Origin: Komagataella phaffii GS115
Lineage: Eukaryota > Ascomycota > Pichiomycetes > Pichiales > Pichiaceae
Assembly: GCF_000027005.1 (NCBI RefSeq)
Contig: NC_012963.1
Coordinates: 868,001-932,000 of the forward strand
Length of the DNA: 64,000 bases
Direction of reading: 5' to 3'
Positions 1-64,000 of this stretch are shown here, piece after piece; the first letter of the stretch is position 1, and the number at the start of each line of letters is the position of its first letter. Under the pieces are notes generated by a model. It was not told the DNA's origin and searched no databases. It saw only the letters and a list, made by a program, of their open reading frames with translations. The position numbers and the translations under genes were made by a program.

Positions 1-95
1 AAATTTTTCAGGACGACGCACGACCACTATTTCTCTCCCTGAACACTAATTCTAGTGATAGTGCATACCTCCCAACGAGACCCTAACGTGTTTAG

Positions 96-1874
96 ATGCT
101 ACAAAGTCTAGGTAGCTCCAACCGTTGGAGAACTGTTCAGACTTGTACGTATGTGTGGGATCGTTGTTTCGCACAAATGGCTACTGCCTGTAACAATCAG
201 GAGTATCTCCAGTTCTTACCTTATGTGGGAAAGGGATCCAAGTTCAAGACTCATTATATCAACTCCTTTAACAGCGTATCCAACTCTAACCAATCACATG
301 ATGACCACGAACTACGCAGTAGACAGCAAAAATTGACGAATTATAAGAAAATCTCCAAGTATCTCTCGCAGGACGAGTTATTTCAACTGAACCAAGAATT
401 CATCCAACAAATATTCTCTTTAATCACCAGTTTCAGGTATGATTCTAAAATCCTAGATCCAGGAACTGTTCAAGAGTTTTACAGACAACCAAGAGTCTTG
501 TCAAGGGCACCTAAGTTACCAGAATCACTGAACATCGAGGTTTTCACGGAGTATGTAGACCAGATCACGAATAATCGATATGTGCATAACCACGCTTCTA
601 ACGAGGAAAACGTTATTCCAATGTTGCTGCGTCAGTTCTTTCACAAGGATAACAGACACTGTATGAAACTGAGGGGTATTCACTCCTACAACAACGTTAT
701 TCGTTTCTTTCTTTCTAAGAACGACCTACCATATGCGAAATCGTTGTTGGCTCAGATGAGAACAGAAGGAATTAGGCCAAATAGATTGACATACAATCTT
801 TTTATTGGTCATTTGAGGAACATGCCTGTACACTATACAAACCCCCTCATTACTGTTTTGAAGTATTTGGGTTTAATGAGAAAGGAATACATTTCTCCTG
901 ATTCAACCACATGGCATCTGATCTACCAGATTTTGCCAGACAAAATTTCCAAGCAAATGTTATTGGACAAAATGGATCAACTGGGATTTTCCAGAACTGC
1001 ACTTTTGACACGGTTCGAACTGGAATCGCTCTCGTGTTCTAATGAAATGACGAAATTGCTGCAGAGCACTCCACCACCATCGAAGGACATAAACTGTTTC
1101 AATATTTTGTTTTCTCAATTGGTCATAGAGAAAAAATATCAGAAATGTTGGGAATTGCTCCATGAAACTACACTAACTCCCAACTTGTCCACTCTCAATA
1201 GCATTCTCAATTCTCTCCGAAACAATTCCCGAGTCGATCTGTGTTTTGTCTTTTACAATTACATGCTGGACAAGTTCAAGATTTCCCCTAACACTACCAC
1301 TTTTCACTACTTGATTGCGGCAGCTGTCAAGCAGGGATTTCATAATAATTGGAGACAGGTCCTCAGGATTCTATATCATGAAATGTTAGTTGTTACAGGA
1401 ACCACAAATAACTTCTCAGGATACTATCTTCAACGGGCCAAAGCCCGTTCTTTAATTGATCTGAAAAATAATCAAGCTCCGTTGAATTTAAAAACTCCAC
1501 TTTCAACCGCAGAACTGGACATCCGTCACCAACTTTTTAATGATCTTTCTATCAATACAGAAACCAAGAAATTCCCAACCATACCAAACACACAGAAACA
1601 TGGGCCAAAGTTTGTAAAAGCTGCTCTTACAAGCGGGTACCACAGAGCTAAACCTTCCAAAAACGGAGAACAGAAAGGAAACTACATACACCTGGCCAAC
1701 AGAGCCAAGTCTGTCAAGAGTGCCATACAAAAAGATTTTAAACAAAAGGACAAAATGCATAATTTATCCCGAAGGTATAGAGATCGAATCAGCATCATCA
1801 AAGAGGGTTACACGAGCAATCTTAAACAAAAACTTGTAGATAACAATATGGTCTCTGTTCCCTATCTAAAATAG
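96..1874 (+). CDS. Pentatricopeptide-repeat (PPR) protein, probably mitochondrial RNA factor
   Basis: 592 aa. A stop codon (TAG) lies directly upstream in frame, so the ATG at 96 is the start. Helical PPR-like units are visible near residues 205-245 (AKSLLAQMRTEGIRPNRLTY) and 365-410 (ending SPNTTTFHYLIAAAV), each with the typical P-N-x-x-T-Y/F turn. The N-terminus is rich in Arg, Ser and Thr and poor in acidic residues, which suits a mitochondrial presequence. The C-terminal 100 residues are strongly basic. Yeast PPR proteins of this size bind specific mitochondrial transcripts (Aep, Atp22, Ccm1 and Rmd9 types); I cannot say which this is. It is convergent with NCR1, with 55 bp between the stops. 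Confidence 0.75.
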   Translation: MLQSLGSSNRWRTVQTCTYVWDRCFAQMATACNNQEYLQFLPYVGKGSKFKTHYINSFNSVSNSNQSHDDHELRSRQQKLTNYKKISKYLSQDELFQLNQEFIQQIFSLITSFRYDSKILDPGTVQEFYRQPRVLSRAPKLPESLNIEVFTEYVDQITNNRYVHNHASNEENVIPMLLRQFFHKDNRHCMKLRGIHSYNNVIRFFLSKNDLPYAKSLLAQMRTEGIRPNRLTYNLFIGHLRNMPVHYTNPLITVLKYLGLMRKEYISPDSTTWHLIYQILPDKISKQMLLDKMDQLGFSRTALLTRFELESLSCSNEMTKLLQSTPPPSKDINCFNILFSQLVIEKKYQKCWELLHETTLTPNLSTLNSILNSLRNNSRVDLCFVFYNYMLDKFKISPNTTTFHYLIAAAVKQGFHNNWRQVLRILYHEMLVVTGTTNNFSGYYLQRAKARSLIDLKNNQAPLNLKTPLSTAELDIRHQLFNDLSINTETKKFPTIPNTQKHGPKFVKAALTSGYHRAKPSKNGEQKGNYIHLANRAKSVKSAIQKDFKQKDKMHNLSRRYRDRISIIKEGYTSNLKQKLVDNNMVSVPYLK

Positions 1875-1929
1875 TAAATATAATTATAGCATGCATCAGA
1901 ATAGGGTCTTGTGATAACAGGCAAGCTCA

Positions 1930-4900
1930 TTAATCTAAAGTCTGCTCTTGTAATCGGTCGATAAGTTCGTCAGAAACTAAACTTGCATAACTTGAAGATA
2001 TATAGCCTCTCCCCCCAACATATGATAATATGACTGGAAGGAACATCAGACTATGCAATGAGGCTAACACCACTAGAGAGAACCACATTCGGAAATAATA
2101 CACCTCAAAAATTTGTGATCTTGTGAACGCTAACACTGTAACCCCAACGATCTTAGTTAGAGTGATTCCACCAAACACGGAACCTCCAATGGTCGTGAGG
2201 GACTTGAAAGCTCTCGATTGCTTGCTGGAGAATGCATATGTGGTATCTAAGCTAGTGTTGAAGTTGATTGCTGGATCACCAATAGTAAAACCTCTCACGA
2301 TGTGAGTGCAAAATTCTACACTTAGACCAACACAGATTAGGATGTTCACCAAACTGACGGCGTTCAGATTGATTCCCCAAAGAGCCATTATGCCTCCCAT
2401 ATCAATCAAAATCATAACAACAGTGAGGATCAAGATTAGAGCAGAAGCGAAAGACCCCAAAAGGGTTACTGCAAATAAGAAAATCACCAAAAGGGCAGCA
2501 GCAATCAAGGAAAAGGTCAATTTGACAATAGACGCATACTGGACAAAGAAAATGTAAAATGGTGAGTATGCAAACAAATTCTCAATTCCAGTGTACTCCT
2601 TGACCTCGTTCGTGATCCGAAGGGACTCTTTATAGGCCTTTATGAAATCATTTTGTGATCTAAGAGGAACATGACTGGTACGGAAAACAAAGCTTTCGAC
2701 GTTTGTTCCATTAACATCAGTGAAGACACTACTTGAATATGGAGCTTTACCACCCAACGGGCAAGGATCACTAGGTGATTCAATCCAAATATCAAAATAC
2801 TTCATGAATTCTTCGCCTTGAGGGAGTCCTTCCATAGTAATATTCCACCCAGGCTCGTGGTTTTCGTAGCAAACCTCGCACTGTCTTGAAGGGGCGTATA
2901 TTGGACACATCTCAGTCTGGTTAGTACCTTTTCGAAACCTGCAACAATCCGTGAGGTCTGGATTCAACCATAGGAAAAAGTCATCTATCCAACTGCTAGT
3001 AGGTTCATAAATGGTAGAGATTTCAGAGCGTTTTCTTTCCTGTTCCAAGACGTTTACCAAAGAAAATTCATCACAGGTTGAGAATCTTCCACACAGTTTT
3101 TGTTGGTTGCTTCTTTCCGTAACATTCATGCCATCTACTACAAAGTAAGTAGGAGGCCCGACTCCCAAGTAATTGTAGATACTATCGAAATAGTCAATCA
3201 AAAATGAGTCCCTGGGTAATGCAATACGCTGATCTAAACCAAACTGAACATCTGGCAATAAGCTAAGACAAAATATGGTGAACGTTCCGAAGATTGCCAA
3301 AATGCAAGGCTTTATGTTTTTGTTGAATATAAAGGGAGCATAATACTTTTTAATCAACTCTGAGAAGACGTTGTCATTACTAGTGTCCAATAGCTCATCA
3401 ATTATTAATCCTTCCTGGCTATTGTTGTTCCCAAATTGAACTCCTCTGTCAACTTTTACAAATGGGAAAACATCCAACCTGTTATCCTCTAGGCGGATTT
3501 GATCTAGCGTTAACAATGATACGAATGCCGTGGTTTGTAAAATACAATTGAATAACACAGCCATTGTACAATAAGCGGCAAAGTTTCTCACTGCTGGCAT
3601 GGAAACAACCGTAGCCAGAGCAAAACAGAACACTTGAGAAGATGAGCTAAGCAATATACTAGGCCCAATCTTTCCCATAGCTTTAGAGACTCTTAGGGGA
3701 ATACTCTCAGTGCTATAATTCATGTTAACTGTGTTGAGCTCATGGGAAATCAGAAAGATGTTATCGACACCAATTGCAAGGACCAAGAATGGAATAACTT
3801 CTGCTATAATTAGGGTCGATTTAAGTCCGAAAATAGACCAAAATCCGGCTGAACTTGATACAGAAAGAAGAACAATGATAATTCCTGACAAGCCTAAAGT
3901 GAATCTGGTGTGAACCAGAGAGGTAAGGTTCCATTCTCTGGTAATTGCGTTGCTCCCTAAAGCTACTGCAGCATACAAGAACATAAGTAGGTAGGAAATT
4001 ACAATGATGTTGATATCAGTGTTAGTTGACTTGTTAAGTTCTTTTTGCAAGGAGCTTTCAGTGCTGAAACTCAACTTCAGACCCCTTTGTGCAGATTCCT
4101 CTTTAAGATCCAACAAGTGAGATTCCAATACTTTTTCCCACGCTAGAGAATTTTGAAACTGTGTGCTATTAACATCATTAGAGTTGTTCATCACGAGAGT
4201 GATAACTAACGCATTAGATTTTAGAATGTCAAAATCTTCCAATTGTTCAGTTCCAAAAAGAAGACTCTTTTTCAAAGGCTGTTGAAACGAAGGGAGACAA
4301 TTCACTGGGCTGTTGGCACATGAGGATAGTTTCTTCTCCCAATTATCTTCAGTTAAACTGGAAGAATCACCTCCGAAATACTGTGTGAATGATTCAACAA
4401 CGCAGGCATCGTTGATAGGTTTCAAACATAGATCTTGTAGCGTGATCGTCTCCCTCTGGTAATCTGATGCATTAGCTTGTAAAGAAAGGATGGTTGACTC
4501 TTTGTCAAACCACCATTTTAGGGTATCATAAGAGAGCACTGGTCCCGTTTCATTGATAACAAATATCTGTTGCGTCCGATAAAACGGTCCAAACTTTTCA
4601 TCAAAAACTTGCTTTTGTTGGAATGCTTCGGCTTGCGGAGACACCCACAATTTAACAGGGTCTTCTTCGAGTTCAATGAATCGCATGAAAGACGTAAGTG
4701 TCAACGACACCACCAAAGAGACAAAAATCACAGTTTTGGGAGAGGTTGAACAAAAGAACCCCAACTTGCAGAACCATTCTTCCAACTTGCTGTTTATTGG
4801 ATAATAAGAAGAGTTATATTCAAACTCATTGTTAAAAAACTGTTCGTCTTCGGAGCTGTAATCATACCTAGATTCATCCAAAGCCAGATCATCATGTAAA

Positions 4901-5784
4901 AGTAAGCTGGTCCTGGATTTGGTATATCGTGAGGTTTTGTAAGCAATATATCCCAAAAGGACAATTGCATAAAGCACAACAACGGCAAATGAAAAGCAAG
5001 GAAGAATACCCACACGACACTGTTTTGGAGCGTGTCGACTAGGAAGAACTGGACAAGATCCTGGACAATCGGAACATGCACATTTATAATCTGGATTGCT
5101 ATCGTTACAGGCTCTCACAGGGTTATCGGGGTATTCAACCCATTGAGGGGTTGAATTGGACGGATATTGAAAATTGATTTGAAAGGGAGAACCCCCCAAT
5201 AAAGGCTTTTCATCACCTAAGAATTTCAAAAAATCCGAGTAATTCTTAGCGCCACCTCCAATCAAGTCCATGGCATACCCGTTCGATGCTCCGAACTTGA
5301 TATCCTTACAAGAATTGAAAAACTCCTCTGCCCAACTGCTTTGGATGTAGTAGTCCAATTCACTCACCGCATCCTCTCCAGTGGTGGACTTTACCGTGTC
5401 CGTAACATTGACAAACTGAGATTGATCTGGAGAACATGTGAATGAGCAGAACAAGGTATAAAAGTTACTGCGGCATGCTGGACATGAAGCAATGATAGGA
5501 TCAACCTTTTTCAGTTGCTTTTGCAAATTCAACAGTTGAGAAGTGTCACAACACGTGTAAGTATTTATATCAGCAAACTCTTTACCACATATTTGTTCAA
5601 GTAGGTCAAAATCATCTGGGGAGGATGGCGTAGAGAACGTATTATCAGGACAGGGCAATTCTGAACCGAAGAAGTTCTTTTTGCCACAATTTCCTCTCAA
5701 AGCACAAATTCCAGCTTCGTGAACCTTTGTAGCCTGTACCAGACCGGCCACAAACAGGAAAAGTAGGGGGAGCAGGATGATCAT
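1930..5784 (-). CDS. NCR1: NPC1-type sterol transporter of the vacuole membrane
   Basis: 1284 aa, against about 1170 in S. cerevisiae. A signal peptide (residues 1-18) is followed by the cysteine-rich Niemann-Pick N-terminal domain (about 20-250), which binds sterol. TM1 (about 258-280) comes next, then a lumenal domain, a sterol-sensing/Patched block from about residue 590 (INIIVISYLLMFLYAAVALG), a second cysteine-rich lumenal domain, and a last group of five TM helices beginning with the VQYASIVKLTFSLIAAALLV segment. The C-terminus lacks the mammalian dileucine tail. The family moves sterols from the vacuole/lysosome lumen into the limiting membrane. It is divergent from COQ7, with 194 bp between the start codons. 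Confidence 0.95.
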   Translation of the reverse strand: MIILLPLLFLFVAGLVQATKVHEAGICALRGNCGKKNFFGSELPCPDNTFSTPSSPDDFDLLEQICGKEFADINTYTCCDTSQLLNLQKQLKKVDPIIASCPACRSNFYTLFCSFTCSPDQSQFVNVTDTVKSTTGEDAVSELDYYIQSSWAEEFFNSCKDIKFGASNGYAMDLIGGGAKNYSDFLKFLGDEKPLLGGSPFQINFQYPSNSTPQWVEYPDNPVRACNDSNPDYKCACSDCPGSCPVLPSRHAPKQCRVGILPCFSFAVVVLYAIVLLGYIAYKTSRYTKSRTSLLLHDDLALDESRYDYSSEDEQFFNNEFEYNSSYYPINSKLEEWFCKLGFFCSTSPKTVIFVSLVVSLTLTSFMRFIELEEDPVKLWVSPQAEAFQQKQVFDEKFGPFYRTQQIFVINETGPVLSYDTLKWWFDKESTILSLQANASDYQRETITLQDLCLKPINDACVVESFTQYFGGDSSSLTEDNWEKKLSSCANSPVNCLPSFQQPLKKSLLFGTEQLEDFDILKSNALVITLVMNNSNDVNSTQFQNSLAWEKVLESHLLDLKEESAQRGLKLSFSTESSLQKELNKSTNTDINIIVISYLLMFLYAAVALGSNAITREWNLTSLVHTRFTLGLSGIIIVLLSVSSSAGFWSIFGLKSTLIIAEVIPFLVLAIGVDNIFLISHELNTVNMNYSTESIPLRVSKAMGKIGPSILLSSSSQVFCFALATVVSMPAVRNFAAYCTMAVLFNCILQTTAFVSLLTLDQIRLEDNRLDVFPFVKVDRGVQFGNNNSQEGLIIDELLDTSNDNVFSELIKKYYAPFIFNKNIKPCILAIFGTFTIFCLSLLPDVQFGLDQRIALPRDSFLIDYFDSIYNYLGVGPPTYFVVDGMNVTERSNQQKLCGRFSTCDEFSLVNVLEQERKRSEISTIYEPTSSWIDDFFLWLNPDLTDCCRFRKGTNQTEMCPIYAPSRQCEVCYENHEPGWNITMEGLPQGEEFMKYFDIWIESPSDPCPLGGKAPYSSSVFTDVNGTNVESFVFRTSHVPLRSQNDFIKAYKESLRITNEVKEYTGIENLFAYSPFYIFFVQYASIVKLTFSLIAAALLVIFLFAVTLLGSFASALILILTVVMILIDMGGIMALWGINLNAVSLVNILICVGLSVEFCTHIVRGFTIGDPAINFNTSLDTTYAFSSKQSRAFKSLTTIGGSVFGGITLTKIVGVTVLAFTRSQIFEVYYFRMWFSLVVLASLHSLMFLPVILSYVGGRGYISSSYASLVSDELIDRLQEQTLD

Positions 5785-5978
5785 GATGTGGTCCGCTTCC
5801 CGTTAGCAAGTGAGCGTAGAGGAGATGAGATAGAGGGCTGATATTCTCGTTTCCCGCCGCGACTCTACCCCCCTTGATGATGATGTAAGGGTTTCAGTAT
5901 ACATATGGGCAAACCGTACGATCCCACAGCTCTATCACTCTCGTTCACTATTGAAATTTCCCCGTCATCCTGAGGACC

Positions 5979-6668
5979 ATGATCAGACATAGCAGGAATT
6001 TGATAAAACTGCAATCAGTGAGATATGCGTCCACTAAGGGCAAGGAAAACTCTGCCACGGAAAATTTGAGGCTGGGTTACTTATCAGACGCACAGAATGC
6101 CTACATGGATAGGGTTATCAGAGTAGACCAAGCAGGGGAGTTGGGTGCAAATTTCATATACAATGGGCAGTATTTGGCCCTGTCACATAAGAGACCGGAT
6201 TTAAAACCTATACTAAAGCATATGTGGGAACAGGAGATCCACCATCACAATACTTTCAACAATCTACAGGTTGAAAGAAGAGTGAGACCGTCGTTGCTAA
6301 CCCCTCTCTGGAAGGTTGGAGCCATGGGATTAGGTATTGCCACAGGACTGATGGGGAAAGAGGCTGCTATGGCTTGCACAGAGGCTGTTGAAACTGTAAT
6401 TGGAGGGCATTACAACCAGCAATTAAGAGTACTAACTAACCAGTTCCATGTGGATGTCGTGAATGAGGAAACTGGAGTAAATACTCCGACCGTCCCCGAG
6501 GAGATCAAAGATATGCAGAAGTTGGTCAGTCAGTTCAGAGATGAGGAACTGGAGCACTTAGATACAGCCGTTGAACATGATGCTCACGGTGCTAGGCCCT
6601 ACTGGTTGCTTACAGAAGCAATCAAACTGACCTGTCGGGGTGCTATATGGACTGCAGAGAGAGTTTAA
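5979..6668 (+). CDS. COQ7: 5-demethoxyubiquinone hydroxylase
   Basis: 229 aa, the usual length. It is a di-iron monooxygenase on the matrix face of the inner mitochondrial membrane that hydroxylates demethoxyubiquinone in coenzyme Q synthesis, within the CoQ synthome. The two-fold di-iron motif is visible: E54 in VDQAGELGA, E86xxH89 in EQEIHHH, the Glu in the AVETVIGGHY helix, and the EELEH pair near residue 190. The first 20 residues (MIRHSRNLIKLQSVRYASTK) form a typical matrix presequence. It is convergent with FRQ1 (47 bp between stops) and divergent from NCR1. Confidence 0.97.
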   Translation: MIRHSRNLIKLQSVRYASTKGKENSATENLRLGYLSDAQNAYMDRVIRVDQAGELGANFIYNGQYLALSHKRPDLKPILKHMWEQEIHHHNTFNNLQVERRVRPSLLTPLWKVGAMGLGIATGLMGKEAAMACTEAVETVIGGHYNQQLRVLTNQFHVDVVNEETGVNTPTVPEEIKDMQKLVSQFRDEELEHLDTAVEHDAHGARPYWLLTEAIKLTCRGAIWTAERV

Positions 6669-6715
6669 TGAAAAGTCTATCTTGGTTTTTTCTTCTTTGC
6701 GTAGGTGAACTCATC

Positions 6716-7288
6716 TCACACTAGCCCGTCGTAGAGCGTTAAAGCGTTTATAATGGAAGGGTCTAACTTGCAGCGTTCCTGGAATTCTTGCAGCGAGATT
6801 TTTCCATCTTCATTCTTATCCATCAAATTGAAGATCTTCTCTACCCTTAGTTCTGGTGTTTTTTCGTCTTCTGACAACTCGACCATTGAGCCGATCATCT
6901 GATAGATCGAAGTTACGATTGCTAACATTTCATCGTGGTCTATAAATCCATCGTTGTTGAGATCATACAGTTTGAATGACCACAATAGCTTCTCTTCCAT
7001 AGACCCCCTCGAGGTGACAGAGAGCGCAGTTATAAACTCTTTGAAATCAATCTCTCCAGAATTGTCTGTGTCCAATACCTTGAACGTGTAAGCACTGAAC
7101 TCTGTGGGATCTCCAAAGGGGAAGAATTGCTTGTAGATCTTGATGAAATCGTCTTTAGTCATTGTGCCCGAGGGACAATCTCTCAAAAAACCCTTGTACC
7201 ACTGCTGAAGCTCTCGTCTATCAAACTTGGTAGTCTGTCTCAGCTCGTGTATATCATCACTGGACAGTTTGGATGCTACTTTACCCAT
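6716..7288 (-). CDS. FRQ1: Frequenin, neuronal calcium sensor; activator of PI4-kinase Pik1
   Basis: 190 aa, the same as S. cerevisiae Frq1. It begins MGKVASKLS, so Gly2 is an N-myristoylation site. Four EF-hands are present: the first is degenerate (CPSG in the loop, as in all frequenins), and three are canonical, with loops starting [20 protein letters not shown] and [10 protein letters not shown]. The family binds Pik1 at the Golgi and stimulates PI4P synthesis for secretion. No intron is needed. The 239 bp between it and the next gene hold its promoter. Confidence 0.97.
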
Positions 7289-7527
7289 TGTGGCTGTGTG
7301 ATGGGTTGTGTGTAAAAGGGAGAGAATGGTTAAGCTTTATAACTTCGCGACTTTGCTCAATTTTTCCATAGATACTACACCCTACTATGTAAGGCACGGC
7401 TGCCAGATCTAACCAGTAGAACGAGGCGTTGGCACGGAGCCAGCAGAGCTGGCTATCTGCTTAGAAACATACAATAGGACGCAGTAGTGAAAATGAATTG
7501 AAATTCAATTAGATAATTATATTTATT

Positions 7528-8658
7528 TTATATCTTATCTGGCGTCCAATCCAACCCCAGTCGCTTATAAATTTCAGACTGAGCCTGGGACCATATTCTA
7601 GCCTTCTCCTCCTTGGAAAGGCCATTTCCATTGAATTGTTTTTGTGTATTGTTCAGGATTGCTTTGGATAGCAAATCGTTTTTCTGTGCTGGGTGTCCTT
7701 TCAGTATGGAGCATCGATGCTGGAAATCAAGGCGACATTGCGTCTCAACCCCCAGGTTTAATAAGTAGTTTTCAATTATGTTTCTCCACTCCACTTTTGA
7801 AAAATATTGCAAAGTTGGATCTTTTGTGGGCATGTCAGAGTATCTAGCCTGAATGGCTAGATTGTGTCTGTATCTTGCAGACTGCACTATGTACGCAGCT
7901 GTCTTCATTTTGAATTCTTTAGAGAATTTAGACTCTTTGTAAATGTCCGATCGCATAAGGATCTCAATGAATTCGTTATCAGAACTCGTCAGTGGGAGGA
8001 GAACGATGTGGAAGTCGGGATTATCTCTTATACGAGGTATGTACCCGCCCCACTCTGGTTTGAGTTCACTAACTATCAGCAGAGACCTCAGATCGTTCAG
8101 TTCCCAGTTGACCAGGTTCCTTTTGGTGAACACTGGTCGCCCGTTGTAAAACCGTTCCACGGTTAAGTCGGGATCGTACATGTCGTCAAAGTTTTTCGGA
8201 AGAACTTCGTTCAAATCAACTTCAGTGACAAATCCATTGTCAGAAAAGTAGTTAGTAAATAATGAGGTGGCCTCTGTTTGATTAGTTGGTTGCTGTGTTA
8301 GGTTGTTGGAAAACAGGGAACTTCTCCTGGTGGTTGTTCTGGAGAGTTTGGATTCTGGCTTCTTCAAGAAGCCCAAATAAGCCTTCCGTTTCCTCTTGGA
8401 CTCGTCTATCGTCATTTCAGAGCCATCACTGGCCACGCTAGCGAGACTTTCGACGTCTGACCCGCTGAACTGTGAGGACGAAGCTGTTATGGATTTGGTG
8501 GCCAAGGGGGAGGAACCATGTCGTAGGTTGCTTTGAGCTTGCGCTAATTTTCGGTGGATATCAAGACGAGCTTGCTCCTTAAACTCGCTGGGAGTGTTGT
8601 AGTTGTCACCCGAGTACTTGAACTGCTTCCTGTTGAAACTTGTAGGTGGGATATACAT
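7528..8658 (-). CDS. MTH1: Std1/Mth1-family regulator of glucose-sensing
   Basis: 376 aa, somewhat shorter than S. cerevisiae Mth1 and Std1 (about 430-440). The family block VNWELNDLRSLLIVSELKPEW near residues 180-205 is diagnostic; it is followed by the conserved C-terminal domain ending GLDWTPDKI. The N-terminal 130 residues are Ser/Thr-rich, a likely target for casein-kinase phosphorylation and SCF-Grr1 degradation. In the known pathway these proteins work with Rgt1 to repress hexose-transporter genes and are destroyed when Snf3/Rgt2-type sensors see glucose. The symbol stands for the family; I cannot distinguish MTH1 from STD1. Confidence 0.85.
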   Translation of the reverse strand: MYIPPTSFNRKQFKYSGDNYNTPSEFKEQARLDIHRKLAQAQSNLRHGSSPLATKSITASSSQFSGSDVESLASVASDGSEMTIDESKRKRKAYLGFLKKPESKLSRTTTRRSSLFSNNLTQQPTNQTEATSLFTNYFSDNGFVTEVDLNEVLPKNFDDMYDPDLTVERFYNGRPVFTKRNLVNWELNDLRSLLIVSELKPEWGGYIPRIRDNPDFHIVLLPLTSSDNEFIEILMRSDIYKESKFSKEFKMKTAAYIVQSARYRHNLAIQARYSDMPTKDPTLQYFSKVEWRNIIENYLLNLGVETQCRLDFQHRCSILKGHPAQKNDLLSKAILNNTQKQFNGNGLSKEEKARIWSQAQSEIYKRLGLDWTPDKI

Positions 8659-9061
8659 TGGGTGATTCTGGTTTGTTTGACAACCGGATTAAATTAGCTT
8701 CTCGAATAAAATTGACCTTTTAATATCACGGATAAAAAATTTATTTCTGGTATGTTCCGGCCCCAAAAACCTGCAATAAGGCGTGGGGAGATTAGACGGG
8801 GCGGGATAACTCGGAGGCGTATTTCTGTGGAGACTCCCCTAGCGAAAGCAAAAAAAAGAAACAAACTACGAAAAAGAAAGAAAAAAGAAATCCCGGAAAG
8901 ACAAGTTGACTTCCCGTCGTGCCGTACCCAATATATATCCAATAAGCGATTGGTGAAAAAAATGGTTGGCCCATAGGTAACAAAAGACGATTATTGCAAA
9001 AGAGCATGGGCGTGAGTGAACTTCCAGAACTTCGTAAGTAAAGCGTTAATTCTGATGTGTA
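8659..9061. other. Intergenic: divergent promoter of MTH1-like gene and NB8M
   Basis: 403 bp with no credible ORF. It holds a purine-rich stretch (about 8841-8895), a TATA-like ATATATAT (8931-8938) and a cluster of CCAAT boxes (listed separately). Confidence 0.7.
8928..8953. promoter_or_regulatory. Cluster of three CCAAT boxes upstream of NB8M
   Basis: CCAAT at 8928-8932 and 8939-8943, and ATTGG (CCAAT on the other strand) at 8949-8953, lie 109-134 bp upstream of the NB8M start and interleave with a TATA-like stretch. CCAAT is the core site of the Hap2/3/4/5 complex, which activates respiratory genes in yeasts. Binding here is an inference. Confidence 0.5.
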
Positions 9062-9409
9062 ATGTCCGGGGAGGAGTCGGCGAAGGACATTGGCCAATTG
9101 AGAGAGGGAAAACTTTATCCTTTGAACTATTCACATTCGCACACCAATGAGACCATTAAACTAACATTGATAGTTTCCCATGAGGAAATGAAACAGAACA
9201 AGATTCCTCTTGCCTACAGAGACAGATGTGCCAGACTGTTGGTTCCTCTCAACAAGTGTAGGAAGGAGGGATGGTATATGCCTTGGAATTGTGTTCAAGA
9301 GAGACACGACTACGAACAATGTCAGTATCTGGATTTCAAGAGAAGGGTCAAGGAATTGGAGGAGATCAAGAAACAGAGAGACGCTGCGGATGCCTCAGCA
9401 GATCTTTGA
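9062..9409 (+). CDS. NB8M: NADH:ubiquinone oxidoreductase subunit NDUFB7/B18 (NB8M)
   Basis: 115 aa. It carries the twin CX9C signature exactly: RDRCARLLVPLNKC and NCVQERHDYEQC, each with nine residues between the cysteines, plus the family string WYMPWNC. It is an accessory subunit of the membrane arm of respiratory complex I on the intermembrane-space side, imported and oxidised by the Mia40 pathway. S. cerevisiae has lost complex I, so the gene excludes that genus. A CTG codon encodes the conserved Leu after CAR, which supports the standard genetic code. There is no presequence, as expected for this import route. Confidence 0.93.
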   Translation: MSGEESAKDIGQLREGKLYPLNYSHSHTNETIKLTLIVSHEEMKQNKIPLAYRDRCARLLVPLNKCRKEGWYMPWNCVQERHDYEQCQYLDFKRRVKELEEIKKQRDAADASADL

Positions 9410-9906
9410 AGGCTATCATAGAAATTTATGTTGACTATTTAATGTATACTAACTGAACGATTATTTATTATTTATTATAATTATAATTATTTATTATATT
9501 ATAATTATATACTATGTTGTAATAATCATTTTCTATCACCTATTGTTTACCTTCCTGTTATGGCATTGGGATTAGCTGCTTATGAAGCCAGCCATAGGTA
9601 GTACTCTTGGAAAGCAGAACTGATGAATATGAGCTGCCAATAGTGCGGGCCAAGCTTGTATCTGCTGCATGTAAGATAAGTGCGCACTCATGCTTGAAAG
9701 AAGATGTTGTTACCAAATCTGGCCGTTGTTTTCATTGATCCACACTGATTCCGTACTTGAAATTTCATTTGACACGCTCTACCCGCATACTGCCTGCCGA
9801 TTCAAAACAGAAACAAACATCTAGTGAACTTGATCTGCAATGGTATTCAGTAGCATATATTACGGCCTCTCGGCTTGTTTACTTTCGATCTCTCTTCATC
9901 CTACTT
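9410..9906. other. Intergenic, AT-rich
   Basis: About 500 bp after NB8M. Positions 9460-9515 are almost pure A/T (tandem TTATTTATTA-like runs), probably the NB8M 3' end and polyadenylation signals. I see no RNA gene or other coding region here. Confidence 0.6.
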
Positions 9907-10257
9907 ATGACTGGCAGTCTAGGTGATATTTTTGCCTCATTGTTCAAAAAGAAGGATGAGGAAGAACTGCTCTGGCCAAATATGACTTCGAGCAGACAGA
10001 GCGAAGAGACTTGCTGTCCAGCTCAGCATGTCCGAATAGAACATGAAAGAAAACACCGTGGTAGCATCGACAATAAGGGTCACCGTAACCAGTTCCTAAG
10101 CTCAGCTTCAAGTACCTTTCCGCCAGCCGAAGACGTTCAATTTGAAAAGCTCTCTCAATCTATTTACACCATGCTGGACGAACCACTACATATACAGCCA
10201 AACAATCAAAACTGCATCAGTTACAGAAATAGCGGCTTCCGCACCAAGTACAGATAA
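9907..10257 (+). CDS. Hypothetical protein, 116 aa, unrecognised
   Basis: The open frame extends upstream to a TTG at 9757, but the first ATG is 9907, giving a 116-residue protein that starts MTGSLGDIFASLFKKKDEEE. The N-terminus has a short amphipathic segment followed by charged residues; the middle is polar and basic; a helix-like stretch FEKLSQSIYTMLDEP lies near residue 77. No known domain, signal peptide or membrane segment is seen. It sits alone between NB8M and the peroxisomal Lon gene on the same strand, 233 bp before the Lon start. It may be a real orphan or a chance ORF. Confidence 0.35.
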   Translation: MTGSLGDIFASLFKKKDEEELLWPNMTSSRQSEETCCPAQHVRIEHERKHRGSIDNKGHRNQFLSSASSTFPPAEDVQFEKLSQSIYTMLDEPLHIQPNNQNCISYRNSGFRTKYR

Positions 10258-10321
10258 ATAACCTTTAACGTATTATGGTTGTTATTATGTATCGTGACGA
10301 AGATCATTAGTACCGTATCTT

Positions 10322-10329
10322 TCACGTGA
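10322..10329. promoter_or_regulatory. E-box TCACGTGA upstream of peroxisomal Lon
   Basis: A palindromic octamer centred about 165 bp before the chosen Lon ATG. It matches the Cbf1-type bHLH site (RTCACGTGA). The same octamer occurs upstream of RPL1/MRM2 and twice upstream of LSG1 in this window. Confidence 0.45.
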
Positions 10330-10490
10330 CAACACCTGTACACCCTCTTCCCGCATTGGGAGATGTCAACCGATTCTCCGCATTTATCCTATCCTGGACA
10401 ATCCATCCCCTAGAAAGGAATACGCTACACGGATCGGTTCGTTGCCTCCCCTATAAGAATACTGAGCCGGTTTTTGTTTTTCTGCCCAAG

Positions 10491-13400
10491 ATGAGCATGG
10501 GAGCTACTGTTTCAAAGGAGTCCACTGTAGACCTAACACTGCCGCTGTTGCAGCTGAGTCCAAGACTGTTGTTCCTGCCTGGAGTTGTCTACAAGACGAC
10601 TTTCAAGTTCCAGGAGGGGGTCAACATCTTGCTACGTTTTAGAGACCTGTTCGATGAGTCTTTTTCTGAAAGAAATGACGTTCTAGGTGATATTGCCCGC
10701 TCGCAGAAGGAACAACAGGAAAACGATTATGACCATATCCCTTTTTTGAGCAGCAATGCTAAGAAGAGCATAGGTGTCCTGAAAGACCAACTTGAACTTG
10801 GTGGGTCTGATGACAAGTCACTTCCCTGGGTTATTGCCTGTCTCCCTGGGTTCGACCAGTCAGACCAGGACTCCATTGCCACTACAATTTGTCAGATAAC
10901 TGAGGTGTCCGTCGTTAACCAGGATATTGTACTATCCTTCGAAGCATTAACCAGAGGATCTTTAAAATCCAAAAAGACCATCTCCATGAATGAATCAACC
11001 ATATCTGTGGAAGTGGATATACCATTTACTGAGGTTGACCAGACCATCAGTAACAAGCTCATCTTGACAAATATTGATAAGGGTCTGCAACTACTGGAGA
11101 ATATCAAACAGTTTCTAGTCACCTATCAAAATGACATGATGAACCTTGAAGATACTACCATGGAAAAGAACTCCCGTCTAAAGTCTGCAATGATGATTTT
11201 GGCTCCGTTGTCTCACTTGATCTACGCCACTGTCTCATCTCAAGAATCCACTCATGCTTATACTAGACTATCCAACCAGTACAAGTCCGCTAAGAAGGAA
11301 TTAGATTCAACCAAAAACAGAAAGTCTTTACTCAAGAAGATTTTGAAAACTAATGATATTCTCACTTCAGTGTTCCCCTTCAGTATGGTTCAAAAGGTGG
11401 ATGTCTTGGGAGCTATTTCAAGTTCTACAGACAGGATCCAAACAACTATCGACGCGTTGGACTTTGCCAATCCACTTTTCGAAACATATTTGAACGTTGA
11501 TTATGTTCTGGAGACATGGAAAGATTTTGACACTAAGAACGGCAAAATTGCTGCCAATTTGACCAGGTCTCAATTAGTATCTAACCACTTGAAGGGCCTC
11601 AGAGTACTGATTGAAGACATCCAAGGAACTTCAAGAAGGCGGGTCAGTCCTTCTCAGAGAACTCGTTTGGCGCCTTCGCCCAATACAAATTCTGCAAATC
11701 AGGCACCGAAAGCTGGAGAATCAGACGACGAAAATAAAGAATTGCGTGATTTTATCAACAACCTCTCCAAATTGAAGATCTCAGAGGATGGAAAGAGGCT
11801 CGTTACCAAAGATTTCAACAGAATGACTCAAATGCAACCAAGTTCATCGGAGTACCAACTGCTCAGAACTTATTTAGAGATTATTATGGATATCCCATGG
11901 GAAACAAAAAATATTGTAAAACAACAAATTTTTGATCTAGACAAGGCCAAAGAAACACTAGATCAGGACCATTACGGAATGGACTCCGTCAAAGATAGGA
12001 TCTTAGAGTATTTAGCAGTTCTTAAACTCCACGATCACATTAAAACGTCCAACCCCAAGCAAGAAGACGAGGAAATCAAAGCCAGAGCACCCATTCTCTT
12101 ACTAACAGGTCCACCTGGTGTTGGTAAAACTTCGTTAGGAAAATCTATTGCAAAGGCTCTGAACAAAAAGTTCCAGCGAGTAAGTCTTGGAGGATTGAAG
12201 GATGAGTCCGAAATTAAGGGACATCGCAGAACTTACGTTGGAGCAATGCCAGGACTATTGACCCAAGCACTGAGGAAATCTCAATCTTTTGATCCAGTGA
12301 TACTTTTGGATGAAATTGACAAGGTTGTCGATGGATCCCAAGGCCCTGGTAGTCGTGTAAACGGTGATCCAGCTGCTGCTTTGCTTGAAGTGTTAGACCC
12401 AGAGCAAAATTCTAACTTCTCTGACCATTATATCGGGTTCCCACTTGACTTGTCTCGTGTTGTTTTTATCTGTACGTCCAACGATATGAGCATGATCAGT
12501 GCCCCATTAAGGGATAGAATGGAGGTTATTGAACTGAATGGCTACAATTATTTCGAAAAAGTGGAGATTGTTAAACAATTCTTATTACCAAAGCAGATCA
12601 AAAGAAACGGACTGCCTACGAATGCCGAATCACCATCGGTGGTTATTCCTGACGAAGTGATTATGTACATCGCTGTCAATTATACTCGGGAGCCAGGTAT
12701 TCGTAATTTGGAACGGTTAATAGGGAGTATCTGTCGGGGTAAGGCTATTGAATACTCTAGCTTGATGAGTAGTACTCAAGCTCCAGGCGAAATTCCAAAG
12801 GGATACGTTTCCAAGGTCACGGTAGATAATCTTTCAAAGTACATTGGAATACCCCCGGAATTGTCTACAGGCAAGAATATGAGGAATGATTCAGCTATCT
12901 CTAAAAAGTACGGAATCGTGAACGGCCTCAGTTACAATAGTAGCGGACATGGAAGTACCCTAGTCTTTGAAATGACCGGTATACCTAATAGTACTAACAC
13001 TAACATGATTACGACCGGCAGATTGGGTGATGTTCTTACAGAAAGTGTCAAGATCGCAAGAACAATTATAAGATCGATGTTTAGTCACAACTTACTACAA
13101 TTAAAGGATGACGAAACTTCAACTTCTGGGGATCTTTTGAAGAGGTTTGACACTACTCAGGTTCACATGCATGTGCCCGCTGGTGCTATTCAAAAAGACG
13201 GACCCAGTGCTGGAATCACCATTACGCTGTGCCTTCTGTCGGTGATGCTAGAGAAACCTGTACCAAGGGATTTGGCCATGACTGGAGAGATTACTTTGAG
13301 AGGGATGGTACTGCCAATTGGAGGTGTTCATGAGAAGCTACTAGGAGCACATTTAACTGGAACCGTTAAAAGGGTGATCCTTCCAAGAAGTAATCGAAGA

Positions 13401-13691
13401 GATGTCATTCAAGACTTTATCTCTAACTTGGAAGCCAATAACAGAAGTTCTAGGGATAAGCTACTGGTAGATCTTATCAAAGAGGAGGAGTCATTACTGT
13501 CCAACTCAAATAAATCCGAACGAATTGGAGTGTTCGGGCTTCCTGAAAAATGGGTTCAAGAGAAGTTGGGACTTCAAGTGAGCTACGTGGAAGAATTTTG
13601 GGATGTTATCCAGATTGTCTGGAACGATCAGGTTGAAATTGACAGCACCAAATTACACGAGCTAGCTACTAAAGAGTTCGCAAGGCTATGA
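10491..13691 (+). CDS. PLN: Peroxisomal Lon protease (AAA+ serine protease)
   Basis: 1066 aa from ATG 10491. The frame is open upstream to a GTG at 10326, but 10491 is the first ATG. In order: LON N-terminal substrate domain, coiled region, AAA+ module with Walker A GPPGVGKT (540-547) and Walker B VILLDEIDK, then the protease domain with catalytic Ser906 (QKDGPSAGI) and Lys949 (HEKLLGA). The C-terminus ends ARL, a PTS1 peroxisome-targeting tripeptide, and there is no mitochondrial presequence; both distinguish it from mitochondrial Pim1. The family degrades misfolded and oxidised matrix proteins, a fitting role in a yeast with large peroxisomes. Confidence 0.93.
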   Translation: MSMGATVSKESTVDLTLPLLQLSPRLLFLPGVVYKTTFKFQEGVNILLRFRDLFDESFSERNDVLGDIARSQKEQQENDYDHIPFLSSNAKKSIGVLKDQLELGGSDDKSLPWVIACLPGFDQSDQDSIATTICQITEVSVVNQDIVLSFEALTRGSLKSKKTISMNESTISVEVDIPFTEVDQTISNKLILTNIDKGLQLLENIKQFLVTYQNDMMNLEDTTMEKNSRLKSAMMILAPLSHLIYATVSSQESTHAYTRLSNQYKSAKKELDSTKNRKSLLKKILKTNDILTSVFPFSMVQKVDVLGAISSSTDRIQTTIDALDFANPLFETYLNVDYVLETWKDFDTKNGKIAANLTRSQLVSNHLKGLRVLIEDIQGTSRRRVSPSQRTRLAPSPNTNSANQAPKAGESDDENKELRDFINNLSKLKISEDGKRLVTKDFNRMTQMQPSSSEYQLLRTYLEIIMDIPWETKNIVKQQIFDLDKAKETLDQDHYGMDSVKDRILEYLAVLKLHDHIKTSNPKQEDEEIKARAPILLLTGPPGVGKTSLGKSIAKALNKKFQRVSLGGLKDESEIKGHRRTYVGAMPGLLTQALRKSQSFDPVILLDEIDKVVDGSQGPGSRVNGDPAAALLEVLDPEQNSNFSDHYIGFPLDLSRVVFICTSNDMSMISAPLRDRMEVIELNGYNYFEKVEIVKQFLLPKQIKRNGLPTNAESPSVVIPDEVIMYIAVNYTREPGIRNLERLIGSICRGKAIEYSSLMSSTQAPGEIPKGYVSKVTVDNLSKYIGIPPELSTGKNMRNDSAISKKYGIVNGLSYNSSGHGSTLVFEMTGIPNSTNTNMITTGRLGDVLTESVKIARTIIRSMFSHNLLQLKDDETSTSGDLLKRFDTTQVHMHVPAGAIQKDGPSAGITITLCLLSVMLEKPVPRDLAMTGEITLRGMVLPIGGVHEKLLGAHLTGTVKRVILPRSNRRDVIQDFISNLEANNRSSRDKLLVDLIKEEESLLSNSNKSERIGVFGLPEKWVQEKLGLQVSYVEEFWDVIQIVWNDQVEIDSTKLHELATKEFARL

Positions 13692-14177
13692 GTTTATTTG
13701 TAGGCGGTGCCATTATCTTTCTTGGCCTTTTATCCTGTAATAGAGCTGTCTTTACATATTTTAAAAGAAGTTTCAAATGCCAATCTATTGTCAGGCGGAA
13801 CGATGAAAATACCCGCAAAGACTTTTAGTCAATTTATGCGTGGTTCAATTCTGGGAAGTTTACTTTTGAATAAAATTTTAGTAATATTATATTGAATAGA
13901 ATTACAGAGAATTGAACTTTCATCGTAAGTGAGCGGCTTTGCCAGTAAGCTAAGATTGCAAAAGGAACATGGAACAATGCTTTAGCGGGGTATGACCTGG
14001 TGTCCGGAAGACAGCTTTTTGATCCTCTAGAAAATGTGGATCCAGGTCTGCACCTTCACCAATGCAACTCTCTATACCCAGAAACCACAAGTTTTGAGAC
14101 GGTTGATCCCGATCGCATATGCCATTGAAGATCAAGATAAAACGGTGAAATGATGCTTAACAGCATTTGAAAATAAA
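13692..14177. other. Intergenic after Lon
   Basis: 486 bp between the Lon stop and the 3' end of the dapA-like gene. The first 200 bp are AT-rich 3' flank. Short ORFs are present (for example minus strand 13950-14135), but none has recognisable content. Confidence 0.5.
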
Positions 14178-15015
14178 CTACTCTTTCTCTAAATTGCCCA
14201 GAGGAGCTCTGCAGTTTCCCATCTGAACATCTGAAGTTGCAATAATCAATTTTTTCAGTTGAACCAAAAAACTGTCGTTGTAAAGATTCTCCAGCAAAAG
14301 ACTGATCTTGTCTGTATCATCATTTTTTCCTTCCAAAAGATTAAAAAACCAGTTGCTTATTTCTTGGGGCCAAACATTTCCGGCAATCGAAGACAGACGA
14401 TTAAACCCCAAAGAGATTTTCTTTTCCAAGTCTTGCTCTCCTCCGGCATAGTAGTAGACTGTCCGATCCAATCTCTTTTGTACGGCTTGTATTTTCTCCG
14501 GATCACCAGCTTCTTTAATTCCTATAATCTGATGATTATCAAACAGATGCAAAATAGACTCAACGGCTAAATCAAAGCCTGTGCGTAAGGGATTATTGTA
14601 CAGGATAACTGGTTTGCTTAGTTTTTCAAGCACTTTTTCTGTATAACAAACGGCTTCAGCCTGACTGGGAACAAGATAAGGCGGATAGCCCAAAAGTACC
14701 GCTTTAATTGCATTTGATCGCTCAACTCTCTCTGCAAGACGCAAAACCTCCTTTTGACGGATACCAGAGACTCCAACCAAAATTTCAAGATCAGGAGCAA
14801 AGCGGGCTTCTTGGTCCAAGCTGTCTATCAGCTGTATTTTTTCTAGACGTACTCAAGCTGTGCTGTTCTCCGGTTGAACCGCATATCATTACAGAACGTA
14901 CGCCTTTTTGATATAAACGGTCAATGTGCTTAAGTGTCTCTTCTATATTCAAGCTTTCGTCTGCATGAAAAGCAGTCGGTACAGCAATGTGGAAATCTTC
15001 TTTCACCGAATTCAT
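14178..15015 (-). pseudogene. Bacterial-type dihydrodipicolinate synthase (DapA/NAL family) gene with one frameshift
   Basis: The minus strand encodes a nearly full-length class I aldolase in two frames. The N-terminal part (ATG at 15015, MNSVKEDFHIAVPTAF) contains the GSTGE motif (14866-14880) and runs off-frame near 14847. The remainder continues one base shifted to the stop at 14178. The coding span is 838 nt, which is 279 codons plus one base, so a single extra base explains the break. Catalytic features on the far side are intact: the Tyr of LYNNPLRTG (14598-14600) and the Schiff-base Lys of IKEAGD (14514-14516). Without the extra base the length would be 278 aa, close to the bacterial 290. 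Fungi make lysine by the aminoadipate route and do not need DapA, so horizontal transfer is the likely origin. Alternatives are another pyruvate-dependent aldolase activity, a sequencing error, or recoding. Confidence 0.8.
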
Positions 15016-15052
15016 TATCTGCCTCTCTTTTTGTAGTTTGGTCAAGTATACA

Positions 15053-15073
15053 AATAAATAGTTTCTATTTATT
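15053..15073. repeat. Perfect 9-bp inverted repeat upstream of dapA-like gene
   Basis: AATAAATAG (15053-15061), spacer TTT, CTATTTATT (15065-15073). It ends 38 bp before the dapA-like ATG. It could be a palindromic protein site, a TATA region or simply AT-rich sequence. Confidence 0.6.
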
Positions 15074-15105
15074 CATGCTACAGCTCTCCACTGTTAGAAT
15101 CACTG

Positions 15106-15122
15106 GTGAGTCAGTCACTCAC
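15106..15122. promoter_or_regulatory. Gcn4/AP-1-type site within an inverted repeat
   Basis: TGAGTCA at 15107-15113 is the exact Gcn4/AP-1 consensus. It lies inside GTGAGT (15106-15111), CAGTC, ACTCAC (15117-15122). It is about 92 bp upstream of the dapA-like start and 877 bp before the FLC-family start. Confidence 0.4.
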
Positions 15123-15989
15123 TGCCTTTGCCTTTTTTCGCTAAACACTTGCCAGATAAAGCTTCTGTCTGGGGTTTCAATTGAGCCTTTAACTTGAGTT
15201 CACCTCTTCTGATTGCCTTCTCCTCTTTCCGTTTCAATACTCAAAGGAAAGTGGAAGTGTCGAAAAATCGGTTCCTGAGTTTTAACCTCTTTTTTGAACT
15301 TTCTTTAATATATAGTACTTCTCTTGCAATTGTGAAAGCTAAAAATAGATAGATAAGAAAGATTATTCATAATATTATATAAATATAATTTTCAAATCCA
15401 GCATTGGAACACACTGTCTGATACTGGGGAGCACGTTCCCCAAAAGTTTCCAACAAAACAGAAAGTTCCTCTCTTCGCTTGGAAAAACAAACTGGTTTGC
15501 TCTAAGCGCATGTCACGTCTAAGCCTCATTCCACTAGGCAAACACTGCCAGTGCTCTCATAACTCCAGCGTGACAATTTAGCCTTGGCTGGGATTTAGTA
15601 GTGTACCACCCAGTCACGGTAAGGTGATTACATCACCATAGCTCGCTGATTGGGGTGAACAGTATCGTTAACTGCGAAAAACCCTCATATTATTGCTTGG
15701 CCCTGCCAGTTTCGTAACAAACTTTCGTCCCAGCTGCGCCATTAGACCACGCTGCTAAGCCAAGGATAGCATACTACTTCTTGCCAATGTTTCTCGTAGC
15801 TTCCCCGGAGGAAATTAACCCCAAAACAACAGACGATTTGTTCCCACCAGATTACCTTTCACCTCCATCCGTCGCGCGCGCCTACTTTCTTAAGAAAATC
15901 AAAAAAAAGTAACTTCTCCCTACCACATCCTTTAGCCCCACTCGTTAAACACCCTGTTGTGTCTTCAAACCAAGGTTTAAACGTTGAAT

Positions 15990-18440
15990 ATGAGGCCAGG
16001 TTGGATATTCGTGGCGTTAGGAGCTTTGTTCTGCGCGGCAGATGCTAGGAGAGCGCTCTCTGCTACTTCGTTGGTGACCTGCCAGGACAACTCTTTGATT
16101 GATCCTTCTTATTTTAACGTGACTTTCTCTCCAGATACCGGTGCTTTGACCTACGATATTTCCATGACTTCAGAGATCAGCGATAATGTTATTGCAAACG
16201 TTAGGGTTTACGCTTATGGATTTGCTGTCATTGAAAGAGAGATCGACATGTGTACCATTGGCTGGAAACAATTCTGCCCTTTGTATCCAGGAACTTTGGA
16301 AATTGACTCTGTTGAATATATCGATAGAGACTTTGCTGACATGGTTCCAAGTATAGCCTATGTCGTCCCTGATATTGACGCAGTGGTTCGTGTCGTCTTA
16401 CATAATGCAAATGGCACCCAGTTGGGTTGTTTGCAGGCCTCCTTCTCCAACGGTAGAACGGTGTCTCATATAGCCGCCCAATGGGCTACTGCTGTTATTG
16501 CTGGTATTGGTTTGCTCGCAGGTGCTTTACTTTCTGCCTTTGGAAATTCTATTTCTGCGTCCCACATTTCTGCAAACTCCATATCACTCTTCCTTTATTT
16601 CCAATCTGTAGTAGTTGTTTGCATGCAGGCCGTGGAAGAGGTTCCCCCCATCGCTGGTGCTTGGTCAGAAAACCTGGCTTGGTCTATGGGACTTATCAGA
16701 GTTGAATTCATGCAGAAGATTTTCCGTTGGTTTGTCCAAGCAACTGGTGGTACTCCTACCTTATATTTGACATCCACCACTATTTCTATTTTGGTTCAAC
16801 GGTCAATCGATTTCATTGCGGACTACGTTCCTTTTGCTAACAGTTTTGTTACAACTCCAGCTGACACTTTGGAAGAACTAGTTGCTGGCAGATATCAAAC
16901 TAGAGACTTTGACCTGTATGCGTTGAGATCAACTGCTCACTTAAGAATCTTGAGAGGTATTGAGCGTGTGGGTCTCAAAGCTGGAATTGAACCAACTAGT
17001 ATTGTTTGCACTGGATTCACGTTTTTCTTCCTGTGTGGTTATGTTCTAGCTATAATCATTGTTCTTTTCAGAAGTTCGGTGGCCTTGGGAAAGAGAATGG
17101 GCTGGATTAAGAACTCGAAATTATTAGCTTTCAAGTTTTCTTGGAGACAAATTTTGAAAGGTGCTCTGCTAAGATACATTTATATTGGATTTACCCAGTT
17201 GACCATTCTATCTTTCTGGGAGTTTACCAGAAATGATTCTCCGGCAGTAGTAGTGCTGGCAGTGCTGTTTTTATTGCTTGCTCTTATCATCATGGGTTGG
17301 GCCAGTTATAGAACAATGTATTTTGGTTCCAAATCCATCAGAGAGCACAATAACCCCGCAGCGTTATTATATGGTAATCCACAGGTTCTAAGAAAGTATG
17401 GTTTCTTCTACAGCTTATTCAAAGCTCAAAAATACTGGTTTGGTATTGTTGTTCTTATCCATACTTTCATTCGATGTATTTTTATTGGTCTGGGTCAAGG
17501 TTCTGGTGTGGCCCAGGCGCTGGCATTTTTCATCATTGATTTGTTCTACACAGCTTTCGTGATTCACCAGATGCCATACCTTGATAAACTTACCAACATT
17601 GCTAACATCATGATTTGCGTGGTAATGACCATTAATTCTTTCTTATTCTTATTTTTTTCTCAACTTTTTAACCAGAATGTGTCAGTGGCCCCAATCATGG
17701 GTTGGGTGTTCTTTATTCTAAATGCTGCTTTCACCGTGATTTTGTTGATTTTGATCATTGTTTACACTTGTATGGCTATCTTCACAAACAACCCAGATGC
17801 CCGCTTTGCTCCCGCTAAGGACGACAGAACGTCATTCCAAAGGCACGGCGCTGATGATAAGAATGACGACTACCCTCCAGATGGAACTGCCGAGCTAGCG
17901 GCTTTGGGACAGGTTGCTCAAAACCACCAAGAAAACTGGGCTAGTGAAATGTACAAATTGAAGGACATGGTTGATTCATCTCCATCTCAATCGGAACTTA
18001 CCGAGAAGGACGAATTACTGGCTGAGCCTGAAGAAAAGCCTTCTCTTGGTGCTATGTTTACTAGAAAGCTTACTCGAGGCAAGTCATTCAAGAATGCTTT
18101 CAAGAGAGGAGGTAACACAGGCGATGTGACTAAAGGTGATGATAGCACAACAGAAGTTAAGCGTGTTTCGGACACTTTATTAAACTTTGGAGATGACGGT
18201 CATAAACGGACTGATTCCACCACACCAATAGTCAACAGCCAAGCAGCGCGTGTGGGCAATGATTCATCTTTTCCTGACTTGATTCCCCAACCTGTTATGA
18301 CGAGTGATTTCACTAGTGATAACGTCGGAGATCCAAGGGGATTTGTATTTCAAAACTCGCCCAGCTTGTCGGGCAACTCAATAAGAAATCCTAGTGGAGG
18401 AGATAAAGAGGATAAAGACAGTTTATATAAGTACATTTGA
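15990..18440 (+). CDS. FLC-family (TRP-like) ER/Golgi membrane protein
   Basis: 816 aa from ATG 15990; the frame opens two codons earlier at a TTG. A signal peptide (MRPGWIFVALGALFCAADA) is followed by a lumenal ML-like TRP_N domain (about 25-150; conserved Cys in LVTCQD, DMCTIGWKQFCP and LGCLQ). Nine or so membrane spans follow (about 165-600), including the ILKGALLRYIYIGF and PYLDKLTNIANIMI regions typical of the fungal TRP-like family. The cytosolic tail (about 610-816) is polar and Ser/Thr-rich. Relatives in S. cerevisiae are Flc1-3, linked to FAD uptake into the ER, calcium release and cell-wall maintenance. The paralog cannot be named. Confidence 0.9.
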   Translation: MRPGWIFVALGALFCAADARRALSATSLVTCQDNSLIDPSYFNVTFSPDTGALTYDISMTSEISDNVIANVRVYAYGFAVIEREIDMCTIGWKQFCPLYPGTLEIDSVEYIDRDFADMVPSIAYVVPDIDAVVRVVLHNANGTQLGCLQASFSNGRTVSHIAAQWATAVIAGIGLLAGALLSAFGNSISASHISANSISLFLYFQSVVVVCMQAVEEVPPIAGAWSENLAWSMGLIRVEFMQKIFRWFVQATGGTPTLYLTSTTISILVQRSIDFIADYVPFANSFVTTPADTLEELVAGRYQTRDFDLYALRSTAHLRILRGIERVGLKAGIEPTSIVCTGFTFFFLCGYVLAIIIVLFRSSVALGKRMGWIKNSKLLAFKFSWRQILKGALLRYIYIGFTQLTILSFWEFTRNDSPAVVVLAVLFLLLALIIMGWASYRTMYFGSKSIREHNNPAALLYGNPQVLRKYGFFYSLFKAQKYWFGIVVLIHTFIRCIFIGLGQGSGVAQALAFFIIDLFYTAFVIHQMPYLDKLTNIANIMICVVMTINSFLFLFFSQLFNQNVSVAPIMGWVFFILNAAFTVILLILIIVYTCMAIFTNNPDARFAPAKDDRTSFQRHGADDKNDDYPPDGTAELAALGQVAQNHQENWASEMYKLKDMVDSSPSQSELTEKDELLAEPEEKPSLGAMFTRKLTRGKSFKNAFKRGGNTGDVTKGDDSTTEVKRVSDTLLNFGDDGHKRTDSTTPIVNSQAARVGNDSSFPDLIPQPVMTSDFTSDNVGDPRGFVFQNSPSLSGNSIRNPSGGDKEDKDSLYKYI

Positions 18441-18480
18441 GTAGTTATTGTAAAATTATATTATGTTTGTTCGTGCAAAT

Positions 18481-19704
18481 TCATGAATCCACGTCGAGTA
18501 TCTGATGAATGTTGGTGAGATGTTGCTTAGCAACATCCCAAGGCCATTCAACGAGCTGAGATAGGACTTGGTTAAGTAAATCGCTCTTGCGGTTAAGGTA
18601 TTGTTCATTGTCATCATCATGTGTGTTGGATGTATTCCTCTCCCACACCAAGAGAGGATTCGTATTCTTGAATCGAAAGTGTTTTGCAATATAGTTAGCA
18701 AACAGAGTGTTGGATTTTGACATCACGCTTTCATCAAGTGAGCTTAAATCGTAATCCTCATTGATGTCTAGTTCGTCAAACCAATTACTGTAGCGGCCTT
18801 TAAAGACACCAGAGGAATAAAAGCGGGGGTCCAGAAACGATGGTGTGAAAAGGTATGGTATTCTTTGGATAATATTGATTCGAAAGTCTGTGATTCTGCT
18901 GGAGAAAATATTATGGTTTACCAGCTGTTGCGAAATATCGTCAGAGATCAGAGGTGCAATCGGAACAGCAGTGTTTGAATCACAAGGAATCTGGTACGGG
19001 CTGATGAAGTCTAGGGCCGAGGCCGATTTCAGCATGTCCTTTTTAGTTTCTTTGGATAAAGGACATTCAAATAGACCTCCGATAAAACGATAAGGGGTAT
19101 AGAGAGATAACTGACGTGTCACATATTTCTTCCTTCTTACCAATTTATAGCATTTCAAATCTTCAAGAGAAACTGACAGTACTTCCTTAGAAGGTAGATG
19201 TCTTATTCCGTCAACCTTGTCGTCTTGTCGGTGGGAGGCATACTGCAGAAAGCGAGATCGGGCCATTTTGGTCAAGACATAATCAAATCTCTTGAACAGT
19301 TTTTTGTAAACTCTATTCAGTGGACTGAAAGTTGGCTTTTCGTTCGCTGCTGAATCGGTAGTGTTCCGTGATTCCTTCGACTTGTTGTTGACAGTAGATT
19401 TTGATTTCTTAGTTAGACGATTGGAAAAGCATAAAGTTGTGTTCCAAGGAATATCCTCTTCTCTGCCCAATCTTACGAGGTGTTCATAGTCTAATGAGCT
19501 TTGCCGGCAACGTATGAATACACTGTAGTGAAATAAAGGTCCCCTAATACTTCTGAGAGAGTACTCTCTTTGTATTCTGTATCCCCAGTAAGGGAAGGAT
19601 TTAGCATAGGGCAACTCACAGATTGGGGAAGTGGCTGGCAATATTAAACAATGAACCAAAGCTATCAGGTATAAAGCAAATGAGATGTATAACTTGAGAG
19701 GCAT
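18481..19704 (-). CDS. Unrecognised protein with N-terminal signal sequence
   Basis: 407 aa. I do not recognise the family. Residues 1-20 (MPLKLYISFALYLIALVHCL) form a strong hydrophobic signal peptide or anchor, and no other membrane segment is evident. The mature part contains several N-glycosylation sequons (NTT, NTS), a basic segment around residues 95-160, and scattered cysteines, which suits a lumenal or secreted protein. The C-terminal 100 residues contain the aromatic patch YSNWFDELDINEDYDLSS and end VEWPWDVAKQHLTNIHQILDVDS-like. It is convergent with the FLC-family gene, with 40 bp between stops, so transcripts probably overlap. Confidence 0.75.
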   Translation of the reverse strand: MPLKLYISFALYLIALVHCLILPATSPICELPYAKSFPYWGYRIQREYSLRSIRGPLFHYSVFIRCRQSSLDYEHLVRLGREEDIPWNTTLCFSNRLTKKSKSTVNNKSKESRNTTDSAANEKPTFSPLNRVYKKLFKRFDYVLTKMARSRFLQYASHRQDDKVDGIRHLPSKEVLSVSLEDLKCYKLVRRKKYVTRQLSLYTPYRFIGGLFECPLSKETKKDMLKSASALDFISPYQIPCDSNTAVPIAPLISDDISQQLVNHNIFSSRITDFRINIIQRIPYLFTPSFLDPRFYSSGVFKGRYSNWFDELDINEDYDLSSLDESVMSKSNTLFANYIAKHFRFKNTNPLLVWERNTSNTHDDDNEQYLNRKSDLLNQVLSQLVEWPWDVAKQHLTNIHQILDVDS

Positions 19705-19823
19705 TGATGATACTTGTGAACCCTAATGTCGCAAAAACACTATCACTCAAATATACTATCTCCTTTCGTGGGTGGGGGTGCTGCAGGGGCGGGAGAAGGA
19801 GTCTCCTTAGCCTCAGCGGTCAG

Positions 19824-20912
19824 CTATACAGAAACGTTAAGCTGGGTTCGACGGTTGAAAAAAACGTATAACTGATCCAAATGAGAAAGAAGTATTTCCC
19901 GGCTCACAAACAGATTGAAATTAAATAAAAAGAGGAATGATAGTTCCAAATTTTGTAACTCCTTCATACTCTGAAGCCCTGCGACTTTGCAGTAATATGT
20001 TTGCTTAAAGTTCTTGTCTTCAATCAACTTAGAAGCAATCCGTATAATAGCAGATACTAAACGGAATATATTGAGTTCATTTATCGGCAACATTGTAATA
20101 TTAGTGTGTTGACTCGGCCTGAAGTGAGACCTCTGCTTGAGTCTGACTGTTTTGAAATGAAAAGCACAATTGTATAAGTATAAACAAGCCGTAAGATAGA
20201 CCGCAGTCGATGGAGATAACAGCGAGTGAATTCTTTCCAAATAGGCGGTGATAGAAAGGGACGGTATAGCTTTCAGGTTGAATATTTTCACAATGTTTGT
20301 ACAAGTTTCAAAGCTTACCTCGTTCTGGAAAGTTTGTTCGACCGAATTGTCGACGTAGGTGTTATTCAAGGTGCTCAGGGAACTTTCATTTGTCGAACTA
20401 CCCTCTTCTAAATCGTCAAAATTATAACCCAGCTTCGATTCTGACTTTAACGGTATGTCAAACGAATCGCTGGAAATAGTACGAATTTTGAACTGATCAG
20501 CTTGACTCGAATCAGACATCTTGTCTATATCACTGTGATCAATCATGGAAAGTTTCCGCTCCAGAAAACCGGAGACAGGCGTTGGAGACTCTTCTTGACT
20601 GTCAGAACCTGGCTTGGCATACTTTGAGCTGTCGTACAGCAATGGAGCTAAATCCATAGACCCATGCTGCTCATATTCAGCATACAATGAGAGCAACTCG
20701 GTGGCAAGTTTATTCAAGAGAGCTAAAGCCTCCGCTGGTTGAATGACATTCAGATCTTTAACGTGGGGCAACGACTGTATAATAGGGTCTAGTGCGATCT
20801 CTGAGAGAAGCAACTTGGTTGGCTCACTATTAATCTTTTTTTGGTTTGGGTCTTGGTTAAGATCTGTGTCAGACAGGCTATCCCGTCTTAACTTTGAGGA
20901 TATGTCTATCAT
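19824..20912 (-). CDS. Pho85-type cyclin (Pcl6/Pcl7/Pho80-like)
   Basis: 362 aa from ATG 20912. The frame continues upstream to a TTG at 21017, but no earlier ATG exists. The C-terminal 150 residues form a Pho80-like cyclin box: FRLVSAIIRIASKLIEDKNF, then the diagnostic YYCKVAGLQSMKELQNLE and FLFLFNFNLFVS. The N-terminal 200 residues are Ser/Asp/Glu-rich and low in complexity, as in Pcl6, Pcl7 and Pcl8. These cyclins direct the CDK Pho85 to glycogen and carbon-metabolism targets or phosphate signalling. Which subgroup it belongs to cannot be settled by eye. Confidence 0.85.
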   Translation of the reverse strand: MIDISSKLRRDSLSDTDLNQDPNQKKINSEPTKLLLSEIALDPIIQSLPHVKDLNVIQPAEALALLNKLATELLSLYAEYEQHGSMDLAPLLYDSSKYAKPGSDSQEESPTPVSGFLERKLSMIDHSDIDKMSDSSQADQFKIRTISSDSFDIPLKSESKLGYNFDDLEEGSSTNESSLSTLNNTYVDNSVEQTFQNEVSFETCTNIVKIFNLKAIPSLSITAYLERIHSLLSPSTAVYLTACLYLYNCAFHFKTVRLKQRSHFRPSQHTNITMLPINELNIFRLVSAIIRIASKLIEDKNFKQTYYCKVAGLQSMKELQNLELSFLFLFNFNLFVSREILLSHLDQLYVFFNRRTQLNVSV

Positions 20913-21221
20913 TTGAAGGGGGGTGGGGGTAGCACGAAGGTGAAAGGAGTCGGCAACTGGAGTGGGGGGAGGCACAAGATAGTTAATTGTTTTTTTCAAG
21001 GTTGTGATTTTGCGCAAGGCAGGGGAGGAGGATTCATCCGATTTCTGCTATATTAATTATAATTTCGGAAAAACTTTTTCAAGGTATCTTTTATAATTAG
21101 TAGTTCCATAATTTGGAATTTTTTTTCCATCTAGTTCCTCCTTACCTCATCATCAATTTTTCCCTTTCCTAATTTTTTTTCCCATAGTACAGTCAGTTTC
21201 TACCCTTTCTATCACTCCTTC

Positions 21222-24200
21222 ATGGACCCACAACAGTCAAACAAGTCCCATAGGGGCGCTGCCAAGAAGGATGGTCATAAGAAGAAGCTTCATACTCAGG
21301 GCTATAATGCAAAGGCATTTGCCGTTTCCGCTCCTGGGAAGCTACAGAAGATGGCCATGAGAAGCAGTGAAATGAATGAGAAAAGGCTTCATGTTCCAAT
21401 GGTGAATAGGACCCCGGATGACGATCCTCCTCCGGTGATTATTGCCGTTGTAGGACCTCCAGGAACCGGAAAGTCCACTTTAATTCGTTCCCTGGTCAAA
21501 CGGTTGTCAAAGACCACGATGACTGATATAACAGGACCTGTAACCTTGGTCAGTGGAAAACGAAGAAGAGTGACATTTATCGAGATTTCCAATGATATGA
21601 ACTCAATGATTGATATTGCAAAGGTGGCAGATTTGGTCTTGTTGATGGTCGATGGTAATTTTGGTTTGGAAATGGAAACTATGGAGTTTCTGAACATCGC
21701 CCAACATCATGGTATGCCCAGGGTTATAGGAATCGCCACCCATTTAGATTTATTCAAATCACAATCTACTCTTAGAACCTCCAAGAAAAAGCTGAAGCAC
21801 CGTTTCTGGTCAGAAGTCTACCCGGGTGCTAAATTGTTCTACCTCAGTGGTGTGTTGAATGGTAGATATCCAGACAGGGAAACGTTGAACCTTACCAGAT
21901 TTATCTCAGTTATGAAGTTTAGGCCCCTCAAGTGGCGAAATGAACATCCATATTTAATGGTTGATCGAATGATTGACCTAACACATCCAAGAGAAATCGA
22001 GAAGAATCGGAAAATCGACAGAACTGTAGCATTATACGGATACCTTCACGGTACGCCTCTTCAACCTACCAATGCTAGGGTGCATATACCTGGAGCTGGT
22101 GATTTTACAGTTGCTGCTGTGGAAAAGCTTCCAGATCCTTGTCCAACCCCATATTACGAGCAGAAACTAGACGAGATTGAGAGAGAAGCCGTTAAAGAGG
22201 CGGCTGCCAATGGTGAAACTGTTCTCCCCAGAAGAAGAGGCAGAAAAAGACTAGAGGATAAACAGAAAATCATTTATGCTCCAATGTCTGATGTTCACGG
22301 TGTCTTGATTGATAGAGATGCAGTCTATATAGACATGGGAAACCAGGAGAGCTTTAAGAAAGGTGAAGAATCTGGTTTAGGTGAACAATTGGTTACCGAT
22401 CTTCAGTCTGTTGACAAGGATTTCCAAGATCAGTTGAACGGAGCTGCTGGAGTTCAACTGTTCAGCAGTTCCACCGCTTTGGAGAAAGTTGAAAATAAGG
22501 AAAATGAAGAAGAGGATGAAGACGACATCAGCGAGGACGAGGAGGAATTCGACCCCAAATCGAAATCAAATACAGGAAGATCTCAACTAAGGAAGCCTAG
22601 AGTTTACAAGTCTGCCAATAATGAAGACGAGGGCTTGGATCTGGACAACATTGATGAAGACGCATATGACCCGAAAGTTTATGATCAGGACAATGAAAAT
22701 GGCACTTTTGAGTTTGAGTTTGACAAGAACTACCTGCAAGATGATGAAAAACCAGAGTTTGCATCTGATTCGGAGTTGGAAGATAACGAAGACTGGCAAG
22801 GAATGGCCTCTAAACTGACCGGTTCTGTACAGAGGAAATGGGATATCAACAAGTTGATTTACCTTAACAATATTGATCCCGCAGATGTCATTGCTAGATG
22901 GAAATCAGAAGAGGCTGAACTGGATAATGAGGATTCTTCCGAAGCAGATATCGAACAGGAGGAAGCGTTTTTCCAGAAGAAGGACGTTCAAGGTTCATCT
23001 GAAGATTTGGACACCTCTCAGTTGGAGTTTGCACCGCTTGACGAGCTGAAATCCAAATGGGTGAAACCTGACCCCCTGGACACCCTGAAAAAGAGATTTT
23101 TCAAAAGTCCAAAACAGAAAATTTCTGAAAAAAATAAGAATGGAGATATTGATGATGACGAGGATGAAGCGTATGGTGACTTTGAAGATTTGGAGGCGGA
23201 AAACACGCATAATGAAGACGAAAATGAAAGCAAAGAAGTCAATGGCTCTGTAAATGGTGATGATTTTGCTGATTTTGAGGCTGAAGAAGAAAAAGATGAA
23301 GATGACGAGGATTCCAGTCAAGAAGAGTCCGAAGTCGAAGGCACTGAAGAACTCACGTTGGAAGAGAAACGACAACTGAACGCTAAAAAGAAGGAAAAAC
23401 TTCGTCAACAGTTTGAAGATGAAGAGGGAGAAAACTTTTTAGAAGAAGGGCAAGAAGACCATGATACATGGTATGAATTCCAGAAGGCTAAGATGGCTAA
23501 GCAGTTAGAGATCAACAAGTCTGAGCTTGAAGAGCTGGACGAGCAAACGAGATTACACATTGAAGGTTATAGAGCCGGTTCATACGTCAAGCTGACATTT
23601 AAGAATGTTCCTATGGAATTTGTCGAAAATTTCAATCCTATTTATCCTGTTATTGTTGGAGGCCTGTTGCAAACAGAGGAGAAATTTGGATACCTTAACG
23701 TGAGAATTAGAAGACACAGGTGGCATAAGAAGATCCTGAAAACAAACGATCCTTTGGTCTTATCTTTGGGTTGGAGGAGATTTCAAACGTTACCTATATA
23801 CACCACAACTGATTCTAGAACAAGAACCAGAATGTTGAAATACACCCCAGAGCATGCCTACTGCGGTGCCACGTTTTATGGACCATTAGTTGCTCCAAAT
23901 ACCACATTTTGTGGGGTTCAAGTTGTGAGCAACTCTGCTACTACAGGAAGCTTCAGAATTGCCGCCACTGGTGTTGTTGAAGATCTTAATGCAGATGTAG
24001 AAATTGTTAAAAAGCTGAAATTGGTCGGATACCCTTACAAGGTTTTCAAAAACACAGCTTTTATCAAAGATATGTTCAGTTCTGCGTTGGAAGTTGCAAA
24101 ATTTGAGGGTGCCTCCATTAAGACAGTTTCAGGAATCCGTGGTGAAATCAAGCGTGCCTTGTCCAAGCCTGATGGATACTTCAGAGCAGCATTTGAAGAT

Positions 24201-24794
24201 AAGATTCAGATGTCAGACATTGTATTTTTGCGAACATGGTATCCTGTTCAAGCCAAGAAGTTTTATAACCCTGTAACATCCTTGCTGTTGAAGGATAAAA
24301 CTGAATGGAAGGGAATGAGGCTGACCGGACAGGTAAGACATGAAAACAACGTTCCTGTTCCAGCGTCCAAGAACAGTGCCTACAAGAAAATTGAAAGAGA
24401 GGAATTGGAATTCATGCCTGTTAAAATTCCAAAAGCTCTTCAAGCTGAATTGCCATTTGCTGATCAGATTCCAGTTCCAAGACCCAAGAAGCAAGATGAC
24501 TTGGTCAACGTGACCAGGAAGCGAGCTGTTATTCTAGATGATGAAGAAAAGAAGGCAGTAGCGTTGCTAGAAAAGATATCAACTTTGAAAAAGGCCAAGG
24601 AAGCCAAGAACGCAGAAAAGAAAAGGACAAAATACGAAGAAAAGCTGAAGAAGCTGGCCAAGGAGGAAGAAATCAAATCTGACAAAGATAAACAGCGTAA
24701 GAAGGATTTCTTCTCTAAAGAAGGTAAGAAGAGAAGCTTAGGAGGTGAATCCCAATCAGGAGCACGGAACGGTGGAAAAAAGCGCAGAAATTAA
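21222..24794 (+). CDS. BMS1: Ribosome-assembly GTPase of the SSU processome
   Basis: 1190 aa, full length. A basic N-terminus with the LHTQGYNAKAFAV block precedes the G domain with P-loop GPPGTGKST (78-86); the AARP2CN region follows. A long acidic linker (about 425-740, many Asp/Glu runs) comes next, then the C-terminal DUF663 domain (for example YTPEHAYCGATFYGPLV) shared with Tsr1. A Lys-rich tail follows, containing KKRSLGGESQSGARNGGKK. It works with Rcl1 in cleavage of the pre-18S rRNA in the nucleolus. It is convergent with SAR1 (92 bp between stops). Confidence 0.97.
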   Translation: MDPQQSNKSHRGAAKKDGHKKKLHTQGYNAKAFAVSAPGKLQKMAMRSSEMNEKRLHVPMVNRTPDDDPPPVIIAVVGPPGTGKSTLIRSLVKRLSKTTMTDITGPVTLVSGKRRRVTFIEISNDMNSMIDIAKVADLVLLMVDGNFGLEMETMEFLNIAQHHGMPRVIGIATHLDLFKSQSTLRTSKKKLKHRFWSEVYPGAKLFYLSGVLNGRYPDRETLNLTRFISVMKFRPLKWRNEHPYLMVDRMIDLTHPREIEKNRKIDRTVALYGYLHGTPLQPTNARVHIPGAGDFTVAAVEKLPDPCPTPYYEQKLDEIEREAVKEAAANGETVLPRRRGRKRLEDKQKIIYAPMSDVHGVLIDRDAVYIDMGNQESFKKGEESGLGEQLVTDLQSVDKDFQDQLNGAAGVQLFSSSTALEKVENKENEEEDEDDISEDEEEFDPKSKSNTGRSQLRKPRVYKSANNEDEGLDLDNIDEDAYDPKVYDQDNENGTFEFEFDKNYLQDDEKPEFASDSELEDNEDWQGMASKLTGSVQRKWDINKLIYLNNIDPADVIARWKSEEAELDNEDSSEADIEQEEAFFQKKDVQGSSEDLDTSQLEFAPLDELKSKWVKPDPLDTLKKRFFKSPKQKISEKNKNGDIDDDEDEAYGDFEDLEAENTHNEDENESKEVNGSVNGDDFADFEAEEEKDEDDEDSSQEESEVEGTEELTLEEKRQLNAKKKEKLRQQFEDEEGENFLEEGQEDHDTWYEFQKAKMAKQLEINKSELEELDEQTRLHIEGYRAGSYVKLTFKNVPMEFVENFNPIYPVIVGGLLQTEEKFGYLNVRIRRHRWHKKILKTNDPLVLSLGWRRFQTLPIYTTTDSRTRTRMLKYTPEHAYCGATFYGPLVAPNTTFCGVQVVSNSATTGSFRIAATGVVEDLNADVEIVKKLKLVGYPYKVFKNTAFIKDMFSSALEVAKFEGASIKTVSGIRGEIKRALSKPDGYFRAAFEDKIQMSDIVFLRTWYPVQAKKFYNPVTSLLLKDKTEWKGMRLTGQVRHENNVPVPASKNSAYKKIEREELEFMPVKIPKALQAELPFADQIPVPRPKKQDDLVNVTRKRAVILDDEEKKAVALLEKISTLKKAKEAKNAEKKRTKYEEKLKKLAKEEEIKSDKDKQRKKDFFSKEGKKRSLGGESQSGARNGGKKRRN

Positions 24795-24886
24795 ACGGAT
24801 AAATAAAACCCATATAGACCACTATGTCTGAATCACAAATAAGATGGAGTCATACTAAGTGAGAAAATGATACAATTACCCACCTA

Positions 24887-25536
24887 TTAAATGTACTGAG
24901 AGAGCCATCTGATACCCTCACCGTAACCCTGTCTTAAGTAGATAGAGCAGGTAAATACCTCCAAAGGTCTTTGACCTTCAACCAATTGAACCTTGTCCTT
25001 ACCAGTAGTGGTCATCAAACCCAATGCATGTCTGAGTTCATTCTCAGAGACGGCAGTAGATTTATCAATCTTGTTACCCAAGACCAAAACAGGAACCTTG
25101 GAAAGTTCTTCAATCTTCAAGAGCGCGTCCAACTCGACTCTGGACTCCTCAAATCTCTCAGGGTCTGCGATATCAACAAGATAGACAATTCCGTCCACCT
25201 CTGGGAAGTAGTCTTTCCAGACTCTTCTGGCTTGTTCGTGACCACCTAAATCGAAAGTGGTGAATCTGACGTTTCCGATAGAGAGCTCTTCGGAAGTTGG
25301 ATGCCATGTAGGCTGCAAAGTAGCCAACCTATCGTTCTTCAACATGTGCAACAACGTTGTCTTACCAGCATTGTCCAAACCTAGAAACAGCAATTTGGCG
25401 TGCTTATTCCATAACCCTAAAGATGCCAACACATCCTGGACTTTAACAGTTAGTTGAACTAGATCTTCTATGGCAAACGACAAAAGGGGAGGAGTACATC
25501 CAAAATAAGATACTTACACCAGTTTAGTACCCACAT
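24887..25536 (-). CDS. SAR1: COPII-coat small GTPase Sar1 (two exons)
   Basis: 190 aa after splicing exon 1 (25518-25536, 19 nt) to exon 2 (24887-25440). The exon 2 frame continues upstream to an in-frame ATG inside the intron, but that would give the wrong N-terminus. Splicing yields [19 protein letters not shown], the expected membrane-inserting amphipathic helix. G motifs: GLDNAGKT (27-34), [12 protein letters not shown] and NKID. It starts COPII vesicle budding at the ER, activated by Sec12 and switched off by Sec23. It shares a divergent promoter with SEC27, a COPI coat gene. Confidence 0.96.
25441..25517 (-). other. SAR1: SAR1 intron (77 nt)
   Basis: The donor GTAAGT follows the 19-nt first exon. 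The acceptor is AAAG, with an AACTAAC branch-point-like sequence ending 8 nt before the exon. Removing it restores the Sar1 N-terminus in phase 1. Confidence 0.92.
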
Positions 25537-26002
25537 TATTGATGGTTTGTTTATGATTAGTCTTGATATGAATCGGAGTAAGATCGTAGTTACAAATCAG
25601 AAGTACAATGAGGAGGTTGAAACAATTGGTAAGTACACTCCCACTAGGGGTAGTGTTTGAATAGGTCAATTTTACGTGACGAAACTATACTATCGAGATG
25701 AAAGCAATGAAAGACTAAAGGCAAAAGATCGTAATCTTATTGGTCATAACAAGTTAAATGACCTCCAGCTGAATTACCTTCATTTCCAAGTTAGTTGAAA
25801 AATAAGCCCTCCCTTCCCTAGCACCATCACCCAGCCTGGATCTCCGCGAAGCTCCTCCCGTTCATATAAAGAATACTCATAGTGTACCGCCCAATTAGCA
25901 CAGCTTGACCCCCATCGCGTGGTCAACACTTCCTTCCATTTTGGCTCACCAGATCGATATCTACACCGTGTCAGTATCTTCAACACCGTCAAAACTGGCC
26001 TA
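25537..26002. other. Divergent promoter of SAR1 and SEC27
   Basis: 466 bp between the start codons of a COPII and a COPI coat gene, with no credible ORF. It contains TACGTGAC (TACGTG at 25673-25678), similar to the Hac1-type UPRE-2 core. Confidence 0.6.
25673..25678. promoter_or_regulatory. TACGTG, possible Hac1 (UPRE-2-like) site
   Basis: The hexamer sits near the SAR1 side of the shared SAR1/SEC27 promoter. S. cerevisiae Hac1 recognises TACGTG-type elements. Six bases may occur by chance, so this is weak evidence. Confidence 0.3.
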
Positions 26003-28714
26003 ATGAGATTAGATATCAAAAAGACTTTTTCTGCACGGTCAGATCGTGTGAAAGGAATTGACTTTCATCCATCTGAGCCCTGGGTGCTAACGACTCTGTA
26101 CAGTGGAAAGGCTGAAATATGGTCCTACGAAACAAGTACTTTGGTCAAAACCTTTGACATCACCAATGTTCCCGTGAGAGCAGGTAGATTCATTGCTCGT
26201 AAGAATTGGGTTGTATTGGGGTCTGATGACTTTCAGATCCGAGTCTACAACTACAACACTGGAGAAAAAGTGGCACAGTTTGAAGCCCATCCAGACTACA
26301 TTCGTGCTATTGCTGTTCATCCTACACTATCCTATGTTTTGACCTGTTCAGATGACAGTAAAATAAAGTTATGGAATTGGGATCACAACTGGAAGTTAGA
26401 ACAAGTGTTTGAAGGTCACCAGCATTATGTCATGTCTGTTGCATTCAACCCAAAAGACCCCAACACTTTTGCTTCAGCTTCTTTGGACAGATCGGTGAAG
26501 ATTTGGTCATTGGGATTGAGTGTGCCAAATTTCACTCTGTTGGCTCATGAGACCAAGGGTGTCAACTATGTCGAATATTATGCCCAAAGTGATAAACCAT
26601 ATATAATCACGTCCTCGGATGACAAGACTATCAAAGTTTGGGATTATCAAACTAAATCATGCGTTGCTGTGTTAGAGGGACATATATCTAATGTTTCATT
26701 TGCAGTATTCCACCCTGAGCTCCCTTTAATTGTCTCTGGTTCCGAGGATGCGACCATCAAGGTTTGGAATGCCAACACTTATAAACTTGAAAAATCCCTC
26801 AATTACGGACTTGAAAGAGCCTGGTCGGTATCATTCAGAAAAGGATCCAACTTAGTGGCTGTTGGTTTTGACGCTGGTCATGTGGTTTTGCAATTGGCAG
26901 ATGACAAGCCTTCTGTATCTATGGACTCCTTGGGAAAATTGATTTATGCCAAGAACACCGACATTTTCACTTCTGTTATCAAACAATCCGACTCTGCCAA
27001 CACTCCAGATGGAGAGGTGCTGCCACTATCACATAAAGAGTTGGGATCTGTGGAAATTTTCCCGACTTCTCTAACGCATTCGCCTAACGGAAGATTTGTC
27101 ACAGTTACCGGTGATGGTGAATACATCATATACACAGCTTTGGCTTGGAGAAACAAATCATATGGATCGGCACTAGACTTTGTGTGGGCTCATGATTCCA
27201 ACTTGTATGCTATCAGAGAGTCAGTTGATTCGGTTAAAATTTTCAAGAATTTCCAAGAACGAACCAATAACCCTATTGAATTGGTTTACTCAGCCGATAA
27301 AATTTTTGGAGGTGCATTGCTTGCTGTCAAATCTGAAGGCTTTGTCTCCTTCTTTGACTGGGAATCTGGGAAATTAGTCCGAAGAGTCGACGTTGAGGCT
27401 ACCGATGTTGTTTGGTCTGAATCTGGTGAGCTCGTCTTGATTATATCATCTGAGTCAGCCTATGCTTTAAGATTCGATCGTGATATATTTTCTGAAGCAC
27501 TCGCAAGCAACAATCTGGACCCAGAAGAGGGCTGTGAAGAGTCGTTTGAAGTTCTTTATGACGTTAACGAGTCCATAGCAAGTGGTAAATGGGCCGGTGA
27601 TGTCTTCATCTATACTAGTGCCACCAACAGACTAAACTACCTGGTGGGAGGAGCAATCAGCAACATTGCTCATTTTGATAAGAACGTTTTCCTGCTGGGG
27701 TACCTTCCAAGAGACAACAAGATCTACGTTGTTGACAAGAATGCAAACGTTGTATCTTACCACCTATCATTGAACGTGCTTGAATATGAGACTGTTGTGT
27801 TGAGAGGAGATTTGGAACATGCAAATGAGATTTTAAAGACTATTCCGGAATCAGAATTACCCCAAGTGGTTAAATTCCTTGATAAGCAAGGATATAAGGA
27901 ACTGGCCCTGAAAATTACTGACAACAAAGATCAGAAGTTCGATTTTGCTGTTCAACTAAAAGACCTAGATACTGCCTATGAAATTGCCTTGCAAGCTGAT
28001 TCTGAACAAAAATGGAAGGTGCTAGGTGACGCCTCCCTTGCAGCATGGAATTTAAAAGTTGCCGTTGAAGCATTCGAAAAGTCAAGTGATCACGAATCTC
28101 TATTGTTGCTGTACACATCATTGAACGATACTGAAGGACTGAAAAAGCTAGCAGACCTATCCAAGAGTGTAGGAAAGTATAATGTTTCTTTTTCGGCCTA
28201 CTGGGCTGCCAATGACGTCAAAGGGGCTACGCAACTATTGAAGGAGTCCAACAGACTTCCAGAAGCATCATTATTTGCGCTCACATACACCGGTGACAAG
28301 ACAACAATTAATGACTGTGTGGAGCTATGGAAGAAGTCGCTAGTTGCAGAGGGAAAACAGAGCATTGCTGAGCGTATCTGTACTCCAGCTGTGGATGCTG
28401 ACAAGTTCCCATTAGTCGGAGATAACCAGGAAGAGAAGGAGGAGGACTTGATAGACGTGTCTGATAATGTAGATGTTTCTTCAGGGGCCCCAGTCACAGC
28501 TCCAGTTGCTGTAGAAGTTCCTGATCATGTTGAGGAGGAGCTAGTACAACCAACTTTGACGCCAGCACAGGTACCACCAGCATTTGTACCAGCATCTACC
28601 CCAGAGGTAGCACCAGAATTTCAAGCTGAGGCCATTAAACCTGACGAACTGACAGATGAAGAAGACGATGCTTACGGAGAAAACATCGATGATGAACTCG
28701 ATAACTTGGTGTAA
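26003..28714 (+). CDS. SEC27: Coatomer beta'-subunit (COPI)
   Basis: 903 aa from ATG 26003. The frame is open back to a GTG at 25919, but MRLDIKKTFSARSDRVKGID is the conserved N-terminus. WD40 repeats form the first beta-propeller (about 1-300, with SDDKTIKVWDY and SGSEDATIKVWN blades), followed by the second propeller (about 320-590) and an alpha-solenoid. The C-terminal 110 residues are acidic and Pro/Val-rich. The protein recognises KKxx-type cargo signals in Golgi-to-ER retrieval. The S. cerevisiae gene has an intron near its start; none is needed here. Confidence 0.96.
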   Translation: MRLDIKKTFSARSDRVKGIDFHPSEPWVLTTLYSGKAEIWSYETSTLVKTFDITNVPVRAGRFIARKNWVVLGSDDFQIRVYNYNTGEKVAQFEAHPDYIRAIAVHPTLSYVLTCSDDSKIKLWNWDHNWKLEQVFEGHQHYVMSVAFNPKDPNTFASASLDRSVKIWSLGLSVPNFTLLAHETKGVNYVEYYAQSDKPYIITSSDDKTIKVWDYQTKSCVAVLEGHISNVSFAVFHPELPLIVSGSEDATIKVWNANTYKLEKSLNYGLERAWSVSFRKGSNLVAVGFDAGHVVLQLADDKPSVSMDSLGKLIYAKNTDIFTSVIKQSDSANTPDGEVLPLSHKELGSVEIFPTSLTHSPNGRFVTVTGDGEYIIYTALAWRNKSYGSALDFVWAHDSNLYAIRESVDSVKIFKNFQERTNNPIELVYSADKIFGGALLAVKSEGFVSFFDWESGKLVRRVDVEATDVVWSESGELVLIISSESAYALRFDRDIFSEALASNNLDPEEGCEESFEVLYDVNESIASGKWAGDVFIYTSATNRLNYLVGGAISNIAHFDKNVFLLGYLPRDNKIYVVDKNANVVSYHLSLNVLEYETVVLRGDLEHANEILKTIPESELPQVVKFLDKQGYKELALKITDNKDQKFDFAVQLKDLDTAYEIALQADSEQKWKVLGDASLAAWNLKVAVEAFEKSSDHESLLLLYTSLNDTEGLKKLADLSKSVGKYNVSFSAYWAANDVKGATQLLKESNRLPEASLFALTYTGDKTTINDCVELWKKSLVAEGKQSIAERICTPAVDADKFPLVGDNQEEKEEDLIDVSDNVDVSSGAPVTAPVAVEVPDHVEEELVQPTLTPAQVPPAFVPASTPEVAPEFQAEAIKPDELTDEEDDAYGENIDDELDNLV

Positions 28715-28766
28715 ACAGAATCTGATTCTCACCTCTATACATGTATTTTACAAATTATCTCTCTTA

Positions 28767-29744
28767 CTATGAAAACACTTGAATTTTATCAAGGTTGGGT
28801 AATTTTTGAAAGCAAATGAAATAATTTTCTTTGCTCTCCTTTCTAGATGCAGGTGGTTTATATCTCTGGACCACTTTGAAGCATTTTTTCAACCGGGCTT
28901 CTAAGAGTTTATCTTCCTTTCCTTGAAAGAACTTGCACAAAAATGTGCCATTAACTTTAAGAATGTCGATGGCCAAAATTAAAGCGGCATCGCATAAGTC
29001 CTAGAACACCACTTGTTAGTAAAACCGGTAAAATTCCCCATTTTCTCATATTCAACTTACAATGCTCAAAAGATGATCTTTGAAGGCCATCCCAGTGGTG
29101 TTAGCCATCCTATGGAAGGGTTTGTTAGTAATTGCTGATCCAAAACCTGAAGACTGAAAAAAAGGCTCGCACATGTCACTCATTACCACATCCACAGGGA
29201 ATTGCTGCTTCTGCTTGTTACTTATCTCGAGGTTATCGTCTACTTCAGCCTGAAAGTAGGAAGGTCCATCCGCTATTGGTTCAATTTCTTGAAGCTTTCT
29301 AAGGTCTTTGTCCATGTTCAACTGGTAAAAATGAGTCTTTATCATCTCATGCGTGGTCTTACTCAAGATGTTGGCCTGCATTGAAGACACCCCTTTTGGA
29401 GGCTCACAGGCTAGGATATCTATCCCAAGAATATTGCCTCTGGAAGTCACTTTATCGGCTGCAACTTGGGACCATGCACCAGGAGCAAACCCCAAATCCA
29501 CGACATTTTGCCCTGGACGGAAGATATTGAACTTCTCATGGATTTGGAGCAGCTTAAACGCTGCCCTTGATTTCAATGCCTTTGCGTGAGCTTCCTTTGT
29601 GAAGGGGTCAGATGATTGACGTTCCAGCCATTTCCTAGAGGATGAACTCTTTCCTTTTACTTTCAGGGAAACAAACCTAGCAAACTGCCTCCGTAGCAGC
29701 GACACAGAAGGATGCTGTATCATGTGATGAACGTAGCTAAGCAC
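28767..29744 (-). CDS. MRM2: Mitochondrial 21S rRNA 2'-O-methyltransferase (FtsJ family, two exons)
   Basis: 305 aa from exon 1 (29061-29744, 228 codons) and exon 2 (28767-29000). The splice restores HLLSI-DLCDAALILAIDILK, the conserved FtsJ region before VNGTFLCKFFQG. The SAM-binding motif is VVDLGFAPGAWSQVA (about residues 81-95), and the catalytic Asp lies in DVVMSDM. A basic N-terminus is the mitochondrial presequence. The S. cerevisiae protein methylates U2791 of 21S rRNA in the peptidyl-transferase centre. It is convergent with SEC27 (52 bp) and divergent from RPL1 (248 bp). Confidence 0.95.
29001..29060 (-). other. MRM2: MRM2 intron (60 nt)
   Basis: Donor GTAAGT, perfect TACTAAC branch point and acceptor TTCTAG, 14 nt after the branch point. 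Phase 0. Read-through would hit TGA two codons into the intron. Confidence 0.95.
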
Positions 29745-29801
29745 AACCTGTGTGACAATTCCGTGTCGTTTATCTTATCTTGCTAGTCTAGATATAAAGT
29801 A

Positions 29802-29809
29802 TCACGTGA
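29802..29809. promoter_or_regulatory. E-box TCACGTGA in the MRM2/RPL1 divergent promoter
   Basis: Palindromic Cbf1-type site 184 bp before the RPL1 ATG. In Candida albicans, Cbf1 together with Tbf1 controls ribosomal-protein genes, so a role here is plausible. A long T-run (29888-29898) follows closer to RPL1, as is usual for RP promoters. Confidence 0.5.
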
Positions 29810-29992
29810 CAAATATTATTTTTGCCCCAACACCGGCTTGAAACTTAGGGCTCGCGCCCTCGTCGCGAGAATTCTTACCTTTCGTTAAATTTTTTTTCAG
29901 TGTTCCAACTTTTCCCTTCTCTATCCATCGTCGAATCAAACCTTTACGGGATTACCTACAACCTTTTTGCTAGGGAGACGAATTAATAGAAA

Positions 29993-30646
29993 ATGTCCAA
30001 GATTTCTACCACCCAAGTCCGTGAGCATGTCAAGGAGCTTTTGACCTTCTCCAACGAGACCAAGAAGAGAAACTTCTTGGAGACCGTCGAGCTGCAAGTT
30101 GGTCTTAAGAACTACGACCCACAGAGAGACAAGCGTTTCTCTGGTTCTTTGAGATTGCCTCAAGTCCCAAGACCAAACATGAACCTTTGTATTTTCGGTG
30201 ACGCTTTTGACGTCGACAGAGCCAAGTCTTTGGGAATTGACGCCATGTCCGTTGACGACTTGAAGAAATTGAACAAGAACAAGAAGTTGATCAAGAAGTT
30301 GGCTAAGAAGTACAACTCTTTCATTGCTTCTGACGTCTTGATCAAGCAAGTCCCAAGACTTTTGGGTCCACAATTGTCGAAGGCTGGTAAGTTCCCAACT
30401 CCAGTCTCCCACAACGACGACTTGTACTCTAAGGTAACCGATGTCAAGTCCACCATCAAGTTCCAATTGAAGAAGGTTCTGTGTTTGGCTGTTGCCGTTG
30501 GTAACGTCGAGATGGAGGAGGACGTTTTGGTCAACCAGATCATGATGGCCGTCAACTTCTTGGTTTCTTTGTTGAAGAAGAACTGGCAAAACGTTGGATC
30601 TCTGGTCATCAAGTCCAGTATGGGTCCATCTTACAGATTGTACTAG
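29993..30646 (+). CDS. RPL1: 60S ribosomal protein uL1
   Basis: 217 aa, the same length as yeast Rpl1. It starts [20 protein letters not shown] and carries the L1 signature region ([20 protein letters not shown]). Codon use is strongly biased (AAG, GAC, TTG, GCC), as expected for a very highly expressed gene, and an equally long antisense ORF arises from this bias. uL1 forms the L1 stalk, which helps release E-site tRNA. No intron. Confidence 0.98.
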
Positions 30647-30817
30647 TTTATCGAATTGTGTATTTAATAAAATAGAAAAACCTGTACGTTAGTGTAGTGG
30701 GGACATTTGAAGGAACTAGGAAGAGGTCTGAAAAGCGCGCAAGTACGATTTGTCCTTCTGGGAGGAGGAGCGTTTCTTTCTGCCTCTTCCTATCTACGTT
30801 GCTCAGGGTACCTTTTA

Positions 30818-32506
30818 ATGAGTGGGAAACGAAGTGCTGCCAGTGAACGAGCAGCTGCCCATTGGTCAAAAAAGTCCAAGGTTAACGTTGAAGGCGAGGT
30901 GAAATGGGTAGAAATTGGCCGCTCCGATGGAAAGCCAGAATCAATACCAATACTTCCCAAAAAATCTGAGGCCCAAGGTTCTAAGGAACAGCAGGTCGAT
31001 GCCCAAGAGGAGCCACAGAAACATAGTAAGACACAAAAGCAAGAGAAAGAACAAGTTATCGATCTTACAGATGACCAAGATGCGGAAGATCGCCCTGCTA
31101 TTGACACCACTACCGTCCAGAGTCCGATACGATTATTTAACTCTCCCGCTCATAAACCCCAGGACAACATAGACTGTATCTCATTAAAAGATTTGGTGTC
31201 GTCTCCGCAATTAAGCAAGACATACCAGTTCAATTTCTGCATCAATGTTGACTTCTTCCTCAAATACATTACTTCGGATCCTTTGAGCACAGAAATATAC
31301 TTTATTAATAGCGCTGAATATTTGGTTGAGATGACCCAGCAGAACAGAATGAGATTTAAACTACGGCATGTGGATATCCAACTGGAACGGTTTGCCACGC
31401 ATCATACCAAGATGATGGTCAACTTCTTTCGTGATGGCACTGCCCAGATTGTTGTAATGAGTGCTAATATGACAGAGATGGATTTTGTGGGAAACACTCA
31501 AGGGCTTTGGATGTCTCCAATGCTTTCTAAAGGCAATGGAAGGGAATCATCCTTTAAGAATGATTTTCTTGCTTATCTAAAGGCATACAATAAACACGAT
31601 CTGGATCTTCTAGCCGAAGAGTTGAAGTTATATGATTTTGGAAACGTTAAAGCAGAGTTCCTTTCCTCTGTCCCAGGGACTTTTACAATTCCAGAAGAGG
31701 ATGATCGGTTGAAGAGAAGTGTGCAATACGGCTACGGAAAGTTGTTTCAATTATTGAAATTAAATAATTTATTTCCCAAAGCGACAGAGTCTACCGATAT
31801 CTTGGCCCAGGTTGCCACAATAGCCTCACCCTTTGATTTCAGGTCATCAAATATTTTCACTCATTTGCTAGCACCGTTAATAAATGGAACCAAATTCCCG
31901 ATAGCCGGAGGCTTGGAGCCCTTACAGAAAGCTATAAACGATGATGTTCATCCATTCAACCCGTTCTTGGTGTTTCCAACTAAGAACGAAGTGTTTGGTT
32001 CCGTACTGAAAGAATACACTAGTGGTATTTTTTACAACATCGATGACTCAAGTCATAAAGTACCATTTCTAACGAACCAGCACAATATAATCAGAAAATT
32101 CATGTACAGATGGACCAATTCTGATCCAAATCTGAATCAAAAAGCTGGTAGGAGCAATTTGGCACCCCACGTTAAAACATACTGTGCGTCCAACGACGGG
32201 TTTCAGACCTTCATGTGGTACTTATTAACGAGTGCCAATCTCTCCAAACAAGCATGGGGATACCCATTGAAGGGGAGCAATGGGCTAAAATACAAGATCA
32301 GTTCCTACGAGGCTGGCATATTTATCCATCCGAAACTATATGGCGAAGACTACCAACTAAAACCTATTTTATCGAGAGACAGCTTCCCCAACAGAGATAA
32401 AGACAATGTTGTACCCATTAGGGTTCCATATGCGTTCCCATTAGAAAAATATCACGACTCTGATGAACCATGGCAGGCCAATATCCATCAGGCTGTTGTC
32501 GAATGA
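30818..32506 (+). CDS. TDP1: Tyrosyl-DNA phosphodiesterase 1
   Basis: 562 aa from ATG 30818. The frame opens at a TTG (30707), but no earlier ATG exists. Two HKN active-site motifs of the phospholipase D superfamily are seen: HHTKMMVNFF (near residues 194-203) and H451-V-K453-T-Y, followed by SANLSKQAWG. The N-terminal 130 residues are polar and low in complexity. The enzyme removes 3'-phosphotyrosyl topoisomerase I remnants from DNA in the nucleus. It starts 171 bp after RPL1 on the same strand. Confidence 0.95.
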   Translation: MSGKRSAASERAAAHWSKKSKVNVEGEVKWVEIGRSDGKPESIPILPKKSEAQGSKEQQVDAQEEPQKHSKTQKQEKEQVIDLTDDQDAEDRPAIDTTTVQSPIRLFNSPAHKPQDNIDCISLKDLVSSPQLSKTYQFNFCINVDFFLKYITSDPLSTEIYFINSAEYLVEMTQQNRMRFKLRHVDIQLERFATHHTKMMVNFFRDGTAQIVVMSANMTEMDFVGNTQGLWMSPMLSKGNGRESSFKNDFLAYLKAYNKHDLDLLAEELKLYDFGNVKAEFLSSVPGTFTIPEEDDRLKRSVQYGYGKLFQLLKLNNLFPKATESTDILAQVATIASPFDFRSSNIFTHLLAPLINGTKFPIAGGLEPLQKAINDDVHPFNPFLVFPTKNEVFGSVLKEYTSGIFYNIDDSSHKVPFLTNQHNIIRKFMYRWTNSDPNLNQKAGRSNLAPHVKTYCASNDGFQTFMWYLLTSANLSKQAWGYPLKGSNGLKYKISSYEAGIFIHPKLYGEDYQLKPILSRDSFPNRDKDNVVPIRVPYAFPLEKYHDSDEPWQANIHQAVVE

Positions 32507-32833
32507 TTATTGTTATTCTCATTGCTGCTTATATAAGCCTCATTTTTAATAAAACCGATCTATATAGTATTGATTGCACCATAGCTCGGGGTCGATTATA
32601 AATTGTTCCCAGTTCCACTGGGTGTGTTAGTCTCTGGTTAATTTTCTGCCCGTCAACTTTTTAGACCTGCATCACCGAATAGGCCCTAGTGTTGGTGTTA
32701 GTTCTTCATTGGCAATCAGCGTGGCGGCATATTGGTGCAACTAAAGATCTAGATCTCCAACTTTCAATCTGACACCGGAAAAACTCCTCTCAGAATCAGA
32801 GCCCAGCAAAGCAGAAGAAAAGCAGTAGACTAT
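32507..32833. other. Intergenic: TDP1 3' end and GSH1 promoter
   Basis: 327 bp without an ORF. A perfect inverted repeat CCCAGT-TCC-ACTGGG lies at 32608-32622. I found no exact Yap1 site, although Yap1 controls GSH1 in other yeasts. Confidence 0.5.
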
Positions 32834-34810
32834 ATGGGATTATTATCGTTGGGCACACCTTACTCGTGGTTCGAAAGCAGGAGCTACTGTGATCACGTTA
32901 AGAAGAACGCGTTAGAGCAACTGTATCATTGTTTCGAAGCAGCAAAGAACCGGAGTGACGACAAATATTTTTGGGGAGATGAAGTCGAGTATATGGTAGT
33001 ACATATGGATTCGAAGGCCAAAAAGGCGCAATTATCCATCGATGAAGATCACGTTTTTGCTGACTTAGCCGACGAGAAGATCTGCGATGAGCGTGATGTT
33101 TCTTACCATCCAGAGTATGGTAGGTTCATGATAGAGGCGACTCCTTACAGACCTTACGATGGTGACAGTCTGTCTCATTATTTGTATGTCCAAGAAAACA
33201 TGGACACTAGGAGGCAATTGGCTCAGAAGTACTTGAAAGACCCTGATGCAGTTTTGATTTCACTGACAACTTTCCCAAGGATGGGGACAGATGATTTCAC
33301 CTTTCCAGCTGCCATCGTCGGCGGACCTTCCGCAAAGTCGTTATTTGTACCTGAGGAAATCACCAATAGACATGTTAGGTTTCCCACGTTAACAGCAAAT
33401 ATTCGTCGCCGAAGAGGTTGTAAAGTGGCTATCAATATTCCTTTGTATAAGGACAAGTATACCAGAAAGGATGACGAGTTGGATCCTACCATCCCGTTCA
33501 ACAGATCCAAGTTTCCATACAGTGACGCAGAAGCTGGTCAAGGTGCCGCATTACCTGGTCATATTTATATGGATGCTATGGGTTTTGGTATGGGTTCTTC
33601 TTGCCTACAAATCACCATGCAAGCGCAGGACTTGAAGACTGCCAGATACTTGTACGATTCGTTGATGAATATTGCTCCCTTGGCACTCTCAGCCAGTGCT
33701 TCCGCACCTATATTTAGAGGATTCTTGGCTGATCAGGATGTCAGGTGGAATGTTATATCTGGTGCCGTGGATGATAGAACTCCGTATGAAAGAGGAGTCG
33801 ATCCATTACCAGGCCATGGTGCCAAGGGCAACATTAAGGAAGGTAAGCCAGTTATTAGAATTCCAAAGTCTCGATATGACTCCGTTGACCAGTACCTTAG
33901 TGACCCTTCAGATTCATTCAATGAGGAGAGTTACAACGACTTGGATTCTCCCATAAACGAAGAAGCCTACAAAACCTTGCTATCGTATGGGTTCGACAGT
34001 ACCTTGGCTCATCATTTTGCCCACCTGTTTATCAGGGATCCTATTGTGATCTTCAATGAACGAGTCCACCAGGACAACACGAAGGAGAACGATCATTTTG
34101 AGAACATCCAGAGCACTAATTGGCAAACCTTGAGATTCAAGCCCCCTACTCAGTTTGCAACGCCTGATCAAAAGGATCAACCAGGTTGGAGAGTAGAGTT
34201 AAGACCAATGGAGATTAGCATCACCAGTTTTGAAAACGCAGCCTACTCTGTCTTTTTCACTTTGTTGTCCAAGGCTATCCTACTATTCAGACCCAATTTT
34301 TACTTACCTGTCTCCCTGATAGAGGAGAATATGGTTACTGCCCATCGTGTAGACTCTATTATAAAGGACAAATTCCACTTCAGAGTCAACACAGAGTCAG
34401 TCAAAAGCGACGCCATAATCAAGGAGCTGACCATCAAAGAAGTTTTCCATGGTTCATCCGACTTTGAAGGTTTAATTTCCCTCGTTAATAAGGCCATTGA
34501 TTCTCAGTCGAAGCTGTGGTCGAAAGAGTTTTCCTCATCTCAGGAATTTGATCATGCTTTAGGAAAGTTGAAGGTGTATATCAAGTTCATTGGACTCCGT
34601 ACCAGTGGCGAAATACCCTCTACCGCAAGATTTATCCGTGACTTTGTAATTAAGCATCCAGAATACAAGCAAGATAGTGTTGTTTCAGACTCAGTTAGTT
34701 ACGACCTCTTAGAGAAACTGGTGAAACTGACCAAGTATGAAAGGGATACTGTCGCTGAGTTCTTTGGTCCCGAATTAACGCACGATCTTGAAGCGTTCCA
34801 ATTTATCTAG
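32834..34810 (+). CDS. GSH1: Glutamate-cysteine ligase (gamma-glutamylcysteine synthetase)
   Basis: 658 aa, against 678 in S. cerevisiae. It starts MGLLSLGTPYSWFESRSYCD. The eukaryotic GCS signature is present: WGDEVEYMVV (near residues 48-57), the long MGTDDF region, and the MDAMGFGMGSSCLQITMQA glycine-rich block. The family catalyses the ATP-dependent first and rate-limiting step of glutathione synthesis in the cytosol. It is convergent with the cysteine-rich gene (63 bp). Confidence 0.97.
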   Translation: MGLLSLGTPYSWFESRSYCDHVKKNALEQLYHCFEAAKNRSDDKYFWGDEVEYMVVHMDSKAKKAQLSIDEDHVFADLADEKICDERDVSYHPEYGRFMIEATPYRPYDGDSLSHYLYVQENMDTRRQLAQKYLKDPDAVLISLTTFPRMGTDDFTFPAAIVGGPSAKSLFVPEEITNRHVRFPTLTANIRRRRGCKVAINIPLYKDKYTRKDDELDPTIPFNRSKFPYSDAEAGQGAALPGHIYMDAMGFGMGSSCLQITMQAQDLKTARYLYDSLMNIAPLALSASASAPIFRGFLADQDVRWNVISGAVDDRTPYERGVDPLPGHGAKGNIKEGKPVIRIPKSRYDSVDQYLSDPSDSFNEESYNDLDSPINEEAYKTLLSYGFDSTLAHHFAHLFIRDPIVIFNERVHQDNTKENDHFENIQSTNWQTLRFKPPTQFATPDQKDQPGWRVELRPMEISITSFENAAYSVFFTLLSKAILLFRPNFYLPVSLIEENMVTAHRVDSIIKDKFHFRVNTESVKSDAIIKELTIKEVFHGSSDFEGLISLVNKAIDSQSKLWSKEFSSSQEFDHALGKLKVYIKFIGLRTSGEIPSTARFIRDFVIKHPEYKQDSVVSDSVSYDLLEKLVKLTKYERDTVAEFFGPELTHDLEAFQFI

Positions 34811-34873
34811 ACGTTCGTTATATATATAAATATTCTCCTGCAAGCATTAGAACTGGTTAATATGACTTTGAGT

Positions 34874-35430
34874 TTATCTTATTGTGGTAGCACTCTTTAC
34901 AACTTGACCAAAGTTACAGAAGCTGTTGACACAGAGGGATCCAATACATTCACAGGAGAGATTGCCTAAGCATGGGATATATTGGACCAAACAGCTTTTA
35001 CTGTTCTCTGCGATGTTTTGTTCGTTGTAGCCCTTGAATCCTTGACGTTGCTGATATCTATAGTCCCTAATAATTTGGGATCTGGTTCTCTGTGGTTCGT
35101 CACTAGAGGAAGAGGAGGTGTCACTCATGTTATCCGTTTTTGAACGGTCTGCTGTTTTATTGGAAGGAGAATAGATGGGGGCATCGGTAACTGTGGGCTG
35201 TGAGTTGATGGTGCTAACTTCCTGCGTTCGATCTGCCGAATTAGTCCCACTACTTGAATCATCCCTGTCTTGTATGTTTCGTGAATTATTCGAAAAGTTG
35301 GACTCTGCGTCGGTGTAATGAGTAGTTTGAAGTGATTGAGCGTCCGATATAGCTTTAGGCTGGAAAGAAGGTTAGTATGGAGTTGGGTGGGAAAAATGTT
35401 GACAAGCTTTCAAAAACTTACCATAGTCAT
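34874..35430 (-). CDS. Small cysteine-rich protein, unrecognised (two exons)
   Basis: 164 aa after splicing exon 1 (35422-35430, ATG ACT ATG) to exon 2 (34874-35359). The exon 2 frame is open throughout, and a later ATG at 35128 would give only 84 aa. The N-terminal two thirds are disordered, rich in Ser, Thr, Asp and Asn, with a SSSSSDEP acidic serine cluster. The last 45 residues contain seven cysteines (CLVQYIPCLGNLSCECIGSL, then CVNSFCNF), which could bind metal or be palmitoylated. No signal peptide is seen. I do not recognise a family. Confidence 0.7.
35360..35421 (-). other. Intron of cysteine-rich gene (62 nt)
   Basis: Donor GTAAGT, branch TACTAAC and acceptor TTTCCAG, 11 nt after the branch point; phase 0. 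All three signals match the MRM2 intron, which strongly supports a 9-nt first coding exon. Confidence 0.85.
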
Positions 35431-35571
35431 TTTAGAGTCAATTTTGTCCTTTGGTATCACTTTGGGACTTTGAAGAGTCTTTGATAGCAAGGAGCACGGT
35501 TTAGGTACCGAGTTACGGATGGAAAGGAGGGAAAAACTTGGGATACAAAAGGTACATCACATCACGTGATG

Positions 35572-35579
35572 GGATCTCG
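35572..35579. promoter_or_regulatory. E-box TCACGTGA (within 10-bp palindrome ATCACGTGAT)
   Basis: Cbf1-type site 142 bp upstream of the cysteine-rich gene's first exon. Confidence 0.4.
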
Positions 35580-35766
35580 ATCAAGGGCCAAACTTTCATT
35601 GGTTTTCGATCTAAGAATAACACTACCGAGTTATTTTGTCGCAGGGATGTACGAGGGAAGAATGAGATGTTTCACCACGGCGATTTAGTCTGTTTTTGGC
35701 GAGATTTTTCATTGAAACCGATCTGAAGTTCCAAGAACTACAAAACCGTTAAACCTTAATGAGAGT

Positions 35767-35774
35767 TCACGTGA
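35767..35774. promoter_or_regulatory. E-box TCACGTGA
   Basis: Second Cbf1-type octamer in the cysteine-rich gene/LSG1 divergent region. Confidence 0.4.
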
Positions 35775-36405
35775 CTTCAAGATTTCTTTTTCGAGGTATG
35801 AATTTGGTCTATTTTTAATTAATCCGGGCCAAAAAGGGTGAATGTGTCAAGAGTGAGTATGGGGACCTGTTACGGCTGGATATGTGAATTTTTTTGGGAA
35901 AGTCGACGAGTAATGCTGCTTAAATGATTTGGAGAATGGACTACTTTTAATTGACGGCATGGATTAGTTTGAAACATTCTCCTGCGTTTGGAGTGAACTG
36001 GAAGGCTATTTTTGTATCAGAGAATTAGGGAAGACTGCGATCGTCTTAGAGTACTTGATTCAGTGGGTTATCTTGGCGAATGCAGTTTACAGGGTAGTGT
36101 CATTCTTAGACATCATTTCGGGCTGCCTATTTCCAATTTTGACTAACCCTACCAGCACAGCATCTTTTTCTTTTCATCAACGATCCTGCAAGACACTAAC
36201 ACCCTGCATGGCCCCGATGCAGATAAACAGCCCTCGCTTTTGATGCTCCTTTATTCAGTAATTTGATGCCTTGTGGCCATGTTCCAAGGCTGTCTCGGTA
36301 ACCAGAAATGACAAATCTATCCAACTCTGCCCTTCGTAGTGGAGGGTTCAGGTTCACACTGAGCCAAGAGGAATCGCAATCAAAAGTTGCTGGATGTACG
36401 TTCGA

Positions 36406-36415
36406 GAAAATTTTC
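36406..36415. promoter_or_regulatory. RRPE-like GAAAATTTTC before LSG1
   Basis: A palindrome with the AAAATTTT core, about 61 bp before the LSG1 ATG. RRPE elements mark ribosome-biogenesis promoters in yeasts. It is a short motif, so weak alone. Confidence 0.35.
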
Positions 36416-36476
36416 TACCATCGATAAAAAAAATAATCTTAACGCAACTCTAGTTTCCTTAGTAATTGCCACCACA

Positions 36477-38480
36477 ATGCCCCCAGAAAAGAACGCTCCC
36501 AAGAAGTGGAAGCCTCCTAAGGGTCCAAAACCCGTCCATCACAAGAACAAGAACATTGTTGGACTGGGAAAAACAATTGCCAGTGTCCGTGCCAAGGAAA
36601 ATCAGGTCCAGTACCTTCCTGATGGAGATATCAGATTTACTACCGACAAGCGGGAGGCCGACTGGGTCAAGCTGAGATCCGTGACTCATGAGAATGCTCT
36701 GGAAGACTTTTTGAACACTGCTGAACTGGCAGACACAGACTTCACTGCAGAGAAAAGATCTACGGTGAAGATCATCAAGGTTGACAACAGGCAGAATCCG
36801 TACCTTCTTTCTAAGGAGGAGGAAAGGAAGAAGCACGATCTGCAAAAAGAACACGAAGTTGATCTGATTATCCCAAGGAGACCTGCTTGGGACACTTCAA
36901 TGACTAAGTTTCAATTAGAGAGACAGGAAAAAGAGGCCTTTTTGAAATGGAGAAGACAGCTAGCTGCTTTGCAAGAGAATAAGGACTTGCTATTGACTCC
37001 GTTTGAAAGAAACTTGGAAGTTTGGAAACAATTGTGGAGAGTTATTGAGAGGTCAGATCTAGTGGTTCAGATTGTAGACGCCCGAAACCCTCTTTTGTTT
37101 AGGTCAAAGGATTTGGAGAAAAGTGTCAAAGAGTTAGATCCTAGAAAAGAAAATCTTCTTCTAGTTAACAAAGCAGATTTGTTAACAAAAGCCCAAAGAG
37201 TCAAATGGGCAGAGTATTTTATAAAGAATAATATTAGATATACTTTCTTCAGTGCTGCTAAGGCTAATGAGCTGCTTTTGGCGGAAGCTAATGAAGAAAA
37301 TGCAGAGGAAGATAGCTCATCTGACCACGATTCTGAGGACGAATTTGAAGATACAGACGAAGAATCTATTGCAGATTCTGAAGAGGAAACGGATAAGGAA
37401 AATAGTCTCCCATCATCAAGCCATGTCGATAGCAACGAACATGAAAATGAGACAACGGATGACGGTGAGGATGAAGATGAACACACAAGAATCATAACCA
37501 TTAATGAGTTAGAAGATCTCCTGCTTCGTGCAGCCCCAGGTCCACTTACCGAACCCCTTGAAGGTCAAACACAACGTTTACAAATTGGTCTCGTAGGATA
37601 TCCTAATGTTGGTAAGTCCTCCACTATCAACGCTCTGGTGGGATCTAAAAAAGTTTCAGTTTCTTCCACCCCTGGTAAGACTAAGCACTTTCAAACAATT
37701 CTACTTTCCGACTCTGTGATTTTATGTGATTGTCCAGGTTTGGTTTTCCCTAACTTTGCATACACCAATGGTGAGCTGGTTTGTAATGGTGTTTTGCCAA
37801 TCGACCAGCTAAGAGAACACACTGGTCCAGTTGAGTTGGTATGTCAACGTATTCCGAAATTCTTCTTGGAGGCCGTCTATGGTATTGCCATTCCAACTAA
37901 ACCAGTTGAAGAAGGTGGTTTAGGTTATCCCTCTCCTCAAGAGTTGCTAAACGCTTATGCTAGAGCTAGAGGATACATGACTCAAGGTTTTGGAGCTGCT
38001 GACGAATCAAGAGCTTCCCGTTACATCTTAAAAGATTATGTGAGCGGTAAACTGCTGTATGTTCGCCCTCCTCCCAATGATGACAACACTCCAATCACCA
38101 TAGAACAAGGCAAAGATTTCAATAAGGAATTGTACACTGTTGATCACCTTCCAGAGTCCAGAAGACAACAGTTACTACAAGCTGCTAAAGAAAAGCATAT
38201 AGACATTTTAGACTTACAGAGCGACCTTTCCAAGTTAACATTTTCGGGTCACGTTGGTTCTTCATCATCCAAGGGAGCAGCTTACACTGGTACCAACTAT
38301 GGTGGTAAGCAGGCCGCTTTATTCAGCGCAAGTGAAGAGCTTGATAAAGAGTTTTTCAAGATGAGTTCGGGAAAAGGGATTGTCTCCAACCCTTTCCACA
38401 AACTTGGCGCTCCATCCGCAGGTAAGAAGCATAATAAGAAGAACAAGAAGAAGAATGTGAAGAATACTGAAATGTATTAG
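36477..38480 (+). CDS. LSG1: Circularly permuted GTPase for 60S subunit maturation
   Basis: 667 aa from ATG 36477. The frame opens at a TTG (36387), but MPPEKNAPKKWKPPKGPKP matches the family start. The G motifs are in permuted order: G4 NKAD (from residue 231) precedes G1 GYPNVGKSS (from 374), and G3 DCPG begins at 418. An acidic insertion (about 265-345) separates G5 from G1. The C-terminus is Lys/Asn-rich and basic. Cytoplasmic Lsg1 releases the export adaptor Nmd3 from pre-60S subunits after Rpl10 loading. Confidence 0.97.
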   Translation: MPPEKNAPKKWKPPKGPKPVHHKNKNIVGLGKTIASVRAKENQVQYLPDGDIRFTTDKREADWVKLRSVTHENALEDFLNTAELADTDFTAEKRSTVKIIKVDNRQNPYLLSKEEERKKHDLQKEHEVDLIIPRRPAWDTSMTKFQLERQEKEAFLKWRRQLAALQENKDLLLTPFERNLEVWKQLWRVIERSDLVVQIVDARNPLLFRSKDLEKSVKELDPRKENLLLVNKADLLTKAQRVKWAEYFIKNNIRYTFFSAAKANELLLAEANEENAEEDSSSDHDSEDEFEDTDEESIADSEEETDKENSLPSSSHVDSNEHENETTDDGEDEDEHTRIITINELEDLLLRAAPGPLTEPLEGQTQRLQIGLVGYPNVGKSSTINALVGSKKVSVSSTPGKTKHFQTILLSDSVILCDCPGLVFPNFAYTNGELVCNGVLPIDQLREHTGPVELVCQRIPKFFLEAVYGIAIPTKPVEEGGLGYPSPQELLNAYARARGYMTQGFGAADESRASRYILKDYVSGKLLYVRPPPNDDNTPITIEQGKDFNKELYTVDHLPESRRQQLLQAAKEKHIDILDLQSDLSKLTFSGHVGSSSSKGAAYTGTNYGGKQAALFSASEELDKEFFKMSSGKGIVSNPFHKLGAPSAGKKHNKKNKKKNVKNTEMY

Positions 38481-38987
38481 ATGGTAAGTCGGGCTACATA
38501 ATGTATATTATATTTAATTTGGATGTTTATCGTGCATTACTCAATATGCTCTTGGTATAAATGCTTAGCGTTTTCCTTCACTTTCTTCTCTCTTCAAGAC
38601 ACTAGAAGACTTGAGTAGCCACAAAACTTTGAATGTGGATCTGAAGTTGGTGGGTAGTTCTTACCCACGGGTGTCGAGATTGATATCGCCGCCTTCGCTA
38701 ACCCCGGTAACAATCAATGTATCGTTGTTGATAGTAGGTAGGCACACATTCTGGGCAACGGTCAGCACAATTTGTATTCGCTGAGACCGTGCTCCTGTAG
38801 AAGTGTTTGTTTCATACTTTCTGTGTGTTGATAGGATGTCGTTCTGTAGTATTATCGTAGCCTGTTCAGTGTATTTTTTGTTACCAGTCTTGTCATCTCA
38901 TCACCTCCATCGACTTGACAGATTTCGCTACATGGCAAATCTCAAGTATCTACTCAACCTTGCTCCTTCATCGCCTGGAAAGTTACC
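38481..38987. other. Intergenic: LSG1 3' end and USE1 promoter
   Basis: 507 bp. An ORF at 38803-38991 overlaps the USE1 start in another frame and has no recognisable content. I see nothing else. Confidence 0.5.
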
Positions 38988-39809
38988 ATGAACTTTGATA
39001 AGCTGCTGAATAATATCAGTGACCAGCTCAGCATTGTATCAAACGGTTCACTCAAAACTGCATCTAGCGACCCCCAAAACGACGACCTAAATACTTTGGC
39101 AGAGCAACACCAGTTCCAGGTTGAAGATGGTGATTCGGAAACGTTTGTCAAGCTACTCTACTTGAATTCTTTGGCGAGTGACTGCTTATATGTCAGAAAG
39201 CAACTAATACAGAACAACTATCAGTCATCTAGCCCCACCAAAGCAAAATTGCACAACGTTAGTCAACGAATAGACCAAGATATCTTTATCAACACGCTGA
39301 AGCTGGAAGATTCCAAGACCAAATTTGATGAGGAGCAGGAACGACTCAAATCCCGAAGGCAATCTCAACTTGACAAGCATGCGGAATCACACCTTGAGGA
39401 TATCGGGCAAGCATCATCAGGCGATGACTTTGAAGCATTGAGAAAGCGATTGTTGTCCACAAATGCTCCGTCTAAACTTGACGAGGCCAGATCCTTGGAA
39501 GAGCAAAATGTTTACCACGAGTCCATCCATCAAGACATTATATTTGACATTTCCAGCTTAACATCCCAGCTTAAAGAGTCCGCACTTTCTCTCCAAGGGA
39601 AACTCAAGGAAGATGCATCCATTCTCAAGGAAGCTAGTGAACAGCTAGAAAAGAACCAGTGGTCCTTGACGAATGTCGGTAAACTTTTGGGCAAGTACCA
39701 TAAAGAAGGTAAACTAGGCTTTTGGTTCTACGTGAGAGTAAGTTTCTTCGTATTATTAACATTTGTACTTCTACTACTATTCGTGTTTGTTTTACCAGGA
39801 AGAAGGTGA
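38988..39809 (+). CDS. USE1: ER SNARE Use1 (Golgi-to-ER retrograde transport)
   Basis: 273 aa. It has the Use1 plan: a helical N-terminal region, a SNARE motif (about 180-240, LEEQNVYHESIHQDIIFDIS onward) with an Asp rather than Gln/Arg near the zero layer, and a single C-terminal TM anchor (about 249-270) ending FVLPGRR. It forms the ER fusion complex with Sec20, Ufe1 and Sec22 and the Dsl1 tether. The TGA stop (39807-39809) directly touches the MDN1 stop on the other strand, so its 3' UTR must lie inside MDN1. Confidence 0.85.
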   Translation: MNFDKLLNNISDQLSIVSNGSLKTASSDPQNDDLNTLAEQHQFQVEDGDSETFVKLLYLNSLASDCLYVRKQLIQNNYQSSSPTKAKLHNVSQRIDQDIFINTLKLEDSKTKFDEEQERLKSRRQSQLDKHAESHLEDIGQASSGDDFEALRKRLLSTNAPSKLDEARSLEEQNVYHESIHQDIIFDISSLTSQLKESALSLQGKLKEDASILKEASEQLEKNQWSLTNVGKLLGKYHKEGKLGFWFYVRVSFFVLLTFVLLLLFVFVLPGRR

Positions 39810-42800
39810 TCACATACCAGCAATTTCACTGAAGAATTGTCTCAAAATCAGTGATAGCATCTCTGGCAACTCATTGATGTTGTGTACAACAACATAGAAC
39901 TCAAATGGGAAGGTATCAAGGTATCTTTCGACCTTTAACTGCATGTTTCCATTCGCATCAGGAACGTATTGAACTTGGCTCATATCCAGAATAGATTCGT
40001 TAGAATTAATTCCATCAATAACTACAAATACCAACATAATTTTGTCCTCACGAGCCCTACGCACCAATCTTTGAACTGTAGCATGATCTTCACACACACC
40101 ATCACTCAGAATAATTTGTAGTTGCCACAAGTCATCGGCATCAGCCTTGACTTCGTTAAACAATTTCAAAGTCTGAGAGCACATCTTTTGGATATCCGTT
40201 TTCGTTTGTTGGAAATCGAACCATTGGAATACATGAGCGCCTGACTCGGGGGTAAATGGCCGATTAAATGGATGAACAACCTTAGTATCTTCCCCAAACC
40301 TCACTACTGAGAGACTTCCGGACTCTAGCTGCGTCAAGGCCTTTGCCACAAGCGCTATACTATGGAAGGCAAGCTCCACAGATTTAGATTCCGACATTGA
40401 TTTCGAATCATCTACGGCTATCATAATCTGGTGTTGACGCTTGCTTGGCTTAGTTCTTCTTAACCATATTTTGTCCTTTCGGAATTGTGATGCAATGTAA
40501 GGGATGATTCTCTTCATGTTAAGTCTCTTACCAGTCTTGTAGTCACCTCTAAGCTTGGTTGCTACCGTGGGTTCAAGAATGAGACGGAGTTGTTCACACA
40601 AGTTAGCGGCAAGATCTTGAGTAGCTAAATCACTATGTCTCCATAAGTCACGAGCCTCATCCAAAGTTCTGGGTGCAGCGTCATCCTCATTGGCCATATC
40701 TAAAACATTCAACTCTTCAATTTCATTCTTATCTGCCTCATCTTCTGTCTCGTTGTCGCTGAATTCCATAAGTTCGCCTAGTTCAAAATCGTTGATCTTT
40801 CTTTCTCCAATCGTAGCCTTTCTGTTGTCGCCTTCCATATCTTGGTTGCCATCTGCAGCATGGTCATCAATGTCCTCAGCAGAAGCAGTGTCATTCTCTT
40901 TGTCTGGATTCTGTTCTTGCTCAGTATCAAGGTTTTCGGTCATAGTCTCTTCGTCGTCTATAGCCATATTGTCATCAATAGTTTGAATCTGGTCTTTATC
41001 AGCAGCACCAAGTGCTTGTGTTTCCAGCTCGGTGTTTTCTCCATTCAAATGTTGATATTCGTCAGGTTGATTATGGGTATTCTGTTCAGTAGAATCATCT
41101 ACGTCATTTGCCTCCTTGATCTCCTGTCTACGACGATGGTACTCTTTCAACGAATCTCCTAACTGTTTCAACGATTCCTTGGCCTCGTTGGAGGAAGGGT
41201 CTTGCGTGTTATCTGCATTCTCTTCAATTTCATCCTGAGCTTGAGTCTCTGCAGCACCACCCGAAGCGCCCATATCATCTCGTTCTTCACTAGCAGCCGC
41301 TTCGGCTCCTTCACTAGATATACCAGCTTCCTGTTTAACAGCCGCATCATCATCAATATTATCTTGCTGACCACCTTCCTCATCCACCCCATCTAGACCT
41401 TCTACTGCTTCTTCCTCTTTGGCTGGATCGTTTGTTTCTTCTTGTTCTTCCTCATCCTTGATTGGATTAAGTTCAGTTTCAGAATCCAGCGCAGGGTCTT
41501 CGTCAATGTTTTGGTTTTTATCTTCACCCATGTTTTCATCTCCTTCTTCCTGAGCCTCTTCTTCTGCTTTCTCTTCGCTCATGGATGGAGCCTCTACTTC
41601 ATCATTTCCTTCATCTTCAGATCCGTTTTCTTCGTCGTCTTCTTCTTCTTCTTCTTCTTCTTCTTCCTCATCTCCATCTTTATGGTTATTCTCCTCCAAC
41701 TCTACATCCATATTCATGGGATCATCAAATGCATCGTCTGGTTGACTTTCATTATCATTCTCTGTATCGTCTTTATCGTCTTCTCCTTCCAGTTGAAGGT
41801 CATCTGGAAGTTCAAGTGTTTCCACATCGGGAACAAAGTCATCAAGCTTCTCGCCGTCGTCGTTTTTGACTTCGTCTTCTTGTTCACCCACGTCTTCTTC
41901 TTCTTCTTCTTCTTGTTCTTCCCCTTCATTCTGAGCGTTGTCCTCCTGCTCGTCTTTATCTTCAAGACTATCATTCTCATCTTGCTTGTTAGGATTCTCA
42001 CGGTTTTGATTGTCCTTAGTATCCTCTTCCATAGCCTCCATGTTATCATCGTCGTTTTTGGAGTTATCTGGCATCTTGTCACTGTCTTTTTCTTTTGAGT
42101 CTTCTTGGGCTTCATCCTCCCACATCTTTTCATCCACAGCATTGGGATCTAAATCGTCGATGTCATCGAGTTCTTCATCCATTTCTTTGTCCTCATCATC
42201 CTCTGAATTTTCGTTATCCTCATCATCGTTATCCTTTTCTTTGGATTCTTCAAGATCTCCTGCCATATCCCCCTCGATATCGACAGCATCGTCCTCTTTG
42301 TCCTCAGCTTCATCGTCATTGTTGTCATCCTTCTCCTTATTGGCTTCTTGAGCCTGCTCGGAAAAGTCTTCATCATCATCAATATCCTTAGAATTAGTTG
42401 CTCCATCTCCATCACCAAGACCTGTACCATCTTGCATGTTACCTGGATCGTTTGTTTGATCCGGTGATTGAGGTGAACAGAAACCTTCTTTGGTCAAAGT
42501 GTAGACACAATTTGTTAGAATAAACAATGCATGCGAGTTCTTGACATATAGCTCTTGTTGCTTGTTTAATAGAGTCAAAATGAGATTGTAATATTGTGTG
42601 AGCAACGGACAAATATTGGCATTAAGGGCTGTAGCAAACTTGAAATCGGTAGCTCCTATTGATTGAAGCTTTTCAAATAGTAATCGGATTTTACCTAAAA
42701 TGGCACTAGAATGTAATAGTTTGACTTCCTTGCTCACATTCTGGTATGTAGATTTGAAAGAGCCATCATCATCTTCAACAATAGGAACTTTGTAGAGATC

Positions 42801-45800
42801 CATAAACTTTTGAAATACAACAATTAAGGACTTTGTGAGGTCTGAAAACAAGTGTTGCAAAGTGTCTAAATCTGTTGTGGTAAAGGAGTCAGATGTGTCA
42901 AGTCGAATGTTTTTCTTAGAGGTAATACAGTGTATGACCAGATCAGCGACAAAGGCCAACAATGGATTCTCTCTTTTCCATAATAAGAGTCTCTCATGGA
43001 GTTCATCAACTTTCTTGTTAAACAAATTCACAGTTGATATCTCTTCAGTTGTAAGAAGATTCTTATTGTGCAACTGGAATTTCTCAAATTCATTTCCAAA
43101 CGAACCAAAAACGTCTACTGATTTCAAGCCCGTAAGAGCTGTTGAACTCTGAAGAACAGTCGAAGCAAAATTCAAAATTTTTGGTATCCATTCGAAACAA
43201 GACTTGATCGCAGACTTGGAAGCCAAGAAACTTGATGCAGAACATGGACTGGCAGGGTTGATAACATCTAAAGAAGACATGTCTTGAAATTCCTTTTGAT
43301 ATGAACTAATCTCATTCTTTGCGTTCACTAAAGCATTAAGTGAATTACGACTTCTCAGAACATGATACATCAAGTTTTCAACAGCAGCTAAGGCCTTTTG
43401 GCCATCACTGACAGGTACCTCTTCGTTCATCTCAGCAACGCTGGCCCTTAACCGGGGGAATAAATCCAGAACTCTAAAGAAGTACCCATCTGTGCCCGCA
43501 ATTTCAAGTTTTCGGAAGGAGGTAGCATCGGACAGAATTTGATTAACAGAGGCCAACTCCTTGCTGACATTGGGAGTTACATGGAGTTTTAAACCCAGCC
43601 GTCTCACTTCTTTTAAAGTATCACTGAGAAGTTTACGTTTTTGAGATTTTAGTTGACCAACAATCTTTTTGTTTTCTTCGGTAGCTTCATTGGGGGTTTG
43701 TTTTTTCAGTCTTTCCATCTCCTGTAAAATTTCCTTAGCATATTCATACAATGTGAAACTTCCATATTCATCAGCAGTTTGGATTAGAGATGAGACTCTG
43801 TCTAAAACGACGGTTCCCTTCAAAATTTCAGGGCGTCTATTGTAACTTGGGATCTTTAAACATTCTTGTGCTGCTTTCTCAAAAATAACTCGATCAAAAG
43901 GTTTCTTGCTGAAGACTGGAGCATTAAGAACGACTTTTGTGTTTGCGGAAAGCCCTGATTCAATGACTCCAGAGACTCCCACAGCTAATAGCTCACGATA
44001 TTTTTTAACGATTCTGAACAACTTAGCATGAGAATGTCTTGAGGACTGTTGCAAAGCATGGACGTTAACATCTTTAAAGCTTGTCAAAATAATCATTTCT
44101 TTGACCTTCTTCTCCAACTCTCTGCGCTTTACGGCAAGTTGATCCCGGATATTAGGTAAAAATTGCTCGTAAAAAGTGACCATGTTATTCAAAGTGCTTG
44201 CTAGTTTCGACTGAGGAGCCATCATGTTTGCATGGTTAGCAAAAGCTTCAATCAGTCGAACTCTAAGTTCAAATTCACCTAGGGTGGTCTGACTGAGGAA
44301 TACATTTAAGGCTGTAACGATACTGAACAAATCGACGTATTCCTCTTTAATTATTGGAAGAATTGTGAGTTCAAAAAGATGAAACCACCACTTTCCAATA
44401 TTTTTCTCAATCTTCTTGTCCTCATCTTCAAAAATACTTTGCCATGAAGATAGTTCCAGTTTCCTCCAAGAAACGACTAAATTGATAACATCAGCATTAT
44501 GGGCCTTCAAGCTGATTTTACTGTGAGCATACTTCTCCCACTCTGCAACTGCCACATATATATGCTCAACTTTTTGTAGTAATTGAGCAATTGGGGTCTT
44601 CACAGGGAAGCTGAGTAGATCATCGCAAAGTGAGTGAATTTGCTGCAAGACAGCATGCTCTGGCCACTGCTTAAGCAAGGGTAAGATGCTATACTGTAAC
44701 TTCTGAATGACTGAATCGGCCAACTTTGTTTGAGAAGAAGAGAAACCGAAGTAGAAGTTGTCGAACTGAGCTGGCTTATTGAATTCATTCAAAGAGTTAG
44801 AAACCAGAACAGCTAAAGAAGCCAGTTTGGAAGACGAAATATCTCCTGCTGAATGGTTTAACCCAAGATTCAGAAGTTGAGAAATTTTAGAACCTTCACT
44901 GATCAGACTATTAAGATCCGACCTTTTGCCTGCAAATCCCTCGATATAGGCAGAGGCTACCTCATAGTATACGTCATCCTTGGAAACGTCTGTGTTGACT
45001 TTCTCTTGATAATCCACTACTTCCTCATAGTCAGGAAACATAGTTTTGTATTCTTCTTCTCCGTCAAACTCAGGAGCAGCATATTTGAAAACTCCGTTTG
45101 TAAGAGACTCTTCTTCCTTTTTCTTGATATTAAATAGACTCCATCTGTAGTAAAGACCCTGGAAACTCTTGATTAATACGTCGTCTAACGCTTCATCTGC
45201 ATGAGAAAAATATATCTTCATAAAGAAGACGTATACTGATTCGACATCTGATTCGTTCAAGGGTCGATTCTTCAAATATGAATTAATTGGATCAAAAAAG
45301 CTCACAATATCAGTGGCTGAAGATAGTACCGTAGCATCAATCGGAGCGAGAACATCGAGAGGGGCAGAAGGGACTGAAGCATGAACGTTCAGCAGATCAA
45401 ATCCGAACTTCAAACTGTAAATGTAACCAGCTAGAATATCATTTAAATCTGCGTATCTGGAGTGATTTCTCTGTAATCTATCCAAAAACTGAGAGGCATT
45501 TCTTTGAAACATATCAACCTTCTTTGAAAAAAGCTCCATTGAGTCTTCTAAAGACTGTACCAACCTTTGAACTGGATGAGTAGCAGCAGAAGAGTCAACA
45601 AATGAGTTCCAATCCTCAAATAAAGCGTCGATAGAGCATTTGGGTCGGTAAACTTGAGGCTTTGAGGGAACCAATGATGACTCAATGCTGACTCTATTTT
45701 TTTCTGAGAACGCATTCACATCAAAGCCTGAGACATGGGCTGCCGTGTCAAGGGACTCGCAAATAGAGGATACCAATTTCAGCTGTTCATGGTACAGATC

Positions 45801-48800
45801 ATATATGACATGATCAGTAATCGCAGGATCATGAGGGCTGCTTGGAACATATAGTTGAATGGTTCCAAGAGCAAATGATACAAAAGCTTTACCAAGACTT
45901 CCAGAATCTAAAGTGGAATTCAGTGCAATTAAAACTGGATGAATAAACTCTGTAAACACTTGAGCTTCCTGGTGTTCAAAGCCTGAATAAATCTGTGCCA
46001 CTTTTGAAATATCGTCTTCTGACAAACTGGGCGCTGTACTAATAGATTGAACAAACTGGTATTCACTGGAATTCTTACTCGTATGCGATAATATGATGGA
46101 AAAGGTCCATTTTCGCAAAAGTGAAGCAACGACAGAGAACTTGTGTTCCAAAATGCTAGGCGATTGTTTGATCAATGATTGTGTCAGTAATGAGAAGTCA
46201 ACCAAATTCTGCGCAACATCTTTTCCTTCAGTTTCAGTAAGGGTGAAAGAACAAGTTAGTATTTCTCTGAAAAGTTCATCAGTGAACAATTTGGATACAT
46301 GAGACTTTGCTCCAGTTTCATCAGTCCACAAAAAGTGGAACAGTCTGGGGAAAGGTTTCAGATCATCTTCAGATAAAGCTTTGAATAGCAACTCGGTAGA
46401 CATGTTTGCTTCATGGGCAATTCTGAAAAATTCCGGGCCAGCATCATCCTTAGTTACTGGCAACTTTGACATTGCAAGTAGAGATTGGAACAACGATCTG
46501 TAAGTATGTTTCCTCTTGTTAATAAACCCACTAGATACTTCTTGAAATTTTTCTATTCCCTCAGTTAGCTTCTTCTGCATTTCATCGAAATCTTCGGATT
46601 CAATATCAAGATTAAAAGAATCAGAATGCAGCTCAATCAACAGTAACCTTAACTGTTGAACCATATTAGCATTCTCCGAAAACTGTTCTTGGGCAATGCT
46701 GTCAAAATCCTTTGACAGCTTGCACACAGCTTCATAGCTGCTCCAAGACACTTCAGAAGACGGATAAGTGGTCCGGAAACTCTCCCATATCTTTTCAATT
46801 GAAAATCCTCTAGTCAAAGCCAATGACGAGTTGAATTCATTCAAATCTGACGTTGAATCTTTAGCTAAAGAGGAAACAACTGGATTACCGGAACATTTTT
46901 GAAACCAAGAAGTTACCAATTGCTGGAAAACTCTGATTTTGGCTTCATCTTGTTTCTGTACCAATTCATACAACTGGATCCAGATAACCTGTAGTTCAAA
47001 AATGTCGGTATAAAAATCACTGGTCGAAAACAACGAAGAAGCTGCTTCAATGAAAGAATTGGTAAGGAAAATCTGTATATCTTTTAAAAATTTGAAAATG
47101 TTGATTGGTGGTGCATTCCTGACTTCACGTCCATTATTGACAGCAGCTGATCTCTCAAGATAGTTCAAGTCATTCAGTTTCTTCGTGATAGATCTGGAGA
47201 CCAATGTTGATAGTGTTCTTTCAGCTTGTACCAAAAAACTTCCAACCACGTAAATAAGGTTGGCTTCAACAGAATCAACGTAAGGATATATCCGACTGAT
47301 GGAGTCCAGTAAAAAAGGATTCACTGTGGGATTCAAGTATTGAGTCTTCTGATAATCAATAGCATCCTTGTCGTTCAAAGCAGGCACAATTGCTGAATCG
47401 TAGATTTTGAAAACATTACCCATCAACCCAAGCAATTTGAATTGACTCAAGTAATCTGAAATCTTGTTACAGTTGGCTTTTACATTCCTGGAAAACCACA
47501 GACTACTACATATGGTGTCTGAAAGTTTCTCAAAAGAATGAGTAGTTGCTAGCTGCAACAGTGAAAAGGCAACAGCTGGTGAAATAAGTTGGTGGCTAGA
47601 CTGAATAATAAAATCAACTAGTCTGGCGAAATTCATGCTTTCAGAGTTCAATAAGTTCACAAACTTAGAGATAGGAACTGAATTTGCCTTAGAAATCTCC
47701 AAGTGCGCAATTTCCTGTTCCAAAGTCTGGGCTTGGTTGTACTCTTTAGAATATTCGTCACCAAGCAATGTTCTATCATACTTGGAAGCACGAACTTCAA
47801 GTGATGGTAAGAAAATCTCAATACACCTGTTTCTCATAGCTCTAGATAGTTCACCATATTTTGGATTAGTTGTAATGAACAAACGGAAGTTCTTATGAGG
47901 AACGATAATTCTTGGTTCCCCGTTTACAGAACTACTTTCGTTGACCACTAAAACACCATTAGGTTCCAATAATGAGTTGAGCCTGTCCAATACCGAGGCA
48001 TTACATAGATTAGCATTGTCTAAAATCAGCCAATCACCCTGCTCAACTGCCTTAACCAACAGACCATCAAACCATTCAAACTTAACAGTCTTGGTGTCTT
48101 GAATCTTTTTTTCAAATAATATACATTCCTGAATCAGTTCATCGAATTCAGGAGATGCAATGACAGCAGCCACAGTACTCAGGTCTTGAACAAAAACATT
48201 GAAATTATCAGTGTTTACGGTATTTGACGAGATCGCTTGAAGGAGGGACAAGATATTTGAAGCCACACTAGTCGAAACCGACCTGTCTTTTAGGGAAACA
48301 GCAACAAGATCAAGAAGTAATGAATTGATGCTGTTGCAAATCGAAGAAACACCACGCATCAGATCCACTTGCTCATATCCTCCTAAGATATCCATGCTAT
48401 CAATATCACTATTCATTGAAAATTGGTGGACATTGGATCCAATAAGACCTGCTGCATATTGAATAACAGCTGATTTACCTGAATCAGTGGCTCCGGTAAG
48501 GATCACTGGCCAGGCATGATTAATACAAATCAACAATGATTCCAAAATAGGATAATTGCACTGCAAAGAGTATAGTTTCTGGTTTGGAACAGAATGTATC
48601 AGATCCCTTCTTCTGGAGACAATTCTACCACTTTCGACAAAAGTTTTGGACAATGCAAAAAAAGAAGGTCTCTTTGGCTTTTCGCCAAAGACAGAAGTAA
48701 AGAGCTTCTTAACTTGAGTCCTGTCTTTTTCGTTTCTAAACCTTTGTCCGATGACTATATCCAAATAGTCTCCAGGGGTCACAGTTGTTGAAACAGTAGG

Positions 48801-51800
48801 CTCGCTGTATAGCTGCAACCAACGCAATGTATCACGTAAATTGAATTCCCATGGACCACCTTCGGAACCCCATGTTCTGTTCAACACAATCTCAGACTCC
48901 AAAGATGAGATAAACTTGATAAGTTTAGCACTGATCTCGGGATCAATCTTTGGGTAAAGATGCTGAGAAATAAGGTTTAAGTCTTGCTCTGAGAGCATTT
49001 CAACATAAACAACGGTAAAACGATTAATGAAAGATTTTGGAAGACCTTTTCTACCACCTCCCTGGTACTGAGGATTTTGAGCTGCAAAGACCACAAAGTT
49101 TGGGTGGCATGGAAAAGTCTTGTCCAATTCAGGAATGTATGCTTCGCCTCGATGATCTAGACAGGCATTTAAACCTTCTAGTACCGATTGAGAGGCTAGA
49201 TTCATTTCATCTAACAATACCCATTCCCCCTTTTTCATAGCTCTCAAGAATGGAGCATCTCTCCATACAAACTCACCCGTTTGTCCGCCTTCAGCAGGAG
49301 CATCCGAGCCAAACAAATCTAACAAATCCGTTTGTTCTGATAAATTTATACGAGTGAGTAAATTTCCAGTAACCTTTGCAAGCGCAGTCACCAGACTCGT
49401 CTTACCAACACCAGGGCTTCCTTCCAAAAGAATAGGCTTATGAACTTGAAGTGCCCTTGTCACTCTCATTGCATTCTTAGCAGTGGTTGGAGCCTTTAGG
49501 TTAAAAGAGACTGACTCTTGCGTTAAAGGTACACGAGGCAAATAAAATTGTCCAAACTTGACCCGATCCTCTAATAATTCTACCGAAACTTCTTCTTCGT
49601 AGTAAGGCAAAAGGTTCATCCCTGAAAGCTCAGATATAGTTTTCACAAAAGATAACTTCATTTTAGCTAAACTATCAGGGTTTTCTGAGAACGATGCAGT
49701 GTTGTTGGTACCGAGGGCATCAATAAAAGTCAAACAGCACCCGTGAATCAAAGCTGCTTCTGGGGAGACGTTACGCTTCCTGACTGTGGTATTAATAAAA
49801 TTAACCCAAGCCAAAATATCACGTAATGAGATGACTCCGTTTGTCCTGTTACCATTACCCACTTTCAAGGCATAATATTCGGAAAACTTAACTATTGCTT
49901 CCACGTATTGAGAAGCTTCTTCGATCAACTTTGAAGCAACGATTCGATGAACGTCTTCCAAATCATCCATGGAAGGAACAAATATCTCAGTGAAACGGTT
50001 TCTTAAAGCTGGAGATAGCTCCTTCTTTCCATAATCTCCACCTGGATTCATAGTAGCTAAGAACTCAAATCCTTTGTCAGCTTGAATGAAAGAGTTTTCA
50101 GCACCTTTCTCTGCAAGAAGAAGGGTCTTTTCAGGTTCCAACACTGAGTTCAATCTTTCCAGAACAGAATCATCGGCCAAGGATATTTCATCCAATAGGA
50201 AAAACTCTCCGTTTTTCATAGCTTGAACTAAAGGACCATCAGTCCACTCAAAGAGAATATTCAAAGAAGCTCTCTGAGCCTCGACGGATTTAATTCGTTC
50301 TTCGGAAATGCCTTCAAATTTGTTTATAGAATCAAAAATATCCAAAAGATCTTGCAGTGTTGCAGACTCGTGATAAGAGATACCAGCTTCGTTGAACAAA
50401 TCAGTTATGTTTTTTGAAACTTTTGTTTGCAGTTCTGATCTGTTACGAATTGGACGTTGGGCACCCAGCAAATCTCCTGTTTCAGTATTTTGGTGGGCAT
50501 TGACAATAATTAATTCTTTTCTCAAAAGTTCTGCCAACAACTGGCAGATAGAAGTCTTACCACATCCAGTCTCTCCAACAAGAAGTATGGGTTCATGATT
50601 CTTAAGTGCTGTGGACACTAGAACTGCAAGTCGACGCATAGCCTTGGTCCAAACAATAGGTGTTTCCATTTGTAGTATCTTCGGATTCTCTAATTCTTTA
50701 TAATACTGATCCATATCAAGTCTTACCTTCATCACAGTTTCCAAAGTTTCTTTCACCACAAGTTTTTCTTCCTGCCTTCTAACTCTTTCCGCCAGCAGCA
50801 TATATCCATTAGCCGCAAGCTGCTCGTAACCTATAGCCTCTCTTTCAGCCCATCTAAATAGATCACGCAAAGTGGCAAAAGAGTTTTTCTGTTCAAACAA
50901 TCTGGTCGACTGTCTCTGCAGAGAAAGCTGCTGATATACTTGCACAATTTTGGTGGCATACGATGGGGCAATCTGGCAACGTTCCTTTAGAATAATTTCC
51001 AATTCGTCTTGTGGGATATCATCATAATGAAGCTCCAAAAATCTGTTTCTGAAAGCCCTAGAAAGCACTTTTCGGCCACCGTAAATACCTGGTGGATTTT
51101 GTGTAGCAAAAAGCATGAAATCAGGATGCGGTGTTACAAATTCTTGAGTCTCAGGAATAAAAAGTTCTCTGTTATCATCCAAAAGTCGATTTAAAGCCTC
51201 CAACACATCAGTAGGCGCCAGGTTCAGCTCATCCAAAACGATCCAATAACCCTTTCTCAAAGCTTCAACTAGAACACCCTCTTTGAAGGCCAATTTTCCA
51301 TTGTCATCAGAGACATAACTTCCTAAGTACTCCTGCAGATCCGTATGCTCGTGGTTATTAATACGGACAAATTTGTGGCCTGTTATGTTCGCCAAGTATT
51401 TAATCATGGATGTCTTACCACTGGATGTTGGACCTTGGATTAAAACAGGAAATCTTCTGATGCTTGTAGCACGAACAAGATTTAGCATGTTCTTTTCAAC
51501 GAAGGGTGTAATGATATAATGAGGCTGTGGTCGTACCTCTCCTGGTCCATGCTTCATCCAGTAATGTCTGAACTGCACATACTCATCAGGATTATTTACA
51601 TCTGAGGGATTGGGAGGGCACTGAGTGATCAATTTTCTGAAATTTTTAACTCGACTGATAGTGTACTTTATCACCAACGGACGTAATATTTTTTCTGAAT
51701 CAGCGTCTAAAAGAGTCAAGAATGACATGCAGAAGGCTTCGTATAGCGACCGCCTTAATCCGTAAATGGAAACTATATCTGTCACATAGATAAGGGATCT

Positions 51801-54662
51801 CGTCAGAGTACGGATACTAAAGTGGGGCTTCTGGTTTGCACCATCAACGAGTTTGTTGTCCTCAGCCAACTTCTTAGCTTCTAAATAGAATTGCGCAATA
51901 TCGTTTCCAACCCATTCGTCAGCCAACGAGTACTTACCCACATACTTGTCAATGATCATCAGCAAATCAGAAATATCTGAGTCAGGGGAATGTACCCACA
52001 ATTCGGTCCACCTTGAGCGGAAATTTGCAGGAAGGTTCTTCTTACCAACATCATTACCTGGATTCATGTTTCCGAACAACCTAAAGTCAGGATGAGCTTT
52101 GATAGGAGTGATGGATCCCTTTTCAGCTAAAACAATATTCCTATCATCAGTTTGAGTAGAGAGTAAATCAGAAATACATTCCAGGGTCTCTGGAGAGGCC
52201 AAATTGATTTCATCCAAAAGTAGCCAATACCCGTTACGTACAGCCTTCACTAAAGTCCCTTCGATAAATTGAAAAACAAATGAATTCTCCGTTTGGTTAC
52301 TTGTTTTTTCGAACTCTGAAACTTGTTCCAGAAAAAGATTCCATTTGTCCATCAATTGTCTTGATTCAGTCGAATTAAGCTTTCTCTTCTTAGTAGGACC
52401 TGATTCATCATCGCTTGAGGTATTCTCGTCAAAGAGACTCTTAGCCATTTTGTGAGCCTCTTTCCATAACTTGAAAACGTTTTTCCATTGGCTCTTGTTA
52501 AAACATTTGGCTAGAAGCTTCAAAAAACGGGCATTCTTTTTGACGGAGAATGATGCATAAAACAACTCTTCGAAAGTTTCCTGGATGGGAATTGCAAGTA
52601 ACTTAGTATTGACTGGTTTATAACCACCTAATAGGTCACCTACTTCAGTTTGTTGTGAGACATTGATAGCCACTATTTTCTTGTTGAGCTGTTTGGCAAT
52701 ATGCTGAACGACAGTGGTTTTACCAGTACCTGTTTCACCAACTAGCAAAACGGGTTCTGCCATAGAAACGGCAACAGATATTTGCTCCATTAATCTTAAT
52801 GCATGATTGGTTTTGGCAAAGCTGGAACTGCCTGAGTTATTATTTTTGTACATGGAAATTGTTTTGGTCTTGGACAAGTGTGCTCTTCCAATTTTTAGAC
52901 TATCACCCAAGTCCTGATAAACTGGTACATACTTGGATAATAGCAGCGTAATTTTAGAAGATGGTATATTGAGGCAAAGCCCAATCTCCGAAATAATATA
53001 TTCCAGAGCTGGTAGCTCCGGTATAGAGCTGCAGAAACAGTCCACAGCTTCTTGGAATATGGAGTCATAAACGTCATCAGCTATAAGATCATCAGAGCTG
53101 GTAATTCCGGCCAAGGCCAATAATCTTTCTGTGCGGGAACATAATTTGACCAAGTCTGTCAATGAGAGGATTCGTAGCTGATGACCTTTGTTCATGGTGA
53201 TAAACCCTCTGGTAGAAAATATTTCAGTGCACCTTAGGAAGCAGTTAATAATTTGAGGGAGGAATCTGTTTACTGTTGGGAACTTGTGGGTTAAAATGGA
53301 CGACAAATCTTCTGTCTCTAACTGTGGGAGTAAAACTATCTTCCATAACCTCATTCCAATAATATCAGGAATTATGGATGAGTTGGCTGGTTGCCTAATA
53401 GTTGAAATGATTTGGAACCCAGTAGTTGCTGTAATTACTTCACCTCTGGAAGGGATAGTGAGCTCTTTCTTTTCCAGCAAACTTAAGAGGATCGAAAGAA
53501 CTTCGGTGGGAGCTTTGTCAATATCTTCTACCAGGATCCACTTTCCTTGCTTAACAGCGGTGGTCAAAATACCGTCTTTCCAAACAAAACTTCCAGGTGT
53601 TGTTCCTGAAGTATACGTACCCAGAAGCATCTTGGAATCAGTCTGTTCGTTGAGATGCACCTTGATGATATCTTTTGAGGTGTCCATGTTTAATTGCTTA
53701 GCCAATTCATTAACTAGAAAGGATTTTCCTGAGCCTGGTTTCCCTACGATCATGAATGGGGAACCTTGCTGAACATTAATAGCCATGTTCTTCAAAGCTG
53801 TCAAACTTTTCTGGATAGGAACTAAATCCGGAACTTGATTCAGTTTGGAAACGTGGGAATAAGGGATAAGAATTCCTCCAACCGATGTAATATTAGAGCT
53901 AAGGTGAGTTTGTTGCACAATAAATGATCCGTCTTTAAACTCAGGTTCGGGTATAGAAGTGAATCTTGAAAGTCTATTAGCTTCCAAGATGCTCAGGAAA
54001 CGAAATGATACATCGATATCACCTTCCAAAGATCCCTTGGCCTCTTGAACGTTGAATGAAATCATCATTTCATCTACTACCTGCTCAGAAAAGTTTAAGA
54101 CCGAAGACAGTAGTTGGATCAATAAATATCTGTTCACTTCGTTCGTGGACTGGTTCTCCAAACTCTGATAGAGAATTACAGGATCTATGTGTTTTTTGAA
54201 TCTGTGTGTATCATGGACCAATAACCTGTGAAAAGCAATCAAAATTGTCTGTAGTTCTTCCTGGGAAATTTGCTGGTTGGAAATAAAATTCAACGGGTTA
54301 TGTTTGTTAAGGAAGGAATCAATGAGAACAGTCACTCCATCCAGCAGTTGAATCACTCTAGCGGAAGTAGCCAAAACATCTGAACCAGGGATATTTCTTT
54401 TTCTGGAAGTTCGAAAAGAGTTTTCCAATTCCTGGTTGGACAATAGTCTTCCAATAATGTCAATGTAAATAGGTTTAAAGCCATATAATAGTGGTAATGT
54501 CAGGGCGTCATTTAGTGACAACATGGCCAGCGTATTCAACGTTTGGGGCACGCTCTCATTTTCTAACAAGAATGGAGCCGGAAGTGGTAAATCCAGCTTG
54601 TTGAAGTACTCTTTGAACTTGTTCAATGAGTCTTGTAGGTCTAACCTTATAGGATTATCCAT
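39810..54662 (-). CDS. MDN1: Midasin, giant dynein-like AAA ATPase of 60S assembly
   Basis: 4950 aa, against 4910 in S. cerevisiae; uninterrupted. Six AAA modules carry Walker A motifs near residues 305 (GKPGSGKS), 641 (GETGTGKT), 1075 (GPTSSGKT), 1362 (GETGCGKT), 1747 (GSPGVGKT) and 2056 (GATDSGKS). A helical linker of about 1700 residues follows, then an Asp/Glu-rich tail (about 4070-4660) and the C-terminal MIDAS domain with the metal site DDSKSMSES near 4750. The family pulls Rsa4 and Ytm1 off pre-60S particles by binding their UBL domains through MIDAS. A PAC-like GATGAGCT lies 216 bp upstream of the start. Confidence 0.98.
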   Translation of the reverse strand: MDNPIRLDLQDSLNKFKEYFNKLDLPLPAPFLLENESVPQTLNTLAMLSLNDALTLPLLYGFKPIYIDIIGRLLSNQELENSFRTSRKRNIPGSDVLATSARVIQLLDGVTVLIDSFLNKHNPLNFISNQQISQEELQTILIAFHRLLVHDTHRFKKHIDPVILYQSLENQSTNEVNRYLLIQLLSSVLNFSEQVVDEMMISFNVQEAKGSLEGDIDVSFRFLSILEANRLSRFTSIPEPEFKDGSFIVQQTHLSSNITSVGGILIPYSHVSKLNQVPDLVPIQKSLTALKNMAINVQQGSPFMIVGKPGSGKSFLVNELAKQLNMDTSKDIIKVHLNEQTDSKMLLGTYTSGTTPGSFVWKDGILTTAVKQGKWILVEDIDKAPTEVLSILLSLLEKKELTIPSRGEVITATTGFQIISTIRQPANSSIIPDIIGMRLWKIVLLPQLETEDLSSILTHKFPTVNRFLPQIINCFLRCTEIFSTRGFITMNKGHQLRILSLTDLVKLCSRTERLLALAGITSSDDLIADDVYDSIFQEAVDCFCSSIPELPALEYIISEIGLCLNIPSSKITLLLSKYVPVYQDLGDSLKIGRAHLSKTKTISMYKNNNSGSSSFAKTNHALRLMEQISVAVSMAEPVLLVGETGTGKTTVVQHIAKQLNKKIVAINVSQQTEVGDLLGGYKPVNTKLLAIPIQETFEELFYASFSVKKNARFLKLLAKCFNKSQWKNVFKLWKEAHKMAKSLFDENTSSDDESGPTKKRKLNSTESRQLMDKWNLFLEQVSEFEKTSNQTENSFVFQFIEGTLVKAVRNGYWLLLDEINLASPETLECISDLLSTQTDDRNIVLAEKGSITPIKAHPDFRLFGNMNPGNDVGKKNLPANFRSRWTELWVHSPDSDISDLLMIIDKYVGKYSLADEWVGNDIAQFYLEAKKLAEDNKLVDGANQKPHFSIRTLTRSLIYVTDIVSIYGLRRSLYEAFCMSFLTLLDADSEKILRPLVIKYTISRVKNFRKLITQCPPNPSDVNNPDEYVQFRHYWMKHGPGEVRPQPHYIITPFVEKNMLNLVRATSIRRFPVLIQGPTSSGKTSMIKYLANITGHKFVRINNHEHTDLQEYLGSYVSDDNGKLAFKEGVLVEALRKGYWIVLDELNLAPTDVLEALNRLLDDNRELFIPETQEFVTPHPDFMLFATQNPPGIYGGRKVLSRAFRNRFLELHYDDIPQDELEIILKERCQIAPSYATKIVQVYQQLSLQRQSTRLFEQKNSFATLRDLFRWAEREAIGYEQLAANGYMLLAERVRRQEEKLVVKETLETVMKVRLDMDQYYKELENPKILQMETPIVWTKAMRRLAVLVSTALKNHEPILLVGETGCGKTSICQLLAELLRKELIIVNAHQNTETGDLLGAQRPIRNRSELQTKVSKNITDLFNEAGISYHESATLQDLLDIFDSINKFEGISEERIKSVEAQRASLNILFEWTDGPLVQAMKNGEFFLLDEISLADDSVLERLNSVLEPEKTLLLAEKGAENSFIQADKGFEFLATMNPGGDYGKKELSPALRNRFTEIFVPSMDDLEDVHRIVASKLIEEASQYVEAIVKFSEYYALKVGNGNRTNGVISLRDILAWVNFINTTVRKRNVSPEAALIHGCCLTFIDALGTNNTASFSENPDSLAKMKLSFVKTISELSGMNLLPYYEEEVSVELLEDRVKFGQFYLPRVPLTQESVSFNLKAPTTAKNAMRVTRALQVHKPILLEGSPGVGKTSLVTALAKVTGNLLTRINLSEQTDLLDLFGSDAPAEGGQTGEFVWRDAPFLRAMKKGEWVLLDEMNLASQSVLEGLNACLDHRGEAYIPELDKTFPCHPNFVVFAAQNPQYQGGGRKGLPKSFINRFTVVYVEMLSEQDLNLISQHLYPKIDPEISAKLIKFISSLESEIVLNRTWGSEGGPWEFNLRDTLRWLQLYSEPTVSTTVTPGDYLDIVIGQRFRNEKDRTQVKKLFTSVFGEKPKRPSFFALSKTFVESGRIVSRRRDLIHSVPNQKLYSLQCNYPILESLLICINHAWPVILTGATDSGKSAVIQYAAGLIGSNVHQFSMNSDIDSMDILGGYEQVDLMRGVSSICNSINSLLLDLVAVSLKDRSVSTSVASNILSLLQAISSNTVNTDNFNVFVQDLSTVAAVIASPEFDELIQECILFEKKIQDTKTVKFEWFDGLLVKAVEQGDWLILDNANLCNASVLDRLNSLLEPNGVLVVNESSSVNGEPRIIVPHKNFRLFITTNPKYGELSRAMRNRCIEIFLPSLEVRASKYDRTLLGDEYSKEYNQAQTLEQEIAHLEISKANSVPISKFVNLLNSESMNFARLVDFIIQSSHQLISPAVAFSLLQLATTHSFEKLSDTICSSLWFSRNVKANCNKISDYLSQFKLLGLMGNVFKIYDSAIVPALNDKDAIDYQKTQYLNPTVNPFLLDSISRIYPYVDSVEANLIYVVGSFLVQAERTLSTLVSRSITKKLNDLNYLERSAAVNNGREVRNAPPINIFKFLKDIQIFLTNSFIEAASSLFSTSDFYTDIFELQVIWIQLYELVQKQDEAKIRVFQQLVTSWFQKCSGNPVVSSLAKDSTSDLNEFNSSLALTRGFSIEKIWESFRTTYPSSEVSWSSYEAVCKLSKDFDSIAQEQFSENANMVQQLRLLLIELHSDSFNLDIESEDFDEMQKKLTEGIEKFQEVSSGFINKRKHTYRSLFQSLLAMSKLPVTKDDAGPEFFRIAHEANMSTELLFKALSEDDLKPFPRLFHFLWTDETGAKSHVSKLFTDELFREILTCSFTLTETEGKDVAQNLVDFSLLTQSLIKQSPSILEHKFSVVASLLRKWTFSIILSHTSKNSSEYQFVQSISTAPSLSEDDISKVAQIYSGFEHQEAQVFTEFIHPVLIALNSTLDSGSLGKAFVSFALGTIQLYVPSSPHDPAITDHVIYDLYHEQLKLVSSICESLDTAAHVSGFDVNAFSEKNRVSIESSLVPSKPQVYRPKCSIDALFEDWNSFVDSSAATHPVQRLVQSLEDSMELFSKKVDMFQRNASQFLDRLQRNHSRYADLNDILAGYIYSLKFGFDLLNVHASVPSAPLDVLAPIDATVLSSATDIVSFFDPINSYLKNRPLNESDVESVYVFFMKIYFSHADEALDDVLIKSFQGLYYRWSLFNIKKKEEESLTNGVFKYAAPEFDGEEEYKTMFPDYEEVVDYQEKVNTDVSKDDVYYEVASAYIEGFAGKRSDLNSLISEGSKISQLLNLGLNHSAGDISSSKLASLAVLVSNSLNEFNKPAQFDNFYFGFSSSQTKLADSVIQKLQYSILPLLKQWPEHAVLQQIHSLCDDLLSFPVKTPIAQLLQKVEHIYVAVAEWEKYAHSKISLKAHNADVINLVVSWRKLELSSWQSIFEDEDKKIEKNIGKWWFHLFELTILPIIKEEYVDLFSIVTALNVFLSQTTLGEFELRVRLIEAFANHANMMAPQSKLASTLNNMVTFYEQFLPNIRDQLAVKRRELEKKVKEMIILTSFKDVNVHALQQSSRHSHAKLFRIVKKYRELLAVGVSGVIESGLSANTKVVLNAPVFSKKPFDRVIFEKAAQECLKIPSYNRRPEILKGTVVLDRVSSLIQTADEYGSFTLYEYAKEILQEMERLKKQTPNEATEENKKIVGQLKSQKRKLLSDTLKEVRRLGLKLHVTPNVSKELASVNQILSDATSFRKLEIAGTDGYFFRVLDLFPRLRASVAEMNEEVPVSDGQKALAAVENLMYHVLRSRNSLNALVNAKNEISSYQKEFQDMSSLDVINPASPCSASSFLASKSAIKSCFEWIPKILNFASTVLQSSTALTGLKSVDVFGSFGNEFEKFQLHNKNLLTTEEISTVNLFNKKVDELHERLLLWKRENPLLAFVADLVIHCITSKKNIRLDTSDSFTTTDLDTLQHLFSDLTKSLIVVFQKFMDLYKVPIVEDDDGSFKSTYQNVSKEVKLLHSSAILGKIRLLFEKLQSIGATDFKFATALNANICPLLTQYYNLILTLLNKQQELYVKNSHALFILTNCVYTLTKEGFCSPQSPDQTNDPGNMQDGTGLGDGDGATNSKDIDDDEDFSEQAQEANKEKDDNNDDEAEDKEDDAVDIEGDMAGDLEESKEKDNDDEDNENSEDDEDKEMDEELDDIDDLDPNAVDEKMWEDEAQEDSKEKDSDKMPDNSKNDDDNMEAMEEDTKDNQNRENPNKQDENDSLEDKDEQEDNAQNEGEEQEEEEEEDVGEQEDEVKNDDGEKLDDFVPDVETLELPDDLQLEGEDDKDDTENDNESQPDDAFDDPMNMDVELEENNHKDGDEEEEEEEEEEDDEENGSEDEGNDEVEAPSMSEEKAEEEAQEEGDENMGEDKNQNIDEDPALDSETELNPIKDEEEQEETNDPAKEEEAVEGLDGVDEEGGQQDNIDDDAAVKQEAGISSEGAEAAASEERDDMGASGGAAETQAQDEIEENADNTQDPSSNEAKESLKQLGDSLKEYHRRRQEIKEANDVDDSTEQNTHNQPDEYQHLNGENTELETQALGAADKDQIQTIDDNMAIDDEETMTENLDTEQEQNPDKENDTASAEDIDDHAADGNQDMEGDNRKATIGERKINDFELGELMEFSDNETEDEADKNEIEELNVLDMANEDDAAPRTLDEARDLWRHSDLATQDLAANLCEQLRLILEPTVATKLRGDYKTGKRLNMKRIIPYIASQFRKDKIWLRRTKPSKRQHQIMIAVDDSKSMSESKSVELAFHSIALVAKALTQLESGSLSVVRFGEDTKVVHPFNRPFTPESGAHVFQWFDFQQTKTDIQKMCSQTLKLFNEVKADADDLWQLQIILSDGVCEDHATVQRLVRRAREDKIMLVFVVIDGINSNESILDMSQVQYVPDANGNMQLKVERYLDTFPFEFYVVVHNINELPEMLSLILRQFFSEIAGM
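41638..41666. repeat. (TCT)n microsatellite inside MDN1
   Basis: About ten trinucleotide units coding for the longest poly-Glu run of the acidic tail. A likely site of length variation between strains. Confidence 0.85.
41893..41914. repeat. Second (TCT)n microsatellite inside MDN1
   Basis: About seven trinucleotide units encoding EEEEEE in the acidic tail. Confidence 0.8.
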
Positions 54663-54877
54663 AGTGAAATCTAGAACCAGACAATCAAATGCAAGAGAAA
54701 AAATTGTGTAAGAATAAAATGCAGTCTTAGTGGAAATGCTGTGCTTGCTCTGTGGTCTGAATCACTCTATGTTGTAGCGTGATTGATGTTCAAAAGACTC
54801 TGTAGCTAGTATACCTGATGAGCCTTAGAAATACAAAAAAAAAATATTATAATGTAGCCCGCGCACGACTTTTGGGT

Positions 54878-54885
54878 GATGAGCT
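54878..54885. promoter_or_regulatory. PAC-like element GATGAGCT before MDN1
   Basis: It resembles the PAC motif (GCGATGAG) of ribosome-biogenesis promoters, followed by TGAAAAGTTT. It lies 216 bp upstream of the MDN1 ATG. Confidence 0.35.
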
Positions 54886-55029
54886 GAAAAGTTTAACGGA
54901 TGGCCAGGGTGCTTTAGTTAGAAGCCTGGTTAACCTGTCAGAAGCAGTGACGAACTCATTATAAGGTCTATAACGAATGAAACTGGTATCATGGACCGTG
55001 GTCACCATTCATACGTGCTAGAAAACCTC

Positions 55030-55050
55030 GTGAGCGATGGTAACGCTCAC
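55030..55050. repeat. Perfect 7-bp hairpin with 7-nt loop
   Basis: GTGAGCG (55030-55036), loop ATGGTAA, CGCTCAC (55044-55050). The loop contains the ATG of the doubtful ORF at 55037. Confidence 0.6.
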
Positions 55051-55243
55051 TAGACTTCGTCCTAACCTAAGACTACTTCCTAGCAAAAAGGTGAGAGAAG
55101 ACACTACAACTTACAACCTACTGGCTTACTACCTAATAGCTGGAGACTTTGATTATTTGTTTGATTTTTTTTCCAATTTTCTGCCTGAACAAAACTTAAA
55201 TACAATGTCAGCTAACAACCACGACGAGGCCTCATCATACTGA
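55037..55243 (+). CDS. Doubtful small ORF, 68 aa
   Basis: It begins MVTLTRLRPNLRLLPSKKVRE (basic, presequence-like), followed by an aromatic stretch (FDYLFDFFSNFL). No family recognised. Its start codon sits in the loop of a perfect hairpin. Probably non-coding, but it could be a short mitochondrial protein. Confidence 0.2.
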   Translation: MVTLTRLRPNLRLLPSKKVREDTTTYNLLAYYLIAGDFDYLFDFFSNFLPEQNLNTMSANNHDEASSY

Positions 55244-55507
55244 CAGCTCCAGAAAGTACCACAATAGTGATACCCCCCTAACGAAACTTCCAGCTAAACA
55301 AACTCCGTAATAATCATAAGCTTTTTATCTAGTTTGCTTGTAAAATTGGAACCCAGTACAGAGTAAAAAATGGGACCAGAGTGTTGGCAAACGGGTCAGG
55401 TGGAGAAAAAATGGAAAAAAAATGAAAGTCAAATCAAATATCAAAAACCAGCTGGAAGTCAAACCATCTTTCATCAAAACCGTTTAAATATCTCAATTAT
55501 TACACAT

Positions 55508-56005
55508 TTAGTTTTCTGGGATATCAATCTCACCAGCATCGATAGCCTCGATGACGTCGTGAGGGTTCTTTTGGTCTACACGGCATCCAACAGATTGAGC
55601 GGTACCCAAGATCTCCTTGGTGACGGAAGCCAAGTTCTTACCGAAAGACTTGTCTCTCATCTGTCTAGCAATGTCAATGATCTCTTCCAATGGGATGTTA
55701 CCACTGTGCTTGACGTTCTTCTCCTTCTTTCTGTCTCTTGGGGGCTCCTTCAAAGCAGTAATGACTAAAGAAGAGGCGGATGGAACAACGGAGGCAACAG
55801 CTTGACGGTTCTGGATTCTCAATTGGACGGTGACCTTGATACCCTTGAACTTGGTGGTAGCCTTAGCAATGTCTTCACCGATCTTCTTTGGTGACAGACC
55901 CAAAGGACCGATCTTTGGGGCCAAAGCGGCAGAAGCACCGATTTCACCACCAACGGCTCTCAGGTAGATAAACTTAACTTCAGATGGGTCGAACTTTGGA
56001 GGCAT
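55508..56005 (-). CDS. RPL12: 60S ribosomal protein uL11
   Basis: 165 aa, the same length as yeast Rpl12. It starts [20 protein letters not shown], and the N-terminal domain includes [18 protein letters not shown]. It forms the base of the P-stalk, where GTPase factors bind. Codon bias is very strong, like RPL1. Its 5' leader shows a possible intron (separate entry). Confidence 0.98.
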
Positions 56006-56012
56006 CTTGTTT

Positions 56013-56139
56013 CTGTGAGGAGTTACTAGGAAAGAAAAAAATGGATGGTGATTTTTTCATTTTCAGAATATTCTTCGCGAGGAAATCGGGGGGAGGTTTT
56101 TCTCACGGCACTGAAAAGACAACTACCAGGGAGACTTAC
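56013..56139 (-). other. RPL12: Possible RPL12 5' UTR intron (127 nt)
   Basis: Donor GTAAGT at 56139-56134, branch-like TAGTAAC, and acceptor CACAG seven bases before the RPL12 ATG. The branch point differs by one base from TACTAAC. A second acceptor, CCTAG, lies slightly upstream. It does not affect the protein. Confidence 0.35.
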
Positions 56140-56351
56140 TTGTTGGAAGGAGAGTGAGGCTGGAAATATGATTCGCGAAGGAGCTTTGAAAGTTTACATG
56201 TGAAGTATCGAGTCCGGTCAGATCATTACGCTAAGTGTTAGAATTTCACAGTCACAAATCCAGGTGACCAGAATTTTGGTGATAAGATGAGCTCGTATAG
56301 TTCGTACTGGTTCAAGGAACATGGATGGAAGACCGACTGACCGATGGCTTT

Positions 56352-56374
56352 AACCACCTGTTTTCCAGGTGGTT
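56352..56374. repeat. Perfect 9-bp inverted repeat (hairpin)
   Basis: AACCACCTG (56352-56360), loop TTTTC, CAGGTGGTT (56366-56374). Located about 350 bp upstream of RPL12 and 250 bp downstream of MAK10. Confidence 0.65.
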
Positions 56375-56623
56375 GGGTGTTCAAAGTCGTTAGTCAAAAT
56401 TGTCGTGCTCAAAAGGGATCTTGGTAGACTCTTATCCAACCTTTCATTAAATAATAACTATTGTACAAAGGCTCAAAGTCAACCGATTCCTCGCTCTGCT
56501 TAACGATTTGATCCGTAGTCAAAGAAATACACTGGGCGGAGACTCCACTTGGGGGCTGGCATGGCCATTCACTATCATACTCCAAAGCTGTACAAGAAAG
56601 ACCACTACATAACTATCACTTCC

Positions 56624-58897
56624 TCATATGTTTAATCTCCGCAGGCGGAAAAACCGATGGTATTGGGCTCTGCTCAATGAAACATCGTATGCTTGATTGC
56701 TTGGATTCTCCTTCAGGCATTGAGTTACAAACTCAGCATCTTTAATTTTCTTGTTAACTTTAGTGGAAAATACAGCCACGCCAATACTGGATCGGAGTAT
56801 TTGGTCTACTCCCCTTTCGTAATCTGCCTTGAAACGACCCCGAGATGGATGAATCTTTTTCAGCTGGGATGCTGCAGTTTTAACTTCAGTTGTTAATTGG
56901 CGAACAGCAGAGCTACAACGAAAACAAATATCTTGCACTCGCTCCCTTTCCGTCCTAAACCGTAGACTACCCTCAGCTATTTCATCCGCAAAGTTCTGAA
57001 AATGCTGTATACTCGGCAATTGGGGTATACCAACTGACGAAAACGGTTTCATTCTCAATTGGTACAACAATTGTGGAGTAGTTCGATTGTATTTTGGAAG
57101 TTTCAAAAGTTTTAGGTTATCCAGTATAGTCCATGTGTACTGCTGAGCTTGCGCTAGTGTCTTAAACACTATAGTCTCTTGAATGAGGAAATTAATATGA
57201 TCTAAAGTCTTTTTCCAGATATCCTTACTTTCACCTTCAGCTTTGGACAATTTATACTTGGCGACATCTTTCATGCGAGCGATATGAGACTCCAAGGTGG
57301 AGAGAAGATATAACCCATACCAATACATTTGGTACATCTCCCAGGGTTTGTAGATCTCTAACTCAATGCCCCTGAATACAACTTGAACCATGGAATCGAG
57401 TTTCATGTAATAAACGTACGAGGATAAGGGCATGACAGGTAGTTCAGACAAAGACCCGTCGGGTTGAATAGATTTGAATGTGTCCTCTAAACCATAATCA
57501 TCGGGCAGTGATGTTTCTAGATCGTCAGCAGTTACCTGTATTGTATCCCAAACTACTACAGAATCCAAAAAAAAATCTCTCTGCTTACTCGGATTCTGCA
57601 AAAATGATTGAATCCATGAAATGTAGGTCTTTTCCATTTCCTGCAACAATGAAGATGCTCTGGCTTTTATCGCCCTATCATTTGTCAGTTTATCATCTTC
57701 CAACAATGATAAGACAACAGATTCTCCTGCTGTCAAACTTGAAAGGTCTTGCTTTAAGAACTCCGAAACAGGTATTGCTCCTAATATCAGTCCATCTCTT
57801 AGGAGTATTGATTCTAAAAACAATGCAGCCACAATATGAGTTGACGTGTGTTCTTGGTCAGGCAATTTTTCATTTCTTTTTGATCCAAAGATATATAGTC
57901 GGTTCCTTAAATCTGCAGCATCCTGAAAGCATAGGACGTCCATCGCCAACTTGAGGTCGTCAAAAAGATAATGCAAGTATGAAATGCAAATAGTAAATGA
58001 ATGCATTTTAATGGGGCGGGGAGGAAAGATGTTGTTCTTTCGTTTTTGAATTCCCCTTGTGAACAAATGGGGTATCTGGGGAATGGAGTCAATGTAGTCG
58101 TTTTCTTCGGACAGTTTGTCAATGAACCCAGTAGCCTCGTGAAGAAAGAGGGTATCCTGGAAATCACCTTGATTAACGCTTGCTGACAAAGGGTATAGCA
58201 TTTGCAGCCTTTTCAATATGTCAAAATAAAGCTGCAAAACTTTACTGTTTTTGTCATCTCTCTTCTCTAGTAAGCTGTAAGCAGAGTTTACCAAGTCCGC
58301 AACGTCCTTCTGAGGGAATTGAAGGAGCAAGTCAATGTTCAAATCCATGGATACACGGTTTAAGTCTTCCTCATCTTTCAAGACGGGGATATTTAAAACA
58401 AATGCTGTGAAATTTAAAACTCCAATCAAGTACGCTCTCAAAATTCTGTAAGTAAAAGAGTCAGATTGATCCAGTTTATTAGAATACTGAAGATTAGAGA
58501 CCTGAAAAATCTTTTCCACGATAGTTGATGATGACAACAAAGCTGAGAACCGGGTCAGGATCTCTTCAATATACCTGCAAGAGAATAAGGTCACGGGGAG
58601 AGAGCTGCTATCCAGCCAAGTAACCAGACAACTGGTGATATTAGCCACTACTCTGACAGTCTCATCCAAAGTGAGGTCCCGGTCACAATCGTAGGACTCG
58701 TCTTCAATAAGACCAGTGTCTAGAGCTGGGTTCAGGATCTCTTTGGCATCGGTTCCCTCCATCAGATCCAAAGATTCCAATTTGACAATGTTCCCATGCT
58801 TGACATTTTTGGCAGTTTCAAAGAATTGTTGAGTGATATCTACCCAACTGTCTAACTCGAGGTTATTAAGCTCTGCAGGGTTAGTATGACGCGACAT
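56624..58897 (-). CDS. MAK10: NatC N-terminal acetyltransferase auxiliary subunit
   Basis: 757 aa, against 733 in S. cerevisiae. The conserved N-terminal block DLTLDETVRVVANI...TWLDSSSLPVTLFSCRYI (about 74-110) is typical of Mak10/Naa35. The rest is an all-helical scaffold, including MKPFSSVGIPQLPS in the last quarter. With Mak3 (catalytic) and Mak31, the NatC complex acetylates proteins starting Met-Leu/Ile/Phe/Trp at the ribosome. No introns. Its promoter lies in the G-rich 351-bp gap before ATP5. Confidence 0.93.
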   Translation of the reverse strand: MSRHTNPAELNNLELDSWVDITQQFFETAKNVKHGNIVKLESLDLMEGTDAKEILNPALDTGLIEDESYDCDRDLTLDETVRVVANITSCLVTWLDSSSLPVTLFSCRYIEEILTRFSALLSSSTIVEKIFQVSNLQYSNKLDQSDSFTYRILRAYLIGVLNFTAFVLNIPVLKDEEDLNRVSMDLNIDLLLQFPQKDVADLVNSAYSLLEKRDDKNSKVLQLYFDILKRLQMLYPLSASVNQGDFQDTLFLHEATGFIDKLSEENDYIDSIPQIPHLFTRGIQKRKNNIFPPRPIKMHSFTICISYLHYLFDDLKLAMDVLCFQDAADLRNRLYIFGSKRNEKLPDQEHTSTHIVAALFLESILLRDGLILGAIPVSEFLKQDLSSLTAGESVVLSLLEDDKLTNDRAIKARASSLLQEMEKTYISWIQSFLQNPSKQRDFFLDSVVVWDTIQVTADDLETSLPDDYGLEDTFKSIQPDGSLSELPVMPLSSYVYYMKLDSMVQVVFRGIELEIYKPWEMYQMYWYGLYLLSTLESHIARMKDVAKYKLSKAEGESKDIWKKTLDHINFLIQETIVFKTLAQAQQYTWTILDNLKLLKLPKYNRTTPQLLYQLRMKPFSSVGIPQLPSIQHFQNFADEIAEGSLRFRTERERVQDICFRCSSAVRQLTTEVKTAASQLKKIHPSRGRFKADYERGVDQILRSSIGVAVFSTKVNKKIKDAEFVTQCLKENPSNQAYDVSLSRAQYHRFFRLRRLNI

Positions 58898-59248
58898 TGA
58901 TGGCTGAAAGACGTGGTCACTTACGATCCGATATCTCTCCTAGCATGGGGATGGAAAGTTTAGGTGACTCTACTCTTATATCACCTTACTAAAAAAAGGC
59001 GATGATCGAGATGGCCTTGAGGGGGAGGGGGGAAAAAAATCAGTCGCCTAGAAGGAGAAGGGGAAGAGATTATATTTATCTAGAAGGAACTTTCGAGGGC
59101 TGAAGGGAGGAGGGGGGCTAGCCATATTTGTCTTACAACAAACAACTTCATGTGGACACAATCCGTACGTCTTACCTGTGCCCTCACTCTTACCCACTAC
59201 AACGCTTATCACTTTACCATTCTAATCATAATATGTGTACGATGTCAT
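58898..59248. other. Intergenic: MAK10 promoter and ATP5 3' flank, G-rich
   Basis: Runs of G (59020-59032, two runs of five and six; 59061-59064; 59104-59118) are concentrated on the plus strand and include AGGGG stress-element cores. No ORF or RNA gene seen. Confidence 0.55.
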
Positions 59249-59866
59249 CTAAAGAGACTCGGTTAAGACCTTGTTTAACTTGGCAATTTTGGCTGAAATA
59301 GAAAGATCAACAGTTCTGTCAGCAACTTCTACAATAAGACCACCCAAAATGTCAGGGTTAACTTGGTTGTTAATTTTCAATGATTTGCCTTGGCCAACAA
59401 ATTCAGAGCCAGTAATAGCTTGTTGGATTCTGTTCAGCGATTTCTTATCCAATGGAGAAGCAGAGGTGACGGTAGCCTCAACAACACCGTTGTGGGCATC
59501 AGTCAAAACACCAAACTGCTTAACAATGTCGCCAAGTAGTCCCAATCGATTGTTCTCAGCTAGAACTTCCAAAAGGTTGGAAACTGATTTGTCCAGAGAT
59601 AGTTTGGAGTTCAAAGTTTGAACAACGAAGGTTCTGTCGTTCAGAGACAAGGCTGGGTTGCTCACAATTCCGGATGTGGTAGAATCAGTGTCCAAGTAAG
59701 TCTTCAGCTTATTCAGGGACCCAGCAGCCTGGTCAACACTGGAAACTTTCACGGAGGCAGTGTACAGAGCAGTAGCGTAGGTTCCGTCTAATCCAAACAA
59801 TTGAACTGGTGGCTTGACGGTCTTGGCAGCTGTAGCCATGGAACGAACAAAAGAACGAGTAAACAT
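59249..59866 (-). CDS. ATP5: F1Fo ATP synthase OSCP subunit
   Basis: 205 aa from ATG 59866. The frame runs 12 codons further upstream to a [23 protein letters not shown] is a textbook matrix presequence. The OSCP signature is near the C-terminus ([20 protein letters not shown]). The subunit links the F1 head to the peripheral stalk in the inner mitochondrial membrane. It is divergent from RML2, another mitochondrial gene, with 137 bp between ATGs at the longest RML2 start. Confidence 0.97.
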
Positions 59867-59952
59867 GGTAGTTTGATAGGTGACTGGTTGTGAAGTGTAC
59901 AAGTCTCTTGAAACGGAGGTTGACTGAATGGGATCTGTCCTCCCTAAAATTC

Positions 59953-59977
59953 AACGAGCCAATGAATCGCGCTCGTT
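59953..59977. promoter_or_regulatory. Inverted repeat with CCAAT box in the ATP5/RML2 divergent promoter
   Basis: AACGAGC (59953-59959), 11-nt spacer, GCTCGTT (59971-59977). A CCAAT box (59959-59963), the Hap complex core, overlaps the left arm. A palindromic site could serve both directions. Confidence 0.45.
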
Positions 59978-60003
59978 AATGGGAAGGTGTTTACGCTGTG
60001 CTT

Positions 60004-61236
60004 ATGCGTAAATGTGTGCCTGGATCTTACTCGCGATATCAAAAATTTGTATGGAAATCCTCCAGGACCTTCCTGCCATCACCAACTCTGGTTCTTAATC
60101 GCATGTTTAACCTACCACTCAGAAGCCTACCACGGGCGAGCTGGGGTAAGAAACTGTTGCAAACCCATTTGTTTGGGTCTGTAAGCTTTTTCAGCACCGG
60201 AGCTCGAACTCTGGCCACAGAACCTACTCCAAGGATTACTCAAGCCGCTGGTGACCTTACTGATTTGGAGAAACAACACGAAATCATTGCTAGACAGACG
60301 AAGCTTTCTAAGGAGACGGTTCAATTGAAAAAACTAAAACCTACATCTCCAGGTTTGAGATGGTGGAGGAAACCAATGTATCCTTATTTATGGAAGGGTA
60401 AACCTGTTCGAGCCCTGACGAAGACCAGAGTCAGTAGATCGGGAAGAAACCACACCGGACGAATTGTCGTTAGACACAGAGGTGGAGGGCATCAACGTAG
60501 AATCAGGTTTATTGACTACCACCGTAAAGAACCGGGTAGACAAACCGTGGTAAGAATTGAGTACGACCCTAACAGAACTGCTCATATCGCTTTGCTGAAA
60601 CATAATGATACCGGAAACCTTAGTTACATCATTGCTTGTCAAGGGTTAAGAGAAGGTGATATTGTTGAATCGTTTAGATCTGGTATTCCTGAATATTTGA
60701 TGGAAGAGATGGGCGGTCGTATCGATCCAGCTATTTTGAACGCAAAAACTGCTCAAAAAGGAAATTGTCTTCCAATCTCTATGATAGCAGTGGGCACCAT
60801 CGTCCATAATGTCAGCGAGACCGTGCATGGTCCTGCTAAGTATTGTCGTGCTGCTGGAGCAAATGCCAGAATCGTTAATAAAATCCCTGAGAAGCGTAAG
60901 GCTGTGGTTCGTTTGCAATCCGGTGAAGAGAGATATGTTTCCATTGACGCATGCGCTACATTGGGAGTAACTTCTAATCCAGATCATCAACATGAAAGTC
61001 TCGGTAAAGCCGGTCGTTCCAGGCATAGAGGAATAAGACCCACTGTGAGAGGTGTGGCCCAGAATAAATGCGACCATCCTATGGGTGGTGGTAGAGGAAA
61101 ATCCAAGTCCAATAAGCTGTCCATGTCGCCATGGGGTGTATTGGCCAAGGGTGGTTTCAAGACTAGAAGAGGAAAGAACATCAACAAACAGAAGGTCAGA
61201 GATAGACCAAGAGGAAAACTTTCTCAACGCAATTAG
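60004..61236 (+). CDS. RML2: Mitochondrial large-subunit ribosomal protein uL2
   Basis: 410 aa from the first ATG (60004); the frame opens two codons earlier at a GTG. A second ATG at 60103 gives 377 aa starting [19 protein letters not shown], a better presequence, and may be the true start. The L2 core follows: [19 protein letters not shown], the SH3-like domain, and the C-terminal [11 protein letters not shown], which includes the conserved His of uL2 near the peptidyl-transferase centre. It is convergent with EST3 (50 bp between stops). Confidence 0.96.
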
Positions 61237-61286
61237 CCCAAAAGTGTAAATAGACGAAAATTTGACGGTATTTTGTTGTATATATT

Positions 61287-61838
61287 CTAATCTGAGCAAA
61301 ATGTCGGTTCATCATCAACATGCGAAGTCACCAGCTTTGGCCAAGAGTAGCTTTTTTCTAGATAAACTAGGGGGATATCAACCAATTCCTTCACCTGATC
61401 CCGATTGAAAATGGAGAGCTTTGTGATTTCCAGTACTGCATACTTCGAAATATAGTAATCTTCACCGTTGGTTTTTGTTATACGTGGGGGCAAGTAAGAA
61501 CCGTACCAGGGCATCAGTTGGTGCAGTGAAGTAAACACAAGAGAGGACTCCACTACTAAGATTTCAGTATTCATTATACCCTTGGAGAACCTTTGTCTTT
61601 CGTTGTACTCAATCTCAGCTATGGCATCGGCTGATACCTCCGCTAGAATCGAATTTGCAGAATCACATATGATTAGCCTTATTAGATCTCTAGAAACCGT
61701 GATTAACCGCAAAACTTTCATAACCCGGGGAGTTCTGTTGAACTTTGGTATTTTTGAAACTGTTTCATCTTTGACCTCATTCAACGCTTTCAATAGCCAG
61801 GAGCAAACGAAAATGTTAGATTTGACCAAATCATTCAT
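61287..61838 (-). CDS. EST3: Telomerase accessory subunit Est3 (TPP1-like OB fold)
   Basis: 183 aa, against 181 in S. cerevisiae. Points that match Est3 as I know it: W14 in SWLLKAL, the strand pair VMKVLRLITV...IICDSANSILAEVS with D59, and the C-terminal VLEITKLSIFNRDQV with D147, followed by IPLVYLE. In S. cerevisiae the equivalent Trp and Asp residues matter for telomerase function. The S. cerevisiae gene needs a +1 ribosomal frameshift; here the whole protein is in one frame. Est3 binds the Est2-TLC1 telomerase core and helps activate it at telomeres. The assignment is from motif comparison by memory. Confidence 0.8.
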   Translation of the reverse strand: MNDLVKSNIFVCSWLLKALNEVKDETVSKIPKFNRTPRVMKVLRLITVSRDLIRLIICDSANSILAEVSADAIAEIEYNERQRFSKGIMNTEILVVESSLVFTSLHQLMPWYGSYLPPRITKTNGEDYYISKYAVLEITKLSIFNRDQVKELVDIPLVYLEKSYSWPKLVTSHVDDEPTFCSD

Positions 61839-61926
61839 TCAAAATTTACTAGCAATTCTGATGTAGACTTGAGGAATTTCAGAATTTCGCTACGCGTAAG
61901 TCTCCCTCCCCTCTGTTATCCCCCAT

Positions 61927-63159
61927 TCACCTAAAATGTTCTAATCCCAACTCTACAACGTAACCCAGGACCAACTTGACATGCTCTGCCATATGTGGAA
62001 AATTGATCTTGTCAATTGTGTCTTGGGTGCTATGGATGAAGGGATTTGTGTAGGCAAAACTACTTTCAAAGACCATGGCAGATGGATAACCATGTTCCAA
62101 GGCAGAACTATGATCTGAGCAGGCATACCCACATTCGGTTTCTTTGTAGGGAATTGAAGTGTATGCATCGATTAAAAGTGCAAGGAAGCTATTCAGATTT
62201 GCGTTTGTATGGTCAGTGATTAGCCCGAAGTGGTCGGATTCCCCGTGGTCTAAAGCTTTTTGGATGTATCCAGTCATGTCCTGTTGTAGCATAGCAACAA
62301 CAGTCTCTTCTGCAGCTCTATACGAGCTGAAAATTTGCTGGGAGCCAAGTAGTCCTCCTTCTTCGGCAGAATAAAAGTGAAACTCTACTGTATTGTGAAA
62401 CTTGAGGCCACTTTCAACTATGATTCTGAGCGCTTCAAGGTTGGAAGTTACACCAGATCCATCATCATCAGCCCCTGGAGCACGGAGAATGTTGGGGAAA
62501 AGCAAGTTTATGGAATCTTGATGGCATCCCACTACTACAATGTCCCCTTTTCCTTTCGAAGGATCAACATTTTCACCGTATATCGTAAAGATGGCAGAAT
62601 TCTGCTTCCAAGGGTGTTCCACAGTAGTAACATTGAACCTCGATGGATCTTTCAAGGCCAATTGAACCAATTCACCTTGTAACCAGATAGAACTCTGCAA
62701 CCCCTTGTCAGATTTGTAAAATCTTGTAAAGAAGCTAGAGAACCTTCCCAAAAACGCCTGCATTCTGCCAATGTCAATCTCACCTATCAAAGAATTTACT
62801 TGTTTGAAATGGAAAGTATCATTGGACGGATAAAGATAGTCTGGAACGGTAACTGGCGCACTGGAATAGAGCAGCTCTACATTGTCTCCATGCTGATAGG
62901 TGACATCGATAAATGATATCCCCTCTGTTTTCAACTGGTATTTCTCTTTTTCAGTGATAATACGGTATTCTTGGGGGCCTAACTTGATTATTCTGCGATC
63001 GTCGCCATCGAACATTACCTCGTTCTTCAAGGATTGAATATAATCCAAGAGATGGAGAGAAGGGTGATGGACGTCAGATAAGACGTTCTGGAGATTCCAA
63101 GGTACAATTGTCGCAGAGACAAGTTGAACTAGGGCTATAATTGATATGAGTTTGACCAT
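61927..63159 (-). CDS. Secreted or vacuolar leucine aminopeptidase (peptidase family M28E)
   Basis: 410 aa from ATG 63159; the frame opens upstream at a TTG (63237). MVKLISIIALVQLVSATIV is a signal peptide, followed by a propeptide-like region. The two-zinc site is complete: His of GCHQDSIN, Asp of PGADDDGSG, catalytic and ligand Glu of SAEEGGLLGSQ, Asp of QQDMTGY, and His of FIHSTQDT. CGYACSDHSS carries the disulfide typical of Aeromonas-type and Aspergillus LapA enzymes. It cleaves N-terminal residues from peptides. It lies 212 bp downstream of VMA8 on the same strand. Confidence 0.92.
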   Translation of the reverse strand: MVKLISIIALVQLVSATIVPWNLQNVLSDVHHPSLHLLDYIQSLKNEVMFDGDDRRIIKLGPQEYRIITEKEKYQLKTEGISFIDVTYQHGDNVELLYSSAPVTVPDYLYPSNDTFHFKQVNSLIGEIDIGRMQAFLGRFSSFFTRFYKSDKGLQSSIWLQGELVQLALKDPSRFNVTTVEHPWKQNSAIFTIYGENVDPSKGKGDIVVVGCHQDSINLLFPNILRAPGADDDGSGVTSNLEALRIIVESGLKFHNTVEFHFYSAEEGGLLGSQQIFSSYRAAEETVVAMLQQDMTGYIQKALDHGESDHFGLITDHTNANLNSFLALLIDAYTSIPYKETECGYACSDHSSALEHGYPSAMVFESSFAYTNPFIHSTQDTIDKINFPHMAEHVKLVLGYVVELGLEHFR

Positions 63160-63371
63160 CGTTGGCAGTTTTGTGTGGGGAAAGGAAAGAGGAAGTTTCC
63201 CAGTCGAGGACCTTGTAAAGAGTGCGAAGAATGTCAAAGGTGCTCCAGGATTCGCAAACTACTTGCCCAAGGTTTGCCCGAGGTCATAAGACACGCAGAG
63301 CTTCTACAGCTACACAATCTTCTTTCCGCTGAAGGCCGACTGCCCTATGTCCAATGTCAACTAGTCTATTA

Positions 63372-64000
63372 CTAAAAAATGATATCCTCTTCCTGTTGGG
63401 CAGTAAGATCATCAGCCGGTTCATCTATGAACTTGGAAACCTGTCTAGCCTCTTCCTCAGGATCGTACTCCGCTTTAGCTTGCTCACTAGCTTCATTATC
63501 TTTGTTTTCTTCGGCCTTCTGGTCTGCCTCCAACTTATCATTGGCTTTCTTTTCCAGTAATTGGGCCTTCTTTGCAGCAGCCTCGGCATCCTGCAAAGCA
63601 GTTTGTTGTTGTTTCTTCTCTTGAACCTTCTTCAGTCGGTAGAACTCCTCTCTATCAAGCTCGTCAAGTTCCGAGTTAATGTATGCAATGGTGTTTTCTG
63701 TACGGGGAATGACAACATGTTCGATAGCGTTCACACGTCTGTTCGTAACCTTGATAACCTCATCCAATATGATAAAAGCAGTCTGCAATGAAGCCAATTC
63801 CACCAATGTCTCCACCGAACTCGTATATACTTCTGCAGCCTTTTGGACCTGAAGACCACCTCGTCCCAGTCCTGTCATCTTGAAATCATTGATATCTTCG
63901 TTGATATGGGTCTCAAATTGGGGAAGACGAACACCACTTACGTTCTCTTCACGGGCTTTCACCTGGAATCTGGCGCTCTTGACTGAGTCCTGGACTGAAT
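63372..64000 (-). CDS. VMA8: V-ATPase subunit D, C-terminal 209 residues (cut by window edge)
   Basis: The frame has no stop up to the window end, so the gene continues beyond 64000. The visible part starts [22 protein letters not shown], which matches internal Vma8 sequence, so the GTG at 63962 is not a start. [22 protein letters not shown] is the family signature, followed by a long coiled coil and a tail ending EEDIIF. About 45 N-terminal residues are missing. Subunit D is the central rotor shaft of the vacuolar proton pump. Confidence 0.95.

Follow-up and report, generated by a model that had tools for sequence, protein, structure and literature searches.

Related enzymes and bacterial genes in yeasts

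The proteins that most resemble the one described here belong to a subfamily of the Bacillota (Terribacillus, Shouchella, Enterococcus, Trichococcus and others) recorded as "dihydrodipicolinate synthase family protein". They are 43–54% identical to the yeast protein over nearly the full length and share with it the motifs TGEQH, PPY..P.Q, YN.P.RTGF and GxK[ED]AG, but the gene examined here is carried by a yeast chromosome. DapA (TIGR00674) appears, from the predicted structure and the alignment, to have the fold, the Schiff-base lysine, the tyrosine and the arginine in common with the yeast protein. However, the latter is only 23–28% identical to the sequences labelled dapA, falls in a separate clade and scores below the DapA cut-off of 206.15 bits. 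It also differs from NanA, with scores of 61.5 bits against a cut-off of 382 (TIGR00683) and 67.9 against 281 (NF003164).

The GS115 genome (four contigs, 9,216,378 bases in all) has three further PF00701 genes, L003, L004 and L005, which are located at C1:1221656–1222495, C4:1128651–1129478 and C4:696562–697383. These fungal DapA-like proteins belong to the same Pfam family as the query, but they are 26–30% identical to it, form a clade of their own and have no arginine following the YxYP stretch.

Yeasts are known to carry bacterial enzyme genes such as this one, and the phenomenon is fairly ordinary; URA1 of the Saccharomycetaceae is described as a bacterial gene acquired by yeasts (PMC5499181). 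The present gene seems to be of the same type: one metabolic gene with bacterial affinity, located on a yeast nuclear chromosome.

One gene in two frames

The window, i.e., the whole stretch of 64,000 nucleotides that was analyzed, encodes a DHDPS/NAL-family protein which is split over two overlapping minus-strand frames (15015–14178) as consecutive parts of one protein. The first frame (15015–14791, minus strand) starts with an ATG at 15015 and encodes 74 amino acids, a shifted tail following the first 57 residues of the intact protein before the stop. The second, also on the minus strand, extends from stop to stop over 14181–14852, with its stop codon at 14180–14178; as translated (14178..14846), it consists of one leading codon, the stretch for residues 58–278 of the full-length protein and the stop codon. 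The overlap between the two frames spans 14794–14852.

The Pfam DHDPS profile matches the first piece at profile positions 8–56 (E 6e-07) and the second at 70–277 (E 9.9e-26), and both pieces pass the curated PF00701 cut-off of 22.1 (90.6 and 28.9 bits). The matches are in order and do not overlap on the profile, therefore this is a split gene and not a chance juxtaposition. The motifs GSTGE, LYNNPLRTG and IKEAGD are all found in the translated frames. The two frames are one gene with one frame change, as the first-pass annotation had proposed from the same motifs.

The intact form of the protein is present in the protein database under the name PP7435_CHR1-0485 (K. phaffii CBS 7435; 278 amino acids, hereafter P0003). 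Residues 1–57 of P0003 are identical to the N-terminal 57 residues of the first piece, and its residues 58–278 to all but the first of the 222 residues of the second piece; at the protein level, the junction is the sole difference between the window and P0003. The junction (14840..14852, minus strand) has one base in excess of what the CBS 7435 frame requires. This surplus base can be placed within about 14844–14847, beside a six-A run, which agrees with the earlier proposal that the removal of one base near 14847 would give an open reading frame of 278 codons.

The aldolase gene lies alone between a gene for a Lon-family protease (Lon_C, AAA; 10491..13691, plus strand) and a gene for a TRP-family membrane protein (TRP, TRP_N; 15990..18440, plus strand), both identified by Pfam matches, on a contig of 2.8 Mb. 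The P0003 cluster comprises 3 member sequences on 11 contigs, the longest of which (2.9 Mb) is presumably chromosome 1 of CBS 7435. The Lon and TRP neighbors on the 2.8-Mb contig, together with the 2.9-Mb contig in the cluster, make a contamination unlikely.

Cause of the frameshift

A two-way resequencing of GS115 and its parent was published by Love et al. in 2016 (PMC4974788); according to this account, GS115 shows no indels when compared with the parent. Since the CBS 7435 protein implies an unbroken frame and no indels were reported on resequencing, the surplus base most probably goes back to a mistake in base calling or assembly in the older GS115 reference, which from its chromosome sizes would be the 2009 assembly, and not to a mutation. 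Among the causes that had been put forward from the letters, a sequencing error is therefore the likeliest, and a recent breakage of the gene finds no support, the CBS 7435 frame being intact. The fresh break, which was the striking part of the finding, is probably an artefact.

A real frameshift mutation of the GS115 stock that was sequenced, which would be a strain-specific loss, is unlikely. It is made conceivable by the origin of GS115, which is described as a derivative of NRRL Y-11430 obtained by nitrosoguanidine mutagenesis (PMC10914597), and by the loss-of-function frameshift of HOC1 that is reported to have arisen in the same strain lineage (PMC9754263, PMC10914597). On the other hand, the frame of the parent is intact and, as mentioned above, no indel separates GS115 from it in the resequencing account. 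Brady et al. write "Y-11430 (CBS7435)" (PMC7003935). Three genes in NRRL Y-11430 and CBS 7435 are given a section of their own in PMC10914597, which suggests that the two stocks may differ in places.

A reference error thus remains the preferred explanation of the frame change. Recognizing it removes what is probably a false pseudogene; users of the GS115 sequence would otherwise miss an enzyme which the strain very probably has.

Structure and putative activity of the enzyme

The predicted structure of P0003 is of the barrel type (pLDDT 91.1) and fits solved structures of DHDPS and NAL about equally well. The profile scores of the two pieces are above the PF00701 cut-off, and the model agrees with this assignment, as it has a (β/α)8 barrel and a putative Schiff-base lysine. 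In the alignment with solved DHDPS, K167 corresponds to the lysine of the IKEA stretch, Y139 to the tyrosine of YN.P, R144 to the arginine that follows it, Y113 to the second of the two tyrosines in YYN, and S47-T48 to the TT pair of GTTGE. We take these to be the catalytic positions of DHDPS, in which the arginine at the R144 position presumably binds a carboxylate. K167, Y139 and R144 (P0003 numbering) are all encoded in the second frame.

The best-scoring NCBIfam model for P0003 is that of dapA, with a score of 138 bits. The relatives in seven bacterial genomes behave similarly on this model (119.0–159.8 bits). Six of these seven genomes have a separate gene above the dapA cut-off, the best score in the seventh being 204.6, and five of the seven have a LysA above its own cut-off. 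In the yeast genome, a profile search for DapB_C gave no match, and LysA gave a single match of 131.4 bits, under the cut-off of 297.9, which is probably ornithine decarboxylase. For lysine synthesis in K. phaffii, the enzymes named are Lys20 and Lys21 (PMC8709784).

It is improbable that the protein is a true 4-hydroxy-tetrahydrodipicolinate synthase, used by the yeast for the synthesis of lysine or dipicolinate. The position of R144, where solved DHDPS has its arginine, and the rank of dapA as the top model would fit such a role, but the score is well under the cut-off, a different gene is above it in six of the seven bacterial genomes, and the yeast has neither DapB nor a LysA above the cut-off in these searches. 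The low dapA score, the separate dapA genes and the missing partners together indicate that the protein is probably not an enzyme of the lysine pathway. The name dapA given in the first-pass annotation is thus too specific: the yeast protein and its bacterial relatives are DapA-like members of another subfamily. Judging from sequence, the most likely role of P0003 is that of a stand-alone pyruvate aldolase or lyase of the Schiff-base type. The subfamily present in many Bacillota would then be an uncharacterised aldolase and not DapA, even if some records bear this name.

The genomic context of the bacterial relatives varies. When ORFs were called crudely, none of the gene families lying six ORFs or fewer from the relative recurred at more than 13 of 80 loci. 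Among 20 nearby bacterial proteins that were scanned, an aldo/keto reductase and a PTS EIIC were each found twice, one protein had no Pfam match, and the rest differed from each other. No pathway can therefore be read from the operons. One local block recurs in Trichococcus and in a Sedimentibacter record (at L019, a LysR regulator, an aldo/keto reductase, DUF697 and a nitroreductase), and a second one at four Enterococcus loci (L074, L082, L086 and L087); neither extends across the subfamily.

Two features of the bacterial records are worth mentioning. Some genomes carry two copies of the subfamily gene (L020/L024 and L062/L077, among L009–L088). The Sedimentibacter record, L073, falls inside Trichococcus and has the same local block, which points to either a transfer or a mislabelled genome.

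Probable bacterial origin of the gene

The nearest organism-labelled relatives of P0003 are from Bacillota, with a top identity of 54%. In two protein searches (112 matches; 120 listed of 652 matches), K. phaffii is the only eukaryote among the organism-labelled rows, and the remaining ones are all Bacillota except one Orbus protein (P0059). A scan of prokaryote genomes gave 171 relatives, of which 80 loci were kept: judged by record title, 77 are from Bacillota and one each from Synergistaceae, Orbaceae and Rothia.

In a tree of 63 rows, a split at 100/99 sets the query and 49 relatives (7 database proteins and 42 of these loci) apart from the remaining 13 rows. The latter are the three yeast paralogues, which are the only fungal sequences in the tree besides the query, seven rows labelled dapA and three labelled "other". 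These labels are the analyst's own: two of the "other" rows, L097 and L098, score above the dapA cut-off, L095 is just under it, and L099, labelled dapA, groups with these three. The tree leaves out 38 of the 80 loci, most database proteins and P0114; the fragment P0113 was excluded from this tree and from an earlier one, and L096, which is above the dapA cut-off, is in neither. In the earlier tree, the row for L004 was in fact a neighboring alcohol dehydrogenase-like ORF, and the main claim rests on the 63-row tree only.

A tree constrained to unite the query and the yeast paralogues is 44 log units worse and is rejected (p-AU 0.0007). Since the nearest relatives are from Bacillota and the query groups with bacteria, apart from the DapA-like paralogues of its own genome, the sequence comparisons support a transfer from bacteria. 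The horizontal acquisition proposed at first is borne out in this respect, and the check suggested for it, a protein search with a phylogeny, places bacterial relatives nearest and the fungal paralogues of this genome in their own clade. That the gene is instead an ancient fungal DapA-like paralogue with only the looks of a bacterial one is very improbable. The genome does have three further genes of the family, but these form their own clade at 100/99, the query is 26–30% identical to them against 43–54% to the bacterial loci, and its grouping with these paralogues, which are those of this genome, is rejected by the AU test.

The trees point to several possible neighbors of the query within the bacterial group. 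A clade with Shouchella is not rejected (p-AU 0.485) and appeared at 93/48 in the earlier tree, in which the bootstrap had not settled. In the 63-row tree, the query groups with P0013 and an Orbaceae protein at 86/77. P0013 is the second-best match, at 53%; its cluster is found on 10 contigs, the longest of 237 kb, and its protein was not obtained from any of the 80 prokaryote loci kept.

Codon usage is uninformative on the age of the transfer, because a wrong frame obtains about the same score as the correct frame. A bacterial-code scan for a tRNA adjoining the site gave none in the window. A plasmid search matched 884 of 72,556 records, all below 60% identity; the 15 best listed are at 27–28%, which puts them outside the subfamily.

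Proposed history and function

The family, the residues, the bacterial affinity and the intact frame of the parent strain are established at the level of sequence. The reading that we favor, with a probability of about 0.78, is that of a transferred bacterial gene for a pyruvate aldolase or lyase other than DapA, which is complete in the parent strain and carries a reference error in the window. A gene of a mostly Bacillota DHDPS/NAL subfamily, distinct from the DapA of lysine synthesis, would have entered the Komagataella lineage long enough ago for the protein to have diverged to an identity of about 54% or less with every named relative. The parent strain would produce a complete protein of 278 amino acids with a predicted (β/α)8 barrel. 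Pyruvate, or a 2-keto acid through its keto group, would be bound by Lys167 as a Schiff base; Tyr139 would relay protons and Arg144 would hold a carboxylate of the partner, so that the enzyme could join or split pyruvate and an aldehyde.

Members of the DHDPS/NAL family such as YagE join pyruvate with C1 or C2 aldehydes. It is a highly speculative idea that the methylotrophic yeast has kept the aldolase for joining pyruvate with an aldehyde of this size, such as formaldehyde; if true, this would provide Komagataella with a formaldehyde side route not available to other yeasts.

The notion that the full protein is made from the sequence as given, by programmed +1 frameshifting or through a tiny intron, is hardly credible: the frames do overlap and the junction reads GTACGT, which we take to resemble the 5' splice site consensus, but an intron yielding the intact protein would be one base long, and the intact protein reads straight across two conserved positions, E58, which is the same in all 19 aligned proteins, and K59, which is conserved in at least 90% of them, so the recoded gene that had also been considered is unsupported.

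Among the titles and abstract openings listed in our literature searches, we found no paper on a transfer of a dihydrodipicolinate-family gene into Komagataella or on PP7435_CHR1-0485, and the word "dihydrodipicolinate" is absent from the main text of PMC9036795 and PMC9754263; large supplementary lists of genes transferred to yeasts may already contain the gene. Neither an enzyme assay nor expression results for it came to light. The preferred reading, a transferred aldolase gene intact in the parent, adds one clear bacterial acquisition for an industrial yeast.

Two other ORFs of the window have partial matches. In an Arf-family ORF (24887–25345, minus strand), the match starts at profile position 33, which makes an upstream 5' exon or a further frame problem likely. 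In the ORF at 63372–63878 (minus strand), the match to ATP synthase subunit D is limited to positions 111–196, and the N-terminal part may be encoded by a different exon or past the end of the window.
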